Below are positions 1 to 64,000 of a DNA stretch of 64,000 bases, piece after piece. The DNA comes from Propionibacteriaceae bacterium (lineage in GTDB: Bacteria > Actinomycetota > Actinomycetes > Propionibacteriales > Propionibacteriaceae): the NCBI GenBank assembly GCA_031265875.1, contig JAISCA010000048.1:173346-237345 (forward strand), written 5' to 3'. Under the pieces are notes generated by a model. The model was not told the origin of the DNA. It did not search any database and saw nothing but the letters and a program-made list of their open reading frames with translations. Positions within the stretch are counted from its first letter, which is position 1; each line of letters opens with the position of its first letter. The translations under genes and the position numbers were made by a program.

Positions 1-482
1 TCGACTTTGACCGTGTGGGAGTCTTCGGCCCAGACCCGCGCGATCACCGCCATTTGAGTTTGGATGGTGGCCGAGGTGGCCTGCCGCATCCGCTCCAGGC
101 TGGCCACCACGGCGTCGGCGTCGACCGGCTGACCGGAGGCGAAATGGGCCTTGGGATCGATCCGGAAGGTGTAGATCAGCTCGTCCTCGGACAACTCATA
201 GGCCGTCGCCAAGAGAGGGCGGACGCGCCCCTCGGAGTCGAGCTTGACCAAGGTCTCATAGACGTTGTAGAGAAGCAGTTGAGGGATGGCGGCGTTGTCC
301 GAAGTGGTCAGGTCGAGCGTGTCGGGCTCGGCCGTCGCCCCCACCGTCAGAGTCTTCGAAGTGGGGGAATCCGGCCCTCCCGGCCGACCCGAGCAAGCGC
401 TCAGAGCGGTCAAACTGAAGAGCAAGGTCAAAACTGTCAGACCATGCGCCAGAGTCCGCCTCCAGCGCGCTTGGGGGGCCAT
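1..482 (-). CDS. ABC transporter substrate-binding lipoprotein, SBP family 5 (peptide/opine type), N-terminal part; gene runs off the window start
   Basis: Reverse-strand reading from ATG at 482 gives MAPQARWRRTLAHGLTVLTLLFSLTALSACSG (lipobox LSAC) then TVGATAEPDTLDLTTSDNAAIPQLLLYNVYETLVKLDSEGRVRPLLATAYELSEDELIYTFRIDPKAHFASGQPVDADAVVASLERM, typical of SBP_bac_5 proteins. Confidence 0.85.
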   Translation of the reverse strand, partial: MAPQARWRRTLAHGLTVLTLLFSLTALSACSGRPGGPDSPTSKTLTVGATAEPDTLDLTTSDNAAIPQLLLYNVYETLVKLDSEGRVRPLLATAYELSEDELIYTFRIDPKAHFASGQPVDADAVVASLERMRQATSATIQTQMAVIARVWAEDSHTVKV

Positions 483-778
483 GATCCAAAGTACCTTTCG
501 CCAAACATCGACCCACCGGCCAGGCGGGCCGCATTATTCTATCCCTCTCCAGCGCTCCCCCCAGACGCCCGAACCCGGCCTTGGCGCCGGACCGCCTGAC
601 CGCCGCTCCGAGGCGGCGGAGGCCATAGGACCGAAGAGGTGAGAATAGGGGCACGCGCCCCTCGAGCCAGGCCCCGTCACCGGTTCGTCGTTCGCCCCGC
701 TCCCCCACCCGTCCGAGGCCCTGACCCAGGCGACGGTTTGAGGTCTGCCGACAGACCGACTAACATAGGCCGAGCCAT

Positions 779-852
779 CGCGGGGTGGAGCAGTTCGGTA
801 GCTCGCTGGGCTCATAACCCAGAGGTCATAGGTTCAAATCCTATCCCCGCTA
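779..852 (+). tRNA. tRNA-Met(CAT), initiator type (tRNA-fMet)
   Basis: CGCGGGGTGGAGCAGTTCGGTAGCTCGCTGGGCTCATAACCCAGAGGTCATAGGTTCAAATCCTATCCCCGCTA; anticodon CAT, GGG/CCC anticodon stem pairs, mismatched C1:T72. Confidence 0.95.
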
Positions 853-857
853 CTTAT

Positions 858-873
858 GGTGTCGAATGACACC
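858..873 (+). terminator. short hairpin directly after tRNA-fMet (possible terminator)
   Basis: GGTGTC-gaat-GACACC. Confidence 0.4.
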
Positions 874-1093
874 GGAATCCGGCGGTTGTCCGAACCGCTC
901 GATCGCCCCGCCCCTGCCGCCGATTGAGCGCTTACGACATCCGACACGCCGAAACTAGTGTTACAACTGCTCGATCGCACCTGCCCCCGACGCCGGTTGA
1001 GCAGTTGCGTAGGCCGCAGCGGCCGGAACGGGAATCGGCCGGAGCCGGCAGCGCCGAAATTATGCGTCCTGTTGGATCCCGCGTGGCCCAACC

Positions 1094-1504
1094 TCACTCG
1101 GCCTGGCCGGACGGGACCAGCCAAGCCACGTCCGGGTGGGCTTGCGCCAGTCCCTGATCGAGCGTGGCGAGAACGCAACCGTCGTGGCGTCGCGCCAGGG
1201 ACGCCAGGTAGGCGTCCGTGAGCTGCCGGTGCCCGATCACGCCGTCCAGACCGGCTTCCCGGTAGGAGAAGTCATCGGGCCAGAACTGGTACCCAGGCCG
1301 CGCCGCCAGGAGATCCAACACAGCCTTGGCCGGCCGGGCGGCCACGCCTGACCGAACTATGAAACGAAGCAGGGCGCCTTCGATCACCGGGCAGACGGCG
1401 AACCGGTCTATCCGAGCCGCCCAAGCGTTCGCCCGCTCCCAGTGATCATGGCCGGTGACCATGAGCGCGATCAGGACGTTGGCGTCCAGCAGGTAGGTGG
1501 TCAC
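1094..1504 (-). CDS. PIN-domain toxin, VapC family
   Basis: MTTYLLDANVLIALMVTGHDHWERA...LTDAYLASLARRHDGCVLATLDQGLA; PIN acidic motifs; overlaps upstream antitoxin by 4 nt. Confidence 0.85.
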   Translation of the reverse strand: MTTYLLDANVLIALMVTGHDHWERANAWAARIDRFAVCPVIEGALLRFIVRSGVAARPAKAVLDLLAARPGYQFWPDDFSYREAGLDGVIGHRQLTDAYLASLARRHDGCVLATLDQGLAQAHPDVAWLVPSGQAE

Positions 1505-1734
1505 TCGTCTTCGTCCAACAGATCGCGGACCTGGGACACGGTGAACGTACGGCCCAGGTCGATCATCGGGAAGCCCGAGACGGGATTGGTCTGGACCTCT
1601 AGGTCACGGTCCTGGCTGGCCAGGCCCCGGGCCGCCAAGCCGGCCACCGTCGCGGAGACCGACTGCCCGGTCTCCTGGGCGTAGCGGCGGATCTGCTCGT
1701 GCAGACCAGGGGGTAGATCAACAGTGGTGCGCAT
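1501..1734 (-). CDS. VapB-type (ribbon-helix-helix) antitoxin
   Basis: MRTTVDLPPGLHEQIRRYAQETGQSVSATVAGLAARGL...; immediately upstream of the PIN toxin. Confidence 0.8.
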   Translation of the reverse strand: MRTTVDLPPGLHEQIRRYAQETGQSVSATVAGLAARGLASQDRDLEVQTNPVSGFPMIDLGRTFTVSQVRDLLDEDE

Positions 1735-1745
1735 AACTACATCTT

Positions 1746-1771
1746 ATCATGCATCAGATATGATGCATGAT
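1746..1771. promoter_or_regulatory. Candidate VapBC autoregulatory operator (perfect inverted repeat)
   Basis: ATCATGCATCA-gata-TGATGCATGAT, 11-bp perfect arms just upstream of the antitoxin start at 1734. Confidence 0.65.
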
Positions 1772-2305
1772 ATTGCATCTAGTCTCGACCTTGCGTGATG
1801 CGCACCTGAACCGGTGCGCCGGAATCCGGTCACCAGGTGGAGGTTCTCCTAAGTTCGCCGCTTCAGTCACCCGCCAGCGGCGCCCGGTCGGCCAAGCCAG
1901 AACGCAGCCGTCATGGCATCGCGCTAGGCGTCGCAGTTCAGCGGCCAACAGGGCCCCGTCCACGGCGGCGCCGACGAGGGCGGGCGGCGTGGTGTCGCGA
2001 CCGCCCACCGCGTTGGCCCGTTCCTTCCAGCCGTCGACCGCGAACCAGTCTTTGTCCGCGTCCGAGGTGCCGGCTTTGAGGATGGCGTGGTACTCCCGGA
2101 CCCGAGCGGCTGTCAGCGGCTGACCGACCGCGCCCAGCATGGCGTCGAAGAGACGGAAGTGGTTGACCGTCTCCACCACGTCGTCCACGCGGGCATCGCC
2201 ACCGGGTTGGACCCTACGCCTTCGCGTATCTCTCAAACTCTCACTAAAGCGACGACCGCCTAGCTCGACCCAACCTTCAGACAGCGCAGTAATGTAAGAT
2301 CGCAT
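1754..2305 (-). pseudogene. Truncated/rearranged Fic-family protein with a PIN-domain-like tail
   Basis: VVETVNHFRLFDAML...PLTAARVREYHAILKAGTSDADKDWFAVDGWKERANAVGGRDTTPP resembles the region ahead of the Fic motif; the Fic catalytic motif is absent and the frame continues into RRLARCHDGCVLA, resembling the C-terminus of the VapC at 1094. Confidence 0.5.
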
Positions 2306-2310
2306 TACTG
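2287..2310. promoter_or_regulatory. Candidate operator for the AbrB-type antitoxin operon
   Basis: CAGTAATG-taagatcg-CATTACTG perfect 8-bp arms, ending 10 bp before the antitoxin start. Confidence 0.55.
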
Positions 2311-2319
2311 AGATAAGAG

Positions 2320-2595
2320 GTGATGACGATGACGGTTCTGTCGGTGACGTCGAGGGGTCAGGTGACTTTCCGACGGGATGTCCTCGCCCACTTGGGTATC
2401 ACGCCCGGTGACAAGATCGAGATCGACCTGCTGCCGGGCGGCCGGGCGCAACTGTCAGCGGCCCGGCCGCGCGGGTCGGTGAGCCAGCTGAGCGGTCTGC
2501 TCGTTGGTAAGACGAACGGCGCCACACTCACGATCGACGAGATCGAGGACGACATCGCGCAAGCGGGCGCCGCCGCCGGATCGGGTGAGCGGTGA
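2320..2595 (+). CDS. AbrB/MazE-fold (SpoVT-like) antitoxin
   Basis: MTMTVLSVTSRGQVTFRRDVLAHLGITPGDKIEIDLLPGGRAQL. Confidence 0.85.
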   Translation: MMTMTVLSVTSRGQVTFRRDVLAHLGITPGDKIEIDLLPGGRAQLSAARPRGSVSQLSGLLVGKTNGATLTIDEIEDDIAQAGAAAGSGER

Positions 2596-2990
2596 AGCTC
2601 ACCGTCGACACCAACGTGTTGCTGCGGATGATCGTCGCCGACGACCCCGGCCAGGCGGCCTTGGCCTCCGCGCTGTTCGCACAGGCGGACATGATCGCTG
2701 TCGGCCTGCAGACCCTGACAGAGTTGGTGTGGGTGCTGCGCGGCTCCTACGGGGTGAAGCGGGACGACATCGCCACCGCGATCCGCACGATCATGGACAC
2801 CGAGAAGGTGGTACTCGACCGTGCCGCTGTCGACGCCGGGCTGGCCTGCCTCGAGGCGGGCGGTGACTTCGCTGACGGGATCGTCGCCCACGAGGGCGCC
2901 TGGCTGGGCGGGAACACATTCGTCTCGTTCGACAAGAAGGCCGTCAAGGCGCTTGCCGACCTAGGACACCAGACCCGACTGCTGACCTGA
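2592..2990 (+). CDS. PIN-domain toxin, VapC family
   Basis: MKLTVDTNVLLRMIVADDPGQAALA...DFADGIVAHEGAWLGGNTFVSFDKKAVKAL; 4-nt overlap with the AbrB-type antitoxin. Confidence 0.88.
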   Translation: MKLTVDTNVLLRMIVADDPGQAALASALFAQADMIAVGLQTLTELVWVLRGSYGVKRDDIATAIRTIMDTEKVVLDRAAVDAGLACLEAGGDFADGIVAHEGAWLGGNTFVSFDKKAVKALADLGHQTRLLT

Positions 2991-3130
2991 AACCCCTTTA
3001 TCGCCCTCCACCCGGCGATTGGCGCCTCCGAACCGATCCAGCCCACAGACCGCCCAAGACCTTGGGAACTATATCGACAGCCATTTGGGCTTGTCGGATG
3101 GTGAATCCATAGTCGCTCAGGCGTCACTGT

Positions 3131-5695
3131 CTAAAGTCTGGGGTCGGTCGGGTTGGACTCTAAGGCTAAGACGGCGAAGACGGCCTGGTGGCGGCGCCAC
3201 AGCGGCTGACCGTCCAGCAAACGGTCGATCGCCTCCAGGCCCAGGGCGTACTCGCGCAGGGCCAGCGAGCGTTTGAAGCCTAGGTTGCGCTGGCGCAGTT
3301 CGGGCAGGTGGTCCAGGTAGTCCGGCCCGTAGGTCATACGCAGGTACTCTCGGCCGCGCACCTTCAGACCGGGTTGGACCAGCCGATGGCCCCGGCGGAC
3401 CGGGGCTAGGAGTGGTTTGACCACCATGCCCTCGACGCCGCCGGCTGTCAGCTCCTCCCACCAGGCCACGGCCTGCTCGACACTGGCCGGGTCGGCCGGG
3501 TCCAGCGCCAAGCGCCGCGTCGCCCGGATGAGGGCCGGGTCCTGATCGACCAACCGGTCGGCCTGGTCCAGGTGCCACTGGTGGCTCTCCTGGTACAAGG
3601 CCGCGCCATCGCTGGCCAGGATTTGGAAGGGGGCCAGTTGGACGCCGGCCAGCCCAGCCGTCGGCCAGACGTAGCGCTCCACCTGTTCGGCGTAGGCCGC
3701 CGCGTTGGCCCGCCGGCGCCGGGTCGTCGCCATCAGCTCGGCCACTTCCAAGCCCCGGCCGGCGGCCCGCTCCAGAGCCGGCAGCGCGGCGTTGTACATG
3801 GCGGCGGCGCTGGCTCCGACCGGACGGTACTGTTCGCGCAACAGGCCCTCGGCCTTGAGCGACCAGGGCAGCAGCTCGGCGTCGATCAGCAACCACTGGG
3901 CCGTCAGTGAGTCCCACAGCCCGGCCCGCTCCAGCGCCGTCCGCAGACGGCCCAAAGCCTCGGCCTCCAGCCCCTGGGCGAAGAAGGGCCGGCCCGTCCG
4001 CGTGTGGATGACACCGGGCCCGGCCTCGTCCCGGCCCAGCCAGACCACGGCCCGGGAACCCATGTGTTTCTCTTGACAGATGACCCGCTCCACCCCCAGA
4101 GCGGCGAAATAGGCCATCGCCTCCAGGGGATGTTCGAGGTAGCCGTCCAGCCGGGATGATTCGACCGGGGCCATGGTGGGCGGCAGATAGGCCAAGCGGT
4201 CGGGCCCGGTGGCGAAGCGGCTCATCACTTCGAAGGCCCCGGCCGCCTGCTCGGCCTGGATGGTCAACGGCCCCATCCAGCGCGTCTCGACGATCCGCTT
4301 GCCCAACACGTCTGTCACGTCCAGCACAGCCGGGTCGCGGGTGGCCGCTCCCCCAGCCCCGGCCCCAGCCGTGCCCCCGCCGCTCGGCCCAGCCTCGCTT
4401 CCGTCGGAGGCCGCCGAAGCCAGCGGCCGGGTCGGCTGGCAGTGGACCTGGGCGGCCGGCACTTGGACCAGTTCCTTCTCGGGGTAACGCAGCGCGGTCA
4501 ATCGGCCGCCGAAGACGCAGCCGGTGTCAAGACAAAGTGTATTGTTGATCCAGGTGGGCTCCAGGACAGGCGTGTGGCCGTACAGCACCATGGCCTGGCC
4601 CCGGTAGTCCTCGGCCCAGGGGTAGCGGACCGGCAGACCGTACTCGTCTGATTCGCCGGTGGTGTCGCCGTAGAGCGCGAACTCCCGCACCCGCTTCGAG
4701 GCCCGGCCCTGGAAAGCCTCCTTCAGACCGGCGTGAGCCACCACCAAGCGAGCGTCGTCGAGCACGTAATGGGAGATCAGACCGTCGCACCAGAGTCGCG
4801 CCCGCTCTTCGAACTCAGGCCCCTGCTCGGCCAATTGGGCCAGGCTGACGTCCAGGCCATGGGTCGGCTGGACCTTGGACCCCCGACGCAAGGCCCGGGC
4901 CAACTTGGCCTCGTGGTTGCCCTGCACCGCCAGCGCGTGACCGGCGGCGGTCATGCCCATGGCCAAGCGGAGCACGTCCGCCACCCGTGGGCCCCGGTCC
5001 ACCAGGTCGCCCAAGAAGACGACTCGGCGACCGGCCGGGTGGCTGGCGTCGACGGCCCGCCCCTCGGCGTCGGTGACCATCTCGTAGCCCAATTCCCCCA
5101 GCAAGGCCGTCAACTCGTCGAAGCAACCGTGGACGTCCCCGATCATGTCGAAGGGGCCATGGTCGTCGCGTTTGTCGTTGTAGAGCTTGGTCCGGCGAAT
5201 GCGGGCCTGCTCCACCTCCTCCACCGAGGTCAGGCGGTGGACCTGGCGCAGACCCTCCCGGGCCAGTTGCTTGATCGATTGGCGCAAGGACTTGATCTGC
5301 CGGCGCACCACCTCGTCGCCGAAGCTCACTCCCCTAGCCCGGTTGCGCTCGACGCACAGCCCAGCTGGCAGGTCGAGCACGATGCCGACTGGCAGCACGT
5401 CATGTTCCCGGGCCAAGGCGATCAAAGACTGACGCGCGGCCGGCTGGACGTTGGTGGCGTCGACCACGGTCAACAGTCCCCGGGCCAAGCGTTTGGCCAC
5501 GATCAGATCCAAGACCGCGAAAGCGTCCGCGGTGGCCGACTGATCGGTCGGGTCGGAGGCGACCAACCCCCGGCAGAAGTCGGATGAGACCGTCTCGAAG
5601 GGCTCGAAACACTGAGCCGCGAAGACGGACTTACCCGAACCGGAGCAGCCGATCAACAAGACCAAGCTGAGTTCCGGAATGTCCAATTCAGCCAT
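3131..5695 (-). CDS. pnkp: Polynucleotide kinase-phosphatase with ligase-like domain (bacterial Pnkp, RNA repair)
   Basis: Walker A GCSGSGKS near N-terminus, calcineurin-type phosphatase motifs (DMIGDVHGCFDE, GDLVDRGP, GNHE), nucleotidyltransferase region EKHMGSRAVVW; about 850 aa three-domain architecture. Confidence 0.93.
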   Translation of the reverse strand: MAELDIPELSLVLLIGCSGSGKSVFAAQCFEPFETVSSDFCRGLVASDPTDQSATADAFAVLDLIVAKRLARGLLTVVDATNVQPAARQSLIALAREHDVLPVGIVLDLPAGLCVERNRARGVSFGDEVVRRQIKSLRQSIKQLAREGLRQVHRLTSVEEVEQARIRRTKLYNDKRDDHGPFDMIGDVHGCFDELTALLGELGYEMVTDAEGRAVDASHPAGRRVVFLGDLVDRGPRVADVLRLAMGMTAAGHALAVQGNHEAKLARALRRGSKVQPTHGLDVSLAQLAEQGPEFEERARLWCDGLISHYVLDDARLVVAHAGLKEAFQGRASKRVREFALYGDTTGESDEYGLPVRYPWAEDYRGQAMVLYGHTPVLEPTWINNTLCLDTGCVFGGRLTALRYPEKELVQVPAAQVHCQPTRPLASAASDGSEAGPSGGGTAGAGAGGAATRDPAVLDVTDVLGKRIVETRWMGPLTIQAEQAAGAFEVMSRFATGPDRLAYLPPTMAPVESSRLDGYLEHPLEAMAYFAALGVERVICQEKHMGSRAVVWLGRDEAGPGVIHTRTGRPFFAQGLEAEALGRLRTALERAGLWDSLTAQWLLIDAELLPWSLKAEGLLREQYRPVGASAAAMYNAALPALERAAGRGLEVAELMATTRRRRANAAAYAEQVERYVWPTAGLAGVQLAPFQILASDGAALYQESHQWHLDQADRLVDQDPALIRATRRLALDPADPASVEQAVAWWEELTAGGVEGMVVKPLLAPVRRGHRLVQPGLKVRGREYLRMTYGPDYLDHLPELRQRNLGFKRSLALREYALGLEAIDRLLDGQPLWRRHQAVFAVLALESNPTDPRL

Positions 5696-7176
5696 CAGAC
5701 CTCACCGCCTCGTTCAAAGATCGCTACCTGGGTGGGCTGCCCCAGAACCTGATCCTGAGACCCGACGCCGTCGAAACGGACGCTGTAGCCAGTCCGTCGG
5801 GCCAGAGCCTGGGCCCAGTCCTGGAATTGACGACGGGTCCATTCGAAGCGGTGGTCGCTGTGCCGCGACTGACCCGTCGCCAGGCCGTAAAGCTGGTTGT
5901 ATTCGGCGTTCGGCGTGGTGATCAGAACGTGCTGAGGCCGAGCGGACAGGAACAGGTTCCGCTCGAAGGCCTCCAAGCGGTCCAGATCAAGGTGCTCGAT
6001 CACTTCGGAGACGACCACGGCGTCGAAGCCTAGGAAACGGTCGTCCCGGTAGGTGGCGGAGGCTTGGATCAACCTCACCCGCTGACGTTGACGGTCGGCG
6101 ATCCGCTCCAAACGCCGGGCCGCCTGGGCCAAGGGCGAGGCCGCGACGTCCGCCCCGACCACTTCGAACTGGGGATAATCCAGCAGCGCCCGGACCAACC
6201 GGCCCTCGCCGCAGCCCAGGTCCAGCACGCGACAGGCCCCCAGCCGGCGCAGTTGGTCGACCAGGAAACGGGTCCTGAGCCCGGCCAGCGTCTCCGTCCT
6301 CGGCCGTGGAGCCGCGTCCTCCATGGCGTCCGTAACCAGGTCCGCTGGGTACGACAGGTCCGCCGCGTTCTCCGCCGCCTCGACTGAGTCGACCAGGCCC
6401 ACTGGGACCTGGTCCAGCTCCGCCGCCGTCTCCACCGGGTCCGCTCGATCGGCCAGCTCCGCTGAGTCCTGGTCCAGCGTCCCACCGGCCAAGCGGGCCG
6501 CGGCGTCGACCACATAACGACCCTGGTGGGCCAAGTAGCGGGCCATGATCGTGGCCCGGGCGGGATGATCCGTCAACCAGTCCGCGCCGTAACGGACCAG
6601 CTTGTCGATCTCCGCTTCACCGACCCAGTAGTGCTTCGAGTCGTCGAGCACCGGCAGCAGAACGTAAAGCTGTGACAGCGCGTGGGCCAAGGTCAGTTCG
6701 CCGCCCAGCCTGACGTCGACACAGCTGGGAGCCGTCTCTGTGCTCTCGACCGCCCAGCCCAGGGGCTCGAACAATTCCCGCACCAAGGCCGTCCCGCCCC
6801 GCGACCGCACCGACGGCAGATGGATGGTCATCCGACGCGGCCGGCCGGCGGCGCCCGGCCGTTCCAGCGCGTCGCGCCCGGCCAGAGCAGAGCGGAAAAC
6901 CCGGCCCAGCGCCACGGCCAGCAAGGACGAGGCCGCGTAGGCCCGGTCGTTGACGTAGTGGCCCAACTCGAAGCCGCTGACCTTGAATCGCTTCGACCGG
7001 GCCAGCCCCACCGCGTCGACCTCCACTGACAAGGCGACCGTGGTCACGGCCTGGTCCGCCCGGGGATAGAACACTGTCGCCCGCCCCACTGGCAGCTCGA
7101 AGCTCTGGACCCGGTCCGGGTGCTTGAACAACAGATAGCTGAGTTCGTCCCCGGGCGACTCGATGGTTAGAAACAC
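5695..7176 (-). CDS. hen1: Hen1-type 3'-terminal RNA ribose 2'-O-methyltransferase
   Basis: MFLTIESPGDELSYLLFKHPDRVQSFELPVGRATVFYP N-terminal domain plus SAM-dependent MTase motifs (VLDLGCGEGRLV, VVVSEVIEHLD); TGATG stop/start coupling to pnkp. Confidence 0.93.
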   Translation of the reverse strand: MFLTIESPGDELSYLLFKHPDRVQSFELPVGRATVFYPRADQAVTTVALSVEVDAVGLARSKRFKVSGFELGHYVNDRAYAASSLLAVALGRVFRSALAGRDALERPGAAGRPRRMTIHLPSVRSRGGTALVRELFEPLGWAVESTETAPSCVDVRLGGELTLAHALSQLYVLLPVLDDSKHYWVGEAEIDKLVRYGADWLTDHPARATIMARYLAHQGRYVVDAAARLAGGTLDQDSAELADRADPVETAAELDQVPVGLVDSVEAAENAADLSYPADLVTDAMEDAAPRPRTETLAGLRTRFLVDQLRRLGACRVLDLGCGEGRLVRALLDYPQFEVVGADVAASPLAQAARRLERIADRQRQRVRLIQASATYRDDRFLGFDAVVVSEVIEHLDLDRLEAFERNLFLSARPQHVLITTPNAEYNQLYGLATGQSRHSDHRFEWTRRQFQDWAQALARRTGYSVRFDGVGSQDQVLGQPTQVAIFERGGEV

Positions 7177-7293
7177 ACCGCCAAGGTTACCGCTGGGGCT
7201 GTAGCGTCGACCGGACCGGCTGAAGGCTCTGGTCCGGCTCGAATCCGAATGGAAACGTCAGCCCCAGGAGGATAGGTAGGTTTCGTCTCCTAG

Positions 7294-7626
7294 CTACGGC
7301 GAATCCCCGTCCTCGTCAGCGGACCTGGGCCCCTGGGGCGGCTCGCCCAAGCCATCTTCGCCCTCGAACTGGCCCTCCCCCGCCTGACTGATCAGCAGTT
7401 CCAGCGCGACCTCCCCCGGTGGACCAGACGGGTCATAGCCCGGGCTCTCAGCCACCAGCCCTAACCCGTCACGCAACTCGATCAGGCCGGCGTCCAGGTC
7501 GACGTGGATGGGACCGGGGCCAGGCGCGGGCACGATCAAGATCTTCAGCCGGTCGGACTCCTGCTGCTCGCGCCAGTGACGCAAGCCCGGCTGAAATATC
7601 TCTTCAAAAGTCATCCCCACCAGCAT
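7294..7626 (-). CDS. Small actinobacterial protein of unknown function (DUF6191-like N-terminus)
   Basis: MTFEEIFQPGLRHWREQQESDRLKILIVPAPGPGPIHVDLDAGLIEL. Confidence 0.5.
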   Translation of the reverse strand: MLVGMTFEEIFQPGLRHWREQQESDRLKILIVPAPGPGPIHVDLDAGLIELRDGLGLVAESPGYDPSGPPGEVALELLISQAGEGQFEGEDGLGEPPQGPRSADEDGDSP

Positions 7627-7651
7627 AGGGGCAGCTCCGCCTGGCCGACGC

Positions 7652-8569
7652 TCAGTCGGCGGCGGTCGGCCGGGCAGGTCGGAAGGCCTTCAGGTTGGTC
7701 AGCGCCACCCCGGTCACGATGACCGCTCCGCCCAGCAGTTGGGCCAGGCTGAAGGGCCGGCCGGCCAGAATCGTGAACAGGGCGGTGAAGACCGTGATGA
7801 GGTTGAGGAAGACGCCGCCGCGACCGGCCGGTAGCCGGCGCAGGGCGTAATTCCACAGCAGATAGCTACCGACCGAGGGGAAGACGGCGATGAAGATCAG
7901 CGCCAGCCAGGGCTGGGTGGCGCTGGGCCAAGTCGGCCCGCCGGTCCCGGCCACCCAGAGACCGGCTAAGACGGTGGTGACGACGGCCTGGGCGAAGGTC
8001 GAGGCGATGGGCGGCACGGCCAAGGGCCGCCGGCCGACCAAGGTGTACACGGTCCAGACCGTGATCGCGCCCACCATCAGCAGATCGCCGGGTCCGAAGC
8101 CGGTCTCAAGCAGAGCGGCCGGGTGGCCGTCGCTGATGACGTAGAGCACGCCGGCCAAGGCCAAGACGATGCCTATGACCGCTGTCCGGTCCAGCCTCTC
8201 CCGCAGGAAGACCAGCGCCGCCAGTGAGATCAAAGCTGGGTTGAAGGCGTTGATGAGGGAGGCGTTGAGGGCGTCGGTGTGCTGCAAGGCGGTGTAGAGG
8301 AAGGCGTTGTAGGCCAACAGCCCGAAGACCGACAGCAGAACCAAGCGGGGCCAAGCCCGAAGCACCGCCCGCCAGTCCGGTCTCTCGACCACCTGGGCGA
8401 TCACGAACAGCGGGACCAGGGCGAACGACCAGCGTAGGAAAACCAGAGAGATGGGGGCGATGGCGGTGACGGCGGCCTGTCCCACGATGTAGTTGCCGGC
8501 CCAGAACAGGTTGGCGCCGACCAGGGCGGCGATGGCGGTCCAGCCGGTCTTGGACATACGCCCCCTCAC
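7652..8569 (-). CDS. EamA/DMT-family transporter
   Basis: About 10 hydrophobic segments; ALVGANLFWAGNYIVGQAA...FLRWSFALVPL...LINAFNPALISLAALVFLRERL. Confidence 0.9.
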   Translation of the reverse strand: MRGRMSKTGWTAIAALVGANLFWAGNYIVGQAAVTAIAPISLVFLRWSFALVPLFVIAQVVERPDWRAVLRAWPRLVLLSVFGLLAYNAFLYTALQHTDALNASLINAFNPALISLAALVFLRERLDRTAVIGIVLALAGVLYVISDGHPAALLETGFGPGDLLMVGAITVWTVYTLVGRRPLAVPPIASTFAQAVVTTVLAGLWVAGTGGPTWPSATQPWLALIFIAVFPSVGSYLLWNYALRRLPAGRGGVFLNLITVFTALFTILAGRPFSLAQLLGGAVIVTGVALTNLKAFRPARPTAAD

Positions 8570-8749
8570 CTGTCAGCGGCTGACTCCAACACCTTAGTGT
8601 CCTGAACCAGGGCCGGACCCGCCTCTCCCGACCACCCCTCGAACAGCCGGCCTGCGAGCGACCGCCCGCCTGGAGCGACCGCCCCTCGGCTCGGCCTCGG
8701 TCGGGCCGACCGACCCTGATAGCGTGCTCTCCTGCCCGGAGGTGATGCG

Positions 8750-10093
8750 ATGCGACGATTGATCGAGCGCGGTTTGGCCCTAGCCAGCGACACCCAGGTG
8801 GTCGAAGTCGGCCGGGGCCGGCTGGCCCGCAGCGGGGAGATCCTGGCCCGGACCGTCTTGGCCCAGGGCTCCCCCGCCCTGGTGGTGGCGGACGAGCGCA
8901 CCTTCGCGGCCGCCGGCGCCGCTGTCACAGCCGCTTTGGCCCAGGCCGGCCAGACCTTGGCCGAACCGCTCATCTTCCCCGGCCAACCGGCTTTGTACGC
9001 CGCCCGCGAGCAGGCCGAGACCATCCGCCAGCGCTTGGCCAGCCAGGCCGCCGTGGGGGTGGCGGTCGGCTCTGGCACCATCAACGACCTGGTCAAACTG
9101 GCCTCCGGCCAATTGGAGCGGCCCTACGCCGTGGTCGGCACGGCCGCCTCGATGGACGGTTACACCGGTTTCGGCGCCCCGATCAGCCAGAACGGCGTCA
9201 AGCTGACATTGCCTTGCCCGGCTCCAGCCGTGGTCATCTTCGACCTCGACGTGGCTGCCCAGGCCCCCGCCGCCATGGTGGCGTCCGGTTTCGGCGACCT
9301 GTCGGCCAAGATCCCGGGCGGAGCGGATTGGATCCTGGCCGACGCGGCCGGGGTCGAGCCGATCGATCCGACGGCCTGGGAACTGGTCCAAAGCGGGGTC
9401 GACCGGGCCCTGTCCCAGCCGCAGGCGCTGGCGGCCGGACGGCCCGACGCCTACCAGGAGCTGGTGTCCGGTCTGATCCTGTCCGGTTTGGCCATGCAGG
9501 TCTATCGCGGCACCCGCCCGGCCTCCGGCGCCGAGCACTACTTCAGCCACCTGTGGGAACTGTCCCACCTGGGCCAAGACCTCGACCCGCCCCTGTCGCA
9601 CGGTTTCAAGGTCGCCATCGGCAGCTTGGCCATGTGCGCCTTCTACGAGCGCTTCCTGGCTCGCCGGCCCGGCTCCCACGACCTGACGGCGGCCTTGGCG
9701 GCTTGGCCGGATTGGAGCGCCGTCGAAGCGGACATCCGGCGTCGCTTCCACGGCGCCTTGGCCGACAACGCGGTCCGGCAGACCCGGGACAAGTACGTCG
9801 ACCGGGCCGGCCTGCGCCAGCGCCTGGAGCGCTTGATCTCGGATTGGGATGAAATCCAAGAACGGTTGCGCGCCCAGCTGTGGCCGGCCCGCCAGTTGCA
9901 GGACGCCCTGCGGGCCGCCGGCGCCCCCACCGACCCGGCCCAGATCGGTCTCAGCGTCGAGGCGGTGCGCCAGACCTTCCCTCAAGCCATGTACTACCGC
10001 TCCCGCTACACCGTGTTGGACGTGGCCCGTGAACTGGGCTGGTTCGACCAGTTGACGGACGAGGTCCTCGCCCCCGGCGGCCTGTGGACTTGA
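8750..10093 (+). CDS. sn-glycerol-1-phosphate dehydrogenase (AraM/EgsA family)
   Basis: GSGTINDLVKLASGQLERPYAVVGTAASMDGYTGFGAPISQNGVKLT; SGAEHYFSHLWEL; SHGFKVAIG. Confidence 0.9.
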   Translation: MRRLIERGLALASDTQVVEVGRGRLARSGEILARTVLAQGSPALVVADERTFAAAGAAVTAALAQAGQTLAEPLIFPGQPALYAAREQAETIRQRLASQAAVGVAVGSGTINDLVKLASGQLERPYAVVGTAASMDGYTGFGAPISQNGVKLTLPCPAPAVVIFDLDVAAQAPAAMVASGFGDLSAKIPGGADWILADAAGVEPIDPTAWELVQSGVDRALSQPQALAAGRPDAYQELVSGLILSGLAMQVYRGTRPASGAEHYFSHLWELSHLGQDLDPPLSHGFKVAIGSLAMCAFYERFLARRPGSHDLTAALAAWPDWSAVEADIRRRFHGALADNAVRQTRDKYVDRAGLRQRLERLISDWDEIQERLRAQLWPARQLQDALRAAGAPTDPAQIGLSVEAVRQTFPQAMYYRSRYTVLDVARELGWFDQLTDEVLAPGGLWT

Positions 10094-10290
10094 CCGACCC
10101 GTCGACTCGACCGAGGGGACGGGAGGCCGCCGCCCAAAGTGTCCAAGGGAATCCGCCCTCCATTCGAAGCGGACTTGTGGAACCGAACGGACACCAAACC
10201 CTTTGGCCAAGTGTTTGGTCGGCAGCGCTAGAATTCGGGCGGCGGAACCTCCGGGGAGCGGGTCGAGCCAACGCTGGAACGGAGGAACAA

Positions 10291-11580
10291 TTGGGCGGGT
10301 TGGCACATCACCCTCATGTGGCCGACGATGACAATTTGAGCGCCGAGGCGCACGCCATCGTCAGAACGGGCAAGGCCTTGTTGAACGCTGGGGCCGAGTC
10401 CCATCGTGTGCGTCTGTCCATGGAGCAGGTGGCGGCGGCGTTAGGCATCCAGTGGCTGCAATCGCAGGTCACTTTGTCCGAAGTCTCGGTCACCCTCTTC
10501 AAAGGGGCGCAATTCCGCACCCAGGTCGGCCAAGTCCACTCCATCGGTGTCAATGCGGACAAGATCACTCGTTTGGAGTTGATGACCAGCGAGTTGCCTC
10601 CGGACGTCACCCCGCAACAAGTCGAGGACCTGCTGCACCAGATCGACAGCCGGGGCGCCCGCTATTCTCCCTGGTTCAACTCGCTCTGCGCGGCCGTGGC
10701 CTGCACGGCGGTGGCCTTCCTGAACAACGCTTGGTGGTTGGAGATCATCGGCGTTCTGATCGCGGCCTTCCTGGGCCAGCGCCTGCGGGTGCACTTCCAA
10801 CGCCGGGCCATCAACGTCTATCTGACCGCCCTGATCGCCACCATGGTGGCAGCCTTCGCTTACATCGGCGTCACCCGGGCGCTCGCCCTGTGGCTGCCTG
10901 ACTCTTCGCCCCAGGGCGCCGGCTGCGTGCCGGCGGTGCTCTTCATCGTCCCCGGCTTCCCCTTGGTGACGGCCGTCCTGGACCTGGTCAAGTCCGACAT
11001 CACCGCCGGGGTGTCCCGTGTCGCTTACGCCTTCATGGTTCTGACCTCGGCCGCCGTCGCCCTGGTCACGGTCACCTGGGTGTTCGATATCTCCCCCGCG
11101 CCGCTGCCCCCTCCGCCGCTGCCGACGCCTCTGCTGTGGACGCTGTCCGCCGTCGCCAGTTGGCTAGGCGTGGCCGGTTGGGCGGTCATGTTCAACACTC
11201 GGCTACGCGGGGCCGTCATCGCCGGTGGCGTCGGCCTGGTGGCCAATCTGGGCCGTCTGGCCCTCTTGGAATTGGGCACGCCGAACTGGGCCGCCGCCTG
11301 CTTGGCTTGCTTGGCCATCGGCTGGTTGGCCCATCTCTGCGTCATCCGCCAGCGCCTGGCCGAGGTCACCATCGCCGTCCCGGCCGCCTTGATCATGATC
11401 CCCGGGGCCCCCGCCTTCCGGGCTCTGGTGGCCTTCTCCCAGGGCGACGCCAACGCCATGCTGCTGAACAGCGGCGCGGCCGTCTTCACCATCATGGGCA
11501 TGGCCATCGGGCTGTCCCTGGCCAAGATCCTGACCGACCGCGACTGGGTCTTCGACAAGCGTCACGCCCTCGGCTCCTGA
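10291..11580 (+). CDS. Threonine/serine exporter family protein (ThrE-like)
   Basis: TGKALLNAGAESHRVRLSMEQVAAALG N-terminal domain plus about 10 TM segments; TTG start at 10291 preceded by GGAGG (ORF open from 10084). Confidence 0.85.
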   Translation: MGGLAHHPHVADDDNLSAEAHAIVRTGKALLNAGAESHRVRLSMEQVAAALGIQWLQSQVTLSEVSVTLFKGAQFRTQVGQVHSIGVNADKITRLELMTSELPPDVTPQQVEDLLHQIDSRGARYSPWFNSLCAAVACTAVAFLNNAWWLEIIGVLIAAFLGQRLRVHFQRRAINVYLTALIATMVAAFAYIGVTRALALWLPDSSPQGAGCVPAVLFIVPGFPLVTAVLDLVKSDITAGVSRVAYAFMVLTSAAVALVTVTWVFDISPAPLPPPPLPTPLLWTLSAVASWLGVAGWAVMFNTRLRGAVIAGGVGLVANLGRLALLELGTPNWAAACLACLAIGWLAHLCVIRQRLAEVTIAVPAALIMIPGAPAFRALVAFSQGDANAMLLNSGAAVFTIMGMAIGLSLAKILTDRDWVFDKRHALGS

Positions 11581-11629
11581 GCCGAGACCCGACCGACCTG
11601 CGCCGCCGGCCGTGCCCGATCAGCGCCGC

Positions 11630-14023
11630 CTAGGCGACGACCGCTCCGGCGGCGGACCTTGAGCCAGTCCAAGCGGCGAAGCGGTCGGACAGCTCAGGCC
11701 AGTGCTCCGAGCGGCAGAAGACGGGGATGACGGTGCGGTTCTCGACCGCCGTGCTGACGGTCCGACCGCCGGGCCAGACGGTCCCAGTCCAGACGTCGAT
11801 CCAGTCCCCGGCCGGCAGATAGGTGGTCCAGGTCTGGGCCCCCTCGGCGCTGACCGGGTTGACCAACAGGGCGTCGCCCAGGGCGTATTGCAAGGGGTGT
11901 TCCCAGATCAGGGGATCGTCGGGCCAGTCGAAGAAGAGACCCCGCATCAGGGGCCGGTCGGTCGAAATGGCCCGGCGGGCTTGCTCGGCCAGGTACCCGA
12001 CCAGCCTCTCGCGCAACTCCACCAGACGACGGAAGTCGACGATGACGTCGCGGTCGCCGGTCTGATCGGCCAGGTTCCAGGGCGTCCGGTCGCGCGCCGG
12101 CCGCCGGTGGTGGTTGAACTCGGAGTGGTACTGCATGATCGGCATGAAGACCGACGCGGCGGCGGCCCGGATGTACAACTCCGGCGTCGGCACCGGGCCG
12201 GAGAAACCGGCTAGGTCCCAACCCCAGTAGACGACGCCGCAGGCTCCGGCCGTGACGCCGGCCCGGATGGAGGCCCGGAAGGCCTCCCAGGTGGAGTCAT
12301 CGTCGCCGGCCCAGAAGGCGCCGTGGGCCTGGCTGCCGGTGAAACCGGCCCGCGAGAAAGTGACCGGGGCCTTGCCGCAGGAGCGCAGCAGATCGCCGTA
12401 GGCCCGAGCGTAATGAACCGGGTTACGGTTGTTGCCCTCGTCACCGCGCGAGCCGTCGTTGTAGCGCAGATCATGGCCCCAGGCGTGCTCGCCGCCGTCG
12501 GTCTTGAAGCCGTCGATGTCGAGGTCCGTCACCAGGTAGCGTTGCCGCTCGACCCACCAGTCGCGGCCGGCCGGAGTGGACAGATCGGGCATCAGGGCCT
12601 GGGGGAACCACCAAGCCCGATTGTGGTACGGCTGGCCGTCGGCCTCCTTCAGGGCGAGGCCGGCCCGGACCATGGCCTGGCCGTCGGCGATGGCTTGGGG
12701 GCTATGGGGCTGGTCTTCGGCCTCGAAGGTGGCCTCGCTCTTGAGCAGCGGGATCTGCCACAACACGAGCTTGATGTCACGGTCGTGGAGTTGCTCGACC
12801 ATGCCCTTGGGGTCCGGCCAGGCCCCGTCGGCCGGGTAGGTGAAATCCGAGCCGACCGGCGGGCGGCCGTCGGGGCGGATTTGGGACTGGGCGTCGCGGA
12901 AGCAAGCGATGGTCTCCTCGTCGCTCCAGGCTTCGATCACGATCACGCCGACTGGGACACCATGCTCTAGGTGAGCCTCCAGCTGGGCCATGACCTCAGC
13001 TTGGGTATTCCACTCGTTACCGGAGGCCCACAGCCGGTGCACCCAATCGGGCAGCGGCTCGGCCCGGCCCACCTGGGACAGGAAACCGGACAGCACCTGA
13101 CCCGGGTGGCCGTGGTACAACTCGACGGTCAGCGCCTGGTCCGCTCCGACCTCGGCCTCGACCAGCAATTGGTCCGGCTCGGATCGGGCCACGTCGAACC
13201 AGACCCGCCGCGAGGTGTCGACGTGGAAGCCCCAGCCGGCGCCGCCGACGACGTGGGCGAAGGGCATCGGGAAGTAGGTCCGGTGGTGACGGCCCTGGCT
13301 CTTGTATTGCTCGAAGACCACGCTGTCCGGAGTCAGGCCCCGCTGGTCGACCGCGTCGTAGCGCTCCCCCAAACCGACCACATGCTCGTCTGGGTCCAGC
13401 CGGAGGCCGAATCGGACCCGGTGCGCCCGTATCCCGTCGGTCAACCATTGGACCGCCTGAGGACCGCCCGCCCTACCGGCGGTGGCCTCGGCGTCCGCTT
13501 CCAAGCCAGGTCCGACGCCGGATCCAGAGTCGGTCTCAGCCCCGGGCGCAGCGCCGCCCGATCCGTTGTCGTGCACGGTCAAGCGTCCCTGGGGGCAGTC
13601 GCCCGCCGCCGCCCACCAGGCGGCCCGGAACTCGTGCCAGTCGGTCGTGAGCTGTCCGGCGGCGCTGTCGGCGGTGAAGCGGTAGCGGTAGGCGGCGCCG
13701 GGCCTCAGCTCGTCCACCAGCGCCTGCCAGGCCGGCCCGTCAGTGCGGGAGGAGGCGGCTTGAGCCTCCGCCAGATGGCCTTCGCCGCCAGCGGCGGCGG
13801 CCCTGTCACCCGCCTGTCGCTCGCTGCCTTGGCGGGTGGCCGCCACGGTCTCCCGCCTGCCGTCGTGTTCAAATTCCAGGCTCACGGCGGTCGCCTCCTC
13901 TGGTGCCAGCAGGCCCAGCCAGAGCGGTTGCCCGGCCAGGGGCAGAACTGGGACGCGCTGGTCAGGCGTGGTGGCGTAGGGGTGTCCAGAACCGGCCGGG
14001 CGGTGGAGCAGGGTCGCAGTCAT
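11630..14023 (-). CDS. Glycoside hydrolase family 31 (alpha-glucosidase/alpha-xylosidase type)
   Basis: GLGERYDAVDQRG; DLDIDGFKTDGGEHAWG; FSRAGFTGSQAHGAFWAGDDDSTWEAFRASIRAG. Confidence 0.92.
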   Translation of the reverse strand: MTATLLHRPAGSGHPYATTPDQRVPVLPLAGQPLWLGLLAPEEATAVSLEFEHDGRRETVAATRQGSERQAGDRAAAAGGEGHLAEAQAASSRTDGPAWQALVDELRPGAAYRYRFTADSAAGQLTTDWHEFRAAWWAAAGDCPQGRLTVHDNGSGGAAPGAETDSGSGVGPGLEADAEATAGRAGGPQAVQWLTDGIRAHRVRFGLRLDPDEHVVGLGERYDAVDQRGLTPDSVVFEQYKSQGRHHRTYFPMPFAHVVGGAGWGFHVDTSRRVWFDVARSEPDQLLVEAEVGADQALTVELYHGHPGQVLSGFLSQVGRAEPLPDWVHRLWASGNEWNTQAEVMAQLEAHLEHGVPVGVIVIEAWSDEETIACFRDAQSQIRPDGRPPVGSDFTYPADGAWPDPKGMVEQLHDRDIKLVLWQIPLLKSEATFEAEDQPHSPQAIADGQAMVRAGLALKEADGQPYHNRAWWFPQALMPDLSTPAGRDWWVERQRYLVTDLDIDGFKTDGGEHAWGHDLRYNDGSRGDEGNNRNPVHYARAYGDLLRSCGKAPVTFSRAGFTGSQAHGAFWAGDDDSTWEAFRASIRAGVTAGACGVVYWGWDLAGFSGPVPTPELYIRAAAASVFMPIMQYHSEFNHHRRPARDRTPWNLADQTGDRDVIVDFRRLVELRERLVGYLAEQARRAISTDRPLMRGLFFDWPDDPLIWEHPLQYALGDALLVNPVSAEGAQTWTTYLPAGDWIDVWTGTVWPGGRTVSTAVENRTVIPVFCRSEHWPELSDRFAAWTGSRSAAGAVVA

Positions 14024-14052
14024 AGGTCGTCCTTAGTTATTCAGAGGTTTAG

Positions 14053-15168
14053 TTATTCAGCGGTTAGGCCGAGTTCGGCGGCCAGAATCAGAACCATGGC
14101 GTGCGACCACAACAGGGGCTTAGCCACCGGCCCCCATCTGGCCACCCACTCGGCCTGGTGGTCGGGGTGGAGCAGGTGGTGGTCGACCTGTTCGGGCAAT
14201 AGCCCGTCGTCGTCGGCTTGGTCCAAGGCCCAGCCCAGCAGTTCATGGGCCCTGTCACGCCGCCCGGCCCGGGCTTGGTTCCAGCCCAGCAGACAGCTCA
14301 GCAGCGGCCATTGCCCGCCGCCGAAGAAGACGTCGGCGGCGAAACGATGCGTGCCCCAGTCGAAGCAGAGGTCGCTCTCGATCCGGGCCAGAGTGGCCTC
14401 GGCTGTCGCGCTGCCGGGGGCGACGACGCCGAAGGGGACGACGCAAGCGGCGGTCGAGGCGTCCACCGCCTCACTGCCGATCCATTTGGACAGATGCCCG
14501 GCGGCGGCCCTCCCCTCGCTCAAGATGGTGTGGCGGACGGTCGCCGCCGTCTGGGCGGCCCGTCGACGTTGGGTGGAGTCGAGCGCGGGCGAGGCGGCGG
14601 CGGCCATCAGCCCGGCGTAGATCGCGCCCAGGGTGGAGTTGTGGCGCTGTTCGACGTGCTCCTCCCACCAGTCATAACAGGGTGTGTTCCAGAATTCGGC
14701 CAGATAGTCCACCGTCAGCCGGACGCCGGCCGCCCAGGGGGCGAGGCTGAGCCCGTGCCGGCGGGCGTGCCGATGGACCGCCCACAGCCAGGTCCCGTAG
14801 CCGTCGAGTTGGAAGTCCCACCAGGGCTCGGACCCGACCGACCCGTCGAAGGTGAAACGGGTGGGTAGCATCTGGTCGGCCGCCGGGGGGCGGCCTTGGC
14901 GGGACTGGGCGATCAGGCCGGTCACCTGGCCGGTCAAAGACGACAGCACTCGAGCGCACCAGTCATGGAAGCGGGAGGCCGACTCGACTTCGCCCTGGCG
15001 GGACATGGCCTCAGCCGTGAAGGCGCCGTCGCGGAACCAGGCGTAGCCCCGGTAAGCGGAGAACTCCTGGCAGGCCGGGTAGGCCCCACTGGCGGCTTGG
15101 CGATCGGCGATCAATCCGACGCCGCGGGCCACGGCCGCGCGCCGGTCTCGGGCAGTTTGGACTGGCAT
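14053..15168 (-). CDS. GH15-like glycosyl hydrolase (glucoamylase/dextran glucosidase type)
   Basis: YRGYAWFRDGAFTAEAM; WWDFQLDGYGTWLWAVHRHARRHG; CYDWWEEHVEQRHNSTLGAIYAGL. Confidence 0.82.
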   Translation of the reverse strand: MPVQTARDRRAAVARGVGLIADRQAASGAYPACQEFSAYRGYAWFRDGAFTAEAMSRQGEVESASRFHDWCARVLSSLTGQVTGLIAQSRQGRPPAADQMLPTRFTFDGSVGSEPWWDFQLDGYGTWLWAVHRHARRHGLSLAPWAAGVRLTVDYLAEFWNTPCYDWWEEHVEQRHNSTLGAIYAGLMAAAASPALDSTQRRRAAQTAATVRHTILSEGRAAAGHLSKWIGSEAVDASTAACVVPFGVVAPGSATAEATLARIESDLCFDWGTHRFAADVFFGGGQWPLLSCLLGWNQARAGRRDRAHELLGWALDQADDDGLLPEQVDHHLLHPDHQAEWVARWGPVAKPLLWSHAMVLILAAELGLTAE

Positions 15169-15298
15169 ATTCGATCCTTGGTCGAACCGTCCCGGCCGAC
15201 AGGGTCTCGGGAGCCTGTCGGCCGGACGGCGGGTGGCGCCGGCGGGGCGGGCGGCGTCTCTGGCAGGAGAGTCCGTCCGCCCCGATCCGGCCTGGACG

Positions 15299-16579
15299 TC
15301 ACTTCAGCAGCAGGTCCACCTTGGACTGCATATTGCTCAGCGCCACCTCCGGCGTGGCCCGGCCGGCCGCCACCGCCGCCAGCTCGTCGTTGACGATGTC
15401 CTGGATCTCCTCCTGCCGGAGCATGACCGGGGCCAAGGCGACGGCCTGGAGCGAGTCGAAGACGGCCTGGCGATGGGCCGGCGGGGTGATCGTCAGATAG
15501 GCGTCCAGCTTGGCCTGGTCGGCCACCGGCGGCAGCTCCCAGCTGGTGGCCAGGCGGGTGTCGATGGTGGTTTGAGAGGAGGTGTAGTAGACCAGCCAGC
15601 GCTGGGCGGCCTCTTGGACCTTCGACTTGGCCGAGATCGCGACCGCGTTGGAGAACATGGCCGAGGCGTTCTGAGTGTTGCCGGGCTCGACCACGATGTC
15701 CCAGTTCAAGTTGGGCGCCTTCTCCATCACCGCTCCGAAGTTCCAGATGCCGGTGTGCCACATGGCCAGCTGGCCGGAGATGAACAAAGTGGTGTCGAAA
15801 TCGGGCGTATTGGCGCCGTCGGCGTCGGTCGGCATGGTGACGCCGGACTTGCCGGTCAGCCAACGGACGGCCTGCAAGCCGGCCTCGGAGTTGAAGGCGG
15901 TGGCGGCGCCGGCGGCGTTCAAGAAGCTACCGCCGGACTGGGCCAAGGCCTTGTAGAACTCGTTGTAGCTGATGGGCTGGTAGTCGCCCCAGACCCCGGC
16001 GGCCCGGTCGGTCAACCGCTCGGCGGCGGCTCGCTCGTCGGCCCAGGTCCAGTCCGCGGTCGGGTAGGACAGCCCGGCGGCGTCGAAGAGGTCCTTGTTG
16101 TAGAGCAGGACGACGTTGGAGAAGGACACCGGCAGGGCGTACTGCTTGCCAGCGTCGGCGTAGGCCGCGATCAACGAGGGCGCGTAGGCCGAAGTGTCGA
16201 GGCCGCTGATGTCGGCCAGGGCCCCGGACTGGGCGTAGCTGACGAAGGAGGAGTTCTCCGGCAACTCGAAGACGTCGGCCTCCGCGCCACCGGCCACGGC
16301 GGTCTGGAGTTTGGCGGCGTAACCGGCGAAGGGAGAGGTCTCGACGGCGATCTTGACGCCGGGGTTGTCTCGCTCGAAAGCGTCTACGATGGTCTGGAGG
16401 TCGGCCTCATGGCCGTCGTTCGACGAGAAGTTCATGAAGCGAACGGTGACTTCACCGTCGCTGCCCGTCGAATCGCCTCCTGGGTTGGTGGCTGAGCCCT
16501 GCGTACAGCCAGCCATCAATCCGGCGGCGATCATCGCGACGGAGGCGATCATCGTCCTAGGCCAAATGGACTTTTTCAT
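15299..16579 (-). CDS. Carbohydrate ABC transporter substrate-binding lipoprotein (SBP family 1)
   Basis: Signal peptide with lipobox MAGC; VTVRFMNFSSNDGHEADLQTIVDAFERDNPGVKI. Confidence 0.92.
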   Translation of the reverse strand: MKKSIWPRTMIASVAMIAAGLMAGCTQGSATNPGGDSTGSDGEVTVRFMNFSSNDGHEADLQTIVDAFERDNPGVKIAVETSPFAGYAAKLQTAVAGGAEADVFELPENSSFVSYAQSGALADISGLDTSAYAPSLIAAYADAGKQYALPVSFSNVVLLYNKDLFDAAGLSYPTADWTWADERAAAERLTDRAAGVWGDYQPISYNEFYKALAQSGGSFLNAAGAATAFNSEAGLQAVRWLTGKSGVTMPTDADGANTPDFDTTLFISGQLAMWHTGIWNFGAVMEKAPNLNWDIVVEPGNTQNASAMFSNAVAISAKSKVQEAAQRWLVYYTSSQTTIDTRLATSWELPPVADQAKLDAYLTITPPAHRQAVFDSLQAVALAPVMLRQEEIQDIVNDELAAVAAGRATPEVALSNMQSKVDLLLK

Positions 16580-16615
16580 TCTGTTTCCTTTCCATGGGTG
16601 GTTACTTGAAGGTGG

Positions 16616-17488
16616 TTATTTGAGGCCGGTATGGGCCATGCCGGCGATGATGTGTCTCTGGGCGAAGAGGTAGACCACGACGATGGGCAGGATCGAGACC
16701 ACCGAACCGGCCATCACCACATTCCATGCCGTGGTGAACTGCCCTTGGAGATAGGACAGGCCGAGCGGCAAGGTCATCAACTCGGGCGAGCGGATGACGA
16801 CCAAGGGCCAGAGGAAGGAGTTCCACGACTCCATGAAGGCGAAGACCGTCAACGCCGCCAGCGACGGCTTGACCAGCGGCATGACCACCCGGGCCCAGAT
16901 CCGAAGATGTCCGGCCCCGTCGATGCGGGCGGCTTCGTCCAGTTCCCGGGGCACCGCGTCGACCGCCTGTTTGAGCAGGAAGACGCCGAAGGCGGAGGCG
17001 ATGTTGGGGGCCAGCAGGGCGAAGTAGGTGTCGTTCAGGCCCAGCCGGGTCATCATCATGAAGAGCGGGGCGACCAAGACCTGGAGCGGGATCATGAGGG
17101 TGGCCAGGTAGCAACCGAAGACGATCCCCTTGCCTTTGAAGGCCAAACGGGAGAAGGCGTAGGCGGCCATCGAGCCGGTCACCATTTGCAGCCCGATCGA
17201 CACGATGGCGACGCCGAAGGAGTTCAAGATGATCCGCCACAACGGGATCGCGTCGAACAACTCACGGTAGGCGTCCAAGGTCGGGTCGCGCACGATCAGG
17301 CTGGGCCCACCCGACAGGTTGCCCTGGGGCGTGATCGAGGTGATGACCGTCCAGAGGAAGGGGAACATCATCAAGGCCGCACCCAAGACCAGGGCCAGCC
17401 ATAGCAGCGCCCGGCCCAACTTCTGTGACCCCACCTTCGGCGCCACCGGCTTCTGGGAGGCCGGCCGGATGACGACGGACTCAGGCAT
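16616..17488 (-). CDS. Carbohydrate ABC transporter permease (MalG type)
   Basis: EAA motif region PRELDEAARIDGAGHLRIWARVVMPLVKPSLAAL. Confidence 0.93.
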   Translation of the reverse strand: MPESVVIRPASQKPVAPKVGSQKLGRALLWLALVLGAALMMFPFLWTVITSITPQGNLSGGPSLIVRDPTLDAYRELFDAIPLWRIILNSFGVAIVSIGLQMVTGSMAAYAFSRLAFKGKGIVFGCYLATLMIPLQVLVAPLFMMMTRLGLNDTYFALLAPNIASAFGVFLLKQAVDAVPRELDEAARIDGAGHLRIWARVVMPLVKPSLAALTVFAFMESWNSFLWPLVVIRSPELMTLPLGLSYLQGQFTTAWNVVMAGSVVSILPIVVVYLFAQRHIIAGMAHTGLK

Positions 17489-18404
17489 GATTCACCCACT
17501 TACGTTGTCCCAAGTTTTGGACCATGGTCACCAGCAGGATGACTATGAACAGCAGCCAAGACAAAGCGGAGGCGGCGCCGGCTTGGCCGTAGCGGAAGGT
17601 CAGATCGTAGATCCGACCCACCACGACCTGGCTGGCCCCGGACGGCCCGCCGCCGGTCATGGTGTAGACCTGATCGAAGACTTGGAAGCCGTTGATGAGG
17701 GAGATCACGATGACGAAGAAGGTGGCCGGCGTCAGCAGGGGGAAGGTGATGTTCCAGAATCTGCGCCAGCGCGGCGCCCCATCGACGGTGGCGGCTTCCT
17801 GTATCTCCTGCGGAATGGCTTGCAAGCCGGCCAGCAGGATCACCATGACGAAGCCGAGATCCTTCCAAGCCGAGGCCAAGATGACCGACGGGATGGCCCA
17901 GGCCGGGTCGGTCCACCAACCCGGCTGGGGCAGGTGGAGCAGGCCGAGCAGGTGGTTGACCAGGCCGCGGGACGGGTTCAACAGCCACTGCCAGACCAGC
18001 GCCACCGCCACCCAGCTGGTGACCACGGGCACGAAGTAGGAGGCGCGCAGGAAGCCGCGGGCTTTCAGTTTCTGGTTCAGGGCCACCGCGATGAGCAGAC
18101 CGCCGCCGTAGACCAGGGGCAGGTAGCCGACGACGTAGAGCAGGGTGTGGCCGAAGACCTGCCAGGTGTTGGCCGAGGTCAGCAGGTCACGGTAATTGTC
18201 CAGGCCGGCCCACGACATCGACCCGATCATGTTCCATCGGTGCAGCGAGACCCAGGCCGAGGCGACCATGGGGGCGAGTTTGAACACCAGCAGAGGCAGG
18301 GCGCTGGGGGCCAGGAAGAGCAGCACCCAGCCGGCGTTACGCCAGCGCCGCCGGCGGCGGACGGCCAAGCGGTCGGCCGACAGCTCCAGAGTCAGGGAGG
18401 ACAT
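17481..18404 (-). CDS. Carbohydrate ABC transporter permease (MalF type)
   Basis: IPQEIQEAATVDGAPRWRRFWNITFPLLTPATFFV; overlaps the MalG-type gene. Confidence 0.93.
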   Translation of the reverse strand: MSSLTLELSADRLAVRRRRRWRNAGWVLLFLAPSALPLLVFKLAPMVASAWVSLHRWNMIGSMSWAGLDNYRDLLTSANTWQVFGHTLLYVVGYLPLVYGGGLLIAVALNQKLKARGFLRASYFVPVVTSWVAVALVWQWLLNPSRGLVNHLLGLLHLPQPGWWTDPAWAIPSVILASAWKDLGFVMVILLAGLQAIPQEIQEAATVDGAPRWRRFWNITFPLLTPATFFVIVISLINGFQVFDQVYTMTGGGPSGASQVVVGRIYDLTFRYGQAGAASALSWLLFIVILLVTMVQNLGQRKWVNHA

Positions 18405-18407
18405 GGC

Positions 18408-19670
18408 TCAGACCCTGGCCTGCGGTCGCCGTCGCCCGGAGGCGGCGTGGCTGAGCCGCTCGCGCACCAGCTCGCCTTGGTAGCCGGTGGCGCCGTCCCG
18501 GTCGAAGGAGGTGGCGATGACCAGGGCGGCCGCGCCCAGCGCCCACTTGTCCTCGTCCCAAGCTTCCACTAGGTAGGGGATGGAGCGGCGGGAGGCCATC
18601 AGCTTGGCCCGGAAGGCCGCCTCGAAGCCCGGCTGCCACAGGTCCCACTGCTCGCTGCCCTCGCCCAAGACGACCACCACTTCGGGATTGAGCAGGTTGA
18701 CCGCCCCGGCCACCGCCCCGCCGAGCCAGCCGCCGGCCCAGCCGAACAGGCCCTCGGCCACCGCCGGATCGCGTCGGGCCACCTCGGCCAGGCGCCGGAT
18801 CGCCTCCCGCTCGCGGTCGAAACTGGCCGACCCGTCCACCACCTGGCCCAGTCCGAGTTGGCGGGCCTGGCGCATCAGGCCGCTCGACCCGATCAGCGAC
18901 TCCAAGCAGCCGGCGTGGCCTAAGGGGCAGTCGGCCCCGTCCTCGACCATCGGGATGTGACCGATCTCACCGGCCCCACCGCCCGCGCCCCGGTAGACCT
19001 GGCCGTCGATGACGATGCCGCAACCGATGCCCCGGCCGATCGTGATGACTAGGTAGGTCGAGTAGGTGCGCCCGACCCCGTAGACCTGCTCCGCCACGGT
19101 CAGGGCGTTGACGTCGTTCTCCACCAGCACCGGCAGGCCCAGGCGTTGACGCAGCGCCGCCCCGACCTGGGCGTTGTGCAAGCCGATGGTGGGAGAGTCC
19201 GCCACCCCTGACTCCAGCGAGTCGACCGCGCCGGGAATCCCCACGCCCACCCCCAGCACCGGTTGATCGATGCCGTCCAGGATGGCTCCCAGGGAACGGG
19301 CGGCCTGGTCCAAAGCGTCCGGCCGGGCGGCCTCGAAGGGCACGCTCTCGGCCTGCCAAACCGTGCCGTCCAAACCCGCCGCCACCACCGCCAGATGGGT
19401 CGCCGTCACTTTCACCCCGACGATCCGCCCGGACGAGCCGACCAGGGACAGGGGACGGGCCGGCCGACCTCCGGCGGAGGCGATCTGCCCCAGCTCCAGC
19501 ACCATGCCCCGAGCCATCAAATCCTTGCTGGCTTGGGTGATCGTGGCGGCGCTGACCCGCAAGGCGGCCGCCAATTCCGCCCGTGTCATCGGCCCCCTTG
19601 AGCCCAACAGCCCCAGGATCGAGGCGGGCAGCAAGTCCGACGGTCTGGCTCCACTCTGAGTGACGCTCAT
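18408..19670 (-). CDS. ROK-family transcriptional regulator
   Basis: N-terminal HTH MTRAELAAALRVSAATITQASKDL; ROK signature GRGIGCGIVIDGQVYRGAGGGAGEIGHIPMVEDGADCPLGHAGCLE. Confidence 0.93.
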   Translation of the reverse strand: MSVTQSGARPSDLLPASILGLLGSRGPMTRAELAAALRVSAATITQASKDLMARGMVLELGQIASAGGRPARPLSLVGSSGRIVGVKVTATHLAVVAAGLDGTVWQAESVPFEAARPDALDQAARSLGAILDGIDQPVLGVGVGIPGAVDSLESGVADSPTIGLHNAQVGAALRQRLGLPVLVENDVNALTVAEQVYGVGRTYSTYLVITIGRGIGCGIVIDGQVYRGAGGGAGEIGHIPMVEDGADCPLGHAGCLESLIGSSGLMRQARQLGLGQVVDGSASFDREREAIRRLAEVARRDPAVAEGLFGWAGGWLGGAVAGAVNLLNPEVVVVLGEGSEQWDLWQPGFEAAFRAKLMASRRSIPYLVEAWDEDKWALGAAALVIATSFDRDGATGYQGELVRERLSHAASGRRRPQARV

Positions 19671-19914
19671 CGCGACTCCTTTGTTCGGGACTTACTTTAA
19701 CATTGAAATAAGCTCTCTCGCAACCACCCGACCGGCGCGATCCGGCGACTGCCTCGAACCCGGCTTCGGCTCTAATTCCGGCTCTAATCACGGTCAACGC
19801 CACAACCACTAGACCACCCCGTAGACCGGTCCAGTCGAACCACGACGCCGCGCCGGCCCCGCTCTTAGACCCGGGATTTGGTCCTGACACAGTGGTAGGC
19901 GGTGGGATGGAGCC

Positions 19915-20760
19915 ATGAATGACACTGATCCGACCCACCTCCTCACCATCGGGGACTTCTCCCGCTTCATACGCCTGTCGGTGCGGATGTTGCGCCACTA
20001 CGACGAGCGCGGCCTGCTGGAACCGGAACAGGTCGACCCCTTCAACGGCCACCGCTTCTACTCGCCCAGGCAGTTCAAGATCGCCGCCCGCATCCGGACC
20101 TTGCGCGACGCCGGCTGTGGCATCGACCAGATCGCGCGATTGCTGCCGCTGTTCGACGACACCGAGGCGCTGCGGGCGGCTTTGGACGCGCACGCCCGCA
20201 GTCTGGCGGCGGCCGCCCAGCAGATCGCCGATCAACAATCCTTACTCGCAAATATCATCAACCAACTACAGGAGCCAACCATGCCAACCATGCCCATCAC
20301 CGTGGAAGAACGCACCCTCCCCGCTCGGCGGACTCTCGCCCTGCGCCGCGTCATCCCTGACTTCGCCGCCGAGAGCGAACTGTGGCAGGAGTTCGGCCGC
20401 CACCTGGGAGCGCCGGACGGACCGCCACCGTCACGACTCGGGCCGCTCTGGGGCGCGACCTATTTCGACGGCGAGTACCGCGACAGCGACGTGGACGTGT
20501 CCATCTGGGCCCAGCTCCAAGGCGATCTCACCCCACTGGCCGGTTTCACCTTGGAGCAGACTCCCGAGCAGCGGGTGGCCTGGGCCACCCTGTACGGATC
20601 GTACGAACAGATGGACTCGATCTGCCAAGCCATCGGCGGATGGGTGACGAGCCACGGCCACAGCCTGGCCGGCCCGATGTTCAACATCTACGTCGTCAGC
20701 CCGGCCCAAGACCCTGACCCGGACAACTGGGTCACCGAGGTCAACTTCCCCATCGCCTGA
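19915..20760 (+). CDS. MerR-family regulator with GyrI-like effector-binding domain
   Basis: LLTIGDFSRFIRLSVRMLRHYDERGLLEPEQVDPFNGHRFYSPRQ. Confidence 0.92.
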   Translation: MNDTDPTHLLTIGDFSRFIRLSVRMLRHYDERGLLEPEQVDPFNGHRFYSPRQFKIAARIRTLRDAGCGIDQIARLLPLFDDTEALRAALDAHARSLAAAAQQIADQQSLLANIINQLQEPTMPTMPITVEERTLPARRTLALRRVIPDFAAESELWQEFGRHLGAPDGPPPSRLGPLWGATYFDGEYRDSDVDVSIWAQLQGDLTPLAGFTLEQTPEQRVAWATLYGSYEQMDSICQAIGGWVTSHGHSLAGPMFNIYVVSPAQDPDPDNWVTEVNFPIA

Positions 20761-20795
20761 ATCGCACCACACCCGATCAGCCAGACGAATGAACG

Positions 20796-20834
20796 GGGAC
20801 AGGCGGCCTCAGCCTGGCTGAGGCCGCCTGTCCC
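20796..20834 (+). terminator. Strong hairpin terminator after the MerR gene
   Basis: GGGACAGGCGGCCTCAGCC-t-GGCTGAGGCCGCCTGTCCC, near-perfect 19-bp arms. Confidence 0.75.
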
Positions 20835-20893
20835 TAAGCACCTATCACCAGACGCGACGGCAGGCCTTTCGCAGACACCACCTGCTAGACCGC

Positions 20894-21124
20894 TCAGACC
20901 TCGAGTTGGACGATCCGGCCGTGCGCCAACTCGTCTCGCAGGAGCCCGTACACATAGGCCGCTCCTTCCCGGTACAGCCCGGTCTCATGGTCGAACACCT
21001 TCTGCGCCACCTCGGAGCCGTAAAACCTGTCCAGCGCCTGTGGAACGGACAACCCCTCGTCCTCGATCAGGAATCCGACGACATCCTGCGCGACGCCCTC
21101 GACCAGCGCCTCAGGCTTGTCCAC
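20894..21124 (-). CDS. DUF3791-like protein
   Basis: DVVGFLIEDEGLSVPQALDRFYGSEVAQKVFDHETGLYREGAAYVYGLLRDEL; overlaps the DUF3990-like gene. Confidence 0.65.
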   Translation of the reverse strand: MDKPEALVEGVAQDVVGFLIEDEGLSVPQALDRFYGSEVAQKVFDHETGLYREGAAYVYGLLRDELAHGRIVQLEV

Positions 21125-21620
21125 GGGTCGCCTCCACGAATGATAGGGCGGCCAAACCTCGTTCCGTATGGAACGAATGCTGGATCGACAATTCTCGGTA
21201 CACCAGCAGGCGTGTCAACGCCTCAGAATCCAGCCAGCCCCGCTGGAACTGCATGAGCAATAGGGCGATGTCGTCGTCGGCGACAGGCCCGACGACGAGG
21301 TCGTACTTGACGTCCTGATCGTCGCTCGGGCCGCCCGCGTTCAAGAGCCGCCGGGAGCGGTTGTTCATGACGAACTCGGCCCAATCGGGGGTCGGGCCGT
21401 CGAAACGGAGGAACGACAGATCTGAGACGGTGTCCTCGTCCAAGGAATAGACCGAGACCCACGACGCACTCCCGTAGATGCGCGCCGTCCGGGCGCCCAT
21501 CCGCTCGGCGTGAGTCCGATTCTCTGTCAGATAGAAGCCGCGGCCGAAGTCCTTGAAGGGCCGGCATCTCGACAAGTCAGGGGCTTCCACCGCCATGTTG
21601 GATCCGTGGAAGAGGATCAT
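21111..21620 (-). CDS. DUF3990-like protein (ADP-ribosyltransferase-like N-terminal motifs)
   Basis: MILFHGSNMAVEAPDLSRCRPFKDFGRGFYLTENRTHAERMG: FHGS / DFGRGFYLT pattern. Confidence 0.75.
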   Translation of the reverse strand: MILFHGSNMAVEAPDLSRCRPFKDFGRGFYLTENRTHAERMGARTARIYGSASWVSVYSLDEDTVSDLSFLRFDGPTPDWAEFVMNNRSRRLLNAGGPSDDQDVKYDLVVGPVADDDIALLLMQFQRGWLDSEALTRLLVYRELSIQHSFHTERGLAALSFVEATRGQA

Positions 21621-21841
21621 CGGATCGCCCCGCCCGCCATAGCGGCCACCCGGGCCAGATCCTGGGTGACGTCTTCGAACGAGAGGAGATGCTCCGCTTC
21701 GTAGTGCTCGTCCAAGAACTCCACCGCGCCATGCAGCGCGAGGTATCGGTAACCCTGCTGAGGAGTCAGTCCGGCATAGCGGGAGAACTCGTGGATCGCG
21801 GCCACAATGTACTGGGCCCGCTTCTCGATGCCGCTCACCAC
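21617..21841 (-). CDS. DUF3791-like protein (second copy)
   Basis: VVSGIEKRAQYIVAAIHEFSRYAGLTPQQGYRYLALHGAVEFLDEHYEAEHLLSFEDVTQDLARV; GTG start; ATGA overlap with the DUF3990-like gene. Confidence 0.65.
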   Translation of the reverse strand: MVSGIEKRAQYIVAAIHEFSRYAGLTPQQGYRYLALHGAVEFLDEHYEAEHLLSFEDVTQDLARVAAMAGGAIR

Positions 21842-22006
21842 GCCGCTTCCTCTCGCCTCTCGCCGGTCAGTGTACCAACGCCGATCCGGGCCGTCCGAAC
21901 TACGGCCCCGCACACGGGCAGTGACTCTGAGTCTCGTCAATTCATTCCGTTTGAGTATCTCTTGATACACTATTTCCATGGAAGTAGCGTTCTAGAAAGT
22001 ACCAAA

Positions 22007-23338
22007 ATGGAACGTAAAATCAGCCAAGCACTGCTGGCCTGGAAGAACGGAACCCTCCCCGGAACTCTGCGGCAGGGGCGCATGCCTGTGCTGCTGAACG
22101 GCGCCAGACAAGTCGGCAAGACGTGGGCCGCGCTCGATTTCGGGAAGGCGCACTACGCCAACACCACCTACGTGAACCTGGAGACGTCCCAAGACGCGGC
22201 CCGAGTGTTCGCCGGGGAGCTTGAGCCGAGACGTATCGTCACAGAACTCGCCGCGCTCACCGGCCGTTCCATCGAGGAAGGACAGACGCTGCTCGTGCTG
22301 GACGAGATTCAGTCCTCGCAGCGGGCTCTGACCAGTCTGAAATACTTCGCGGAATCGGGACTCGACTACCACGTTTTGGCAGCAGGAAGCCTGTTGGGGA
22401 TGGCGGTCAACCGCCAAGACGTTTCGTTCCCGGTGGGCAAGGTGCACCAGCTCCAGATGCACCCGCTCGATTTCGAGGAGTTCCTCTGGGCGCGGGGACG
22501 GGGAGAACTCGCCTCACTGATCCGGGAGTCGTTCCAAGACTGCCGGCCGCTGTCGCCACATGAGAACGCCTTGGGCGTCTTCCGGGAATACCTGGCCGTG
22601 GGAGGGATGCCCCAAGTCGTCGCCGACTACTGCGCGCGCCAGGACTTCAACTATGTCCTGGCTTTGTTGCAGCAGGTCGATAACGCTTTCGTGGCCGACA
22701 TGGCCAAGTACGTGGAACCGGTCGAGACCAACCGGATACGGGCGGTGTGGCGGGCGGTGGCGTCACAGCTGGCCCACGAGAACCGAAGATTCCAGTACAA
22801 GACCATCATGCCGGGGGCGCGGGCGCACACCTACTCCACGGCGTTGGATTGGTTGGACGCGGCGGGGCTGATCGTCAGATGCGAGTTGGTGGAGGCCGGG
22901 CGCGCCCCGCTCGCCGCCCACGCCGTCCCGGCCACCGCGAAGCTTTACCTGCTGGACACCGGCCTGCTTTTGGCCAAACTCTCGGTTCCGCCGGTACGAG
23001 TGGTGGGGTCGTTGGAGCGGCTGGGCGGTTGGACGGGCGCGCTGCTGGAGAACGCCGTGGCCGACGCGCTAGCGGCCGCGGGGGTGCCATGCCACTTCTG
23101 GGCCTCGAAGGGCACGGCCGAGGTGGACTTCGTGGCCCAAGACACCGAGGTCAGGGCCATACCGATCGAGGTCAAGGCCTCGACCCACACGCGGTCGAAG
23201 AGCCTCGGACGATTCGCCCAGTTGTATCATCCGCCCTATTCCATCAGGGTGTCCGCCAAGAACATCGGTTTTGAGAACGACATCCTCTCGGTCCCGTTCT
23301 ACGCCGCCTTCCTGTTGGGGGAAAGACTGGGCTGGTGA
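22007..23338 (+). CDS. AAA ATPase with DUF4143 C-terminal domain
   Basis: MERKISQALLAWKNGTLPGTLRQGRMPVLLNGARQVGKTWAALDFGK...LLVLDEIQSSQRALTSLKYFAE...HPLDFEEFLWARG...ATAKLYLLDTGLLLAKL...PIEVKAS. Confidence 0.92.
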   Translation: MERKISQALLAWKNGTLPGTLRQGRMPVLLNGARQVGKTWAALDFGKAHYANTTYVNLETSQDAARVFAGELEPRRIVTELAALTGRSIEEGQTLLVLDEIQSSQRALTSLKYFAESGLDYHVLAAGSLLGMAVNRQDVSFPVGKVHQLQMHPLDFEEFLWARGRGELASLIRESFQDCRPLSPHENALGVFREYLAVGGMPQVVADYCARQDFNYVLALLQQVDNAFVADMAKYVEPVETNRIRAVWRAVASQLAHENRRFQYKTIMPGARAHTYSTALDWLDAAGLIVRCELVEAGRAPLAAHAVPATAKLYLLDTGLLLAKLSVPPVRVVGSLERLGGWTGALLENAVADALAAAGVPCHFWASKGTAEVDFVAQDTEVRAIPIEVKASTHTRSKSLGRFAQLYHPPYSIRVSAKNIGFENDILSVPFYAAFLLGERLGW

Positions 23339-23344
23339 AACTGT

Positions 23345-23563
23345 TCACGAGTCTTTTCCCTCCATTTTCTGAAACGTGACGTGCCGCTCCTTCATGGAAA
23401 TCTTACCGACCTGATACCCATACGCCGCCGCTTCTCTCTTGTAGGTCAAGAAGGAATGGTCCATCGGGAATCCCAGGACAGCCTTGATCTCATCGAACGT
23501 GAGCCGGAGCGTTGAGCTCCCGTCAGCTTGAAGGTGTTCCCATAACAGGTCATATTTGCTCAT
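23345..23563 (-). CDS. Small conserved hypothetical protein
   Basis: MSKYDLLWEHLQADGSSTLRLTFDEIKAVLGFPMDHSFLTYKREAAAYGYQVGKISMKERHVTFQKMEG. Confidence 0.7.
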   Translation of the reverse strand: MSKYDLLWEHLQADGSSTLRLTFDEIKAVLGFPMDHSFLTYKREAAAYGYQVGKISMKERHVTFQKMEGKDS

Positions 23564-23678
23564 ACACCTGTGCCTTCCTTCTCTTTCGCCGTTGGACTAG
23601 GACTAGCGCCAGCGCCGTCACGAACAGAAGCGTCTGCGCGATGGCGATGCGGACGATCTGCCATTCACGACATCTCAT
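23550..23678 (-). CDS. Putative 42-aa basic single-pass membrane peptide (not in the ORF track)
   Basis: Reverse strand: MRCREWQIVRIAIAQTLLFVTALALVLVQRRKRRKAQVYEQI*; hydrophobic helix then RRKRRK; overlaps start of the 23345..23563 gene. Confidence 0.4.
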   Translation of the reverse strand: MRCREWQIVRIAIAQTLLFVTALALVLVQRRKRRKAQVYEQI

Positions 23679-23686
23679 GCATAGCG

Positions 23687-24106
23687 CTAGACCTCGAAGT
23701 CCTCGGATTTGAAGTTGGCGTAGTAGCGTCCCGCTTCCGCTGTGAAGCGCAGGACGCAGTAGTCCGGGTCGGTCACACCAGCGGGGTAATACATGGTGTC
23801 GCCCTCCCGCCAGATCAGCTCCTTGCTGGCGGCGTCGGTCAGCACTTCCATCGTGCCTCTCAGCATCACGCCCCGGAAGAAGCGCTTGTCGAAGAAGTAG
23901 ATGCTGGCTTTGGGATTCGCCCGGTATTGGGCCACCCGCAGGGAGGAGGTGTTAGTGGTGAACCAGAACGTCTTGACACCCTCGCGTCGCCGGGGCGGGA
24001 GCATCGCCTTCATATTCGGGAAGCCATCCGAGTCCACCGAGGCGACCAACGCCACAGGCTGCTTGTCGATCAGGTTCCCAATGGTCTGATCTGAGTCTCG
24101 CATCAT
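23687..24106 (-). CDS. Pyridoxamine 5'-phosphate oxidase-family (FMN-binding split barrel) protein
   Basis: VALVASVDSDGFPNMKAML...FWFTTNTSSLRVAQYRANPKASIYFFD...RGTMEVL. Confidence 0.88.
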   Translation of the reverse strand: MMRDSDQTIGNLIDKQPVALVASVDSDGFPNMKAMLPPRRREGVKTFWFTTNTSSLRVAQYRANPKASIYFFDKRFFRGVMLRGTMEVLTDAASKELIWREGDTMYYPAGVTDPDYCVLRFTAEAGRYYANFKSEDFEV

Positions 24107-24240
24107 GGTCTGGCTCCTCCGTCTGGCAATCCGGTCACACCCCCATGCGGTCCGGAGAACTTCAACTCTATCCGTCGGTGACCAGCCCAGACGGGGTCAC
24201 CCCGAGCCACGTTCCACGAATATCACACCATCTGCGATGG
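24087..24240 (+). repeat. Imperfect direct repeat, copy 1 (mate at 26765..26920)
   Basis: Shared blocks: tgatctgrgtctcgcatcatggtc, ggtgaccagcccagacggg, ttccacgaayatcac[ag]ccatctgcga. Confidence 0.8.
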
Positions 24241-24428
24241 AATCGGCCTGCGTCCTGGCGACGGGTTCCGCAGTATGATTGGGCACACGACGGACCGGAT
24301 TCCCGGAACGTTGTCAGCGGGGCCCCCCGGGGTCCCCAGCTTTTTCTACGGACTCCACTTCGCCGAGCGCTTCAACGCCGGAGTCAGCACATCACTCAGG
24401 GGTATCGGGCGTCTCAGTGGCACAGGGA

Positions 24429-25262
24429 TCACTGCCTATCAATTGAGACACCTTGGGATCGCTGCTCGTCTACGCCGATGTCATGGGTGACCATGGTTTT
24501 GCAATAAACCAGGTGGGGATTGATGGGGCTTGTGATTGTGACATAGATCAGGGACAACGCGCTGCCGCCATCTTTGCTGAATAATAGGACGCAGTTCTCG
24601 GCCTTACTGGTAGTGACCGCCAAGGTCTGTCCTCTACCCAACTCTCCCAGTCTCTCTCCGTTGACCAGCACGATCTCCCGGCCAGTTCCCTTGGCCCTGG
24701 TTATAGCCAAATCCACCGGAGCCGGCAGGGTCCCCTGCCCTTCGTATCGGCCCAGAGACTGCCAGATCACGAACGGCGCGTCGCGTATGCCCGACTTGCC
24801 GATGTCCCGGGCGATCCGCAGCTGGATCGCCCCACCGACGACGCCGCCCAGAACCAGGCCGATCAGCAACGGCCAGACCAGCACGATATTAGTGAAAAGA
24901 GCGATAGCGATGAGTACTACAATTCCAATGATCACCCCAAAAATCGCGCCATACGCCGTGTATTTCCAACTACCACCAGCCTTCCAGGACTGGTGTTTAC
25001 CGCAGGCTTCGCATTTACCGGGTAGCGCGAAGTAGTCGCCCGTGGCGAAACTGGCCCGCGTCGCTGCGACCTCCCGAACCAGATTCCTCTCAGCCAATTT
25101 CTTGACCCACTGCGGGTCCACGGTCTGGTTCTCCAACGACACGCTTTTCTTTGCGGTGACCTTACCTTGTCGCATACCACTGTCAGTGCCGCAGTGCTCG
25201 CAGACGTAGCGATAGGTGTAGCCCAACTCGGCCTTAGCCTCTACCCTATGGACGGTCGTCAT
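24429..25262 (-). CDS. Membrane protein with N-terminal zinc-ribbon-like Cys pairs
   Basis: YVCEHCGTDSGMR ... LPGKCEACGKHQSW, then two TM segments; MTTVHRVEAK start. Confidence 0.65.
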   Translation of the reverse strand: MTTVHRVEAKAELGYTYRYVCEHCGTDSGMRQGKVTAKKSVSLENQTVDPQWVKKLAERNLVREVAATRASFATGDYFALPGKCEACGKHQSWKAGGSWKYTAYGAIFGVIIGIVVLIAIALFTNIVLVWPLLIGLVLGGVVGGAIQLRIARDIGKSGIRDAPFVIWQSLGRYEGQGTLPAPVDLAITRAKGTGREIVLVNGERLGELGRGQTLAVTTSKAENCVLLFSKDGGSALSLIYVTITSPINPHLVYCKTMVTHDIGVDEQRSQGVSIDRQ

Positions 25263-25328
25263 CTCTGTCCTCCTTCCTTTAAATTGAGCCCATTCCATCC
25301 AAAAAAATGATAATTATGTAAATGTACG

Positions 25329-26675
25329 TCAATTATCGAAGAGCGTTACGACGAGGACGAAAGCGACGCTTATACAGGCCAGTGCCAATTGGCAAATGAA
25401 GGCCCGCCTCTCGGGCGGGTCGTGGAGATAGGTGCGGACGAAGCACACTACGGTCAGCGCACCCAGCGCCGAGAAGAACAGCATTGGCAGGATCATCGGC
25501 CCCAGGGCGTTCTGGACGGTGACGATGGAAGCCAGCATGGTCAATGGCAATGGCACCCACAGGCCGGCATTGAATCCGGTCGCCGCTGCCAGTCCGAGGC
25601 GTCGCGGCCCGACGGGCGAGGGCAAATTCTGTCGGATGAACCGCCACGAGATTAGTGGGATCGCCGCCCACACCAACGCCAGAAGACTAGCGACGGGGCT
25701 GACCTCGTACCTGGAACTGGCCAGGTACGGGGTGATCGCGGCCAGGCTAGCCAGACCGTTCACGCCGATACCGATCAGATACACGGCCACACCCTCGCGT
25801 CGTCCGGTCAGGGTCAACCCAGTCCCGGCGGCGACCAGTAGCAATAATATTGGTTGAGTCGAAGGGCCATCGATCAACCAGGACAATGGCGCACACAGCA
25901 GATAGAGCCCTCCTGTCGTAGCGAACCACACTTTCGCGCCGGTTCGGGTTTCCAGCTTCCGGTCGGGTAGCACTTCCAGCAGTCGCATCGCGAACATGGC
26001 CAGGAACACCGACCCACCGACCGCGAGAGCGTAAGCCAGGAACGTGCCATCGTCCATACTGAATTCCAGATACCCTGTCGGGGGCTCGGGTTGTAACTCG
26101 GTGTCCTCAGTGAGGATGAGTTGGGTGGCCACCACCAACACTCCGGCCGCCACGCCAGCGGCGACCGGCAGCGCCACGTCCAGTTCCGGTTTCGGACGAC
26201 AGGCGTGGCTGTAGCCCAACCCCACCACAGCCAACCCAGTCAGCAGGATGAAAGCGAACGGTAGCTGGGCGAGATAGCCTCCCCCGTGGTAGAAAGTCCA
26301 GTGCGACATCCAAAGCCAAATCATCAACCCGGACGCGCCGAGTCCGGCCACGCCGACGAGGCGTTGGACCGGTTGCGGGTGGCTGATCAGCCACACCGCG
26401 ACGCCGACTCCGATCAGCGGCCACAACAGTTGCGGCAGGCCGACTTCCGGCATCCGGAAAACCCGATCATCGACGTCGGGGGCGATCTGAAAAACCAGCA
26501 GCGGCGCCAGCGCTGTCAGGAAGCTCACCGCGAGAACCGCGAATGCCGTCCAGGGGAACGGACCAGGCTTAGGAAGGGGCGGGCTAGGAGGAGTCAGAGA
26601 ATTAGCAGCAAGAACAGGGGGGGGGGGGACGTCATCAGACCGCTCCCTTCTCTCCGACGGCAGCAACGTTGCCAC
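25329..26675 (-). CDS. Polytopic membrane protein of unknown function, with a C12 tract near its 5' end
   Basis: 448-aa ORF with about 10 hydrophobic segments; coding-strand GTC CCC CCC CCC CCT at codons 16-20. Confidence 0.65.
   Translation of the reverse strand: MATLLPSERRERSDDVPPPPVLAANSLTPPSPPLPKPGPFPWTAFAVLAVSFLTALAPLLVFQIAPDVDDRVFRMPEVGLPQLLWPLIGVGVAVWLISHPQPVQRLVGVAGLGASGLMIWLWMSHWTFYHGGGYLAQLPFAFILLTGLAVVGLGYSHACRPKPELDVALPVAAGVAAGVLVVATQLILTEDTELQPEPPTGYLEFSMDDGTFLAYALAVGGSVFLAMFAMRLLEVLPDRKLETRTGAKVWFATTGGLYLLCAPLSWLIDGPSTQPILLLLVAAGTGLTLTGRREGVAVYLIGIGVNGLASLAAITPYLASSRYEVSPVASLLALVWAAIPLISWRFIRQNLPSPVGPRRLGLAAATGFNAGLWVPLPLTMLASIVTVQNALGPMILPMLFFSALGALTVVCFVRTYLHDPPERRAFICQLALACISVAFVLVVTLFDN
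26617..26628. repeat. Homopolymeric G12 (C12 on coding strand) tract
   Basis: acaGGGGGGGGGGGGacgtcatc read directly. Confidence 0.9.
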
Positions 26676-26764
26676 TCGTCCGTAGCAGTCACACTAGTCG
26701 GTTCGGGTGCGTTCCGCCAGCATCTCGGCCCAAATCCGACGAGACTCAGAGTCTCTGTACGATA

Positions 26765-26920
26765 TGATCTGGGTCTCGCATCATGGTCCCGCTCCTCCCC
26801 CGCCTCACGGCGATTCGGTCCCGCCCACCCGGGCCGGGCGAATTTCAACTTTATCTGGCGGTGACCAGCCCAGACGGGAGGAGGCCGCGTCACATTCCAC
26901 GAACATCACGCCATCTGCGA
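26765..26920 (+). repeat. Imperfect direct repeat, copy 2 (mate at 24087..24240); looks like the 5' end/upstream region of a second PNPOx-type gene
   Basis: On the minus strand starts ATGATGCGAGACCCAGATCAT (MMRDPDH..., cf. MMRDSDQT of the 23687 gene) then frame is lost. Confidence 0.7.
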
Positions 26921-26980
26921 CGCTCCTGGCGGTCCGGGTGGGATGATCTCTGTTGTGACATCTACCGCCTGGACGGCTCG

Positions 26981-27859
26981 ATGACTGTGGACAGCCGCTA
27001 TCAGGCTGACGTGGACGCCATCGTCTCCCACCGCCACGACCTGGGCGACGACTGCTGGACGTCCCCGGACCGCCGTCTGGCCAAAGGGGCGCCCTTCAGC
27101 GCCGTCGAATCAGTCGGCTACCTGCTCGAACTCGGCCTCGACCCCACCGAGCCACTGCTGGCCCAGACCATCGCACTGATCCTGGCCAGCTGGCGTCCCG
27201 ACGGCCACTTCCACCTCTATCCGGGCGGCTCCGGCCTGCCCTGCCAAACCACCAAGGCGCTCAAGACACTGTGCCAGGCGGGCTTGACCGAGCACGACCG
27301 GGTGCGATCCGCCTTGGACCATCTGCTGGAGTCGCAGTGGCTCGACTCGGGCTGGCGCTGCACCAGCTTCCCCTACGGCCACGGCCCCGAGACCGAACAC
27401 TCCAACCCCCACCCCACGCTGATGGCCTTAGACGCCTTCCGCCACACCAGCCACCTCAACCGCGAGCCCAAGCTGGACCGGGCGGTCGAGTTCCTGCTCG
27501 GCCACTGGGACACCCGGGCGCCGATAGGGCCTTGCCATTACGGCATCGGCAGCCTGTTCGGGCAAGCCGAATACCCCTTCCGCACCTACAACCTGTTCTA
27601 CTGGGTCTACGTGCTGTCCTTCTACGGCCAAGCCAAAGACGACCGCCGCTTCCGGGCGGCCTTCGACGCTTTGTCTGCGAAACTCCAGGACGGCCGGATG
27701 ATCGTGGAACGAGTGGCGCCCAAGTTAGCGAAACTGTCGTTCTGCGCCAAAGGCGAACCGAGCGAACTGGCCACGGGCCGCTACCGCGAGATCGTCGCCA
27801 ACCTCCATGCGCCAGGCCTACGAGAAAGGCGACCACTCCGCCGCGATCTCCCCCGGTGA
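26981..27859 (+). CDS. Prenyltransferase/squalene-oxidase-repeat-like (terpenoid cyclase toroid fold) protein
   Basis: MTVDSRYQADVDAIVSHRHDLGDDCWTSPDRR...ASWRPDGHFHLYPGG...LDHLLESQWLDSGWRCTSFPYGHGPETEHSNPHPTLMALDAF. Confidence 0.6.
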   Translation: MTVDSRYQADVDAIVSHRHDLGDDCWTSPDRRLAKGAPFSAVESVGYLLELGLDPTEPLLAQTIALILASWRPDGHFHLYPGGSGLPCQTTKALKTLCQAGLTEHDRVRSALDHLLESQWLDSGWRCTSFPYGHGPETEHSNPHPTLMALDAFRHTSHLNREPKLDRAVEFLLGHWDTRAPIGPCHYGIGSLFGQAEYPFRTYNLFYWVYVLSFYGQAKDDRRFRAAFDALSAKLQDGRMIVERVAPKLAKLSFCAKGEPSELATGRYREIVANLHAPGLRERRPLRRDLPR

Positions 27860-27883
27860 GCGGATATCTCGACTCAGTCGCCT

Positions 27884-30211
27884 CTATTCGACCCCCTTCA
27901 ATGACTCGACCAGGTCGACGCGGTGGATGCGGCCCCTCAGGATGGCGTTCGTGACCAGAGTGAAGGCGAAGACGCCGGCGACGGCCAGCGGGACGCTCCA
28001 CCAGATGGTGAGGTAGGGCAAATCGAAGTCGTCGGAGCCGATGAGGTGGATCAGACCGGCTTGGAGGATGAGGCCGACGGCCACGCCGACGATCGCACCG
28101 AAGGCGGTCAGGCAGAGGTTCTCCGTCAAGATGAGGCGGCGGACTTCGGACCAGGTGGAGCCGAGCACACGGAGGGTGGCGATGTCACGGCGGCGTTCGG
28201 CCAGGTTGATCGTCGTGAGGTTGAAGACGACGGCCATCGTGAGCACGCCCGAGGCGATGAGCATGGCCGCCACGAACACGGTCAACATGCCCATGGCGTC
28301 GGCCGACGCCGTCGCGATGGCGTCCTTGGTGAGCACGGAGCCGACGCCCGGCTGCCCTCGGACGCTGGTGGCGACGGCCTCGGGGTCGGCCGCCGGGTCG
28401 AGGAGGAGGTAGTAGCCGGTCACGGGGACGTCGAGACCGAGACCGGCGAAGGTCTCCCAGGAGGCGTAGAGCCCCTGGAGGATGTACGCCCGAGCGATGG
28501 CGGCGACCGGCAGGTCGACCTCCGTCGGGGTGGGGCCGACCGTCACAGCGGCACGAATGGTCTGGCCGGGAGCGACGTCGAGTTGGCGGGCCAGTTTGGC
28601 CGTCACGATGACGCCCTCACCGAGGCTGAGCGGAGCGCCGTCCGGGTCGACCAGGCGGATGGACGCGGAGTCAGCCGGCAGCACGGTCAGCGAGACGTCC
28701 CGGGCCATCCCGTCGGGGTCGACGACGGCGCCGAGCAGAGCCACCGGGTCGGCCGTCCAGATGGCGGGATCGGTCAACCTGGCGGGTGAGCCGAAAGCCT
28801 GGGGACGCTCCAACGTCACCTGCATGTCGTAGCACTGGACCCCGCTGACAAGGTCGTCTGTGGCAGCGGTCATCGTGCCTTGGAGGCCGGCGGCCGACAA
28901 GATGAGGGCGCAGCCGCCGATGATCCCAGCCGAGCCGAGCGCCAGCCGGCGCTTGGCCCCGAGGAGATTACGCCAGACCAGGCGCGAACTGAGACTCAGA
29001 CGACCCCAGAGCCTGGGACATCGTTCCAGAGCGACGCGTCGACCGGGCTTGGCTGGCTCGGGGGCGAGTAGACGGGCTGGCACGGCCCGGAGGATCGAGC
29101 GGCCCGAGGCGAAGGCGGCCAGCGAACCGGCGGCGATCACGGCCACCGTCCCTGCGACGGCCAAGAGGGCTCCGCCATGGCGGGTGACGGCGGGCAGGTC
29201 GAAGAAGACGGCGAAGGCGGCGAGTAGGACGCCGGGCAAGACGGTCGCGCCCACGGCTCCGCCGATGGCCCCACCCGCCAAGCCGGTGCAGACCGGGATG
29301 AGGAGGTAGTGGCCGAAGATCACGGAAGGGGGCGTGCCGAGAGCCTTCATGAGGCCGATCTGGCTACGTTGGGCGCTCACGATCCGCGACAGGCTGATGA
29401 AGACGAGGCCAGCCACGGCGAGGAAGAAGACGATCGGGAGGACGGTCGCCATCTGCTCCACGGAGGCCAATTTGTAGTTTATGGTGGCATAGCTCGACTG
29501 CTGGTCCCGGTCGAAGGCGCGGATCAGACCCGGGGATCCAGCCAACTCGTCCATCACCTGGCCGGCCGTCGCCCCCGGCGCGGTTGAAAGGACGATCTGG
29601 TTGAACAGCCCGTCCGCCAGGTCTGCGATGAGATCCGGGTGCAAGTACAAAAGCCCGTAGTCCATATGGTCGGCCGTGGCCATGGCCGGGTCTTTGAGGG
29701 GGTTGACGTGCTCCGGGCTGTAGACGCCGGCCGTGACAGTACAGACGAGGTCTCGGTCCGCCAGGACGACCGTGACAGACGAGCCCAAGGCCAGGGAGTT
29801 GGCGCCGAGGAAGGCCTGGTCGAAGGCGCACTGGCTAGGCCGCTCTGGCAGCGCGCCGGTGGCGACGAAGAGCCGGTTGACCCGCTCGGTCAAGGTGTAG
29901 GCGACGAGCGTCTTGTCGGTGCCGCCCCAGTGGGCCGACGCGCTCAGCTGGAGCCGGCCTTCGGCCTCCGCGACACCGTCCAACTGGCCGATGGCAGCCA
30001 CCCCGGCGGCGTCGGTCCCCGTCCGCTCGACCCAGACGTCGGCCAGGCCGAGGTCGTGATAGAAGTCGTACAGGGTCTCGGTCAGGCTGGTTCGTACGGT
30101 CAGCAGGGCGGTGAAGAAGGCGACCCCGAGGGCTGCCACCAAGGCGACGGAGACGAACTGGCCGAGATTGGACCGGAGGTCGCGGACCAGCTTGAAGACG
30201 AGTTGACGCAC
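27884..30211 (-). CDS. ABC transporter permease, FtsX/MacB-type
   Basis: 775 aa; N-terminal TM VSVALVAALGVAFFTALLTVRTSL; two FtsX domains. Confidence 0.9.
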   Translation of the reverse strand: MRQLVFKLVRDLRSNLGQFVSVALVAALGVAFFTALLTVRTSLTETLYDFYHDLGLADVWVERTGTDAAGVAAIGQLDGVAEAEGRLQLSASAHWGGTDKTLVAYTLTERVNRLFVATGALPERPSQCAFDQAFLGANSLALGSSVTVVLADRDLVCTVTAGVYSPEHVNPLKDPAMATADHMDYGLLYLHPDLIADLADGLFNQIVLSTAPGATAGQVMDELAGSPGLIRAFDRDQQSSYATINYKLASVEQMATVLPIVFFLAVAGLVFISLSRIVSAQRSQIGLMKALGTPPSVIFGHYLLIPVCTGLAGGAIGGAVGATVLPGVLLAAFAVFFDLPAVTRHGGALLAVAGTVAVIAAGSLAAFASGRSILRAVPARLLAPEPAKPGRRVALERCPRLWGRLSLSSRLVWRNLLGAKRRLALGSAGIIGGCALILSAAGLQGTMTAATDDLVSGVQCYDMQVTLERPQAFGSPARLTDPAIWTADPVALLGAVVDPDGMARDVSLTVLPADSASIRLVDPDGAPLSLGEGVIVTAKLARQLDVAPGQTIRAAVTVGPTPTEVDLPVAAIARAYILQGLYASWETFAGLGLDVPVTGYYLLLDPAADPEAVATSVRGQPGVGSVLTKDAIATASADAMGMLTVFVAAMLIASGVLTMAVVFNLTTINLAERRRDIATLRVLGSTWSEVRRLILTENLCLTAFGAIVGVAVGLILQAGLIHLIGSDDFDLPYLTIWWSVPLAVAGVFAFTLVTNAILRGRIHRVDLVESLKGVE

Positions 30212-30214
30212 GGC

Positions 30215-30922
30215 TCACCATTCCAATTCGGCGACCGGACGGCGGGCCGGGTTGAGCGTGACGGACTCGACCTGGCCGCTGCGGAGCTTGACGACCCGGT
30301 CGGCCATCGCGGCCAAGGCCGAGTTGTGCGTGATGACGACGACAGTCTTCCCCCGTTCCCGGTTGACCTCGGTCAACAACTCGAGCACCTGGCGCCCGGT
30401 CTCGTAGTCGAGAGCGCCGGTCGGCTCGTCGCACAGCAGGAGGAGTGGATTCTTAGCCACGGCCCGGGCGATCGCGACACGCTGTTGCTCGCCGCCGGAC
30501 AGTTGAGCGGGAAAGTGGTCGAGGCGGTCCGTCAGCCCGACCTGGGCCAGCACCTCAGCCGCGTCGAGTCGGCCGGGTGAGCGGGCGGCGGCGAACTCGA
30601 CGTTCTCGCGGGCGGTCAGGTTGGCGATCAGGTTGTAGAACTGGAAGACGAAGCCGACGCCGATCCGCCGGAAGACCGTCAGGTCTTTGTCGTTCAAGGT
30701 CGTGATGTCCTGGCCGGCCACGAGTATCTGGCCCTCGGTCACGGCGTCCATGCCCCCAAGCAAGTTGAGGACGGTCGTCTTGCCGGCTCCGGACGCGCCG
30801 AGGATGACGGCGAACTCGCCTTCCTCCACCGTGAGGTCGACCCGGTCGACGGCGGTGACCGTGACGTCACCCGTCTGATAGCGCTTGACCACATTGTGGA
30901 ACTCGACGATAGGACTGGCCAT
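30215..30922 (-). CDS. ABC transporter ATP-binding protein (MacB/LolD type)
   Basis: [51 protein letters not shown]; start MASPIV preceded by GGAGGAGGAACC. Confidence 0.94.
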
Positions 30923-30967
30923 GGTTCCTCCTCCTTCGTGTTGGATGAAGCGACTCTCCACCGTGCC

Positions 30968-31001
30968 CTAACGATGTTAGGCGCACTAATCTAACATCGT
31001 T
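30968..31001. promoter_or_regulatory. Candidate TetR operator between the divergent ABC operon and TetR gene
   Basis: ctAACGATGTTAggcgcactaatcTAACATCGTT: 10-bp perfect inverted arms. Confidence 0.65.
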
Positions 31002-31054
31002 CGGGAAGGGGCGCGCAAGACAGTTGGGACTACGATGAATTGGAGGGAGGCGCT

Positions 31055-31702
31055 ATGGCCATCACACGGGACGCCATCGTCGACGCCGCCGTCACCATCC
31101 TCAACCGGGACGGCGTCGAGAGGTTGTCCATGCGCTCCCTGGCCCAGGAACTTAGCATCAAGGCGGCCTCGTTGTACTGGCACTTCGCGAACAAGGAAGA
31201 GTTGTACGGGGCCATCGCCGAATCCCTCTGCGCGCCCTGGCCCCTCCTTCTCACGCCCGACCCGCGCCAACGGTTGGTGGACATCTTCACGGCTTTCCGG
31301 GCCGCCTTGTTGACCGTCCGGGACGCCACAGTCATAACGGCTGAATCCACTCCCTCCACGCCCCGGCGGATCGCCGTCATCCAGGCTATCGTCCAGGCGC
31401 TGGAGGAGATGGGCGTCCCGCTGGGTCACCTCCTGGTCGTGGCCAACCTGCTCAACAATTACGTCCTCTCCTTCGTGGCCGACGAGACCCGGGTCAAGCG
31501 GCGCACACCCGAGGAGCGAGCCGAGATAGCGGCCCGCCTCGGCTTCGACGGCATCCCTGGCGACGACTTCAGCTTCGACGGCGAGTTCCGCTACGGCCTC
31601 CAGGTGATCTTGGCCGGGCTCGACGCCGTCGGGCTGGACGTCGAAGCGAGCGGGGCACGCGAGCGAGGGGTTTCTACCATTTCCCCGCCGCTGGAGTGGT
31701 AG
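31055..31702 (+). CDS. TetR/AcrR-family regulator with TetR-class C-terminal domain
   Basis: MAITRDAIVDAAVTILNRDGVERLSMRSLAQELSIKAASLYWHFANKEELYGAIA. Confidence 0.92.
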   Translation: MAITRDAIVDAAVTILNRDGVERLSMRSLAQELSIKAASLYWHFANKEELYGAIAESLCAPWPLLLTPDPRQRLVDIFTAFRAALLTVRDATVITAESTPSTPRRIAVIQAIVQALEEMGVPLGHLLVVANLLNNYVLSFVADETRVKRRTPEERAEIAARLGFDGIPGDDFSFDGEFRYGLQVILAGLDAVGLDVEASGARERGVSTISPPLEW

Positions 31703-31756
31703 ATATCGCTCTGTCGCCGCAGATCGAGTGCGCGAGAGAGGGAATTAGACCACGCC

Positions 31757-31812
31757 CGTGGAGTTGACCCCTGAGTACCGGGTGGAGGCGGCGCGGCTGG
31801 TGATCGACCAGA
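31757..31812 (+). mobile_element. Truncated IS3-type orfA (transposase N-terminus) remnant
   Basis: ELTPEYRVEAARLVIDQT resembles the start of IS3-family OrfA; similarity ends abruptly within the 3' end of the PIN gene. Confidence 0.4.
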
Positions 31813-31814
31813 CC

Positions 31815-32261
31815 TCACTCCGTCAGCCCCACCACTTCCACCGGCAGCCGGTCGAAGTCGGCCGCGTTGCCGGTCACGACGGCGCCGATGCCGTTCACAA
31901 GAGCGCACGCCGCGATGTTCGCGTCGTGGACGCGCACACCGGTGACGCCGATGTCCTGGACCAGTTCCAGTAGCTTCCGCCAGGTGGCGAGGGTCTCGGG
32001 TAGCACGGTCGTCGCCTCGGCGAACTCCGCCACGTCCCGGATGGCGTCGGGCAGAGCCAGACCCAGCCCGTTGGCGGCCACCGGCCGCGTCGCCACGACT
32101 AGGAACTCCCGGAGCACCTGCGTAGTGGTGTAGAGCGCGACACCCAGAGCCGGCCAGCCTTCGAGAGTCTGGATCGCGTTTCCCCTTTCCGGCCGGCTCT
32201 CATCGACCGCAGCCAGGAAGACGTTGGTGTCGATCAACACCCGGCGCGCCGCAGGCGTCAC
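31815..32261 (-). CDS. PIN-domain toxin, VapC/FitB-like
   Basis: RRVLIDTNVFLAAVDESRPERGNAIQ...GVTGVRVHDANIAACALVNGIGAVVTGNAADFDRL; GTG start overlapping antitoxin stop. Confidence 0.85.
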   Translation of the reverse strand: MTPAARRVLIDTNVFLAAVDESRPERGNAIQTLEGWPALGVALYTTTQVLREFLVVATRPVAANGLGLALPDAIRDVAEFAEATTVLPETLATWRKLLELVQDIGVTGVRVHDANIAACALVNGIGAVVTGNAADFDRLPVEVVGLTE

Positions 32262-32485
32262 CGGCCGCTTCCGTAGATCTCGTCGCGGCTCCACAGCGAG
32301 GCGCCTTGAGACCGGCCGGCCACCAGGCGCAGCGTCTTCCTCTCGGAGGGCTGCGTGACCGGCTCGGCCACCGCCCGCTCCAGGATGTCGAGCAACTCGG
32401 CTTGGAGTGAGCGCTCCTGTCGACGAGCGCGCTCCGCCAGAGCCGCCTTCGTCTCGGGGCTGAGCCCCCGGATCAAGACATCCAT
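32258..32485 (-). CDS. FitA/VapB-like RHH antitoxin
   Basis: MDVLIRGLSPETKAALAERARRQERSLQAELLDILERAV. Confidence 0.85.
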   Translation of the reverse strand: MDVLIRGLSPETKAALAERARRQERSLQAELLDILERAVAEPVTQPSERKTLRLVAGRSQGASLWSRDEIYGSGR

Positions 32486-32597
32486 AGTCGAATGCTATCG
32501 CTAGCGCTATCGACAAGCAAGAGTCGGAACACAAGAGTCGGAACGGCTACCGACCCCACGCGGTGGAACGAAACCGCGCACAAGGGCACCCGCCGCG

Positions 32598-32756
32598 CTA
32601 CCTATTCTTGGTGGCTCGGATCGCGGCCGCGGCCAGTTGACGCTGCTTCTCGGCCCTCTCCCTTGCCTCTTTTTCCTCTTTTGCCCGCTGCTGAGCCTTC
32701 TTGATCTGATCATCGTCTATCTTCCGGTTCCCAGACCGTTCCGGATCAACTGCCAT
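32598..32756 (-). CDS. Putative 52-aa highly charged protein (not in the ORF track)
   Basis: MAVDPERSGNRKIDDDQIKKAQQRAKEEKEARERAEKQRQLAAAAIRATKNR*; GGAGG upstream of ATG. Confidence 0.45.
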   Translation of the reverse strand: MAVDPERSGNRKIDDDQIKKAQQRAKEEKEARERAEKQRQLAAAAIRATKNR

Positions 32757-32948
32757 CGTCCAACCTCCAATTCATCAACACTGACGAAGAGCCCTGGCTC
32801 CAGCCGCAGGCCGTGGGGAGCGCGGCTCAATGGCTGGAACACTATCACGCGGCACTGCGGGGTCCGCTGGGCCGGCAAGGGTTGCGAATCGCCTGGCGTG
32901 AGTGCGTTCGCCAGGCCTCGGCCGCCCAATGGGCGACCTATTGAATTT

Positions 32949-33194
32949 GTGGAGGTGCTTAGCCGACCGCGCTACGCACGGCCGACTTTCAACCCCCGCC
33001 TGCTCACACGCCACAAGGACCGAGGCTACGCCTCGCCCCCTGGTCAGCCCGGCCGCCGCCCCAGCGAGACAGTGGAGGTGCTTAGCCGACCGCGCTACGC
33101 ACGGCCGACTTTCAACCCCCGCCTGCTCACACGCCACAAGGACCGAGGCTACGCCTCGCCCCTTGGTTTGCCCGGCCGCCGCCGCCCCAGCGAG
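32949..33194. repeat. Tandem imperfect duplication (~120 bp x 2), each unit beginning with GTGGAGGTG
   Basis: gtggaggtgcttagccgaccgcgctacgcacggccgactttcaacccccgcctgctcacacgccacaaggaccgaggctacgcctcgcccc at 32949 and again at 33072. Confidence 0.9.
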
Positions 33195-33227
33195 CAAGCT
33201 CGCCGGTCCGTCGTCGTCCTGACAAAC

Positions 33228-33256
33228 CGAGGGCCGACCCTTTGGGTCGGCCCTCG
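33228..33256. terminator. Hairpin CGAGGGCCGACCC-ttt-GGGTCGGCCCTCG
   Basis: 13-bp perfect stem, outer flank of the ssrA-tail element. Confidence 0.6.
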
Positions 33257-33269
33257 CGCGTGTTCGGTC

Positions 33270-33462
33270 GTGGAGGTGGCGGGAGTCGACGCGGGTTCGC
33301 TCCGCGAAACCGCCATCCTCGCTGGGCCTTCAGCCCAGCTCGGACCGTTCGCTATGAGAAGGCCTATGGCCTTCTCATAGACGCTCACGCCCTCTCGGGT
33401 TCGACTCCCACGGCACTATATAAATTCAATTGGGCCACCCTATGGGCGGCCCAATTGAATTT
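33270..33462 (-). repeat. tmRNA-tail element (structured non-coding element downstream of ssrA)
   Basis: 20-nt copy of the ssrA 3' end at 33270..33289, hairpins, inverted T-arm copy at 33396..33409, terminator hairpin 33422..33462; homologous core to 53144..53338. Confidence 0.75.
33422..33462 (-). terminator. ssrA terminator hairpin
   Basis: AAATTCAATTGGGCC-accctatgggc-GGCCCAATTGAATTT, 15-bp perfect stem abutting the ssrA 3' end. Confidence 0.75.
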
Positions 33463-33463
33463 G

Positions 33464-33829
33464 TGGAGGTGGCGGGAGTCGAACCCGCGTCCTTGAGCGG
33501 CGCTACAGGTCTTCTCCGGGCGCATCCGACCATGTCGTTCCACTCGGCTCTCACCCTCCTGTCGGCTTGTGGTGAACGAGCCCAGCCCTAGTTGAGTCCC
33601 GCGCCGTCCCTAGGACCTAAGCGGCGCAGCCAGCCTTCAAAATGAGACCAGGTTCCCCGGGGAAGGCGCCCGGGGTCTGACCCTTCGATCGCTGATCAGG
33701 CAGCGAGAGCGAAGTTAGTGCGCATGTTCTTGGCACTTATTGGTTTCCAGGGAGCGTTAACGAGACAACCCTGAATCCTCGGCCCGCTTCCCCTGGAACT
33801 ACCGTCCCAAGTCGAAACCGGTCACCCCC
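33464..33829 (-). ncRNA. ssrA: transfer-messenger RNA (tmRNA)
   Basis: 5' GGGGGTGACCGGTTTCGACTTGGG... 3' GGGTTCGACTCCCGCCACCTCCA; acceptor stem pairs; tag frame GCC AAG AAC ATG CGC ACT AAC TTC GCT CTC GCT GCC TGA = AKNMRTNFALAA*. Confidence 0.96.
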
Positions 33830-33942
33830 TCTTGAGTTGTGACTGCCCGGACCGCTTAGTCGGCTGGCGTCCGTGCAGAGGAACCACTATACCCGCTCAC
33901 AGGTCGGTCAGGCATACGCCTGGGTCAGGGCTCAGGCCTCGC

Positions 33943-34413
33943 TCAAGCCCGGCGGCGACCAGCCACAGCCCGTTCGACCTCGCGTTGGGCGTCACGGGCG
34001 GCGATGGTCTGGCGCTTGTCCCACTCCCTCTTACCGGTGGCCAACGCGATCTCGACCTTGGCGTAACCGTCTGAGAAATAGATCGCCAAGGGCACGATGG
34101 TGCGCCCGGCCACCTGGGCCTCCCGGGCCCACTTGTCCAGTTCGCGCCGGTTCAAGAGCAATTTGCGGGTCCGGCGGGGGGCGTGGTTGGTCCAAGTGCC
34201 GAAGGCGTACTCCGGAATGTGGGCCTCCCGCAACCAAGCCTCGCCGCCGTCGATGGTGACATAGGCGTCGCTCAACGAGGCCCGCCCGGCCCGCAGCGAC
34301 TTGACCTCGGTGCCAGTCAGGACCAGGCCGGCTTCGAGACGGTCGTGGAGATGGTAGTCATGGCGCGCCTTGCGGTTCTGAGCCACCAATTTACGGCCTT
34401 GCTCTCGCGGCAT
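33943..34413 (-). CDS. smpB: SsrA-binding protein
   Basis: [44 protein letters not shown]. Confidence 0.97.
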
Positions 34414-34650
34414 GTCTTTCCCCTCTCCCGCTAGTTCGGCCCGCTCCCCTTAGACGCCGGCGACCTGGAGCACGGGCCGGCCGACAGAACCGAAGTTCGA
34501 TTGTAGCGACTATCGCCGCCCCGTTCTCCCCCGCCCTGCGGCGGCTCATACGCGAGAGCGCTCGTTCGGCTACGGGCGCTTCGTCTATTGAGCTTCGTCT
34601 ATTGAGCAGTTGCGACGACAGCGACGCCTACGACGGCGACTCCGACCGGC

Positions 34651-35949
34651 TCAGAGGTAGTTCATGACGTTAGTCAGGCCGCCGTTCACCCACAGCATCA
34701 GGTGCAGGTGGCAACCGGTCGACATGCCGGTGGTGCCGACGTAACCGATGGTCTGGCCTTGGGACACCCAAGCTCCGTTGGCGACGGCGTAGCTGGACAG
34801 GTGATTGTACGAAGTCACCATGTGGCGGCCGGACACGATGCCGTGGTCGACGAAGATGCGGTAGCCGTAGGCCGAGCTGTAGTAGCGGTCGGTCACGGTG
34901 CCGGAGGCGGCGGCCTTGATCGGGGTGCCGCAACCGGCTCCGATATCAGTGCCGTCGTGCAACTTGTAGACCCCGGTGATGGGGTGGACCCGCATGCCGT
35001 AGGGCGAGGTGATACGACCGGAGACCGGCTGGATCAAACCGTACGAGGAGGACCCGCCCCCGCTCGAACCACCGGAGCCACCGGCCGCGGCCTCCTGCTG
35101 ACGACGGGCTTCCTCGGCCCGGCGAGCGATGGCGGCGTTGACGTCGGCTTGTTCCCGTTCCAGACCCGCCACGGCCTGCTGATCGGCCACCAAAGCGGCC
35201 TGGGCCTCGTCCTTGGCCTGATTCTCAGCCGCCAAAGCGGCGTCCAGCGCGGCCTTGGCTTGACGCGCCCGCTCCTCGGCCGCCTCGGTCTGGTCCAGAT
35301 ACTCGGCCGCCGCTCGCTCGGCCAGATCGGCCCGCGCCTCGGTCACGGCCAGATCGGCCCGCGCCTGGAGCAACTCCAATTGGAGATCTTTGAGCCGGTC
35401 CAGCCCAGCTTGCCCGGTGGCGAAGACGGTATCGACCCACTGCAGCCGGTTGGACACGCTGGCGGTGGTGTTGGGGTTGATGGCGGCGGCCAAGGTGACC
35501 AGGGGGCTGTTCTGTTGGAAGGTCGAACGCACGATGCCGCCCAAACGGCCTCGCTCGGCCTCCAGAGCCGCCAAGCCGTCGGTCTCGCGCTGTCGCGCCA
35601 ATTCCAGGTCGACCTGGGATTGGCTCAACTCGAGCAGGCGCAGATCGTGCTGACGAGTCGCCTCCAGCACCTCGGTCTCGGCTAGCAGCAAGTCGGCCTG
35701 GGCCTGATTGACCTGGGACTGGGCTTGGTTGACTCGCTGGACGGCGGCTTGGTGGGCGGCGGAGGAGGACTCCAAGTCGACCCGCGCCTGCACCATGGCG
35801 GCGTCGAGAAGAGCCTTACGGGTGTCCAGCTCGTCGGCCGCCGCGGGAGCCGCTAGCAGACCGGCGCTCAGCAAGGACAGCGTCAGCACGGACGCCAGCC
35901 GCCGCTTGACTCGCTGGGCCGTCCTAGTGCGGGCTACCGTAGCCATCAA
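34651..35949 (-). CDS. M23-family peptidase with N-terminal coiled coil (EnvC/NlpD-like)
   Basis: Signal peptide, long coiled coil, C-terminal RITSPYGMRVHPITGVYKLHDGTDIGAGCGTPIKAAASGTV...GYVGTTGMSTGCHLHL. Confidence 0.92.
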   Translation of the reverse strand: MMATVARTRTAQRVKRRLASVLTLSLLSAGLLAAPAAADELDTRKALLDAAMVQARVDLESSSAAHQAAVQRVNQAQSQVNQAQADLLLAETEVLEATRQHDLRLLELSQSQVDLELARQRETDGLAALEAERGRLGGIVRSTFQQNSPLVTLAAAINPNTTASVSNRLQWVDTVFATGQAGLDRLKDLQLELLQARADLAVTEARADLAERAAAEYLDQTEAAEERARQAKAALDAALAAENQAKDEAQAALVADQQAVAGLEREQADVNAAIARRAEEARRQQEAAAGGSGGSSGGGSSSYGLIQPVSGRITSPYGMRVHPITGVYKLHDGTDIGAGCGTPIKAAASGTVTDRYYSSAYGYRIFVDHGIVSGRHMVTSYNHLSSYAVANGAWVSQGQTIGYVGTTGMSTGCHLHLMLWVNGGLTNVMNYL

Positions 35950-35976
35950 TCCAACCCCCCTGGGAAGAATGCTGGC

Positions 35977-36879
35977 TCAGACTCTCAGATACCTCCGAGA
36001 TGAGACCAGCGTCGGGATCACTGATAGCACGATAGCCACAATCACGACGGCGGCGATGGTTATACCGGTCTCGGACCACGAGATCCAGCGGAAAACCTTA
36101 AGGGTGACTTGAGCGTTCCTAATGATCACCAACCAGACCCCCAGGGCCAAGGTGGCGCCCGCCAGGACCGCTCCGATTAGGGCCGCCACCAGAGATTCGA
36201 GCAGGAATGGGACCATGATGTAGAAATTGCTGGCGCCGACCAGCCGCATGATGCCGATCTCCTTGCCCCGGGTGAAAGTGGCCATCCGAATGGTGTTGGA
36301 GATCTGGAGGGCGGCGGCCAGCAGGAGCAGCACGGACAGAGCGATGGTGCCCCACTGCAGGGCGCTCAACCAGCGGAAGATGGGGTCTAGGTATTGGTGC
36401 AGGTCCTGCACGTTCTGGACTCCCGGCAGCGACCGGATCTGAGACACCAGCCCGGCGTACTCCTGGGGGTCGCGCAGCTTGACCCGGAAGGAGTCCTGCA
36501 TCTGATCGACCGTCAGGGACTCCTGGATGGGCGAGTCCTGGTAGGTGTCTTGGAATTGGGCGAAGGCGGACTCTTTGCTCTCGTACCAGCAGTCCTCGAC
36601 CTCTGGATTGGAGCGGATGGCCTGCTCGATACGGGAGCGCTGGTCGTCGGTGGTGTCTTGACCGGCTTCGCAATTCTCGCCCGGGGTGTCCTTGGTGCAG
36701 AGGAAGATCGAGATCTCGATCTTGTCGTACCACTCCCCCTTCAGCAGTTCGACCTGCTGAGCCGCCAACAGGCCCGCCCCGAAGAGGGACAAAGAGACCC
36801 ACATGGTGACGATGACGGCCAAGGTCATGCCGGTGTTGCGGCGCAAACCCGACAGCGTCTCCGACAGCGCGTGGCGCAT
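35977..36879 (-). CDS. ftsX: Cell division protein FtsX
   Basis: MRHALSETLSGLRRNTGMTLAVIVTMWVSLSLFGAGLLAAQQVELLKGEWYDKIEISIFLC; adjacent to ftsE. Confidence 0.95.
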   Translation of the reverse strand: MRHALSETLSGLRRNTGMTLAVIVTMWVSLSLFGAGLLAAQQVELLKGEWYDKIEISIFLCTKDTPGENCEAGQDTTDDQRSRIEQAIRSNPEVEDCWYESKESAFAQFQDTYQDSPIQESLTVDQMQDSFRVKLRDPQEYAGLVSQIRSLPGVQNVQDLHQYLDPIFRWLSALQWGTIALSVLLLLAAALQISNTIRMATFTRGKEIGIMRLVGASNFYIMVPFLLESLVAALIGAVLAGATLALGVWLVIIRNAQVTLKVFRWISWSETGITIAAVVIVAIVLSVIPTLVSSRRYLRV

Positions 36880-36893
36880 GATTCCCCTCTCGC

Positions 36894-37583
36894 TTAGGCC
36901 CTGGCCCCGTAGATGCCGCGCACTTGGTCGCGCACCATGTGGCCGGAGTCCAACTCGATGACGCGCTTGCGCATCTGGTCGACCATGGCCCAGTCGTGGG
37001 TGGCCATGACGACGGTCGTGTCGGCCCGGTTGATCCGGTCGAGCAGCTTCATGATGCCGACCGAGGTCTCCGGGTCGAGGTTGCCGGTCGGCTCGTCCGC
37101 CAGGATGATCTTGGGCCGGTTGACGAAGGCCCGCGCGATCGCCACCCGCTGCTGTTCACCGCCGGACAGCTCGTCCGGACGACGGTCTGATTTGTCGCCC
37201 AACCCGACCAGGTCGAGGGTCTCTGGCACCACCTTGCGGATGTGGGACTTGGGCTTGCCGATGACCTGGAGGGCGAAGGCCACGTTCTCGAACACGGTCT
37301 TGCCCGGCAGCAGGCGGAAATCCTGGCTGACCATGCCGATCTCACGCCGCAAGGCTGGAATACGACGCTCGGGCAAAGACTGTAAATTCTTGCCGGCCAC
37401 GAAGATACGTCCGGTGGTGGCTCGGAATTCCCGCAGTATCAGCTTTAGGAAAGTGGATTTCCCTGAGCCCGAACCACCGACCAAGAACACGAACTCACCC
37501 TTGGCGATCTCGACGTTGACATTGGCCAAGGCGGCCCGTTTCTGCCCCCCGTAAATACGTGAGACATCTTCAAATCTGATCAC
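36894..37583 (-). CDS. ftsE: Cell division ATP-binding protein FtsE
   Basis: [60 protein letters not shown]. Confidence 0.96.
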
Positions 37584-37751
37584 TTAACCACCTGAAGGTC
37601 GTTCGACGCAGAAAAACTGAGAAATTCTCAGTCTTCACTCAGGTTACCATGCTCCCCAAGTCCCAGTCCAGGACGATAACATCAGTTTGGGCCGAGCGGG
37701 GCCGACGCGCCGACCCCGGCCTGAGCCTGATCCCGGCTCCGGCCGGCGGTC

Positions 37752-38861
37752 TCAGCCCTGTCGCTGGCGGCGCCAGCGGATCCCAGCCTCGATGAAGCCA
37801 TCCAAGTCACCGTCGAAAACCGCCTCTGGGTTCCCCACCTCATGTTCGGTGCGCAGATCCTTGACCATTTGATAGGGGTGCAGGACGTAACTGCGCATCT
37901 GCGAGCCCCAGGAATTGCCCCCGTCGCCTTTGAGTTGGCGCATCTCGGCTTCCTTCTCCGCCCGGGCCCGCTCCAGCAGGCGCGATTGCAGCACCCGCAG
38001 GGCGGCGGCTTTGTTCTGCAATTGCGACTTCTCGTTCTGACAGCTCACCACCAGGCCGGTCGGCAAATGGGTGATACGGACGGCCGAGTCGGTCGTATTG
38101 ACGGACTGACCGCCGGGGCCGGACGAGCGGAAGACGTCGACCCGGATGTCCGACTCCGGGATGTCGATGTGGTCCGCCTCCTCCGTCACCGGCAGGACTT
38201 CGACGCCGGCGAATGAGGTCTGACGGCGGCCCTGGTTGTCGAAGGGCGAGATCCGGACCAGCCGATGGGTGCCCTGTTCGACCGACAGGGTGCCGTAAGC
38301 GAAGGGGGCTTGGACGGTGAAGGTGGCCGACTTGATGCCGGCCTCCTCGGCGTAGGAGATGTCCCAGACCTCGACCGGGTAGCGGTGCCGGTCGGCCCAG
38401 CGCAGGTACATCCGCAGCAGCATCTCGGCGAAATCGGCCGCGTCCACACCGCCGGCCTCGGAGCGGATGGTGACTAGCGCGTCACGGTCGTCGTACTCCC
38501 CTGACAACAAGGTGCGGACCTCTAAGGCCTCGATCTCCGGCCCCAGGACGTTCAAGCCGGTCTCGACCTCGGCCAGGGCCTCCGGGTCGTCCTCCTCAAC
38601 CGCCAAGTCGATCAGCACCGACAGGTCGTCCAAGCGCTGGCGCAGACCCGACACCCGGTCGACGTCGGACTGCAAGCGCGACAGCCGCGAGGTCACCTGC
38701 TGAGCGTGCTCCTGGTCGTCCCATAGATCGGGGGCCGAGGCCTCCAGCTCCAAATCGGCGATGTCGGCCCGCTTCCGGGGTAGGTCGACCACCGCCTCGA
38801 TCGACGACAGAGTGGCGTCGAGGGCGGCGATTCGGTCATTTGATTCGTCAGCGGTGGCCAC
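37752..38861 (-). CDS. prfB: Peptide chain release factor 2
   Basis: [46 protein letters not shown] start 38861 ([22 protein letters not shown]). Confidence 0.96.
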
Positions 38862-39038
38862 GACCAGCGATCTTACCCGGACCGGACCAGAGTCCCGCGC
38901 CGGAAGTTCGCCGGGCCGAACCGGAGACGTCAGACGGCGCCGCCCGGCCAGGCCCGGGACGCGGGACGGTGGGTCCGGCCCGGCTCGGCCCGTTGGACCT
39001 TGGGCCGGCCGCCAACGCCCCCATGGCAGAATGTGCGG

Positions 39039-40121
39039 GTGCGTGTCTACAACTTCTCGGCTGGACCAGCCATGCTGCCTTTGGAAGTGCTCGAACAAGC
39101 TCAGGCGGAGCTGACCGACTGGCAGGGCTCCGGCATGAGCGTGATCGAGGTCTCCCATCGGGGCAAAGACTTCGTCGAATGCGCCCAGCGGACTGAGGCC
39201 AAACTGCGTCAGGCCATGGGCGTGCCCGATGACTATCGTGTCCTCTTCTTACAGGGCGGGGCGACGGCCCAGTTCTCGGTCGTGCCGCTCAACCTGACGG
39301 CGCCGGGACAACTGGCCTGCTACCTCAAGACTGGCGCCTGGTCGGGCAAGGCCATCGCCGCCGCCCGCCGCCAATCAGTCGAGGTCGAGGTCCTGGCCGA
39401 CCAGTCCGAGTCGTCGTACACCACCCTGCCGGCCCCCGGCTCCTTCAACCCGCCGAGCGACGCCGCCTACCTCCACTACACCCCCAACGAGACCATCGGC
39501 GGAGTCGAGTTCGACTACCTGCCCGCGACCGGCTCAGTCCCCTTGGTGGGCGATTTCAGCTCCACCATCTTGTCCCGCCCGCTCGACGTCTCCCGTTTCG
39601 GCCTGATCTACGCCGGCGCCCAGAAGAACCTGGGGCCGTCCGGGCTGTGTCTGGTGATCGTGCGCGACGATCTGCTGGGGCAGGCCCGCTCCAACACGCC
39701 GGACCTCTTCGACTACGCCGCCATGGCCAAAGCCGACTCCATGATCAACACCCCGCCGACCTTCTCGATCTATCTGCTCGGACTGGTCTTGGACTGGGTC
39801 GAGCGCCAGGGCGGCGCAGCCGGTCTGGGCCAGCTCAACCAGGCCAAGGCCGCCGCCTTGTACGACGCCATCGACGCCTCCGACTTCTACACCAATCCGG
39901 TGACGCCTCACGCCCGCTCTTGGATGAACGTCGTCTTCACCTTGGCCGACCCCGCCTTGGACGCCGTCTTCGCCTCCCAAGCCGCCGCCGCCGGCCTGAC
40001 CAACCTGAAGGGCCACCGTTCGGTCGGCGGAGTCCGGGCCAGTCTCTACAACGCCATGCCGCTGTCCGGCGTCGAGGCCCTGATCGACTTCATGGCCAAC
40101 TTCGAACGCCGCCAAGGCTAG
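39039..40121 (+). CDS. serC: Phosphoserine aminotransferase
   Basis: [25 protein letters not shown]...[14 protein letters not shown]...[18 protein letters not shown]...[15 protein letters not shown] start. Confidence 0.95.
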
Positions 40122-40132
40122 ATGGGATCCCG

Positions 40133-41302
40133 ATGACCTTCCGTGTGCGCACGCTCAACGCCATCTCTAAGACCGGGCTGACCCGGCTGCCGGCCGACTT
40201 GTACGAGGTCGGCCCGGATCTGTCCTCCCCCCAGGCCCTGCTCCTGCGCTCGGCCGATCTGCACGGGGCCGACATACCTAGCTCCGTCTTGGCGGTGGCT
40301 CGGGCCGGAGCTGGCACGAACAACATCCCCATCCCCGATTACTCGGCCCTCGGCGTCCCGGTCTTCAACACTCCGGGGGCCAACGCCAACGCGGTCAAGG
40401 AACTGACCATCGCGGCCATCTTCCTGGCCGCCCGCAACATCATCGACGCGGCCGCCTTCGCCCACCGCTTGGAGGGCGACGCCGCCGCCATGAGCCAAGC
40501 GGTCGAAGCGGGCAAGAAGCGCTATGTCGGCTTCGAGCTGCCGGGCCGCACCCTGGGCGTCATCGGCCTGGGCGCCATCGGCGTGGAGGTGGCCAACGCG
40601 GCCTCCGCCCTGGGCATGCATGTGTTGGGGTACGACCCGGCCGTGACGGTCGACAACGCTTGGAAGCTGTCCAGCTTCGTCGAACGCGTGACCGATCTGG
40701 GCCAGCTCTTGCACCGATCTGAGATCGTCACCTTGCATGTGCCCTTGATCGCGGCCACCCGCGATTTGATCGGGCCCGACCAATTGGCCTCGATGCGCTC
40801 CTCGGCCGTCTTGGTCAACTTCGCCCGGGGACCCATCGTGGACGAGGCCGCCGTGGTGGCAGCGCTGGAGTCCAAGCGTCTGCGCGGTTACGTCTGCGAC
40901 TTCCCCAGTCCGGCCCTGAACAAGCGGCCCGGCGCCGTCACTCTGCCCCATCTGGGCGCCTCCACCAATGAGGCCGAGGAGAACTGCGCCGTCATGGCGG
41001 TCGAACAGTTGCGGGCCTATCTGGAGCACGGCGTCATCCGTAACTCGGTCAACTTCCCGGAGGCCGACCTGCCGCGCCGCGAGGGCACCCGCCGGCTGGC
41101 CATCGCCAACTCCAACGTGCCCAACATGGTCGGTCAAATGACCGCTCTATTGGCCGAGGCTGGGATCAACATCGCCGATCTGCTGAACCGCTCCAAAGGC
41201 GAGTCGGCCTACACCTTGATCGACGTCGACGCCCCGGTGCCGACCGACTTGCTGAAGCGGATCAAAAGCATCGCGGGAGTCCTCCGGGCCCGCCTGATCT
41301 AA
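40133..41302 (+). CDS. serA: D-3-phosphoglycerate dehydrogenase
   Basis: VARAGAGTNNIPIPDYSALGVPVFNTPGANANAVKELTI; ACT-like C-terminus; follows serC. Confidence 0.93.
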   Translation: MTFRVRTLNAISKTGLTRLPADLYEVGPDLSSPQALLLRSADLHGADIPSSVLAVARAGAGTNNIPIPDYSALGVPVFNTPGANANAVKELTIAAIFLAARNIIDAAAFAHRLEGDAAAMSQAVEAGKKRYVGFELPGRTLGVIGLGAIGVEVANAASALGMHVLGYDPAVTVDNAWKLSSFVERVTDLGQLLHRSEIVTLHVPLIAATRDLIGPDQLASMRSSAVLVNFARGPIVDEAAVVAALESKRLRGYVCDFPSPALNKRPGAVTLPHLGASTNEAEENCAVMAVEQLRAYLEHGVIRNSVNFPEADLPRREGTRRLAIANSNVPNMVGQMTALLAEAGINIADLLNRSKGESAYTLIDVDAPVPTDLLKRIKSIAGVLRARLI

Positions 41303-41343
41303 GTCCTGGCAGACCCTGAGCTCGAACCAGTCGGGCCACCGGC

Positions 41344-42141
41344 TCAGACCGGGGCCACCTGGATGACACGGGGACAGAGCTGGCGCAGCCCAGTCAGAGT
41401 CTCCTCCGGCAGATCGGCGTCGACTATGACGACGTCGAAGACGCTGACGGGGGCGATCTCGTGCAGAGCGGTGCGGGTGAACTTGGTCGAGTCGGCGTAG
41501 AGCACCTTGAAGCCGGAGCACTCGATCATGGCCCGTTTGACGTCGGCGGCGTTCTCGGTCGGATGGAACATGCTGCCGTTGACGATGGCGGTGGCGGACA
41601 TGAAGACGGCGTCGGCCCGCATCGAACGGATGGTCCTGAGAGCGGTCGAGCCCATGAAGGCGTCGGCCCAGACGATGTACTCGCCGCCGGTCATGAGCAG
41701 ACGGATCTGCGTCTCTCCGACCAATTCTTTGAAGACCGGCAGATAGTGCGTGACGACAGTCAAGGGGGACTTGCTAGGCAGCATCTGAGCTAAGGGCAGA
41801 CCGGTCGAGGAGTCGTCCAAGAACAGGGCCGAGCCCGGCTCGACCAGCTCCAGGGCGGCCTCGGCCAGTTTCTTCTTGACCGCCATGGCCTGGGTGCGCC
41901 GGTAACGCGAGGAGGCCTCGTGCACATTCGATCCGGCGGCCGTGATCTGGCCCCGGGCCAGGTGGAGCAGACCCGCCTTCTCCAGCTCGGACACGTCGCG
42001 GTAGATCGTCATGGTCGACACGCCCATGGCGGCCGCGACCTCGTCCACCGTCTGACTGCCCGCCTCCGTCACGACCCGGCAGATCTCCTCTTGACGCGCC
42101 CGTTGCCCGGCGGCGCTGCCGCGACCTCGTCTGATAGCCAT
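41344..42141 (-). CDS. DeoR-family transcriptional regulator
   Basis: RARQEEICRVVTEAGSQTVDEVAAAMGVSTMTIYRDVSELEKAGLLHLARGQI. Confidence 0.9.
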   Translation of the reverse strand: MAIRRGRGSAAGQRARQEEICRVVTEAGSQTVDEVAAAMGVSTMTIYRDVSELEKAGLLHLARGQITAAGSNVHEASSRYRRTQAMAVKKKLAEAALELVEPGSALFLDDSSTGLPLAQMLPSKSPLTVVTHYLPVFKELVGETQIRLLMTGGEYIVWADAFMGSTALRTIRSMRADAVFMSATAIVNGSMFHPTENAADVKRAMIECSGFKVLYADSTKFTRTALHEIAPVSVFDVVIVDADLPEETLTGLRQLCPRVIQVAPV

Positions 42142-42328
42142 GAGAACCCCCTCGTTTCGCCCCATCCTGCCAGACCAGTCGCAGGAGTCCGTTCGAGGCT
42201 CGTCAAAAAACGGCCATCTCAACTTAGATAACGTTACTGATGTGATGTTAAGCCATTTTTATGTTAGGCTCATCGCTATCGCGAGCCGCGCCGACCGCGC
42301 GGCTGATATTGCAAAGGAGCTCGCGGGC

Positions 42329-43396
42329 ATGCCTAGCAGCCATCTGAAACCACTGATCGTGACCGTTCTGGGGGCCGGAGCCATGGGCGCGGCCATCACC
42401 ACTCCCCTGATCGACGCCGGACATCGGGTCCGGCTTTGGGGCACCCATCTGGACGACCACCTGATCGACGCCGTCCAAGCCGGCCAGCCCCACCCCCGGA
42501 CCGGGGCCCTCCTGCCCGAGTCAGTCCAGGCCTTCCGTCCCGGCGACTTGGCCGCCGCCTTGGACGGGGCCCAAGTCGTCGTCCTAGCCGTCTCCTCGGT
42601 CGGCGTCTGGGACGTCGCCCGCCTGGCCGCGCCCCACCTGGGCCAAGCCCAAGGCATCTTGCTGACGTCGAAGGGGTTCGCCGCCGACGAGCGGGGCTCG
42701 ATCCAACTGCTGCCCCAGACCGTCAGCCGAGCGCTGGCCCAAGCCGGCGCGGCCGACCTGCCCGTGGTCGCCATCGGCGGCCCTTGCAAGGCCAACGAGG
42801 TGGCGGTCCGCCAGCCCACGGCCCCCATCTTCGCCTCGGTCGAGGGAGCCGCGGACTGGGCCGCCTGGGCCACCACCGCGAACTATCGGGTGGCCCACAG
42901 CGCCGACCGTGACGGCGTCGAGATCTGCGCCGCCCTCAAGAACGTCTACGCCATCGCCCTGGGCCTGGCCGACGGCCTGAGCGAAGCCGGCCCGCAACCG
43001 TGTCACGACCTCAAGTCGGCCATCTTCGCCCAGAGCCTGGACGAGCTCCGCCAATTGCTCCAAGCCGCCGATTGCGACCCTTGGACCGTTCTCGGCCTGG
43101 CCGGGGCCGGCGACCTGGAGGTGACCGGACTGTCCGGCCGTAACAAGGTGTTCGGCTGCCGCCTCGGCCAAGGCCAGTCGGCCGATCAGGCCCTGAGCCA
43201 GATGACCGCCTTGGAGCAGACGGTCGAGGGCGTCCCGGCCGTCCGCTTGGCCCTGACCTGGCTCAACCAACGCCACCCGGAGTTGATCGGCCGCTTGCCT
43301 CTGTTGGAGGCCATCTTCGCCGTCGTCTGGGAAGGCGCCCCGATCGAGCTGATCGTCGCCGCCGCCTTGCCCACCCCTAACTCCCTGACCGCCTGA
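42329..43396 (+). CDS. NAD(P)-dependent glycerol-3-phosphate dehydrogenase-family protein (GpsA-like)
   Basis: VTVLGAGAMGAAITTPLIDAGHRVRLWGTHLDD...GPCKANEVAVRQPT...GVEICAALKNVYAIALGLADG; AAGGAG upstream of ATG. Confidence 0.85.
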   Translation: MPSSHLKPLIVTVLGAGAMGAAITTPLIDAGHRVRLWGTHLDDHLIDAVQAGQPHPRTGALLPESVQAFRPGDLAAALDGAQVVVLAVSSVGVWDVARLAAPHLGQAQGILLTSKGFAADERGSIQLLPQTVSRALAQAGAADLPVVAIGGPCKANEVAVRQPTAPIFASVEGAADWAAWATTANYRVAHSADRDGVEICAALKNVYAIALGLADGLSEAGPQPCHDLKSAIFAQSLDELRQLLQAADCDPWTVLGLAGAGDLEVTGLSGRNKVFGCRLGQGQSADQALSQMTALEQTVEGVPAVRLALTWLNQRHPELIGRLPLLEAIFAVVWEGAPIELIVAAALPTPNSLTA

Positions 43397-43405
43397 GGAG
43401 GAATC

Positions 43406-44926
43406 ATGGAATCACCCGTCATCCTGGCCCTGGACTCGTCGACCACTTCGACCAAGGCCATCGCTTTCGACACCTTCGGCCACGCCGTGGTCGAGGCCCG
43501 TCGCGACTACCCTCGCTCCACGCCTCAGCCCGGTTGGCAGGAGCAGGACGCGACCGATTGGTGGCAGGCCGCCAGCCAATCGATCCAAGAGGTGACGGCC
43601 GCCCTGGCCGCTCAGGGCCGGCCGATCCTGGCCCTGGCCATCACCCATCAGCGTGAGACCTTCGTCCTGCTGGACGAACAGGACCAGCCGATCCGCCCGG
43701 CCGTGCTCTGGCTCGACACCCGGGCCAGCCAGCAGATCGAGCGCGTCGGCTCCGACTTCATCCACGCCCTGTCCGGCAAGCCGCCTTCCACCACGCCCAG
43801 TTTCTACAAACTGATCTGGCTGGCCGAGCACGAGCCGGACAAACTCAAGGCGGCCCGCCGCGTGGTCGAGGTCCACGCCTACCTGGTCCACCGCCTGACC
43901 GGCCTCTGGCGCACCAGCTGGGCCACGGCCGATCCCATGGCCCTGCTCGACATGCGCGATTTCTCGTACGCCGACGCCCTCCTGGCCTCGGCCGGGCTGA
44001 AACGTCAGCAGGTGGTCGACCTAGTGCCGCCCGGCGCAGTCATCGGCCCGGTCAGCGACGCCACGGCCGACCAACTCGGTCTGCCCCGGGGTCTGCCGGT
44101 GGTGGCCGGGGCGGGTGACGGGCAATCGGCCGGCCTGGGCGCCAATGTGACCGGGGCCGACCGGGCCTACCTCAGCCTGGGCACCTCGATGACGATGGGC
44201 GTGCACTCCGACGACTATCTCTACTCACGCGCCTTCCGCACCCTGTCCAGCCCCATCGCCGGCGGCTACACCCTGGAGGCCCTGCTCTCCTCCGGGGCCT
44301 TGTGCATCGCTTGGTTCCGTGACCGCCTGTCCGGCCTGGATCCGGTCGACGGCCCGATCGAACCCCGCTTGGAGGCCCTGGCCGCCCAGGTGCCGGCCGG
44401 AGCCCGGGGCATCCGTTTCCTGCCCTATCTGACCAGCGCCGAGACACCCTTCTGGGACGCCGACGCCCGGGGCGTCTTCGCCGGGGTGTCCGACAGCCAT
44501 GGCGTGCCGGAGCTGTACCGGGCCGTCTTGGAGGGGCTGGCTCTGGAGGAACGTCTGACTCTGAAGCGGATGGAGAAGGCCACCGGCGTCAAAGTCGCCC
44601 GCTTGTCGGTCATGGGCGGGGCCTCGCGCTCCAATCTGTTCACCCAGATCATCGCCGACGCCCTGCAACGCCCGGTCGACATCTGCGCTGAGACCGAGAC
44701 GACCTGTCTGGGGGCGGCCATCCTGGGGGCGGCCGCCGTCGGCGCCGAGGGTGAGCACGACGTCCGCGCCACGGCCGCCCGGATGAGCCATGTGGCCCGC
44801 ACGGTCTATCCCGACCCGGCCACCAAGGCCACTTACAAGCTGGCCGCCCGAGCCCATCAGCAGCTCTATCCGGCTCTCAAGGCCACCTTCCCCTTGTTGG
44901 CCGAACTGGGGCGGGGCGAGGCCTGA
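43406..44926 (+). CDS. FGGY-family carbohydrate kinase
   Basis: ILALDSSTTSTKAIAFDTFGHAV...PGWQEQDATDWWQA...MGGASRSNLFTQIIADALQRPVDI. Confidence 0.92.
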   Translation: MESPVILALDSSTTSTKAIAFDTFGHAVVEARRDYPRSTPQPGWQEQDATDWWQAASQSIQEVTAALAAQGRPILALAITHQRETFVLLDEQDQPIRPAVLWLDTRASQQIERVGSDFIHALSGKPPSTTPSFYKLIWLAEHEPDKLKAARRVVEVHAYLVHRLTGLWRTSWATADPMALLDMRDFSYADALLASAGLKRQQVVDLVPPGAVIGPVSDATADQLGLPRGLPVVAGAGDGQSAGLGANVTGADRAYLSLGTSMTMGVHSDDYLYSRAFRTLSSPIAGGYTLEALLSSGALCIAWFRDRLSGLDPVDGPIEPRLEALAAQVPAGARGIRFLPYLTSAETPFWDADARGVFAGVSDSHGVPELYRAVLEGLALEERLTLKRMEKATGVKVARLSVMGGASRSNLFTQIIADALQRPVDICAETETTCLGAAILGAAAVGAEGEHDVRATAARMSHVARTVYPDPATKATYKLAARAHQQLYPALKATFPLLAELGRGEA

Positions 44927-44940
44927 TCGATCAGCCTGAG

Positions 44941-44975
44941 CGAGGGCCTGGCTCCGTCACGGGGCCAGGCCCTCG
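44941..44975 (+). terminator. Hairpin terminator after the FGGY kinase
   Basis: CGAGGGCCTGGC-tccgtcacggg-GCCAGGCCCTCG. Confidence 0.7.
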
Positions 44976-44990
44976 CCTAAACTGTCGGCT

Positions 44991-46415
44991 GTGAGCGCCA
45001 GCGTCTTCCAAGTCTTCACAGTCGGCGTCGGTCCGTCCAGTTCGCACACCGTCGGGCCGATGCGAGCGGCCAACCGCTTGGTCGACGAGCTGGCCCAAGC
45101 CCCACTGGAGTCTCCTCCCTCGCTCCCGAACGCCGCCATCCCCCTCGACCAAGTCGTCCGGCTGACCATCGAGTTGTTCGGCTCCTTGGGCGCGACTGGG
45201 CGCGGCCACGGCTCCGACCGGGCCGTCCTGGCCGGTCTGAGCGGGGCCAATCCCGAGACGGTCGACCCCGACAGCATCGATCCGCTGGTGGTCGACCTCC
45301 GGACCAGCGGCCGCCTCCGTCTCTGCGGCGGCCAGCCGCCCCGTCAACGGCTGCTGGATGGTTTCGACCTGGACCGTGACCTCATCTTCCGGCCCGACCA
45401 GCGCTTGGCTTACCACCCCAACGCTCTGCGCTTCCACATCGAGTCGGACAGCCGCCGCATCCACCGGACCTATTACTCGGTCGGCGGCGGCCTGGTCGTG
45501 GCCGACGACGGCTCGGGCCGGCCCGAGGCGCCAGCGGTCGCAGTGGTCGACCTGCCCCACAGCTTCAGCAGCGGGGCTGAATTACTGGCCCGCTGCGCCG
45601 ACTCCGGCCTCGACATCGCCGAACTGGCGCTGCGCAACGAGATGGCCCGAGGCCGTAGCCGTCAACAGGTCAAGGACGGTCTGCTCGATCTCTGGGCGGT
45701 CATGTGCGAGTGCATCGCCATCGGCTGTCACACCGAAGGCGTCTTGCCGGGCGGCCTGGGGGTGCGCCGTCGGGCCCCCCGGATGGCCCGCCAACTCAAA
45801 CATCATCAAGGCCAAGACGCCCTGTCCGGTCTGGACTGGGTCAGTCTGTGGGCGCTGGCCGTCAACGAGCAGAACGCGGCCGGCGGCCGGGTGGTGACGG
45901 CGCCGACCAATGGATCGGCTGGCATCGTGCCAGCCGTCTTGCGTTACGCCACCCGTTTCCTGCCCGGGGCCGACGACGACACCGTGGTCGACTTCCTACT
46001 GGCGGCCGGCGCGATCGGGGCGGTCTACCAGGCCACGGCTTCGATCTCCGGGGCCGAGGTCGGCTGTCAAGGCGAGATCGGCGTGGCCAGCTCGATGGCC
46101 GCCGCCGGCCTCTGCCAGGTCCTGGGCGGTTCCCCGGCCCAGGTCGCCAACGCGGCCGAGATCGGTCTCGAACACCACCTCGGTCTGACTTGCGACCCAG
46201 TGGCCGGCTTGGTCCAGGTGCCCTGCATCGAGCGCAACGCCGTCGGGGCCAGCACCGCCATCACGGCCGCCCGGCTGGCCCTAGCCGGCGACGGCCACCA
46301 TTTGGTGTCGCTGGACCAGGTCATCGCCACCATGATGGCGACCGGGGCCGATATGAGCACCAAGTACAAGGAGACCAGCCGAGGTGGCTTGGCCTTGTCC
46401 ATCGTGGCTTGTTGA
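44991..46415 (+). CDS. sdaA: L-serine ammonia-lyase (single-chain, Fe-S type)
   Basis: [31 protein letters not shown]...[20 protein letters not shown]...[27 protein letters not shown]. Confidence 0.96.
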
Positions 46416-46496
46416 GCCGGCCGGGCCGGCAGAACTAGCCGACCGCACCCGTCTAGAAAGAGCCCTCAATCGATGGGACAGCCCTGAGCCGTTGGC

Positions 46497-47549
46497 TCAC
46501 GCCTGAGGCGGCTGCTGGGACCAAGGCTGAGCCGGAGCCGAGGGCGACTGGGGCGGTTGGGACCAAGGCTGAGCCGGTTCCGGAGGCTGGGCCCAAGACT
46601 GGGACGGCTGCGGCGCCTGGGCCCAAGGCTGCGGTTGGCTGGGTGGGGCCGCGGCTGGCCCGGCCTGGCCCGGCCTCCCGAAAGCGGTCTGGTTCGGCGC
46701 GGGAGCGGTCGGGCCGGTGGGAGCTGGAGCCGTCGGGCCGGCCGGGACGGCCTCAGCCGGTCGACCGGCTGAGGGAGCTGTCTTAGACGAACGCCAGATC
46801 AGGAAAGTGACCACGAGCGCCACCGTGGCGAAGAACCAGGTCGCCCAATAACCGAAGCCCAGACTGACCGACATCAGAGAGGTGATGGTGTTATCGCCGA
46901 TGATGCCGAACATGGAGACGAAGATCAGCAACCAGGCCAGCCCCAACCCAACCAGGCCGATCAAATTGAGCTGAGCCACTAGCTTCTGGTTCAAGGCGGC
47001 GATCCGATCACCGGCGACTTGAGCCGAGACGGCCACGCCACAGAACAGAGTCAGCAGAACCCCCAGCCAGCCGCTGGCTGGCCCGGACCAGGCGGAATAA
47101 CTGAGCGACGAGCCGAAACCGAACACGTCGATCTTGACGATCCCATAGGGCAAGAAAGACGCCAGCAGGGTCAGCAGGCCGGCTCCCGCCGGCAGCAAGC
47201 GGATCAACCCATGATTGGGACCAGGCTGACCGACCTTGTCCGTGGCTTGGTCCAACGCCTTTTTCAGGCCCTGGCCGGGGCTGGGCCGAGCCGGGGCTGG
47301 GGTTGGAGTGGGCTGAGCCGGACCGTTGGCCGGCCAGGCCCCCGTCGGTTGGGCCGGACCTGGGTACCCCTCAGCTGGCGGTTGGGCCGGACCAGGGTAA
47401 GACCCATTGGGACCGCCTGGCCCCCAGCCCGCGCCGCCGGATTGATCAGGGACTCCCTGAGGCGGCTGACCCCAAGGCTGGGAGGGTGGACCGCCGGCCG
47501 GCTGTCCGAACGACTCGGCCGGCCCTGGATATTGCGGTGGGACTGACAT
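46497..47549 (-). CDS. Pro/Gln/Gly-rich membrane protein of unknown function
   Basis: N- and C-terminal PAQPWSQPPQ-type low-complexity regions around a multi-TM core. Confidence 0.65.
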   Translation of the reverse strand: MSVPPQYPGPAESFGQPAGGPPSQPWGQPPQGVPDQSGGAGWGPGGPNGSYPGPAQPPAEGYPGPAQPTGAWPANGPAQPTPTPAPARPSPGQGLKKALDQATDKVGQPGPNHGLIRLLPAGAGLLTLLASFLPYGIVKIDVFGFGSSLSYSAWSGPASGWLGVLLTLFCGVAVSAQVAGDRIAALNQKLVAQLNLIGLVGLGLAWLLIFVSMFGIIGDNTITSLMSVSLGFGYWATWFFATVALVVTFLIWRSSKTAPSAGRPAEAVPAGPTAPAPTGPTAPAPNQTAFGRPGQAGPAAAPPSQPQPWAQAPQPSQSWAQPPEPAQPWSQPPQSPSAPAQPWSQQPPQA

Positions 47550-47784
47550 GGTGAAAGCCTGCCTGATTCTCTTGGGCCGCGACCGCCCTAGCTGAATGAC
47601 GCCCCTAGGCTAACATCCCCCTCAGACAGCTCGCCCTGTCCTGTCTCCCCTTCCAGACCGGACTAACGCAGTGAGCAGACGGTGAAATCGACTTCCGCCC
47701 GTGTGACGCTCGTCAACGTCACCTCTGGCTATCCTGGTCGCGGCGGCCCACGACCGCCCTCCACTCCCGGCTAGGAGCGTCCCG

Positions 47785-48534
47785 ATGACCCATCACGAGC
47801 CCGTGGACTGTCTGGTGGTCGACGACGAGGCGGCGCTCTCGGAGGCGACGGTCGAGTACTTCACCATGCTGGGCACCTCGGCCGCTTGGGTGCCAGACGC
47901 GGCCGGGGCGTTGACTTTCTTGGCCAACCACGACGTGGGCGCGATCCTGCTCGACGTCAACTTGGACGACGAGTCGGGCTTCTCGCTGTGCCAACGTCTC
48001 CGCCGCGAGACCAGCATTCCGATCCTGTTCATCTCGGCCCGGGGCGGCGACGACGACATCCTCCTGGGGCTGGGCGTGGGCGGCGACGACTACATCGCCA
48101 AGCCGTACTCCCTGGCGGTGCTCCAGGCCAAGGTCCAGGCGGTCCTGCGGCGGTCGGGCCGCGCGCCCGCTTCCCCGCCGGCCGTCGCCGGCCGGGACGT
48201 CGCCCACCGGGGCGAGGACCGGTTCGACTTCGCGGGCATCACGGTCCGCTTCGACCTGGAGCGGGCCTTCGGGCCCGCCGGAGCGCTCCCGCTGACCACC
48301 CTCGAGTACCGTCTCCTGGCCTGTCTGGCCCGGTCGCCCGGCCGAGTGGCGCCCAAGCGGGAGTTGTTCGCCGAGACCTGGGGGCACACCGCCGTCACCG
48401 ACGGCACGCTCAATGTCCACATCCGCCGTCTGCGGGCCAAGCTAGCTGCCGCCGCGCCCGGCTCCGAGGCCCATCTCAAGACCATCTGGGGGGTGGGCTA
48501 CGTGCTCGACCTGGCCGACACCGACCGGACATGA
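47785..48534 (+). CDS. Two-component response regulator (OmpR/winged-helix type)
   Basis: VDCLVVDDEAALSEATVEYF...ILLDVNLDDESGFSLCQRLRRE...YIAKPYSLAVLQAKVQAVLRR; C-terminal trans_reg domain. Confidence 0.94.
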   Translation: MTHHEPVDCLVVDDEAALSEATVEYFTMLGTSAAWVPDAAGALTFLANHDVGAILLDVNLDDESGFSLCQRLRRETSIPILFISARGGDDDILLGLGVGGDDYIAKPYSLAVLQAKVQAVLRRSGRAPASPPAVAGRDVAHRGEDRFDFAGITVRFDLERAFGPAGALPLTTLEYRLLACLARSPGRVAPKRELFAETWGHTAVTDGTLNVHIRRLRAKLAAAAPGSEAHLKTIWGVGYVLDLADTDRT

Positions 48535-49805
48535 CCGTCCGTCGGCTGGCCTTAGCCCTGATCGCCCTCTTGGCCACCCTGGTGGCTCTGGTCTGGGTCC
48601 TCCTCCGGCCGCCCGCCCGGACGCCGCCCGACTTGCCGGCCCTGAACGACATCGTGTCCCGGCTGGCGGTCGACGCCGCCGAATTGGGTCGGCCCTCCTA
48701 TGAGCCGCCCCGGCCGCCGGACACGCCGGACTACGCCGTGCTCGACACGGACGGACGGCTCCTCGTCGCGACCGGCCCGGCCGCTCCCACCAGCCTCGTG
48801 GAAGCGATCGCGCGCCAGGACACGGTCCTCGATCTGAGAGACGGCGACCGTCTGACTGGTCAAGTCCTGTTCGCCACCGGCGACGAGGTCGCCCTCACGG
48901 CCGCGGCCGACCACCTGCGTTGGGTATGCACGATCTTGGTCGTCCTGCTGGGGGCCGCGGCCGCGCTGGCGTTATGGCGCCTCGACCGGTCCATGCTGCG
49001 GCCGTTCCGGGAGATGGGCGGGTTCGCCCGGCAGGTCGCGGCCGGCGATCTGGACGCGCCGCTGCGGATGGACAAGGCCAACGCCTTCGGGGCCTTCACC
49101 GAGGCCTTCGACCTGATGCGCCAGGAGCTCGCGGCGGCCCGCCAGCGCGAACGCCAGGCGGACCGGGCCAAGCGGGAGCTGGTGGCCTCGTTGGGCCATG
49201 ACATGAAGACCCCGATCGCCTCCATCAAGGCGGTCGCGGAGCTGATGGCCGCGCGGAACCGAGACCCGGCGACGGCGGCCCGCCTGGCCGTGATCGACGC
49301 GAAAGCGGATCAGCTGGACGCGCTGGCCTCCGATCTGCTGGAAGGAGCCCTGCGTGAGCTCGAGGTCCTGCCGGTCAACCCTCGCGAGGTCAGCTCACAC
49401 GAACTGGCGGGACTGCTGGCGGAAGCGGACCACTTGGGCTGGGCGGACGGCATCGAGTTCCCGGACTGCCTAGTGCGGGTGGACCCGCTGAGATGGGCGC
49501 AGGCCGTGGGGAACGTGGTGGCGAACGCGTACAAGTACGGGGCGGCGCCGTTGACGGTGACCGCCCGGATCGTAGGCAGCGACGCGCTGGAGGTGGCGCT
49601 GGCGGACGCTGGGCCAGGGGTCGGGCCGGACGAATTGGCGCTAGTCACCCGGAAGTTCTACCGGGGAGCCGCTGGGGCCGGGAAGCCCGGCGCTGGCCTG
49701 GGACTCTATCTGGCCCGACACCTCATGGAACGGATGGGCGGTCAGCTGGCCTGCGGCGACGCCGCCCCAGGCTTCAAGGTGACGCTACGGGCGCCGTTGG
49801 CTTAA
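48531..49805 (+). CDS. Two-component sensor histidine kinase
   Basis: Two TM segments, HAMP-like region, SLGHDMKTPIASIKAVAELMAA, N-box VVANAYKYGAAPL, G-box GLGLYLARHLMERMGG; ATGA overlap with regulator. Confidence 0.94.
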   Translation: MTVRRLALALIALLATLVALVWVLLRPPARTPPDLPALNDIVSRLAVDAAELGRPSYEPPRPPDTPDYAVLDTDGRLLVATGPAAPTSLVEAIARQDTVLDLRDGDRLTGQVLFATGDEVALTAAADHLRWVCTILVVLLGAAAALALWRLDRSMLRPFREMGGFARQVAAGDLDAPLRMDKANAFGAFTEAFDLMRQELAAARQRERQADRAKRELVASLGHDMKTPIASIKAVAELMAARNRDPATAARLAVIDAKADQLDALASDLLEGALRELEVLPVNPREVSSHELAGLLAEADHLGWADGIEFPDCLVRVDPLRWAQAVGNVVANAYKYGAAPLTVTARIVGSDALEVALADAGPGVGPDELALVTRKFYRGAAGAGKPGAGLGLYLARHLMERMGGQLACGDAAPGFKVTLRAPLA

Positions 49806-49923
49806 GCGCCGAGGCGGGAATAGCCCAATCCCCGTAAGGATCGCGCAGGAAGTCCGCAAGACCTTCGCCGCTCGGCGTAAGCGGAGGCGGGACAGAATGG
49901 GGGCGGCCGAAGGAGGACCCGCT

Positions 49924-50751
49924 ATGACAACCGACCAGGCTCCGCTCATCCAAACCGAGAAACTGTCCAAGACCTTCTCCCGCGAGGGAGTCCAGCAGCA
50001 CGTGCTCAGGAACTTGGACCTTGAGATCCGTGAAGGCGACTTCACTGTGGTGATGGGCTCGTCGGGGGCTGGCAAATCCACGCTGTTGTACGCCCTGTCC
50101 GGGATCGACACTCCGACTCTGGGAGAGGTCCGCTTCAAGGGACGCTCACTGGTGGGACTGAGCCAATCCGAGCTGGCGCGATTCCGGCGGCGCGCCTGCG
50201 GCTTCGTGTTCCAGCAGATCAACCTGTTGGAGACCCTGTCTCTGTTCGACAACGCCATGGCCGCCGGTCTGCTGGTGTCGAAGGATCGGGCGGCGGTCGC
50301 CGCGCGCGCCGACGAGTTGTTCGAGCGGGTCGGGATCGACCCGGCCACCCGGCGCAAGCTCCCGGCCCAGACCTCCGGCGGAGAGGCGCAGCGGGCGGCG
50401 GTGGTCCGCGCGCTGGTCAACTCCCCTGACGTGCTCTTCGCCGACGAGCCGACCGGCGCGCTGGACCAGGCCTCCGGCACGGCTGTGCTCGACCTGCTCA
50501 GCGCCGTGCGGGCCGAAGGCCAGACGGTGGTGATGGTGACCCACGACCTGAAATCGGCCCGCCGCGGCGACCGCGTGGTCTACCTGCGGGACGGGCAGGT
50601 CGCCGGTGAGCTGGACCTGCGAGCCGCCCTGGCGGGCGCGGTCCCAGCCGGGCGGGACGGCGCCGACGCTGGGACGGCGGCGAAGGCAGAGGCGGCGAGG
50701 GCCGCCCGGGACGACGCGCTGCGCTCCTTCCTGATCGAAATGGGGTGGTGA
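49924..50751 (+). CDS. ABC transporter ATP-binding protein
   Basis: [52 protein letters not shown]. Confidence 0.94.
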   Translation: MTTDQAPLIQTEKLSKTFSREGVQQHVLRNLDLEIREGDFTVVMGSSGAGKSTLLYALSGIDTPTLGEVRFKGRSLVGLSQSELARFRRRACGFVFQQINLLETLSLFDNAMAAGLLVSKDRAAVAARADELFERVGIDPATRRKLPAQTSGGEAQRAAVVRALVNSPDVLFADEPTGALDQASGTAVLDLLSAVRAEGQTVVMVTHDLKSARRGDRVVYLRDGQVAGELDLRAALAGAVPAGRDGADAGTAAKAEAARAARDDALRSFLIEMGW

Positions 50752-53129
50752 CCGTGCGTCGCACCCTGCTCCTGGCCCGGGCCGCCCTGCGGCGCAAGCG
50801 GGGCCAGACCGCGGTCCTGATAGCGTTCGTCGCCCTGGCCGCCGCGGTGGCGACGCTGGGCCTGGCGGTCTCCTTGGGCTACACCGCCGCCTACGACCGG
50901 ATGGCCGCCCAGGCCAACGTCCCGCATCTCGCCATCGTCGAATCCGATTCGATCTATGCCCCCGCGCACCTGAGCCGGATCGCGGAACGGCCAGACCTGA
51001 CGGCCCTGGAGACGGAAGCGGTCTTCGCCGCCGGCGCGAAAACCGCCTTCAGCGACGGCGGCGACCTCACCCTGCTGGCCATGATCGTGTCCGACGGCCA
51101 GGAGCGGTCGATGGACCGGGTGGAGACCCGGCCCGGCGCCGTCGCGTTGCGCTATGGCGCCGTCTATCTGCCGTACATGTTCCAGGTGGCCGGCGACTAC
51201 GCGGTGGGCGATCAGATCGCCCTGTCGCGGGGCGAAGACCTGGTCGAGTTGACCGTGGCCGGGTTCACGGACGAGGCCATGTTCGGCTCGCAGCTCTACC
51301 AGCTGTACCGCTTCGTCGTCACCGCCGACACCTTGGCTGGACTGCTGGAGCGGTTCCCGGACGCCCGCTCGACCTTGATAGCGGCGCAGTTCTCGGACCC
51401 GGCGGTGGCCGGCGCCGTGGCGTTGGACTACACCTCCCATGTGCTCGACGGCGACCAAGCCGCGATGGACGCCGTCGCCTCCGGCGGCGCCGTCCTGCGC
51501 GCCCCGGACTGGGAGGAGATGCGCCGGGGCCGGGTCTTCTTCGCCGACATCCTGGCGGTCATCACGATGACCTTCGCGGGGCTGGTGGGCGCGGTGGCCT
51601 TGATCATGATCCACTTCCGGGTGCGGGCCCACATCGACGACTCGATGGCGGACATCGGCGCCCTGAAGGCTCTGGGCTACACCTCGGGCCAGATCGCGGC
51701 GGGCCTAGTGCTGCAGGTGGGTCTGGTCACCGCCGCTGGAGCCGTGGCGGGGACCGTCGCCGGGCACGCGGCGCTGCCCGCCCTGGCGGACGCCCTGAGC
51801 GCGCAATCGGCTCTGACTTGGCGGCCCGGCTTCGACTGGGCGGCGGCCGGCATCTGCCTGGGCGGCATTCTGGCCGTGGCCCTAGCGGTGGCGGCCTGGG
51901 CCTGTTGGCGGCTACGGCGGCTGCCGGCGCTGGCCGCGCTGCGCTCCGGGCTAGAGGCCCACGACTTCAAACGCGACCGGCTGCCGCTGAGGAGGCTGCG
52001 GGTGCGGCTGCCGCTGGCGCTGGCGCTCAAGGCGGTGGTCCGGGCGCCGGCCCAGGGGGTCACCATTGTTGTGGCGGTGGCGGCTGCGGCCTTCATGGCC
52101 ACCGCCGCCCTAGCCGCGTACCACAACATGGGCTTGGAACGGGAGAACTTCTACCAGGTGGTGGGCGGAGAAGTGCCGGACATCGTCGTGGAGGTGGCCG
52201 CTCCGGCGGACGCGCCCGCCGCGCTGGCCCAACTCGAGGCGCGGCCGGAGGTCCGGCAGGCCGCGGAATACTCGAACACCTTCCGCCTGCGCCTGAACGG
52301 CGAGCTGACCTTCGGCCTGGTGACGGGCGACTTCGACAAGTTCGAGGGCACGCTGCTCTACCGGGGCCGCTTCCCGGTTCACCCGAACGAGGCCGCCCTG
52401 GCCGCCCGCCAAGCCGAGCTGCTGGGGCTGGCCGTGGGCGACGAGGTCCGGTTAGCGGCGGGCGGCGCGGATGAGGCCTACCTCGTCACCGGACTGATCC
52501 AGACCATGAACGAGTCCGGCATGGTGACGGCGCTGACCTCGGCCGGCCTGGAGCGGATCTGGCCCGACCACCCCTGGACCCAGATCGCCGTGTATCTGGA
52601 AGACGTCGACGCCGCGGCGGCCTTCGCCGACCGCTTGGAAGCCGGGCAGGTGTTGAGCGTCCCGTTGCTCGGGGCGCTCAACCTGCGGGAACAAGCCTCC
52701 TCGCAACTAGACAGTTACGGGACCATCATGGCCGGTGTCGCCGGCGTGGTGCTGGTGGTGGCCGCCGCCGTCACCACGCTGGTGCTGATCGGCGTGCTGG
52801 GGACGGCGGTCCGGCGTCAGAGGCGACCTTTCGGCATCCAGCGGGCCCTGGGTTTCACGACCCGGCAGCTGGTGGCCGAGGTGGTGGCGACCTACTGGCC
52901 GGCCGCCGCTCTCGGCGCGGTGTTGGGCTGCGCGGTGGGCGGAGTCGGCTTCCCGCCCCTGATCGGGCTGATGTTCCGCTCGCTGGGAATTTATTCGGTC
53001 AAGATGGCGGCCTCGGTCCCAGAGACGGCGTTGTTGGCGGCCGGCCTGGCCGCCTTAGCCTTGGCCGTCGCGCTGGCCGCGGCCGGCGGCGTGCGCCGGG
53101 CGACGGCTTACACGCTGGTCAGCGACTGA
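50745..53129 (+). CDS. ABC transporter permease, FtsX type (Bce/Lol-like)
   Basis: 794 aa, multiple TM segments, two FtsX-like regions; overlaps the ATPase gene. Confidence 0.92.
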   Translation: MVTVRRTLLLARAALRRKRGQTAVLIAFVALAAAVATLGLAVSLGYTAAYDRMAAQANVPHLAIVESDSIYAPAHLSRIAERPDLTALETEAVFAAGAKTAFSDGGDLTLLAMIVSDGQERSMDRVETRPGAVALRYGAVYLPYMFQVAGDYAVGDQIALSRGEDLVELTVAGFTDEAMFGSQLYQLYRFVVTADTLAGLLERFPDARSTLIAAQFSDPAVAGAVALDYTSHVLDGDQAAMDAVASGGAVLRAPDWEEMRRGRVFFADILAVITMTFAGLVGAVALIMIHFRVRAHIDDSMADIGALKALGYTSGQIAAGLVLQVGLVTAAGAVAGTVAGHAALPALADALSAQSALTWRPGFDWAAAGICLGGILAVALAVAAWACWRLRRLPALAALRSGLEAHDFKRDRLPLRRLRVRLPLALALKAVVRAPAQGVTIVVAVAAAAFMATAALAAYHNMGLERENFYQVVGGEVPDIVVEVAAPADAPAALAQLEARPEVRQAAEYSNTFRLRLNGELTFGLVTGDFDKFEGTLLYRGRFPVHPNEAALAARQAELLGLAVGDEVRLAAGGADEAYLVTGLIQTMNESGMVTALTSAGLERIWPDHPWTQIAVYLEDVDAAAAFADRLEAGQVLSVPLLGALNLREQASSQLDSYGTIMAGVAGVVLVVAAAVTTLVLIGVLGTAVRRQRRPFGIQRALGFTTRQLVAEVVATYWPAAALGAVLGCAVGGVGFPPLIGLMFRSLGIYSVKMAASVPETALLAAGLAALALAVALAAAGGVRRATAYTLVSD

Positions 53130-53143
53130 GGCGGCGGATCATT

Positions 53144-53338
53144 GTGGGCGCAACAGGACTTGACGCGGTTTCCTGCGGAAACCGCCGTCCTCAGCCTTCC
53201 CGTTGGTCAGGCTTCGGACCGCTCGCTACGAGAAGGCCAACGGCCTTCTCGCTTGACGCTCGCGCCCTCACGGGTTCAAGTCCGTAAAACATCGTTGATT
53301 TGGTTTGGGCCGCCCCCTGGGCGGCCCAAACCAAATCA
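53144..53338 (-). repeat. tRNA-tail element (structured non-coding element downstream of tRNA-Val)
   Basis: 20-nt copy of tRNA-Val 3' end at 53144..53163, hairpin GCGGTTTCC-tgc-GGAAACCGC, hairpin GAGAAGGCC-aac-GGCCTTCTC-type core, inverted T-arm copy 53269..53283, terminator hairpin 53297..53337. Confidence 0.75.
53297..53337 (-). terminator. tRNA-Val terminator hairpin
   Basis: GATTTGGTTTGGGCCGCC-ccctg-GGCGGCCCAAACCAAATC, 18-bp perfect stem. Confidence 0.75.
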
Positions 53339-53339
53339 G

Positions 53340-53412
53340 TGGGCGCAACAGGACTTGAACCCGTGACCTATTCCTTGTAAGGGAATCGCTCTACCAACTG
53401 AGCTATGCGCCC
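53340..53412 (-). tRNA. tRNA-Val(TAC)
   Basis: GGGCGCATAGCTCAGTTGGTAGAGCGATTCCCTTACAAGGAATAGGTCACGGGTTCAAGTCCTGTTGCGCCCA; anticodon loop CTTACAA. Confidence 0.95.
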
Positions 53413-53430
53413 TGGCCGTTCGATCTCGGC

Positions 53431-53856
53431 TCAGCGCCTGGGGCCCTTGGGCCGGACTAGCTTGTGGGCCGCCCAATCCTTCGACACGGTGGCGGTCGAG
53501 GTCAGGGACAGGCCCGCCGCCACCGCTCCCTCGGCCACGTCGGCCTGGGGGACGTGGCCGGGGCGGCCGATCTTAGGCGTCAACAACCAGATGAAGCCTT
53601 TACCGGTCAGATCGGTCAAAGCGTCGACTAGGACGTCGACCAGATCGTCGTCGTCCAAGCGCCACCACAGCAGCACGACGTCGACGGCGTGGTCGGACTC
53701 CTCCACTAAATCCGCGTCGATCGCATCCATGATGGATTCGCGGAGGGCTTGATCGACGTCGTCGTCCCAGCCCAACTCCTCGACTAGGAGGCCTTCAGAC
53801 AATCCCAGATGTTCGATGCCCTTGGCCGTTGAGGCGTCGGGCTCTGCGGCGGTCAC
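53431..53856 (-). CDS. DUF3052-family protein
   Basis: GIEHLGLSEGLLVEELGWDDDVDQALRESIMDAIDADLVEESDHAVDVVLLWWRLDDDDLVDVLVDAL. Confidence 0.9.
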   Translation of the reverse strand: MTAAEPDASTAKGIEHLGLSEGLLVEELGWDDDVDQALRESIMDAIDADLVEESDHAVDVVLLWWRLDDDDLVDVLVDALTDLTGKGFIWLLTPKIGRPGHVPQADVAEGAVAAGLSLTSTATVSKDWAAHKLVRPKGPRR

Positions 53857-53908
53857 AGTCGCTCCTCTTTCACTAGGTCCGCTTTGCTCCAGCGTAGGGG
53901 ATGACGAC

Positions 53909-56704
53909 TCATTCAGGAATCTCCCCCGACCGGCCCGATCCGCCCGCCGTCACCGAATCGAGGCGATAGTGGGCGAAAGCCTGGGCCGGCACGCCGGGGT
54001 CGACCTCGCCCCGCTTGGCCAATAGGTGCAGGGCTTTGACCACGATGGACGGCCCGTCGACCTTGAGCCACCGCCTGGCCGCCGCCCGGGTGTCGGAGAA
54101 ACCGAAGCCGTCCCCGCCCAAGGAGGAGAAATCCCCTGGGACCCAAGGGGCGATCTGATCGGGCACGGCGCGCATGAAGTCGGACACCGCCAGAACCGGC
54201 CCAGGCCGGTCCTTCAAACAACGGACGATATAGGGTGGGCGGGCCAATTGACCGTTCATGACCGCGCTGTCGGCTTCGACCGCGTCCCGCCGCAGCTCGT
54301 TCCAACTGGTCACGCTCCAGACGTCGGCCACCACGGCGGCGTCCCGCCGCAGCAACTCCTGAGCCTCCAAGGCCCAGGGCAAGGCGACGCCGGAGGCCAG
54401 CAGCTGGACCCGGGGGGCCTGGGGCGGCAGACCGCTGGGGTCGCCGGGCCGAAGCAGGTAGAGGCCCCGTCGGATGCCCTCGACATCGACGCCGTCGGGC
54501 TCCCGGGGCTGCACGATGGGCTCGTTGTAGACGGTCAGATAGAAGATGACGTCCTGCGGGTTGGCGCCGTACATCGTCTCCAGGCCGTGCTCCATGACGT
54601 GGGCGATCTCGTAGGCGTAGGCCAGGTCGTAATGACGGACGGCCGGGTTGGTCGAGGCCAACAAGGGGCTGTGGCCGTCCATGTGCTGCAACCCCTCGCC
54701 CGTCAAGGTGGTCTTGCCGGCGGTGGCCCCGATCAGGAAACCACGGGCCAATTGGTCGGCCGCCGCCCAGAGACCGTCGCCGGTGCGTTGGAAGCCGAAC
54801 ATGGAGTAGAAGACGTAGATCGGCACCATGGGCAGGCCATGGGTGGCGTAGGCCGTGCCGGCGGCGGTGAAGGCCCCGACCGAGCCGGCCTCGTTGATGC
54901 CGGTGTGGATGATCTGCCCGGTCACCGACTCGCGATAGGCCAACAAGAGCTCATGGTCGACTGGCGTGTATCGCTGGCCGTGCGGGTTGTAGATCTTGAT
55001 GGTGGGGAAGAAGGAGTCCATGCCGAAGGTGCGGGCCTCGTCCGGGATGATCGGCACGACGTGGGCGCCGAACTCCTTCTCCCGCATCATCTCCTTGAGC
55101 AGGCGCACCCAGGCCATGGTGGTGGGGACGCGCTGAACGCCGGAGCCGGCCCGGGCCGACTGATAAGCCCTGGCCGAAGGCAACTTGAGCCGGGCCGGGC
55201 GGTTCCGCCGATTGGGCACCGGACCGCCCAGGGCCCGGCGCCGCTCCAGCGCGTAAGCCACCCTGGGATCGCTCGCCCCCGGATGGTAGAAGGGCGGTTC
55301 GTCCGGGTCAGCCTCCAAGACGGCGTCCGCGATCGGCAGCTCCAGCCGGTCACGGAACTCCTTCAGATCCTCCAGCTTCAGCTTCTTCATCTGGTGGGAG
55401 GCGTTACGGGCGGTGAAACGCGGGCCCAGGAAGTATCCCTTGATGGTGTGGGCCAACACCACGGTGGGGGCGCCGGCCGCCTGAGTGGCCTGCTGGTAGG
55501 CGGCGTAGACCTTGCGGAAATCGTGGCCGCCGCGCGACAGCCGCCAGATCTCGTCGTCGCTCCAGTCCTTGACCAATTCGGCCGTCCTGGGGTCACGGCC
55601 GAAGAAACGTTGCCGGACGTACGCCCCGTCCTTGCCTTTGAAAGTCTGGAAGTCACCGTCCGGCACCGTGTTGAAGAGGTCGACCAAGGCTCCGGAGCGG
55701 TCGGCCGCGATCAGACGGTCCCAGCCCGAGCCCCAGATCACCTTGATGACGTTCCAGCCCGCTCCTCTGAACAGGCCCTCCAGCTCCTGGACGATCTTGC
55801 CGTTGCCCCGCACCGGACCGTCCAACCGCTGCAGATTGCAGTTGACCACGAAGACGAGATTGTCCAAGCCCTCGTAAGCGGCGAAGTGGACCAGGCCGCG
55901 CGCCTCCGGCTCGTCCATCTCACCGTCGCCCAGGAAGGCCCAGACCCGCTGGTCGGAGGTGTCCTTGAGACCACGGTTGGCCAGGTAACGGTCGAACGAG
56001 GCTTGGTAGATGGCGTTGAGCGGGCCCAGACCCATCGAGACGGTCGGAAACTCCCAGAAACCGGGCAACTGCCGCGGGTGCGGGTACGAGGGCAGTCCGC
56101 GCGGACGCCCGTTCACCCAGTGGCTCCGCTCTTGGCGGAAGCCGTCCAAATCCTCGGCCCCCAGCCGCCCCTCCAGAAAGGCGCGGGCGTAGACGCCGGG
56201 CGAGCAGTGGCCCTGGAAGAAGACGTGGTCGCCGCCGCCGGGGTGGTCCGGACCCCGGAAGAAATGGTTGAAACCGACCTCGTACAAGGTGGCGGCGGAG
56301 GCGAAGCTAGCGATGTGTCCGCCGACGCCGACGCCGGGACGCTGGGCCCGATGCACCATGATGGCGGAGTTCCAACGCAATAGGCGACGGAAGCCGCGCT
56401 CCAACTCGACGTCGCCGGGATAGTCCCCGGTGGCCTCGGCCGGGATGGTGTTGATGAAGTCGGTCGTGGTCAAAGTGGGCAGAGCGAGTCGATGGTCACG
56501 GGCGCGCTCCAACAGACGCGCCATGACATAGCGGGCCCGGTCCGCCCCAGACTGGGCGATCAAACCGTCCAGCGAGGCCAGCCACTCCTCGGTCTCGGCC
56601 TCATCGCTATCGGGCAGAGCGCTGGGCACGCCGTCGAGCGGGGGGCCGATAGGAAGACGTGGGATCACACCGGGTCCTTTCTGGTCTGAGACCGGTCCGG
56701 TCAC
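53909..56704 (-). CDS. aceE: Pyruvate dehydrogenase E1 component, homodimeric type
   Basis: [73 protein letters not shown] at 56668 is an alternative start. Confidence 0.97.
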
Positions 56705-56721
56705 AAGGCTATTCTGCCGTT

Positions 56722-57936
56722 ATGCCGGAACCGAAGCCAAAGCCTCAAGTCGTCCGTGGGCGCAGCCTGGAGCCGGACCCGGAGCGGCGCCGCCTCATGA
56801 CCACTCACCTGGCCGGACTGACGGCCCGCATGACCACCGCCACTCTGGCCGAGATGGACCGTCAGCACGATTGGTTCGCGGCCATGCGACCGGAGCATCG
56901 CTCTTGGATCACGCTGGTGGCCCGCGCCGGCATCGACCAATTCGTGACCTGGTTCGCCGACTTGGCCGACGACCCGCCCTCCCCGGCCGTCTTCTTCAAC
57001 GCCGCCCCCCGTCAGGCCACCCGGCGCATCAGCCTCAATCAGACCGTTCAATTGGTCAAGACCACGGTCTCGGTGGTGGCTCAAGAATTGCAGACCCTGC
57101 CGCCGGACGAGAGCCAGGTCTTGGGTCTGGCCATCGTCTACTTCAGTCGTGACGTGGCCTTCGCGGCGGCTGAGTTGTACGCCCAGGCGGCCGAGACCCG
57201 GGGCGATTGGGACACCCGCTTAGAGGCCCTGGTGGTCGACTCCATCATTCGGGACCAGATCGACGACGACACCTTGTCCGGCGCCGCCGCCTTGGGTTGG
57301 CGGGCCCAAGGACCGGTTCGCGCGGCCGTCGGCGGCCAGCCCAGCGACCTGGTCACGGCTCTCGACCGTATCCGCCTGCAGGCCCTGCGAGCCGGCCTCG
57401 ACCTGCTGGCCTCGCCCCAGGACAACCGTCTGATCTTGATCCTGGGTGGAGCCGAGTTGACCGACCAGGCCGCCGGTCTGGCCTTGATCAGCCAGTGGGC
57501 GGACCACTTCAGCTCCGCCCCCCTGGTGGTGGGGCCGCCGGTGTCCGACCTGACCGAAGCCTCGGCCTCGCTCAGACCAGCTCTGTCAGGCCAACGGGCG
57601 GCCGCCGCTTGGCCCGAGGCCCCTCGCCCGGTCGCCGCCACCGACCTCTTGATCGAACGGGCTTTGGCCGGCGACGCCAACGCCGGCGAGGCTCTGGTGG
57701 CCCAAGTCTTCCGACCGTTGGCTCTAGCCGGGCCCGATCTGCTGGCCACCGTCACGGCCTACCTCGATCAGGGCGGTTCGATCCAAGCCACCGCCCGCGC
57801 CCTGTTCGTCCACGCCAACACCGTGCGCTACCGCCTGGCCCGAGTCAGCCAATTGGCCGGACTGGACCCGACCCAACCGCGCGAGGCTTTCGGCCTGGGT
57901 CTGGCGATCCGGCTGGGACGCCTCCGGAACATCTGA
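56722..57936 (+). CDS. PucR-type HTH regulator, FasR-like (fatty-acid synthesis regulator by position)
   Basis: C-terminal PucR HTH GSIQATARALFVHANTVRYRLARVSQLAGLDPTQPREAFGLGLAIRLGRL; directly upstream of fabD-fabH-acpP-fabF. Confidence 0.88.
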   Translation: MPEPKPKPQVVRGRSLEPDPERRRLMTTHLAGLTARMTTATLAEMDRQHDWFAAMRPEHRSWITLVARAGIDQFVTWFADLADDPPSPAVFFNAAPRQATRRISLNQTVQLVKTTVSVVAQELQTLPPDESQVLGLAIVYFSRDVAFAAAELYAQAAETRGDWDTRLEALVVDSIIRDQIDDDTLSGAAALGWRAQGPVRAAVGGQPSDLVTALDRIRLQALRAGLDLLASPQDNRLILILGGAELTDQAAGLALISQWADHFSSAPLVVGPPVSDLTEASASLRPALSGQRAAAAWPEAPRPVAATDLLIERALAGDANAGEALVAQVFRPLALAGPDLLATVTAYLDQGGSIQATARALFVHANTVRYRLARVSQLAGLDPTQPREAFGLGLAIRLGRLRNI

Positions 57937-58033
57937 CAACCTAACTAAATTTGTATGATTCATCCAAAGAATCTCTGAGTTATTCGTCGTTTTTCCGTAT
58001 TCGTTTGATGGATATTCACGAAAGTATGGAGAC

Positions 58034-59101
58034 GTGTTAGCGATTGTCGCGCCCGGACAGGGCTCTCAGAAGCCGGGTTTCCTGACCGGTTGGTCCGAAC
58101 TCCCCCGTTACGCCGAGCGTCTGTCCAGTTGGTCCGAGGCTCTCGGCCTCGACCTCCGCCACCTGGGCTGCCAAGCTGACGCCGCCACCATCGCCGACAC
58201 CGCCGTGGCCCAGCCCCTGTTGGTGGCCGCTGGTCTGGCCAGCGCCCTCGAATTGGGCGACGACGATTGGCCCGCCGCCGACGTGGTGGCCGGACACTCG
58301 GTCGGCGAACTGACCGCCGCCGGATTGGTCGGCGTCCTCACTCCCCTGGCCGCCGTCGGCTTGGCGGCCCGCCGCGGCCAAGCCATGGCCGCCGCCGCCA
58401 GTCTGGAGCCGTCCGGCCTGACCGCCCTCTTGGGTGGGAGCCCGGAGGCCGTCTTGGCCGCCATCGAACGAGCCGGGGCCAGCGCCGCCAATCACAACGG
58501 GGCCGGCCAGATCGTGGCCGGTGGCTCCTTGGCCGCCCTCGAACGTCTAGCCCTGGACCTGCCCGAGCGGACCCGGGCCCGCCCCTTGGCGGTGGCCGGC
58601 GCCTTCCACACCGCCGCCATGGACTCGGCCGTCGACCAGGTGGCCAGCGCCGTGGCCGAACTCGCTCCCGGTCAGCCGACCCGGCCCATCCTGTCCAACT
58701 TGGACGGGACCGTGTTGACGGACGGGGCCGAGTTGACCCGCCGCCTCGTCCTCCAGGTCACCCGACCCGTGCGGTGGGACCTCTGCCAGGAGCGCTTGGC
58801 CAGCCTCCAGGTGACCGGGCTGCTGGAGCTCGTGCCGGCCGGCGCGCTGGCTGGCTTGGCCCGCCGCCAGTCGCCCGCCGTCGAAGTCTTCGCCTTGACC
58901 GAGCCCGATCAGCTGGACGCGGCCCGTGACTTCTGCGCCCGCCACCTAGAAGCCCCCCAAAGCGTCCTCCCTCCGCTGCGCTCCGGTCCGGCACTTTTCG
59001 GGGACCCCGAGGGAGAAACCGAGACTCGGCTCAATCGTAGAAGTGTGAAACACCTAGAGAGGCTAGTGGCCGGCTCCGGTCGGTCGGAGGTGACGGCATG
59101 A
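58034..59101 (+). CDS. fabD: ACP S-malonyltransferase
   Basis: AIVAPGQGSQKPGFLTGW...VVAGHSVGELTAAGLVGVL...GAFHTAAMDSAV. Confidence 0.95.
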   Translation: MLAIVAPGQGSQKPGFLTGWSELPRYAERLSSWSEALGLDLRHLGCQADAATIADTAVAQPLLVAAGLASALELGDDDWPAADVVAGHSVGELTAAGLVGVLTPLAAVGLAARRGQAMAAAASLEPSGLTALLGGSPEAVLAAIERAGASAANHNGAGQIVAGGSLAALERLALDLPERTRARPLAVAGAFHTAAMDSAVDQVASAVAELAPGQPTRPILSNLDGTVLTDGAELTRRLVLQVTRPVRWDLCQERLASLQVTGLLELVPAGALAGLARRQSPAVEVFALTEPDQLDAARDFCARHLEAPQSVLPPLRSGPALFGDPEGETETRLNRRSVKHLERLVAGSGRSEVTA

Positions 59102-60192
59102 TCGCCCTGCCCCAATCCTCGCCTAGACCCGGCTCAGCCATCCTCGGCTTGGGCGCCTACGAGCCCAGCCGGGTCATCAGCAACGATCAGATGTGCCAGT
59201 GGATCGACTCCTCGGACGAGTGGATCCGCCAGCGCACCGGCATCGTGGAACGACGTTGGGCCGAACCGCACGAGACGATCCTGGCCATGGCCGCCTCGGC
59301 CGCCCAGCGCGCCTTGGACCACGCCGGGCTGACCGGCGATCAGCTCGACGGCGTCATCGTCGCCACTGTCACCCACCTGGAGCAGACCCCGGCTCTGGCC
59401 GTCCGTCTGGCCGGCGCTTTGGGCTGCGGACCTTGTCCGGCCTGGGACATCTCGGCCGCCTGCGCCGGCTTCTGCTACGGCTTGGCCCAGGCCGACGCCT
59501 TGGTCCGCTCCGGCGTCCTGGGACATGTCCTAGTGGTGGCCGGAGACCGCCTGTCCGACATGACCGACCTGACCGACCGTTCGACCGCCTTCCTCTTCGC
59601 CGACGGGGCTGGGGCGGCCGTCGTCGGCCCCAGCCCCAGCCCCCGGATCGGGCCCGTGGTGTGGGGCTCCGATCCGGCTCAAGGACCGACCATCGGCCAA
59701 ACCCTGGACTGGGCCGAGGCTGTGTCCCAGGGCCGGCCCGCCCATCTGAGGATGGACGGCCAACCGGTCTTCCGCTGGGCCACCACCGCCATGGCCGACG
59801 CCACCCGGCGTATCATGGCCGACTCCGGCCTGACGCCCGACCAGCTCGACCTCTTCGTGCCCCACCAGGCCAACAACCGCATCACCGACTCGATGCTGCG
59901 CCATCTACGCCTGCCCGAGTCGGTTCAGGTGGCGCGCAGCATCCAGCGGCTGGGCAACACTTCGGCCAGTTCGATCCCTCTGGCCATCGACCAGCTCTAC
60001 CGGGCTGGCCAAGTCAAAGAGGGAGCGACCTGTCTGATGGTGGGCTTCGGGGCCGGTTTGGTCTACGCCGGCCAGGTCGCCCTGCTGCCCGCCCCGGCGA
60101 CGCCGGCCCGAGACCAGAACCAATCCCCGGCCGCCCCTGAGCGCCCCGCCGCCCCGGCGACCGAGCCTCCGACTCTTCCTCACCAACAATGA
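59098..60192 (+). CDS. fabH: Beta-ketoacyl-ACP synthase III
   Basis: ILGLGAYEPSRVISNDQMCQWIDSSDEWIRQRTGI...WDISAACAGFCYGLAQAD...VPHQANNRI. Confidence 0.96.
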   Translation: MIALPQSSPRPGSAILGLGAYEPSRVISNDQMCQWIDSSDEWIRQRTGIVERRWAEPHETILAMAASAAQRALDHAGLTGDQLDGVIVATVTHLEQTPALAVRLAGALGCGPCPAWDISAACAGFCYGLAQADALVRSGVLGHVLVVAGDRLSDMTDLTDRSTAFLFADGAGAAVVGPSPSPRIGPVVWGSDPAQGPTIGQTLDWAEAVSQGRPAHLRMDGQPVFRWATTAMADATRRIMADSGLTPDQLDLFVPHQANNRITDSMLRHLRLPESVQVARSIQRLGNTSASSIPLAIDQLYRAGQVKEGATCLMVGFGAGLVYAGQVALLPAPATPARDQNQSPAAPERPAAPATEPPTLPHQQ

Positions 60193-60210
60193 ACCCAAAG
60201 GAGAAACACC

Positions 60211-60456
60211 ATGAGCACTGAAGAGATCCTCGCCACGCTGGCCGAGATCGTCAACGAGGTGGCGGGCGTCGACCCGGCCACGGTCGCATTGGACAAGTCC
60301 TTCGTGGACGACCTGGGCGTGGACTCCTTGTCCATGGTCGAGATCATCTACGCCTGCGAGGACAAGTTCTCCGTCTCCATCCCGGATGAGGACTCGCGCG
60401 GCTTGCGCACGATCGGGGACGCCGTCACCTACATCGAGAAAGCCCAAGCTCAGTGA
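60211..60456 (+). CDS. acpP: Acyl carrier protein
   Basis: DKSFVDDLGVDSLSMVEIIYACEDKFSVSIPDED. Confidence 0.97.
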   Translation: MSTEEILATLAEIVNEVAGVDPATVALDKSFVDDLGVDSLSMVEIIYACEDKFSVSIPDEDSRGLRTIGDAVTYIEKAQAQ

Positions 60457-61721
60457 CGGACATCGTCATCACCGGTCTGGGCGCGACCACCCCGCTGGGC
60501 GGCGACCTGCCCCAGACCTGGGCCGGCCTGTTAGCCGGGCGCAGCGGCGTGGTACGCCTGACCGAGCCCTGGGCCGAGGAACTGCCGACTCAGATCGCCG
60601 CCCTGGCCCAGGTCGACCCGGCCCTCAGCATCGAGCGCACCCGGGCCCGTCGGCTCGACCGCTCGACCCAGTTGGCCCTGGTCTCGGCCGTCGAGGCCTG
60701 GGCCGACGCCGGCTTCAGTCTGCCCGCGGACGGCCCGACCGAAGATCCCGCGGTCGACCGCGACCGCCTGCTGGTGTCCTTGGCCTCCGGCATCGGCGGC
60801 CTGACCTCGCTGCTCTCCAACTGGGACGCCCTGCGCGACCGGGGGCACCGGCGGGTCTCGCCCTTCACCATCCCGATGTTGATGGCCAACGCCCCGGCCG
60901 CCAACGTCGGTCTCAGACTGGGGGCCCGGACCGGGGTGCACGCCCCGGTCTCGGCTTGCGCCTCCTCCAACGAGGCCATCTCCATCGCCCTCGACCAACT
61001 GCGCTGGGGCCGGGCCGACGTGGCCCTGGTGGGAGGGGCCGAAGCCGTCATCCATCCGCTGCCGATCGCCGCCTTCGACCAGATGCAAGCCCTGTCCCGC
61101 CGCAACGACGAGCCCGAACGGGCCTCTCGGCCCTGGGACCTCGACCGCGACGGCTTCGTCATCGGGGAAGGGGCCGCCTGCCTGGTGTTGGAGACCTTGG
61201 AGCACGCCCAGTCCCGGGGGGCTCGTGTCTACGGCACCCTGGCCGGCGCCGGCATCACCGCCGACAGCCACGACTTGGTCCAGCCCGACCCGTCCGGCCG
61301 GGGCCAGACCTTGGCCATGGTCAAAGCCCTCCACGACGCCGACCTGGCGCCGCAGGACATCGTCCATGTCAACGCCCACGCCACTTCGACGCCCCAGGGC
61401 GACGTGACCGAGGCGCGCTCGATCTGCCAGGCCCTGGGCCACGACAACCGGGCCGTGGTCTCCGGCACCAAGTCGATGACGGGGCACCTGCTGGGCGCGG
61501 CCGGAGCCTTGGAGACCATCGCCACCGTCCTGGCCTTGTACCACCGTCTGGCTCCGCCCACCATCAACTTGGACCGGCCTGAGCCCGGCCTCGACATCGA
61601 CATCGTCAGCGGTCAACCCCGCGCCCTGCCCGACGGACCGCTGGCGGCCTTGAATAACTCTTTCGGATTCGGCGGCCACAACGTGGCCGTGGCCCTGAGC
61701 GACGCCCATGCCAACCGCTGA
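60453..61721 (+). CDS. fabF: Beta-ketoacyl-ACP synthase II
   Basis: IVITGLGATTPLGGDLPQTWAGLLAGRSGV...APVSACASSNEAISIALDQLRWGRADVALVGGAEA...NSFGFGGHNVAV. Confidence 0.96.
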   Translation: MTDIVITGLGATTPLGGDLPQTWAGLLAGRSGVVRLTEPWAEELPTQIAALAQVDPALSIERTRARRLDRSTQLALVSAVEAWADAGFSLPADGPTEDPAVDRDRLLVSLASGIGGLTSLLSNWDALRDRGHRRVSPFTIPMLMANAPAANVGLRLGARTGVHAPVSACASSNEAISIALDQLRWGRADVALVGGAEAVIHPLPIAAFDQMQALSRRNDEPERASRPWDLDRDGFVIGEGAACLVLETLEHAQSRGARVYGTLAGAGITADSHDLVQPDPSGRGQTLAMVKALHDADLAPQDIVHVNAHATSTPQGDVTEARSICQALGHDNRAVVSGTKSMTGHLLGAAGALETIATVLALYHRLAPPTINLDRPEPGLDIDIVSGQPRALPDGPLAALNNSFGFGGHNVAVALSDAHANR

Positions 61722-61795
61722 CCGATCCGGACCGGCTGGTCCGGCGGGCTAAGGTGAGGCGAAGCCAGCTCCGCCGTCAGCTCTAGGGAGAGATC

Positions 61796-62680
61796 ATGAA
61801 TTGGTTCGAGGCCGTCCTGCTCGGCATCGTCGAGGGGGTGACCGAGTTCCTGCCCATCTCCAGCACCGGGCATCTGACGGTGACGGAGAAACTGCTCGGC
61901 CTGTCCATCGCCTCCAGCGATGTGACGGCTTTCACCGCCATCATCCAGGTCGGCGCCATCGCCGCCGCCATCGTCTACTTCCGGCGCGACATCGCCCGCT
62001 TGGTGGCGGCCTGGTGCGTCGGTCTGTTCCAGGCCGAGCGCCGCCGCAGCACCGACTATCGCCTGGCCTGGGCCGTCATCGTGGGCTCGATCCCGATCGG
62101 CCTGGTCGGCCTGGCGGCCGAGCACTTCATCGAGACGACCCTGCGCAGCCTCTGGGTGGTGGCCGGCGCCCTAGTGGCCTGGAGCCTGGTGATGTGGCTG
62201 GCCGACCGGCGGGCCGGCCGGGTCGCCGTCGAGCCAACTGGGGCGCGCGCCCTCGCCGCCGAGACCGGCCCCAGGGGCGAACAGAGCCTGACCGTGATCG
62301 ACGGACTGATCATCGGACTGTGCCAATGCCTGGCCCTGGTGCCCGGCGTCTCCCGTTCCGGGGCCACCATCTCGGCCGCCCTCCTACGTGGCATCGACCG
62401 CACCACCGCCACCCGCTGGAGCTTCTTCCTCGGCATCCCCGCCCTGACCGCCTCCGGCGTCCTGCAGGCTGTCAAGGCGGCCGACGACATCAGCGCCGGC
62501 GTGGGCTGGGCCGCCACCGGCGTCGCCACCGCCGTCTCCTTCGTGGTGGCCTACCTGTCCATCGCCTGGCTGCTCAAGTTCGTGGCCTCGAACCGCTTCA
62601 CCGCCTTCATCGTCTACCGGGTCCTGGCCGGCTTGATCCTGGCCGGGTTGATCCTGACCAACTTGGTCTCCGCCGTCTGA
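61796..62680 (+). CDS. uppP: Undecaprenyl-diphosphatase
   Basis: MNWFEAVLLGIVEGVTEFLPISSTGHLTVTEKLLGL; PGVSRSGATISAALLRGI. Confidence 0.97.
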   Translation: MNWFEAVLLGIVEGVTEFLPISSTGHLTVTEKLLGLSIASSDVTAFTAIIQVGAIAAAIVYFRRDIARLVAAWCVGLFQAERRRSTDYRLAWAVIVGSIPIGLVGLAAEHFIETTLRSLWVVAGALVAWSLVMWLADRRAGRVAVEPTGARALAAETGPRGEQSLTVIDGLIIGLCQCLALVPGVSRSGATISAALLRGIDRTTATRWSFFLGIPALTASGVLQAVKAADDISAGVGWAATGVATAVSFVVAYLSIAWLLKFVASNRFTAFIVYRVLAGLILAGLILTNLVSAV

Positions 62681-62794
62681 GGCGCCGTCGTGAGCGCCCG
62701 ACCCGGCGCCAGCGCGCTTCGTCGGGCCGCCCCGCCTAGCTCCTAGCCCGTCGAGCCCGCCGCTGGGGCGATCGCCCGCCACTAAACTGACGCC

Positions 62795-63769
62795 ATGTTG
62801 ACCCGTCGCCTCGGCTCCAGCGACCTGGAGGTCTCCCGGCTCGGCCTCGGCACCATGGCTTGGGGCCAGGACACGCCGATCTCCGAAGTGATGGCGCTGT
62901 GGCGACGCTTCCGGGACGCCGGCGGCAACCTGATCGACACCGCCGCCGCTTACGGGGACGGCGCGGTCGAGCGCCTGATCGGCCAGTTGGCTGGGTCGGC
63001 TCAGCGCCGGGGCGAGGTCGTCATCGCCACCAAGTCGGGCTATGTCCTACGCCAGGGCCAACGCGTGGTCGAGACCGGCCGACAGGCTCTGTTGGACGAA
63101 TTGGCCGGATCGTTGCGCCGTTTGCGGGTGGATCAGGTCGATCTGTGGCAGATCCACGCCTGGGGCCAAGCCCCGCTGGAGGAGACTCTGGCCGCCGCCG
63201 ACCAGGCCGTGGCGGCTGGAATGGCCGGCCAGGTCGGAGTCTGCAATTACGTCGGCTGGCAGTTGGCCCAGGCCGCCACCTGGCAGCGGGCGGTCCGGGG
63301 CCGGACCCCGATCGCCTCCGCCCAGGTCGAATACTCATTGCTAGCCCGCCGGGCCGAGATCGAGGTCCTGCCCTGTTGCCAGAGCCTCGGCCTCGGCTTC
63401 CTGCCCTGGTCGGCCCTGGGCCGAGGAGTCCTGACCGGCCAGTACCGTAACTCCACGCCGCCGGGTTCCAGGGCCGCCTCGAAGCATCTGGCCTGGTTCG
63501 TCGAGCCCTATCTGACCGAGACCGCGCGCGGCGTGGTGGAAGCCGTGGTGAGGGCCGGACAGGGGCTGGGTCTGAGCCCGGTCCAAGTGGCCTGGCTGTG
63601 GGTGCGCGACGCCCCCGGCGTCAGCGCGGCCCTGGTCGGCCCCCGCACGGCGGCCCAACTCGAACCCCTCTTGGAGGTCGAGGACCAAGTCCTGCCCGAC
63701 CCCATCGCCCGGGCCTTGGACGACGTCTCGGGCGGCCCCAACCAGCTCCGGGCGGCCCCGCCCGAGTGA
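62795..63769 (+). CDS. Aldo/keto reductase
   Basis: RRLGSSDLEVSRLGLGTMAWGQDT...GGNLIDTAAAYGDGAVERLIGQLAG. Confidence 0.93.
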   Translation: MLTRRLGSSDLEVSRLGLGTMAWGQDTPISEVMALWRRFRDAGGNLIDTAAAYGDGAVERLIGQLAGSAQRRGEVVIATKSGYVLRQGQRVVETGRQALLDELAGSLRRLRVDQVDLWQIHAWGQAPLEETLAAADQAVAAGMAGQVGVCNYVGWQLAQAATWQRAVRGRTPIASAQVEYSLLARRAEIEVLPCCQSLGLGFLPWSALGRGVLTGQYRNSTPPGSRAASKHLAWFVEPYLTETARGVVEAVVRAGQGLGLSPVQVAWLWVRDAPGVSAALVGPRTAAQLEPLLEVEDQVLPDPIARALDDVSGGPNQLRAAPPE

Positions 63770-63932
63770 ACCGGTCCGGCCCCACGCCACCGACGTAGTG
63801 ACGACACTCGTAGTCGACCCCACCTGCGCCAGCCCCAGACCAGCCAGCCCCATGCTCAAAGTGCACTTACGACCACCGACCCACCGGTGATTTCTAGCGG
63901 TCAACGCAACACTTAGGAAAGTGGTGTGTGTT

Positions 63933-64000
63933 ATGGGTCGTCGGGTGTCGGTCGAGGCTGTGCGTTTGTTCTGGTTGGCGTGGGATGGTGGGTGTCCGGT
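63933..64000 (+). mobile_element. Start of a probable IS30-type transposase gene, cut by the window end
   Basis: MGRRVSVEAVRLFWLAWDGGCPV... resembles HTH N-termini of actinobacterial IS30-like transposases; preceded by IR-like tgatttctagcggtcaacgcaacact. Confidence 0.5.

Follow-up and report, generated by a model that had tools for sequence, protein, structure and literature searches.

Tail units behind ssrA and tRNA genes in Propionibacteriaceae, with ends matching the host gene around a conserved structured core

The stretch from the T-loop to the 3′ end of tRNA genes is a usual target of integrases, and casposon/CRISPR-type integration duplicates its target next to a tRNA gene. Tail repeats carrying a tRNA 3′ end are known chiefly from Escherichia coli tyrT, and their origin is unexplained. 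These E. coli tyrT tail repeats, with their rtT RNA (Rfam RtT), reportedly described by Bosl and Kersten in 1991, are the closest known system to the units considered here. RtT is released from tRNA transcripts, has been linked to the stringent response and is seen on Northern blots, and its relatives lie near other tRNAs in Pasteurellaceae (PMC4986893). Some bacterial interspersed mosaic elements (BIMEs) also resemble rtT (PMC2965389).

The locus compared with these systems lies in a window of 64,000 nucleotides (the whole stretch of DNA that was analysed; 67% GC) from a Propionibacteriaceae bacterium. The tails of the type found behind its ssrA gene point to RNA inserts of a little-known class, whose ends are adapted to the host gene. 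No description of such a tRNA-tail family was found in the literature, as far as open-licence papers are concerned.

The ssrA unit and its relatives in the same genome

The host gene, ssrA (tmRNA), occupies 33463–33829 on the minus strand (ARAGORN and Rfam RF00023, 158 bits), and the unit reads 5′ to 3′ along with it on that strand, as do all the parts given below. The initial annotation had described an exact second copy of the 20-bp ssrA 3′ end (GTGGAGGTGGCGGGAGTCGA) at a spacing of 193, with a set of hairpins in between, and every one of these parts is present. Copy 1 of the 3′ half (TCGACTCCCGCCACCTCCAC), at 33463–33482, belongs to the working tmRNA, and copy 2, an exact direct repeat, is found at 33270–33289. 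From the tmRNA 3′ end toward the core, the first part is a terminator-like inverted repeat at 33422–33462, whose 19-nt arms (33422–33440 and 33444–33462) are 95% complementary. The next is an inverted copy of the ssrA T-arm (GTGGGAGTCGAACCCG; 33396–33412), matching at 14/14 positions (33396–33409 versus 33474–33487); it constitutes the 5′ strand of the closing helix P0, while the first bases of copy 2 provide the 3′ strand, in pairs that covary with the inverted T-arm. The conserved RNA core (33290–33400) comprises a GNRA-type hairpin, the long P1/P2 hairpin, the P3 arm and the P4 hairpin, and is supported by RNAalifold, by shuffles and by covariation in 46 copies. The inner hairpin 33352–33364/33368–33380 (13/13), the GCTGGGC-cttca-GCCCAGC element and the GCGGGTTCGC/GCGAAACCGC hairpin were all found in the sequence. 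Folded alone, the ssrA unit gives z = −7.4 against 200 dinucleotide shuffles; this value, together with the further copies at other tRNAs of the same genome, places the unit far beyond chance.

Past copy 2, another inverted repeat on the minus strand (33228–33256) is inferred to be, probably, an older ssrA terminator. The flank around it directly follows ssrA in a sister genome, G109, where part of the hairpin is missing. Farther out, a 123-bp tandem pair (32916–33161) constitutes a second, different tail repeat derived from ssrA: its copies end in GTGGAGGTG, the ssrA 3′ end, and at the far end in a degenerate copy of the unit's hairpin; one copy is common to G109. An open reading frame at 31815–32534 on the minus strand has a C-terminal part that resembles, by eye only, a PIN-domain (VapC-type) ribonuclease.

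The second host in the window is tRNA-Val (tac) at 53339–53412 on the minus strand (ARAGORN, Rfam). The unit behind it (53150–53338, minus strand), identified by sequence, blastn and a covariance model match of 149.5 bits, consists of a terminator hairpin, an inverted tRNA-Val T-arm, the core and a copy of the tRNA-Val 3′ half; the score is not independent of the model (R1), whose training includes this copy. As had been proposed from the letters alone, the two tails are homologous (53156–53329 aligns with the ssrA tail at 73%, E 2.6e-18 within the window) and the end copies are local, the tRNA-Val unit having its own end copy and its own inverted T-arm. Failure to find a third copy would have counted against the initial annotation; an assembly search with the ssrA unit revealed copies behind tRNA-Gly-tcc, tRNA-Gly-ccc, tRNA-Met and tRNA-Leu-cag, one at the 3′ end of tRNA-Ala, and one inside the T-loop of a truncated tRNA-Cys-like gene, and a single ectopic duplication is ruled out. 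The assembly contains about ten copies, full or partial, and the refined model finds ten at E < 0.01.

At the tRNA-Cys-like gene (locus L072, G000 C44:107300-108800), the unit interrupts the T-loop and the 3′ half lies ~160 nt downstream. Either the gene is a relic, or splicing would be needed to restore it; another, intact tRNA-Cys is present in the same genome. On account of this split copy, a group I intron was considered, in which the inverted T-arm would be the internal guide sequence and copy 2 the 3′ exon. It was rejected as the main reading, without being excluded: the tRNA is already completed by copy 1 at nearly all sites, the expected splice site lacks a G-U pair, and the core is small, without a recognised catalytic core.

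Several other repeats were observed around tRNA genes. Tandem tails of another type repeat the tRNA 3′ part at tRNA-Pro-ggg (~4x) and tRNA-Thr-cgt and have the string GGCCCGCCAACG in common. A second small hairpin module, GATTGAG...CGATTGA, was met six times, each time close behind a tRNA/tmRNA end or an end copy. Moreover, units at L043/L122, L073 and L074 lie near contig ends and are shortened or bordered by AGGGGTTATCGG, probably the terminus of an insertion sequence.

RNA fold and distribution of the family

In the consensus derived from five full copies, the inverted T-arm pairs with copy 2 of the tRNA 3′ half to form a closing helix, which encloses the small GNRA-type hairpin, the long P1/P2 hairpin, P3 and P4. 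Across 46 aligned copies, compensatory change is found in 45 of the 49 base pairs, both sides changing at least once. Double-change cells number 491, against 132 expected in shuffles, with 0/500 shuffles reaching as high a value, and the signal is destroyed when pairing partners are slid. Nine pairs with compensatory change fall in the closing helix, and the tRNA 3′ half therefore belongs to the fold: paired with each other, the inverted T-arm and the second 3′-half copy make up the base helix of a multi-arm structure that is conserved in two orders. The core has 47 G-U pairs against 15 A-C mismatches, P1 and P3 taken together have 28 against 2, and G-A mismatches recur at fixed places. The G-U excess suggests an RNA of the tRNA-sense strand. 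It is support rather than proof, because the alignment is fitted to the model, which favours paired and G-U cells somewhat, and transcript data are lacking.

The covariance-model search suggested by the initial annotation was carried out with R1 over 198 genomes of the family (Propionibacteriaceae). It matched in 21 of them, from 5 genera, with copies at about twenty tRNA kinds and ssrA; the hosts include Ala, Arg, Cys, Glu, Gly, His, Leu, Lys, Met, Ser, Thr, Val and ssrA. Among the 45 copies examined, 40 immediately follow an annotated tRNA or tmRNA gene on the same strand; the remainder mostly carry tRNA/tmRNA 3′ fragments. A class-wide search added only one new genome, of another order, with two matches, both at tRNA-Ser genes and one with an exact local end copy. 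These two matches amount to a near-independent confirmation, since the model has no knowledge of the tRNA body. Rfam 15 gave no family over the core at gathering or permissive thresholds, only sub-threshold chance matches, and no copy was found in plasmid, phage or viral-contig collections, nor any carrier replicon there.

Filled and empty sites, local ends and their explanation

The units occupy the T-loop/3′ end of their host tRNA or tmRNA genes, and such sites exist both filled and empty. The empty-site comparison at ssrA, also suggested at the outset, was successful: the sister genome G109 lacks the unit, and its alignment with the present genome is interrupted by a single 193-bp gap, which opens in the T-loop and is followed by ~200 bp of related flank. 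The tmRNA itself was searched in the genus because smpB is mostly not beside ssrA there, and the unit was found in 3 of the 16 ssrA loci. Among the genus members whose tRNA-Val was read, only this genome has the tRNA-Val unit. The ssrA sites are also empty in named Propionibacteriaceae relatives (smpB neighbourhoods), which are too distant to date the event. Gain and precise loss via the 20-bp repeats are not separable here. About 130 nt behind the ssrA of another genome (G100), a possible decayed core remnant (GAGCGGTCCGCCGGCCGGC...GACC) suggests an older unit lost at that site.

The ends follow the host gene and the cores follow the genome. The repeat begins in the T-loop (TCRA) and usually measures 19–24 nt for single units, being longer where another unit, whole or partial, follows. 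The identity of the end copy is 0.925 (92.5%) with its own gene and 0.59 with other genes, and the maximum over 10,000 permutations is 0.66, which makes the end specificity statistically secure. Core distance is 0.33 between different tRNAs of the same genome versus 0.45 for the same tRNA in other genomes, and the three ssrA cores are not each other's nearest relatives.

The reading that we regard as rather probable is that of an rtT-like tRNA-tail RNA element, gained and lost at T-loops; its action as RNA and its spread are inferred. On the tRNA strand, 5′ to 3′, the unit consists of a hairpin (often a terminator), the inverted T-arm, a structured core of ~120 nt and the second copy of the host 3′ half. 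The structure would act as RNA, produced by read-through from the host promoter; action on the tRNA strand is inferred because G-U exceeds A-C there. The core may spread among tRNA genes and take on the ends of each new gene as it arrives; the simplest route would be strand exchange or template switching at GGTTCRANTCC, the near-universal T-arm sequence that borders the core in both orientations. The host gene would stay working by means of the added hairpin or terminator and the restored 3′ half. Several points speak against this reading. Besides the lack of a distinction between gain and precise loss, the genome-wise clustering of the cores could reflect gene conversion and not movement, and the terminator ahead of the core should lower transcription from the host promoter, for which there are no transcript data. 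No mobilising protein was found for the tail units.

Gene conversion also has a part in an alternative that we consider unlikely, according to which the tails are stationary, anciently inherited RNAs, kept at each tRNA while gene conversion homogenises the cores within a genome. Genome-clustered cores and tRNA-clustered ends would then arise without movement, and the E. coli rtT repeats are indeed a tyrT tail. However, the units are patchy within one genus (3/16 at ssrA; one at tRNA-Val among the members examined), the mutual relationships of the three ssrA cores do not fit inheritance in place, and conversion would need to stop exactly at the ends.

Retro-insertion, whereby an RNA is reverse-transcribed into a tRNA gene and ~20 bp of the target (the 3′ half) are duplicated, accounts for the local direct repeats and for the T-loop junction, the unit being a structured RNA. 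It is nevertheless quite improbable in our judgement: the reverse transcriptase domain PF00078 is absent from this 99% complete genome with its ~ten units and is patchy in other carriers, and the local inverted T-arm is not explained by retro-insertion alone. A past supply of reverse transcriptase in trans is not excluded.

The structure might instead act as DNA, a folded single strand or cruciform offering ends to a recombinase, and have no role as RNA. Around the core there is indeed an inverted repeat, formed by the inverted T-arm and the 3′-half copy, and the size is small and MITE-like; yet the strand-asymmetric excess of G-U over A-C and the G-A mismatches at fixed places point to an RNA of the tRNA strand, and we give this possibility little credence. 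The interpretation as att scars, i.e., relics of integrase elements directed at the tRNA 3′ end, with the duplicated 3′ half as attL/attR, fits the T-loop-to-3′-end span of the repeat and the direct repeats flanking the insert but can hardly be maintained, given that one integrase element has one attachment sequence whereas the single core family has about twenty, each local (the attachment sequence is not fixed for the family, the end copies following the local gene), that neither an integrase-sized insert between the repeats nor an integrase gene in the 193 bp is found, only the RNA unit, and that the RNA fold covaries through the repeat itself.

A more far-reaching version of the rtT-like element is put forward only tentatively. 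It would be a minimal, gene-less mobile RNA element of ~120 nt, able to enter nearly any tRNA or tmRNA gene at the T-loop. At each move it would rebuild both ends from the host gene and leave that gene unharmed by supplying a new 3′ half and a terminator; the tyrT/rtT repeats of E. coli would belong to the same class as a domesticated or frozen case. Should the mobility reading hold, the element is a mobile one whose ends are drawn from every new target, a behaviour that we know from no other bacterial element. Because the family occurs at ssrA and about twenty kinds of tRNA, and because sister species have both filled and empty sites, the origin and function of such tails become open to test. 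Furthermore, apparent att scars or pseudo-tRNA fragments behind tRNA genes may belong to a structured RNA.

Comparison with known systems

The islands and satellites that tyrosine recombinases place at tRNA/tmRNA 3′ ends resemble the tail units in their T-loop/3′-end site and in the direct 3′-half repeat that restores the gene. Unlike them, the tail units have no integrase, measure 140–200 bp, and combine a host-dependent end sequence with a structured RNA core. Casposon/CRISPR-type integration produces a target duplication of similar size at the tRNA 3′ end, and tandem arrays of repeat units are possible; the difference is that the tail-unit structure spans the repeat. BIMEs share with the tail units the character of small dispersed palindromic repeats, but to our knowledge they are not tied to tRNA genes and carry no host-gene ends.

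With respect to rtT, Rfam scans of the window and of five relatives gave no RtT match, either at gathering level or at E<=10 / E<=1. By the family model, rtT reaches 10 bits only (E 0.047). Homology is left open, because the narrow model R1 missed rtT, and the broad model R2 ranked two rtT units first only weakly. By model, the tail element and rtT do not form one Rfam family. The tail element is filed as one that works like rtT, a classification made without transcript data, and not as a member of RtT. In contrast to rtT, the tail units have many tRNA kinds and ssrA as hosts, contain a terminator in most cases, and possess a larger core that differs arm by arm. The shared features concern the architecture. 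As in rtT, the repeat unit ends in the 3′ end of the upstream tRNA, and the strings AGGGTGAGAACC and AACGGCCCGAAG are common to both. At the tyrT locus of E. coli O157, the parts are ordered as in the tail units, namely tRNA, spacer, inverted 3′-half stem, core with tandem-GA arms and tRNA 3′-end copy, in a repeatable unit, and in the predicted fold of that unit, as here, a helix of the inverted stem and the end copy closes several arms.

Follow-up and report, generated by a model that had tools for sequence, protein, structure and literature searches.

Tiny protein-free insertions with a T-arm guide and a conserved fold behind tRNA and tmRNA genes in Propionibacteriaceae

Our data indicate that two short non-coding intervals, one behind a tRNA-Val gene and one behind the tmRNA gene, are members of a hitherto undescribed family of tiny insertions that encode no protein and sit behind tRNA and tmRNA genes. 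Both lie in the window, by which we mean the whole 64,000-nucleotide stretch of DNA that was analysed. The identity of the family and the fact of insertion are near certain. We suggest more tentatively, as a real possibility that we stop short of calling probable, that these protein-free elements form a mobile class of a new kind. A folded strand (RNA or single-stranded DNA) would locate tRNA genes through its 12-nt T-arm guide, and this guide would be rewritten from every new target together with the two flanking copies.

An intact copy consists, in tRNA-sense order, of the tRNA 3' end (T55 to C74), an optional terminator hairpin, the 12-nt guide, a core of ~105 nt (P2-P5), a second T55-C74 copy and the old flank. 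The Val copy lies on the reverse strand behind its target gene, an intact tRNA-Val(TAC) at 53339..53412. The 3' end of this gene (T55 to C74; near direct copy, 53339-53358) is repeated exactly over 20 bp in the far direct copy 195 bp away (53144..53163), as the sequence-only reading had reported. That reading also placed an 18-bp terminator hairpin and a 15-bp inverted copy of the T arm between the two, and both are present with somewhat larger dimensions. The hairpin (53296..53338) follows the tRNA-Val 3' end immediately, is carried by the element, and is terminator-like and perfect, with 20 bp and a 3-nt loop; its central part is related to that of the tmRNA, Ala and Met copies in this genome. 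The inverted copy covers 16 bp (53268..53283 against 53351-53366 of the T arm, 100% identical) and contains the 12-nt guide proper, GGACTTGAACCC, at 53272-53283. The three smaller hairpins described earlier (GAGAAGGCC, AGCCT and GCGGTTTCC) were all found, and the 195-bp interval indeed has no ORF. The gene and its element together fold on the RNA-sense strand with a z of -9.5 against dinucleotide shuffles, and the inverted T arm might pair with the tRNA T arm in a transcript.

A search for the core pattern, which the sequence-only reading had proposed, gave two occurrences in the window against zero expected. The second one, at 33340, is part of a complete element behind the tmRNA (33270-33482, reverse strand) with the same arrangement as the Val copy, and the sequence-only reading had not counted it in this finding. 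The tmRNA (33463..33829) ends in the near direct copy (33463-33482) and is followed immediately by a hairpin with 19-bp arms that are 95% complementary (33422..33462). Beyond it lie the inverted copy of the tmRNA T arm (33396..33409, with the 12-nt guide at 33397-33408), the folded core (33282..33408) and the far direct copy (33270..33289), so that 20 bp of the tmRNA 3' end are repeated 193 bp away with its own T arm inverted between them. The tmRNA of a genome of the same genus (G008) runs directly into GACCGAGCAC...GCCCTAGGTTTG, which is an empty site. In the genome under study the same flank is joined to the far copy of the tmRNA 3' end, and therefore the near copy, the hairpin, the guide and the core constitute the insert. 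For two further genomes, G004 and G015, insertion is supported by synteny with the tRNA-Glu and tRNA-Met loci of the genome under study, which are empty. At other loci the far repeat extends through the hairpin and the guide, so that direct repeats reach 83 bp, or is followed by partial tandem units; we read both arrangements as probable remains of earlier tandem insertions. Beyond the tmRNA element the window also has two ~123-bp direct repeats (32900-33190, 95% identical), each with a GTGGAGGTG stretch resembling the tmRNA 3' end, and G008 has a single-copy version of this repeat behind its tmRNA.

The exact hairpin core occurs in the whole host genome at the Val and tmRNA sites only, and diverged copies are found elsewhere in it, mostly behind other tRNAs. 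Most tRNAs of this genome have no element behind them, and no exact inverted T arm was found within 400 nt downstream of the element-free ones. On contig C44 an extra tRNA-Cys is broken: a mini-element (L121:3933-4120) separates it from its displaced 3' end, and the near junction has become a short perfect hairpin. Since an intact tRNA-Cys is present elsewhere in the genome, splicing of the broken one is not needed, and we dropped the idea of a T-loop intron at this locus. In the same genome tRNA-Pro(GGG) and tRNA-Thr(CGT) (L107 and L081) are followed by tandem repeats of ~60-64 bp, each with the tRNA's own 3' end; these repeats have no folded core and recall the E. coli tyrT repeats.

We built covariance models from the copies, with a short calibration, and searched several hundred distinct genomes, all of the host's class and mostly draft assemblies. 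The first model (R1) gave 54 matches in 20 of the 199 genomes of the host family, and a second one made from these matches (R2) gave 63 matches in 22 of the 199, covering four genera, while the other 177 had no match. Outside the host family, one genome from a different family in the class has two copies, both behind tRNA-Ser genes. A same-strand tRNA or tmRNA gene ends at most 330 nt upstream in 54 of 67 aligned copies, with 24 distinct types represented, and a direct repeat of at least 18 bp accompanies 36 of these 54. Among the 13 copies with no such upstream gene, three have an integrated element or prophage in between (at tRNA-Ala on contig C17, at the tmRNA of G004 and at tRNA-Ala of G006), one lies behind the broken tRNA-Cys and several begin at a contig start. 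Truncated and tandem copies also occur in the family. Rfam gave no relevant match up to E = 10, apart from a chance RAGATH-13 match to the terminator hairpin, and no credible homologue was found in phages, plasmids or viral contigs. No neighbouring protein recurs besides the conserved neighbours of the tRNAs and reading frames overlapping the tRNA or the element. A comparable element was not found in the literature searched, which lay mostly outside subscription journals. A pattern match in Rubrobacteraceae (L023) turned out to be an unrelated palindrome. Chance and ordinary intergenic drift are ruled out by the core count against expectation, the covariation, and the guide and core permutations given below. 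The sequence-only reading had named two findings that would speak against it, namely the core at many sites unrelated to tRNA or tmRNA 3' ends and an interval of ordinary diverged intergenic sequence with no empty site in relatives, and neither of them came up.

The fold common to the copies comprises the guide stem, a hairpin with a GNGA loop and three further stems, two of which have tandem G.A pairs. From an alignment of six copies made with no structure imposed, RNAalifold recovered exactly the 46 pairs of the structure drawn by hand. In the Val copy the covariance models place the folded core on the tRNA-sense strand at 53156..53283. P1 forms between GGNNTYGA in the guide and TCRANNCC in the direct copy (53276-53283 with 53156-53163 in the Val copy), and P2 is a nearly invariant CCY-GNGA-RGG (CCC-GTGA-GGG, 53265-53274). 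P3 has three pairs, a tandem GA, two pairs and a long hairpin (53220-53264), P4 has four pairs, a tandem GA, five pairs and often a second tandem GA (53187-53219), and the Val copy has tandem GA in both. P5 is a hairpin of the GCGGTTTCC type directly before the far copy (53165-53185).

We found that none of 500 shuffles reached the covariation of the six copies in a plain MAFFT alignment. Among 54 copies both sides have changed in 41 of the 46 pairs, cells changed on both sides number 498 against a shuffle mean of 130, and pairing is 91% in register against at most 47% when slid; these 54-copy counts are biased towards the model, to which the alignment had been fitted, and the unguided six-copy alignment agrees with them. 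The helices are backed by covariation as in a structured RNA family, and the support for the fold is on par with that of a typical new one. The GNGA loop is kept in 48 of 54 copies, and tandem GA in one copy corresponds to Watson-Crick pairs in others. G.A mismatches are far more frequent than C.T, and G.U (56) than A.C (22), and therefore the constrained strand is the tRNA-sense one, either as RNA or as single-stranded DNA. A cruciform with both strands folded was considered and set aside, as the bias of G.A over C.T speaks for one strand.

The 12-nt guide is the antisense of the local T arm RGGTTCRANNCC, exactly in 31 of 46 copies and in at least 11 of 12 positions in 39; the other seven have poor guides and persist, and some of them may be dead. 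The four variable guide positions agree with the target in 170 of 184 cases, with a mean of 132 and a maximum of 156 in 20000 within-genome permutations. Where the T stem is AGG, in three tRNA-Leu copies, P2 changes to CCU/AGG. The guide spans the insertion point T54|T55 exactly.

Core similarity follows the host genome, not the tRNA. The nearest core is in the same genome for 22 of 46 copies (permuted mean 2.8, maximum 11), and 19 of these 22 nearest cores sit at a different isotype. Only seven copies have their nearest core at the same isotype, against a permuted mean of 4.9, and isotype is no predictor. For example, the Val and Ala(CGC) cores of the host genome are 89% alike, and in each the near copy, far copy and guide match the local tRNA, except for two mismatches in the Ala guide. 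The clustering therefore suggests that new targets are taken within genomes, with the guide and the direct repeat changing to fit. The economical reading of these data is that copies spread inside genomes and acquire their tRNA-derived parts from the target, and gene conversion among the cores of a genome could alternatively account for part of the clustering.

The sequence-only reading likened the Val interval to the att footprint of a tRNA-targeting integrase. The likeness holds at the borders, given the empty tmRNA site in a genome of the same genus and an integrase-bearing element at tRNA-Ala with the same boundaries. It is incomplete for the interior, a conserved folded core that recurs behind tRNAs of many types and has the inverted T arm as its target-matched part. 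When this core turns up at another tRNA of one genome, the two tRNA-specific parts are found changed. The element at tRNA-Ala(CGC) is 7.1 kb long (L018:440-7601, on contig C17 of the host genome) and has a Pfam Phage_integrase match of 5e-14, and a 5.5-kb element at the tmRNA of G004 (L188:1114-6600) has a putative integrase-like reading frame. Both share the att boundaries of the mini-elements (T loop to 3' end/C74) and stand in tandem with them. These two integrative elements, with integrase and AAA ATPase, are located between the RNA gene and the mini-element. They insert at the near copy; this establishes a common att site and does not prove that they move the mini-element. The mini-elements themselves have direct tRNA-3'-end repeats at both borders and an empty site in a relative. 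They encode no integrase, and no larger relative with their core was found of which they could be remnants.

Three other kinds of enzyme were considered as common helpers and rejected, as none is present in all carriers. Reverse transcriptase (RVT_1) is absent from G000, G006, G229, G208 and G030, although one could possibly have been lost since. Y1 transposase (Y1_Tnp) is absent from 19 of 21 carriers, including G000 and G006, which are 99% and 98% complete and have nine and five copies, respectively. The IS110 recombinase is present in G000 and G211, and most carriers, G006 and G050 among them, gave no match. Since the copy-rich genomes have no reverse transcriptase or Y1 transposase, G006 has no IS110, and resident integrases use the same boundaries, mobilisation in trans by such integrases, acting on the folded strand, is our leading proposal.

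We favour, with a confidence a little under even, a trans-mobilised, T-arm-guided mini-element whose tRNA-sense strand is folded as a single strand and moved by T-loop-specific tyrosine integrases; the enzyme and the copying step are proposed more hesitantly. The tRNA-sense strand would fold, with base pairs between guide and T-arm copy (P1) closing the structure. The best candidate enzymes, the integrases encoded by resident integrative elements, would act on this strand in trans as IntI does on attC or XerC on the folded attP of phage CTX. Insertion would open the T loop and leave T55-C74 doubled, so that the tRNA stays functional. The guide and the far copy would be derived anew from the target, during insertion or shortly afterwards, through copying or through hairpin or heteroduplex repair, and hence one core could spread to tRNAs with different 3' ends. 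We infer this added step for the rewritten guide, as ordinary integrase recombination does not account for both the direct copies and a guide fitting the new tRNA. Far copies that run through the hairpin to the guide are not predicted by the simple scheme.

The element might instead move as RNA, which we regard as unlikely. A tRNA-sense RNA, possibly catalytic, would pair its guide with the T arm across T54|T55, as an intron guide pairs with its exons, and enter by reverse splicing or target-primed copying. Such a route would account for the 20-nt target duplication, with both direct copies derived from the target, and it suits an insertion point exactly spanned by the guide, the GNGA tetraloop, the tandem G.A pairs and a constraint on the sense strand only. 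However, RVT_1 is missing from G000 and G006, the Rfam search up to E = 10 shows no intron or ribozyme, no conserved promoter motif was found before the guide, the terminator hairpin would block read-through, and G.U pairs make up just ~3% of the P2-P5 cells.

Equally unlikely in our estimate is that the copies are classical att-flanked remnants or cis-mobilisable elements, left by related integrative elements that differed in tRNA specificity, as short pre-matched attL-attR units with the inverted T arm as an accessory integrase site. The T-loop-to-3'-end direct repeats, the empty site and the tandems with integrase-bearing elements agree with this. Pre-matched units should nevertheless cluster by tRNA type, which the cores do not, the conserved single-strand fold is strong, and no larger integrase-bearing relative with the same core was found among the phages, plasmids, viral contigs and genomes searched.

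A host-useful cis-acting RNA or terminator module, serving 3' maturation or tRNA dosage and spread by occasional recombination, is improbable as a substitute for a mobile parasite. The copies do adjoin essential genes and frequently have a terminator hairpin, their T-arm antisense could pair with the tRNA, and a multi-helix structure is under selection. Against such a module stand the patchy distribution described above, both across the family and among the tRNAs of the host genome, the truncated and tandem copies, and the copy that interrupts the extra tRNA-Cys. Slippage-born tandem repeats of tRNA 3' ends without transposition, as behind E. coli tyrT, would suit the tandem partial units at some loci and the simple repeats behind tRNA-Pro and tRNA-Thr, but local slippage cannot give a homologous core behind unrelated tRNAs and in another family, and this explanation is contradicted and hardly credible.

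No landing site of bacterial mobile DNA is better known than the 3' end of tRNA genes. We compared the element with known systems, IS608-like guides, CTX attP, attC, CIMEs and tyrT among them. With tRNA-targeting tyrosine-integrase elements (ICEs, prophages and CIMEs) it shares the 3'-end direct repeat from the T loop, the intact gene, the empty site and tandem arrays. It differs from them in its 195-bp length, the lack of an ORF, the conserved folded core and the inverted T arm, and in reaching many tRNA types per genome with the tRNA-derived parts all re-matched, so it resembles them in borders only. Integron attC and CTX attP are folded single-strand sites in which structure is kept more than sequence and inverted partial sites pair into a duplex site. 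Unlike these, the mini-element has no recognised integrase boxes, its site is the tRNA T loop and its guide fits each target; by inspection the attC boxes GTTRRRY/RYYYAAC are not matched, the far junction being (T/G)CRANNCC and the T loop GTTC instead of GTTR.

The 178-bp repeats of E. coli tyrT, with RtT RNA (RF00391), are short non-coding units bounded by a direct tRNA-3'-end copy. They occupy one locus only in E. coli and are not known to have a T-arm guide, and RF00391 was not among the Rfam matches of our element. IS110 bridge RNAs and OMEGA RNAs likewise combine a structured sequence with a short target-complementary guide, whereas the mini-element has no protein gene, several carriers lack IS110, and the guide adapts to a target already occupied. 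REP/BIME sequences with RAYT (Y1) and MITEs are also short, palindromic, non-autonomous and multi-copy; in contrast, the copy-rich genomes here have no Y1 transposase, and the element targets tRNA 3' ends with ~20-bp repeats and has a five-helix fold. In membership tests for group I/II introns or known ribozymes, RT-mobilised RNAs, REP/RAYT and IS200/605, IS110, and tyrT/RtT, the element fell into none of these groups.

A shift of specificity between tRNAs appears to have been made many times by a 195-bp gene-free unit, with the tRNA-derived parts nearly always following. If the guide and both flanking copies are indeed rewritten from each target, one core could colonise any tRNA or tmRNA without damage. 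So small a system should allow direct tests of guide-target matching, T-loop insertion and target rewriting.

Two further kinds of repeat were observed. In G001 (L192, L193) low-scoring relatives of the element occur in tandem units with GGGTTCGATTCCC and GGGAATCGAACCCG, with no tRNA called nearby. A second palindromic repeat family of 70-90 nt, GATTGAGSCGAGAGC-hairpin-GCCGAGGCGATTGAG, lies directly past tRNA and tmRNA 3' ends (L111, L123, L028, L066), and in several genomes it is also inserted at or near the same guide point (TCGAAC|ACCCG) of the T-arm element (L187, L189, L137, L174, L191).
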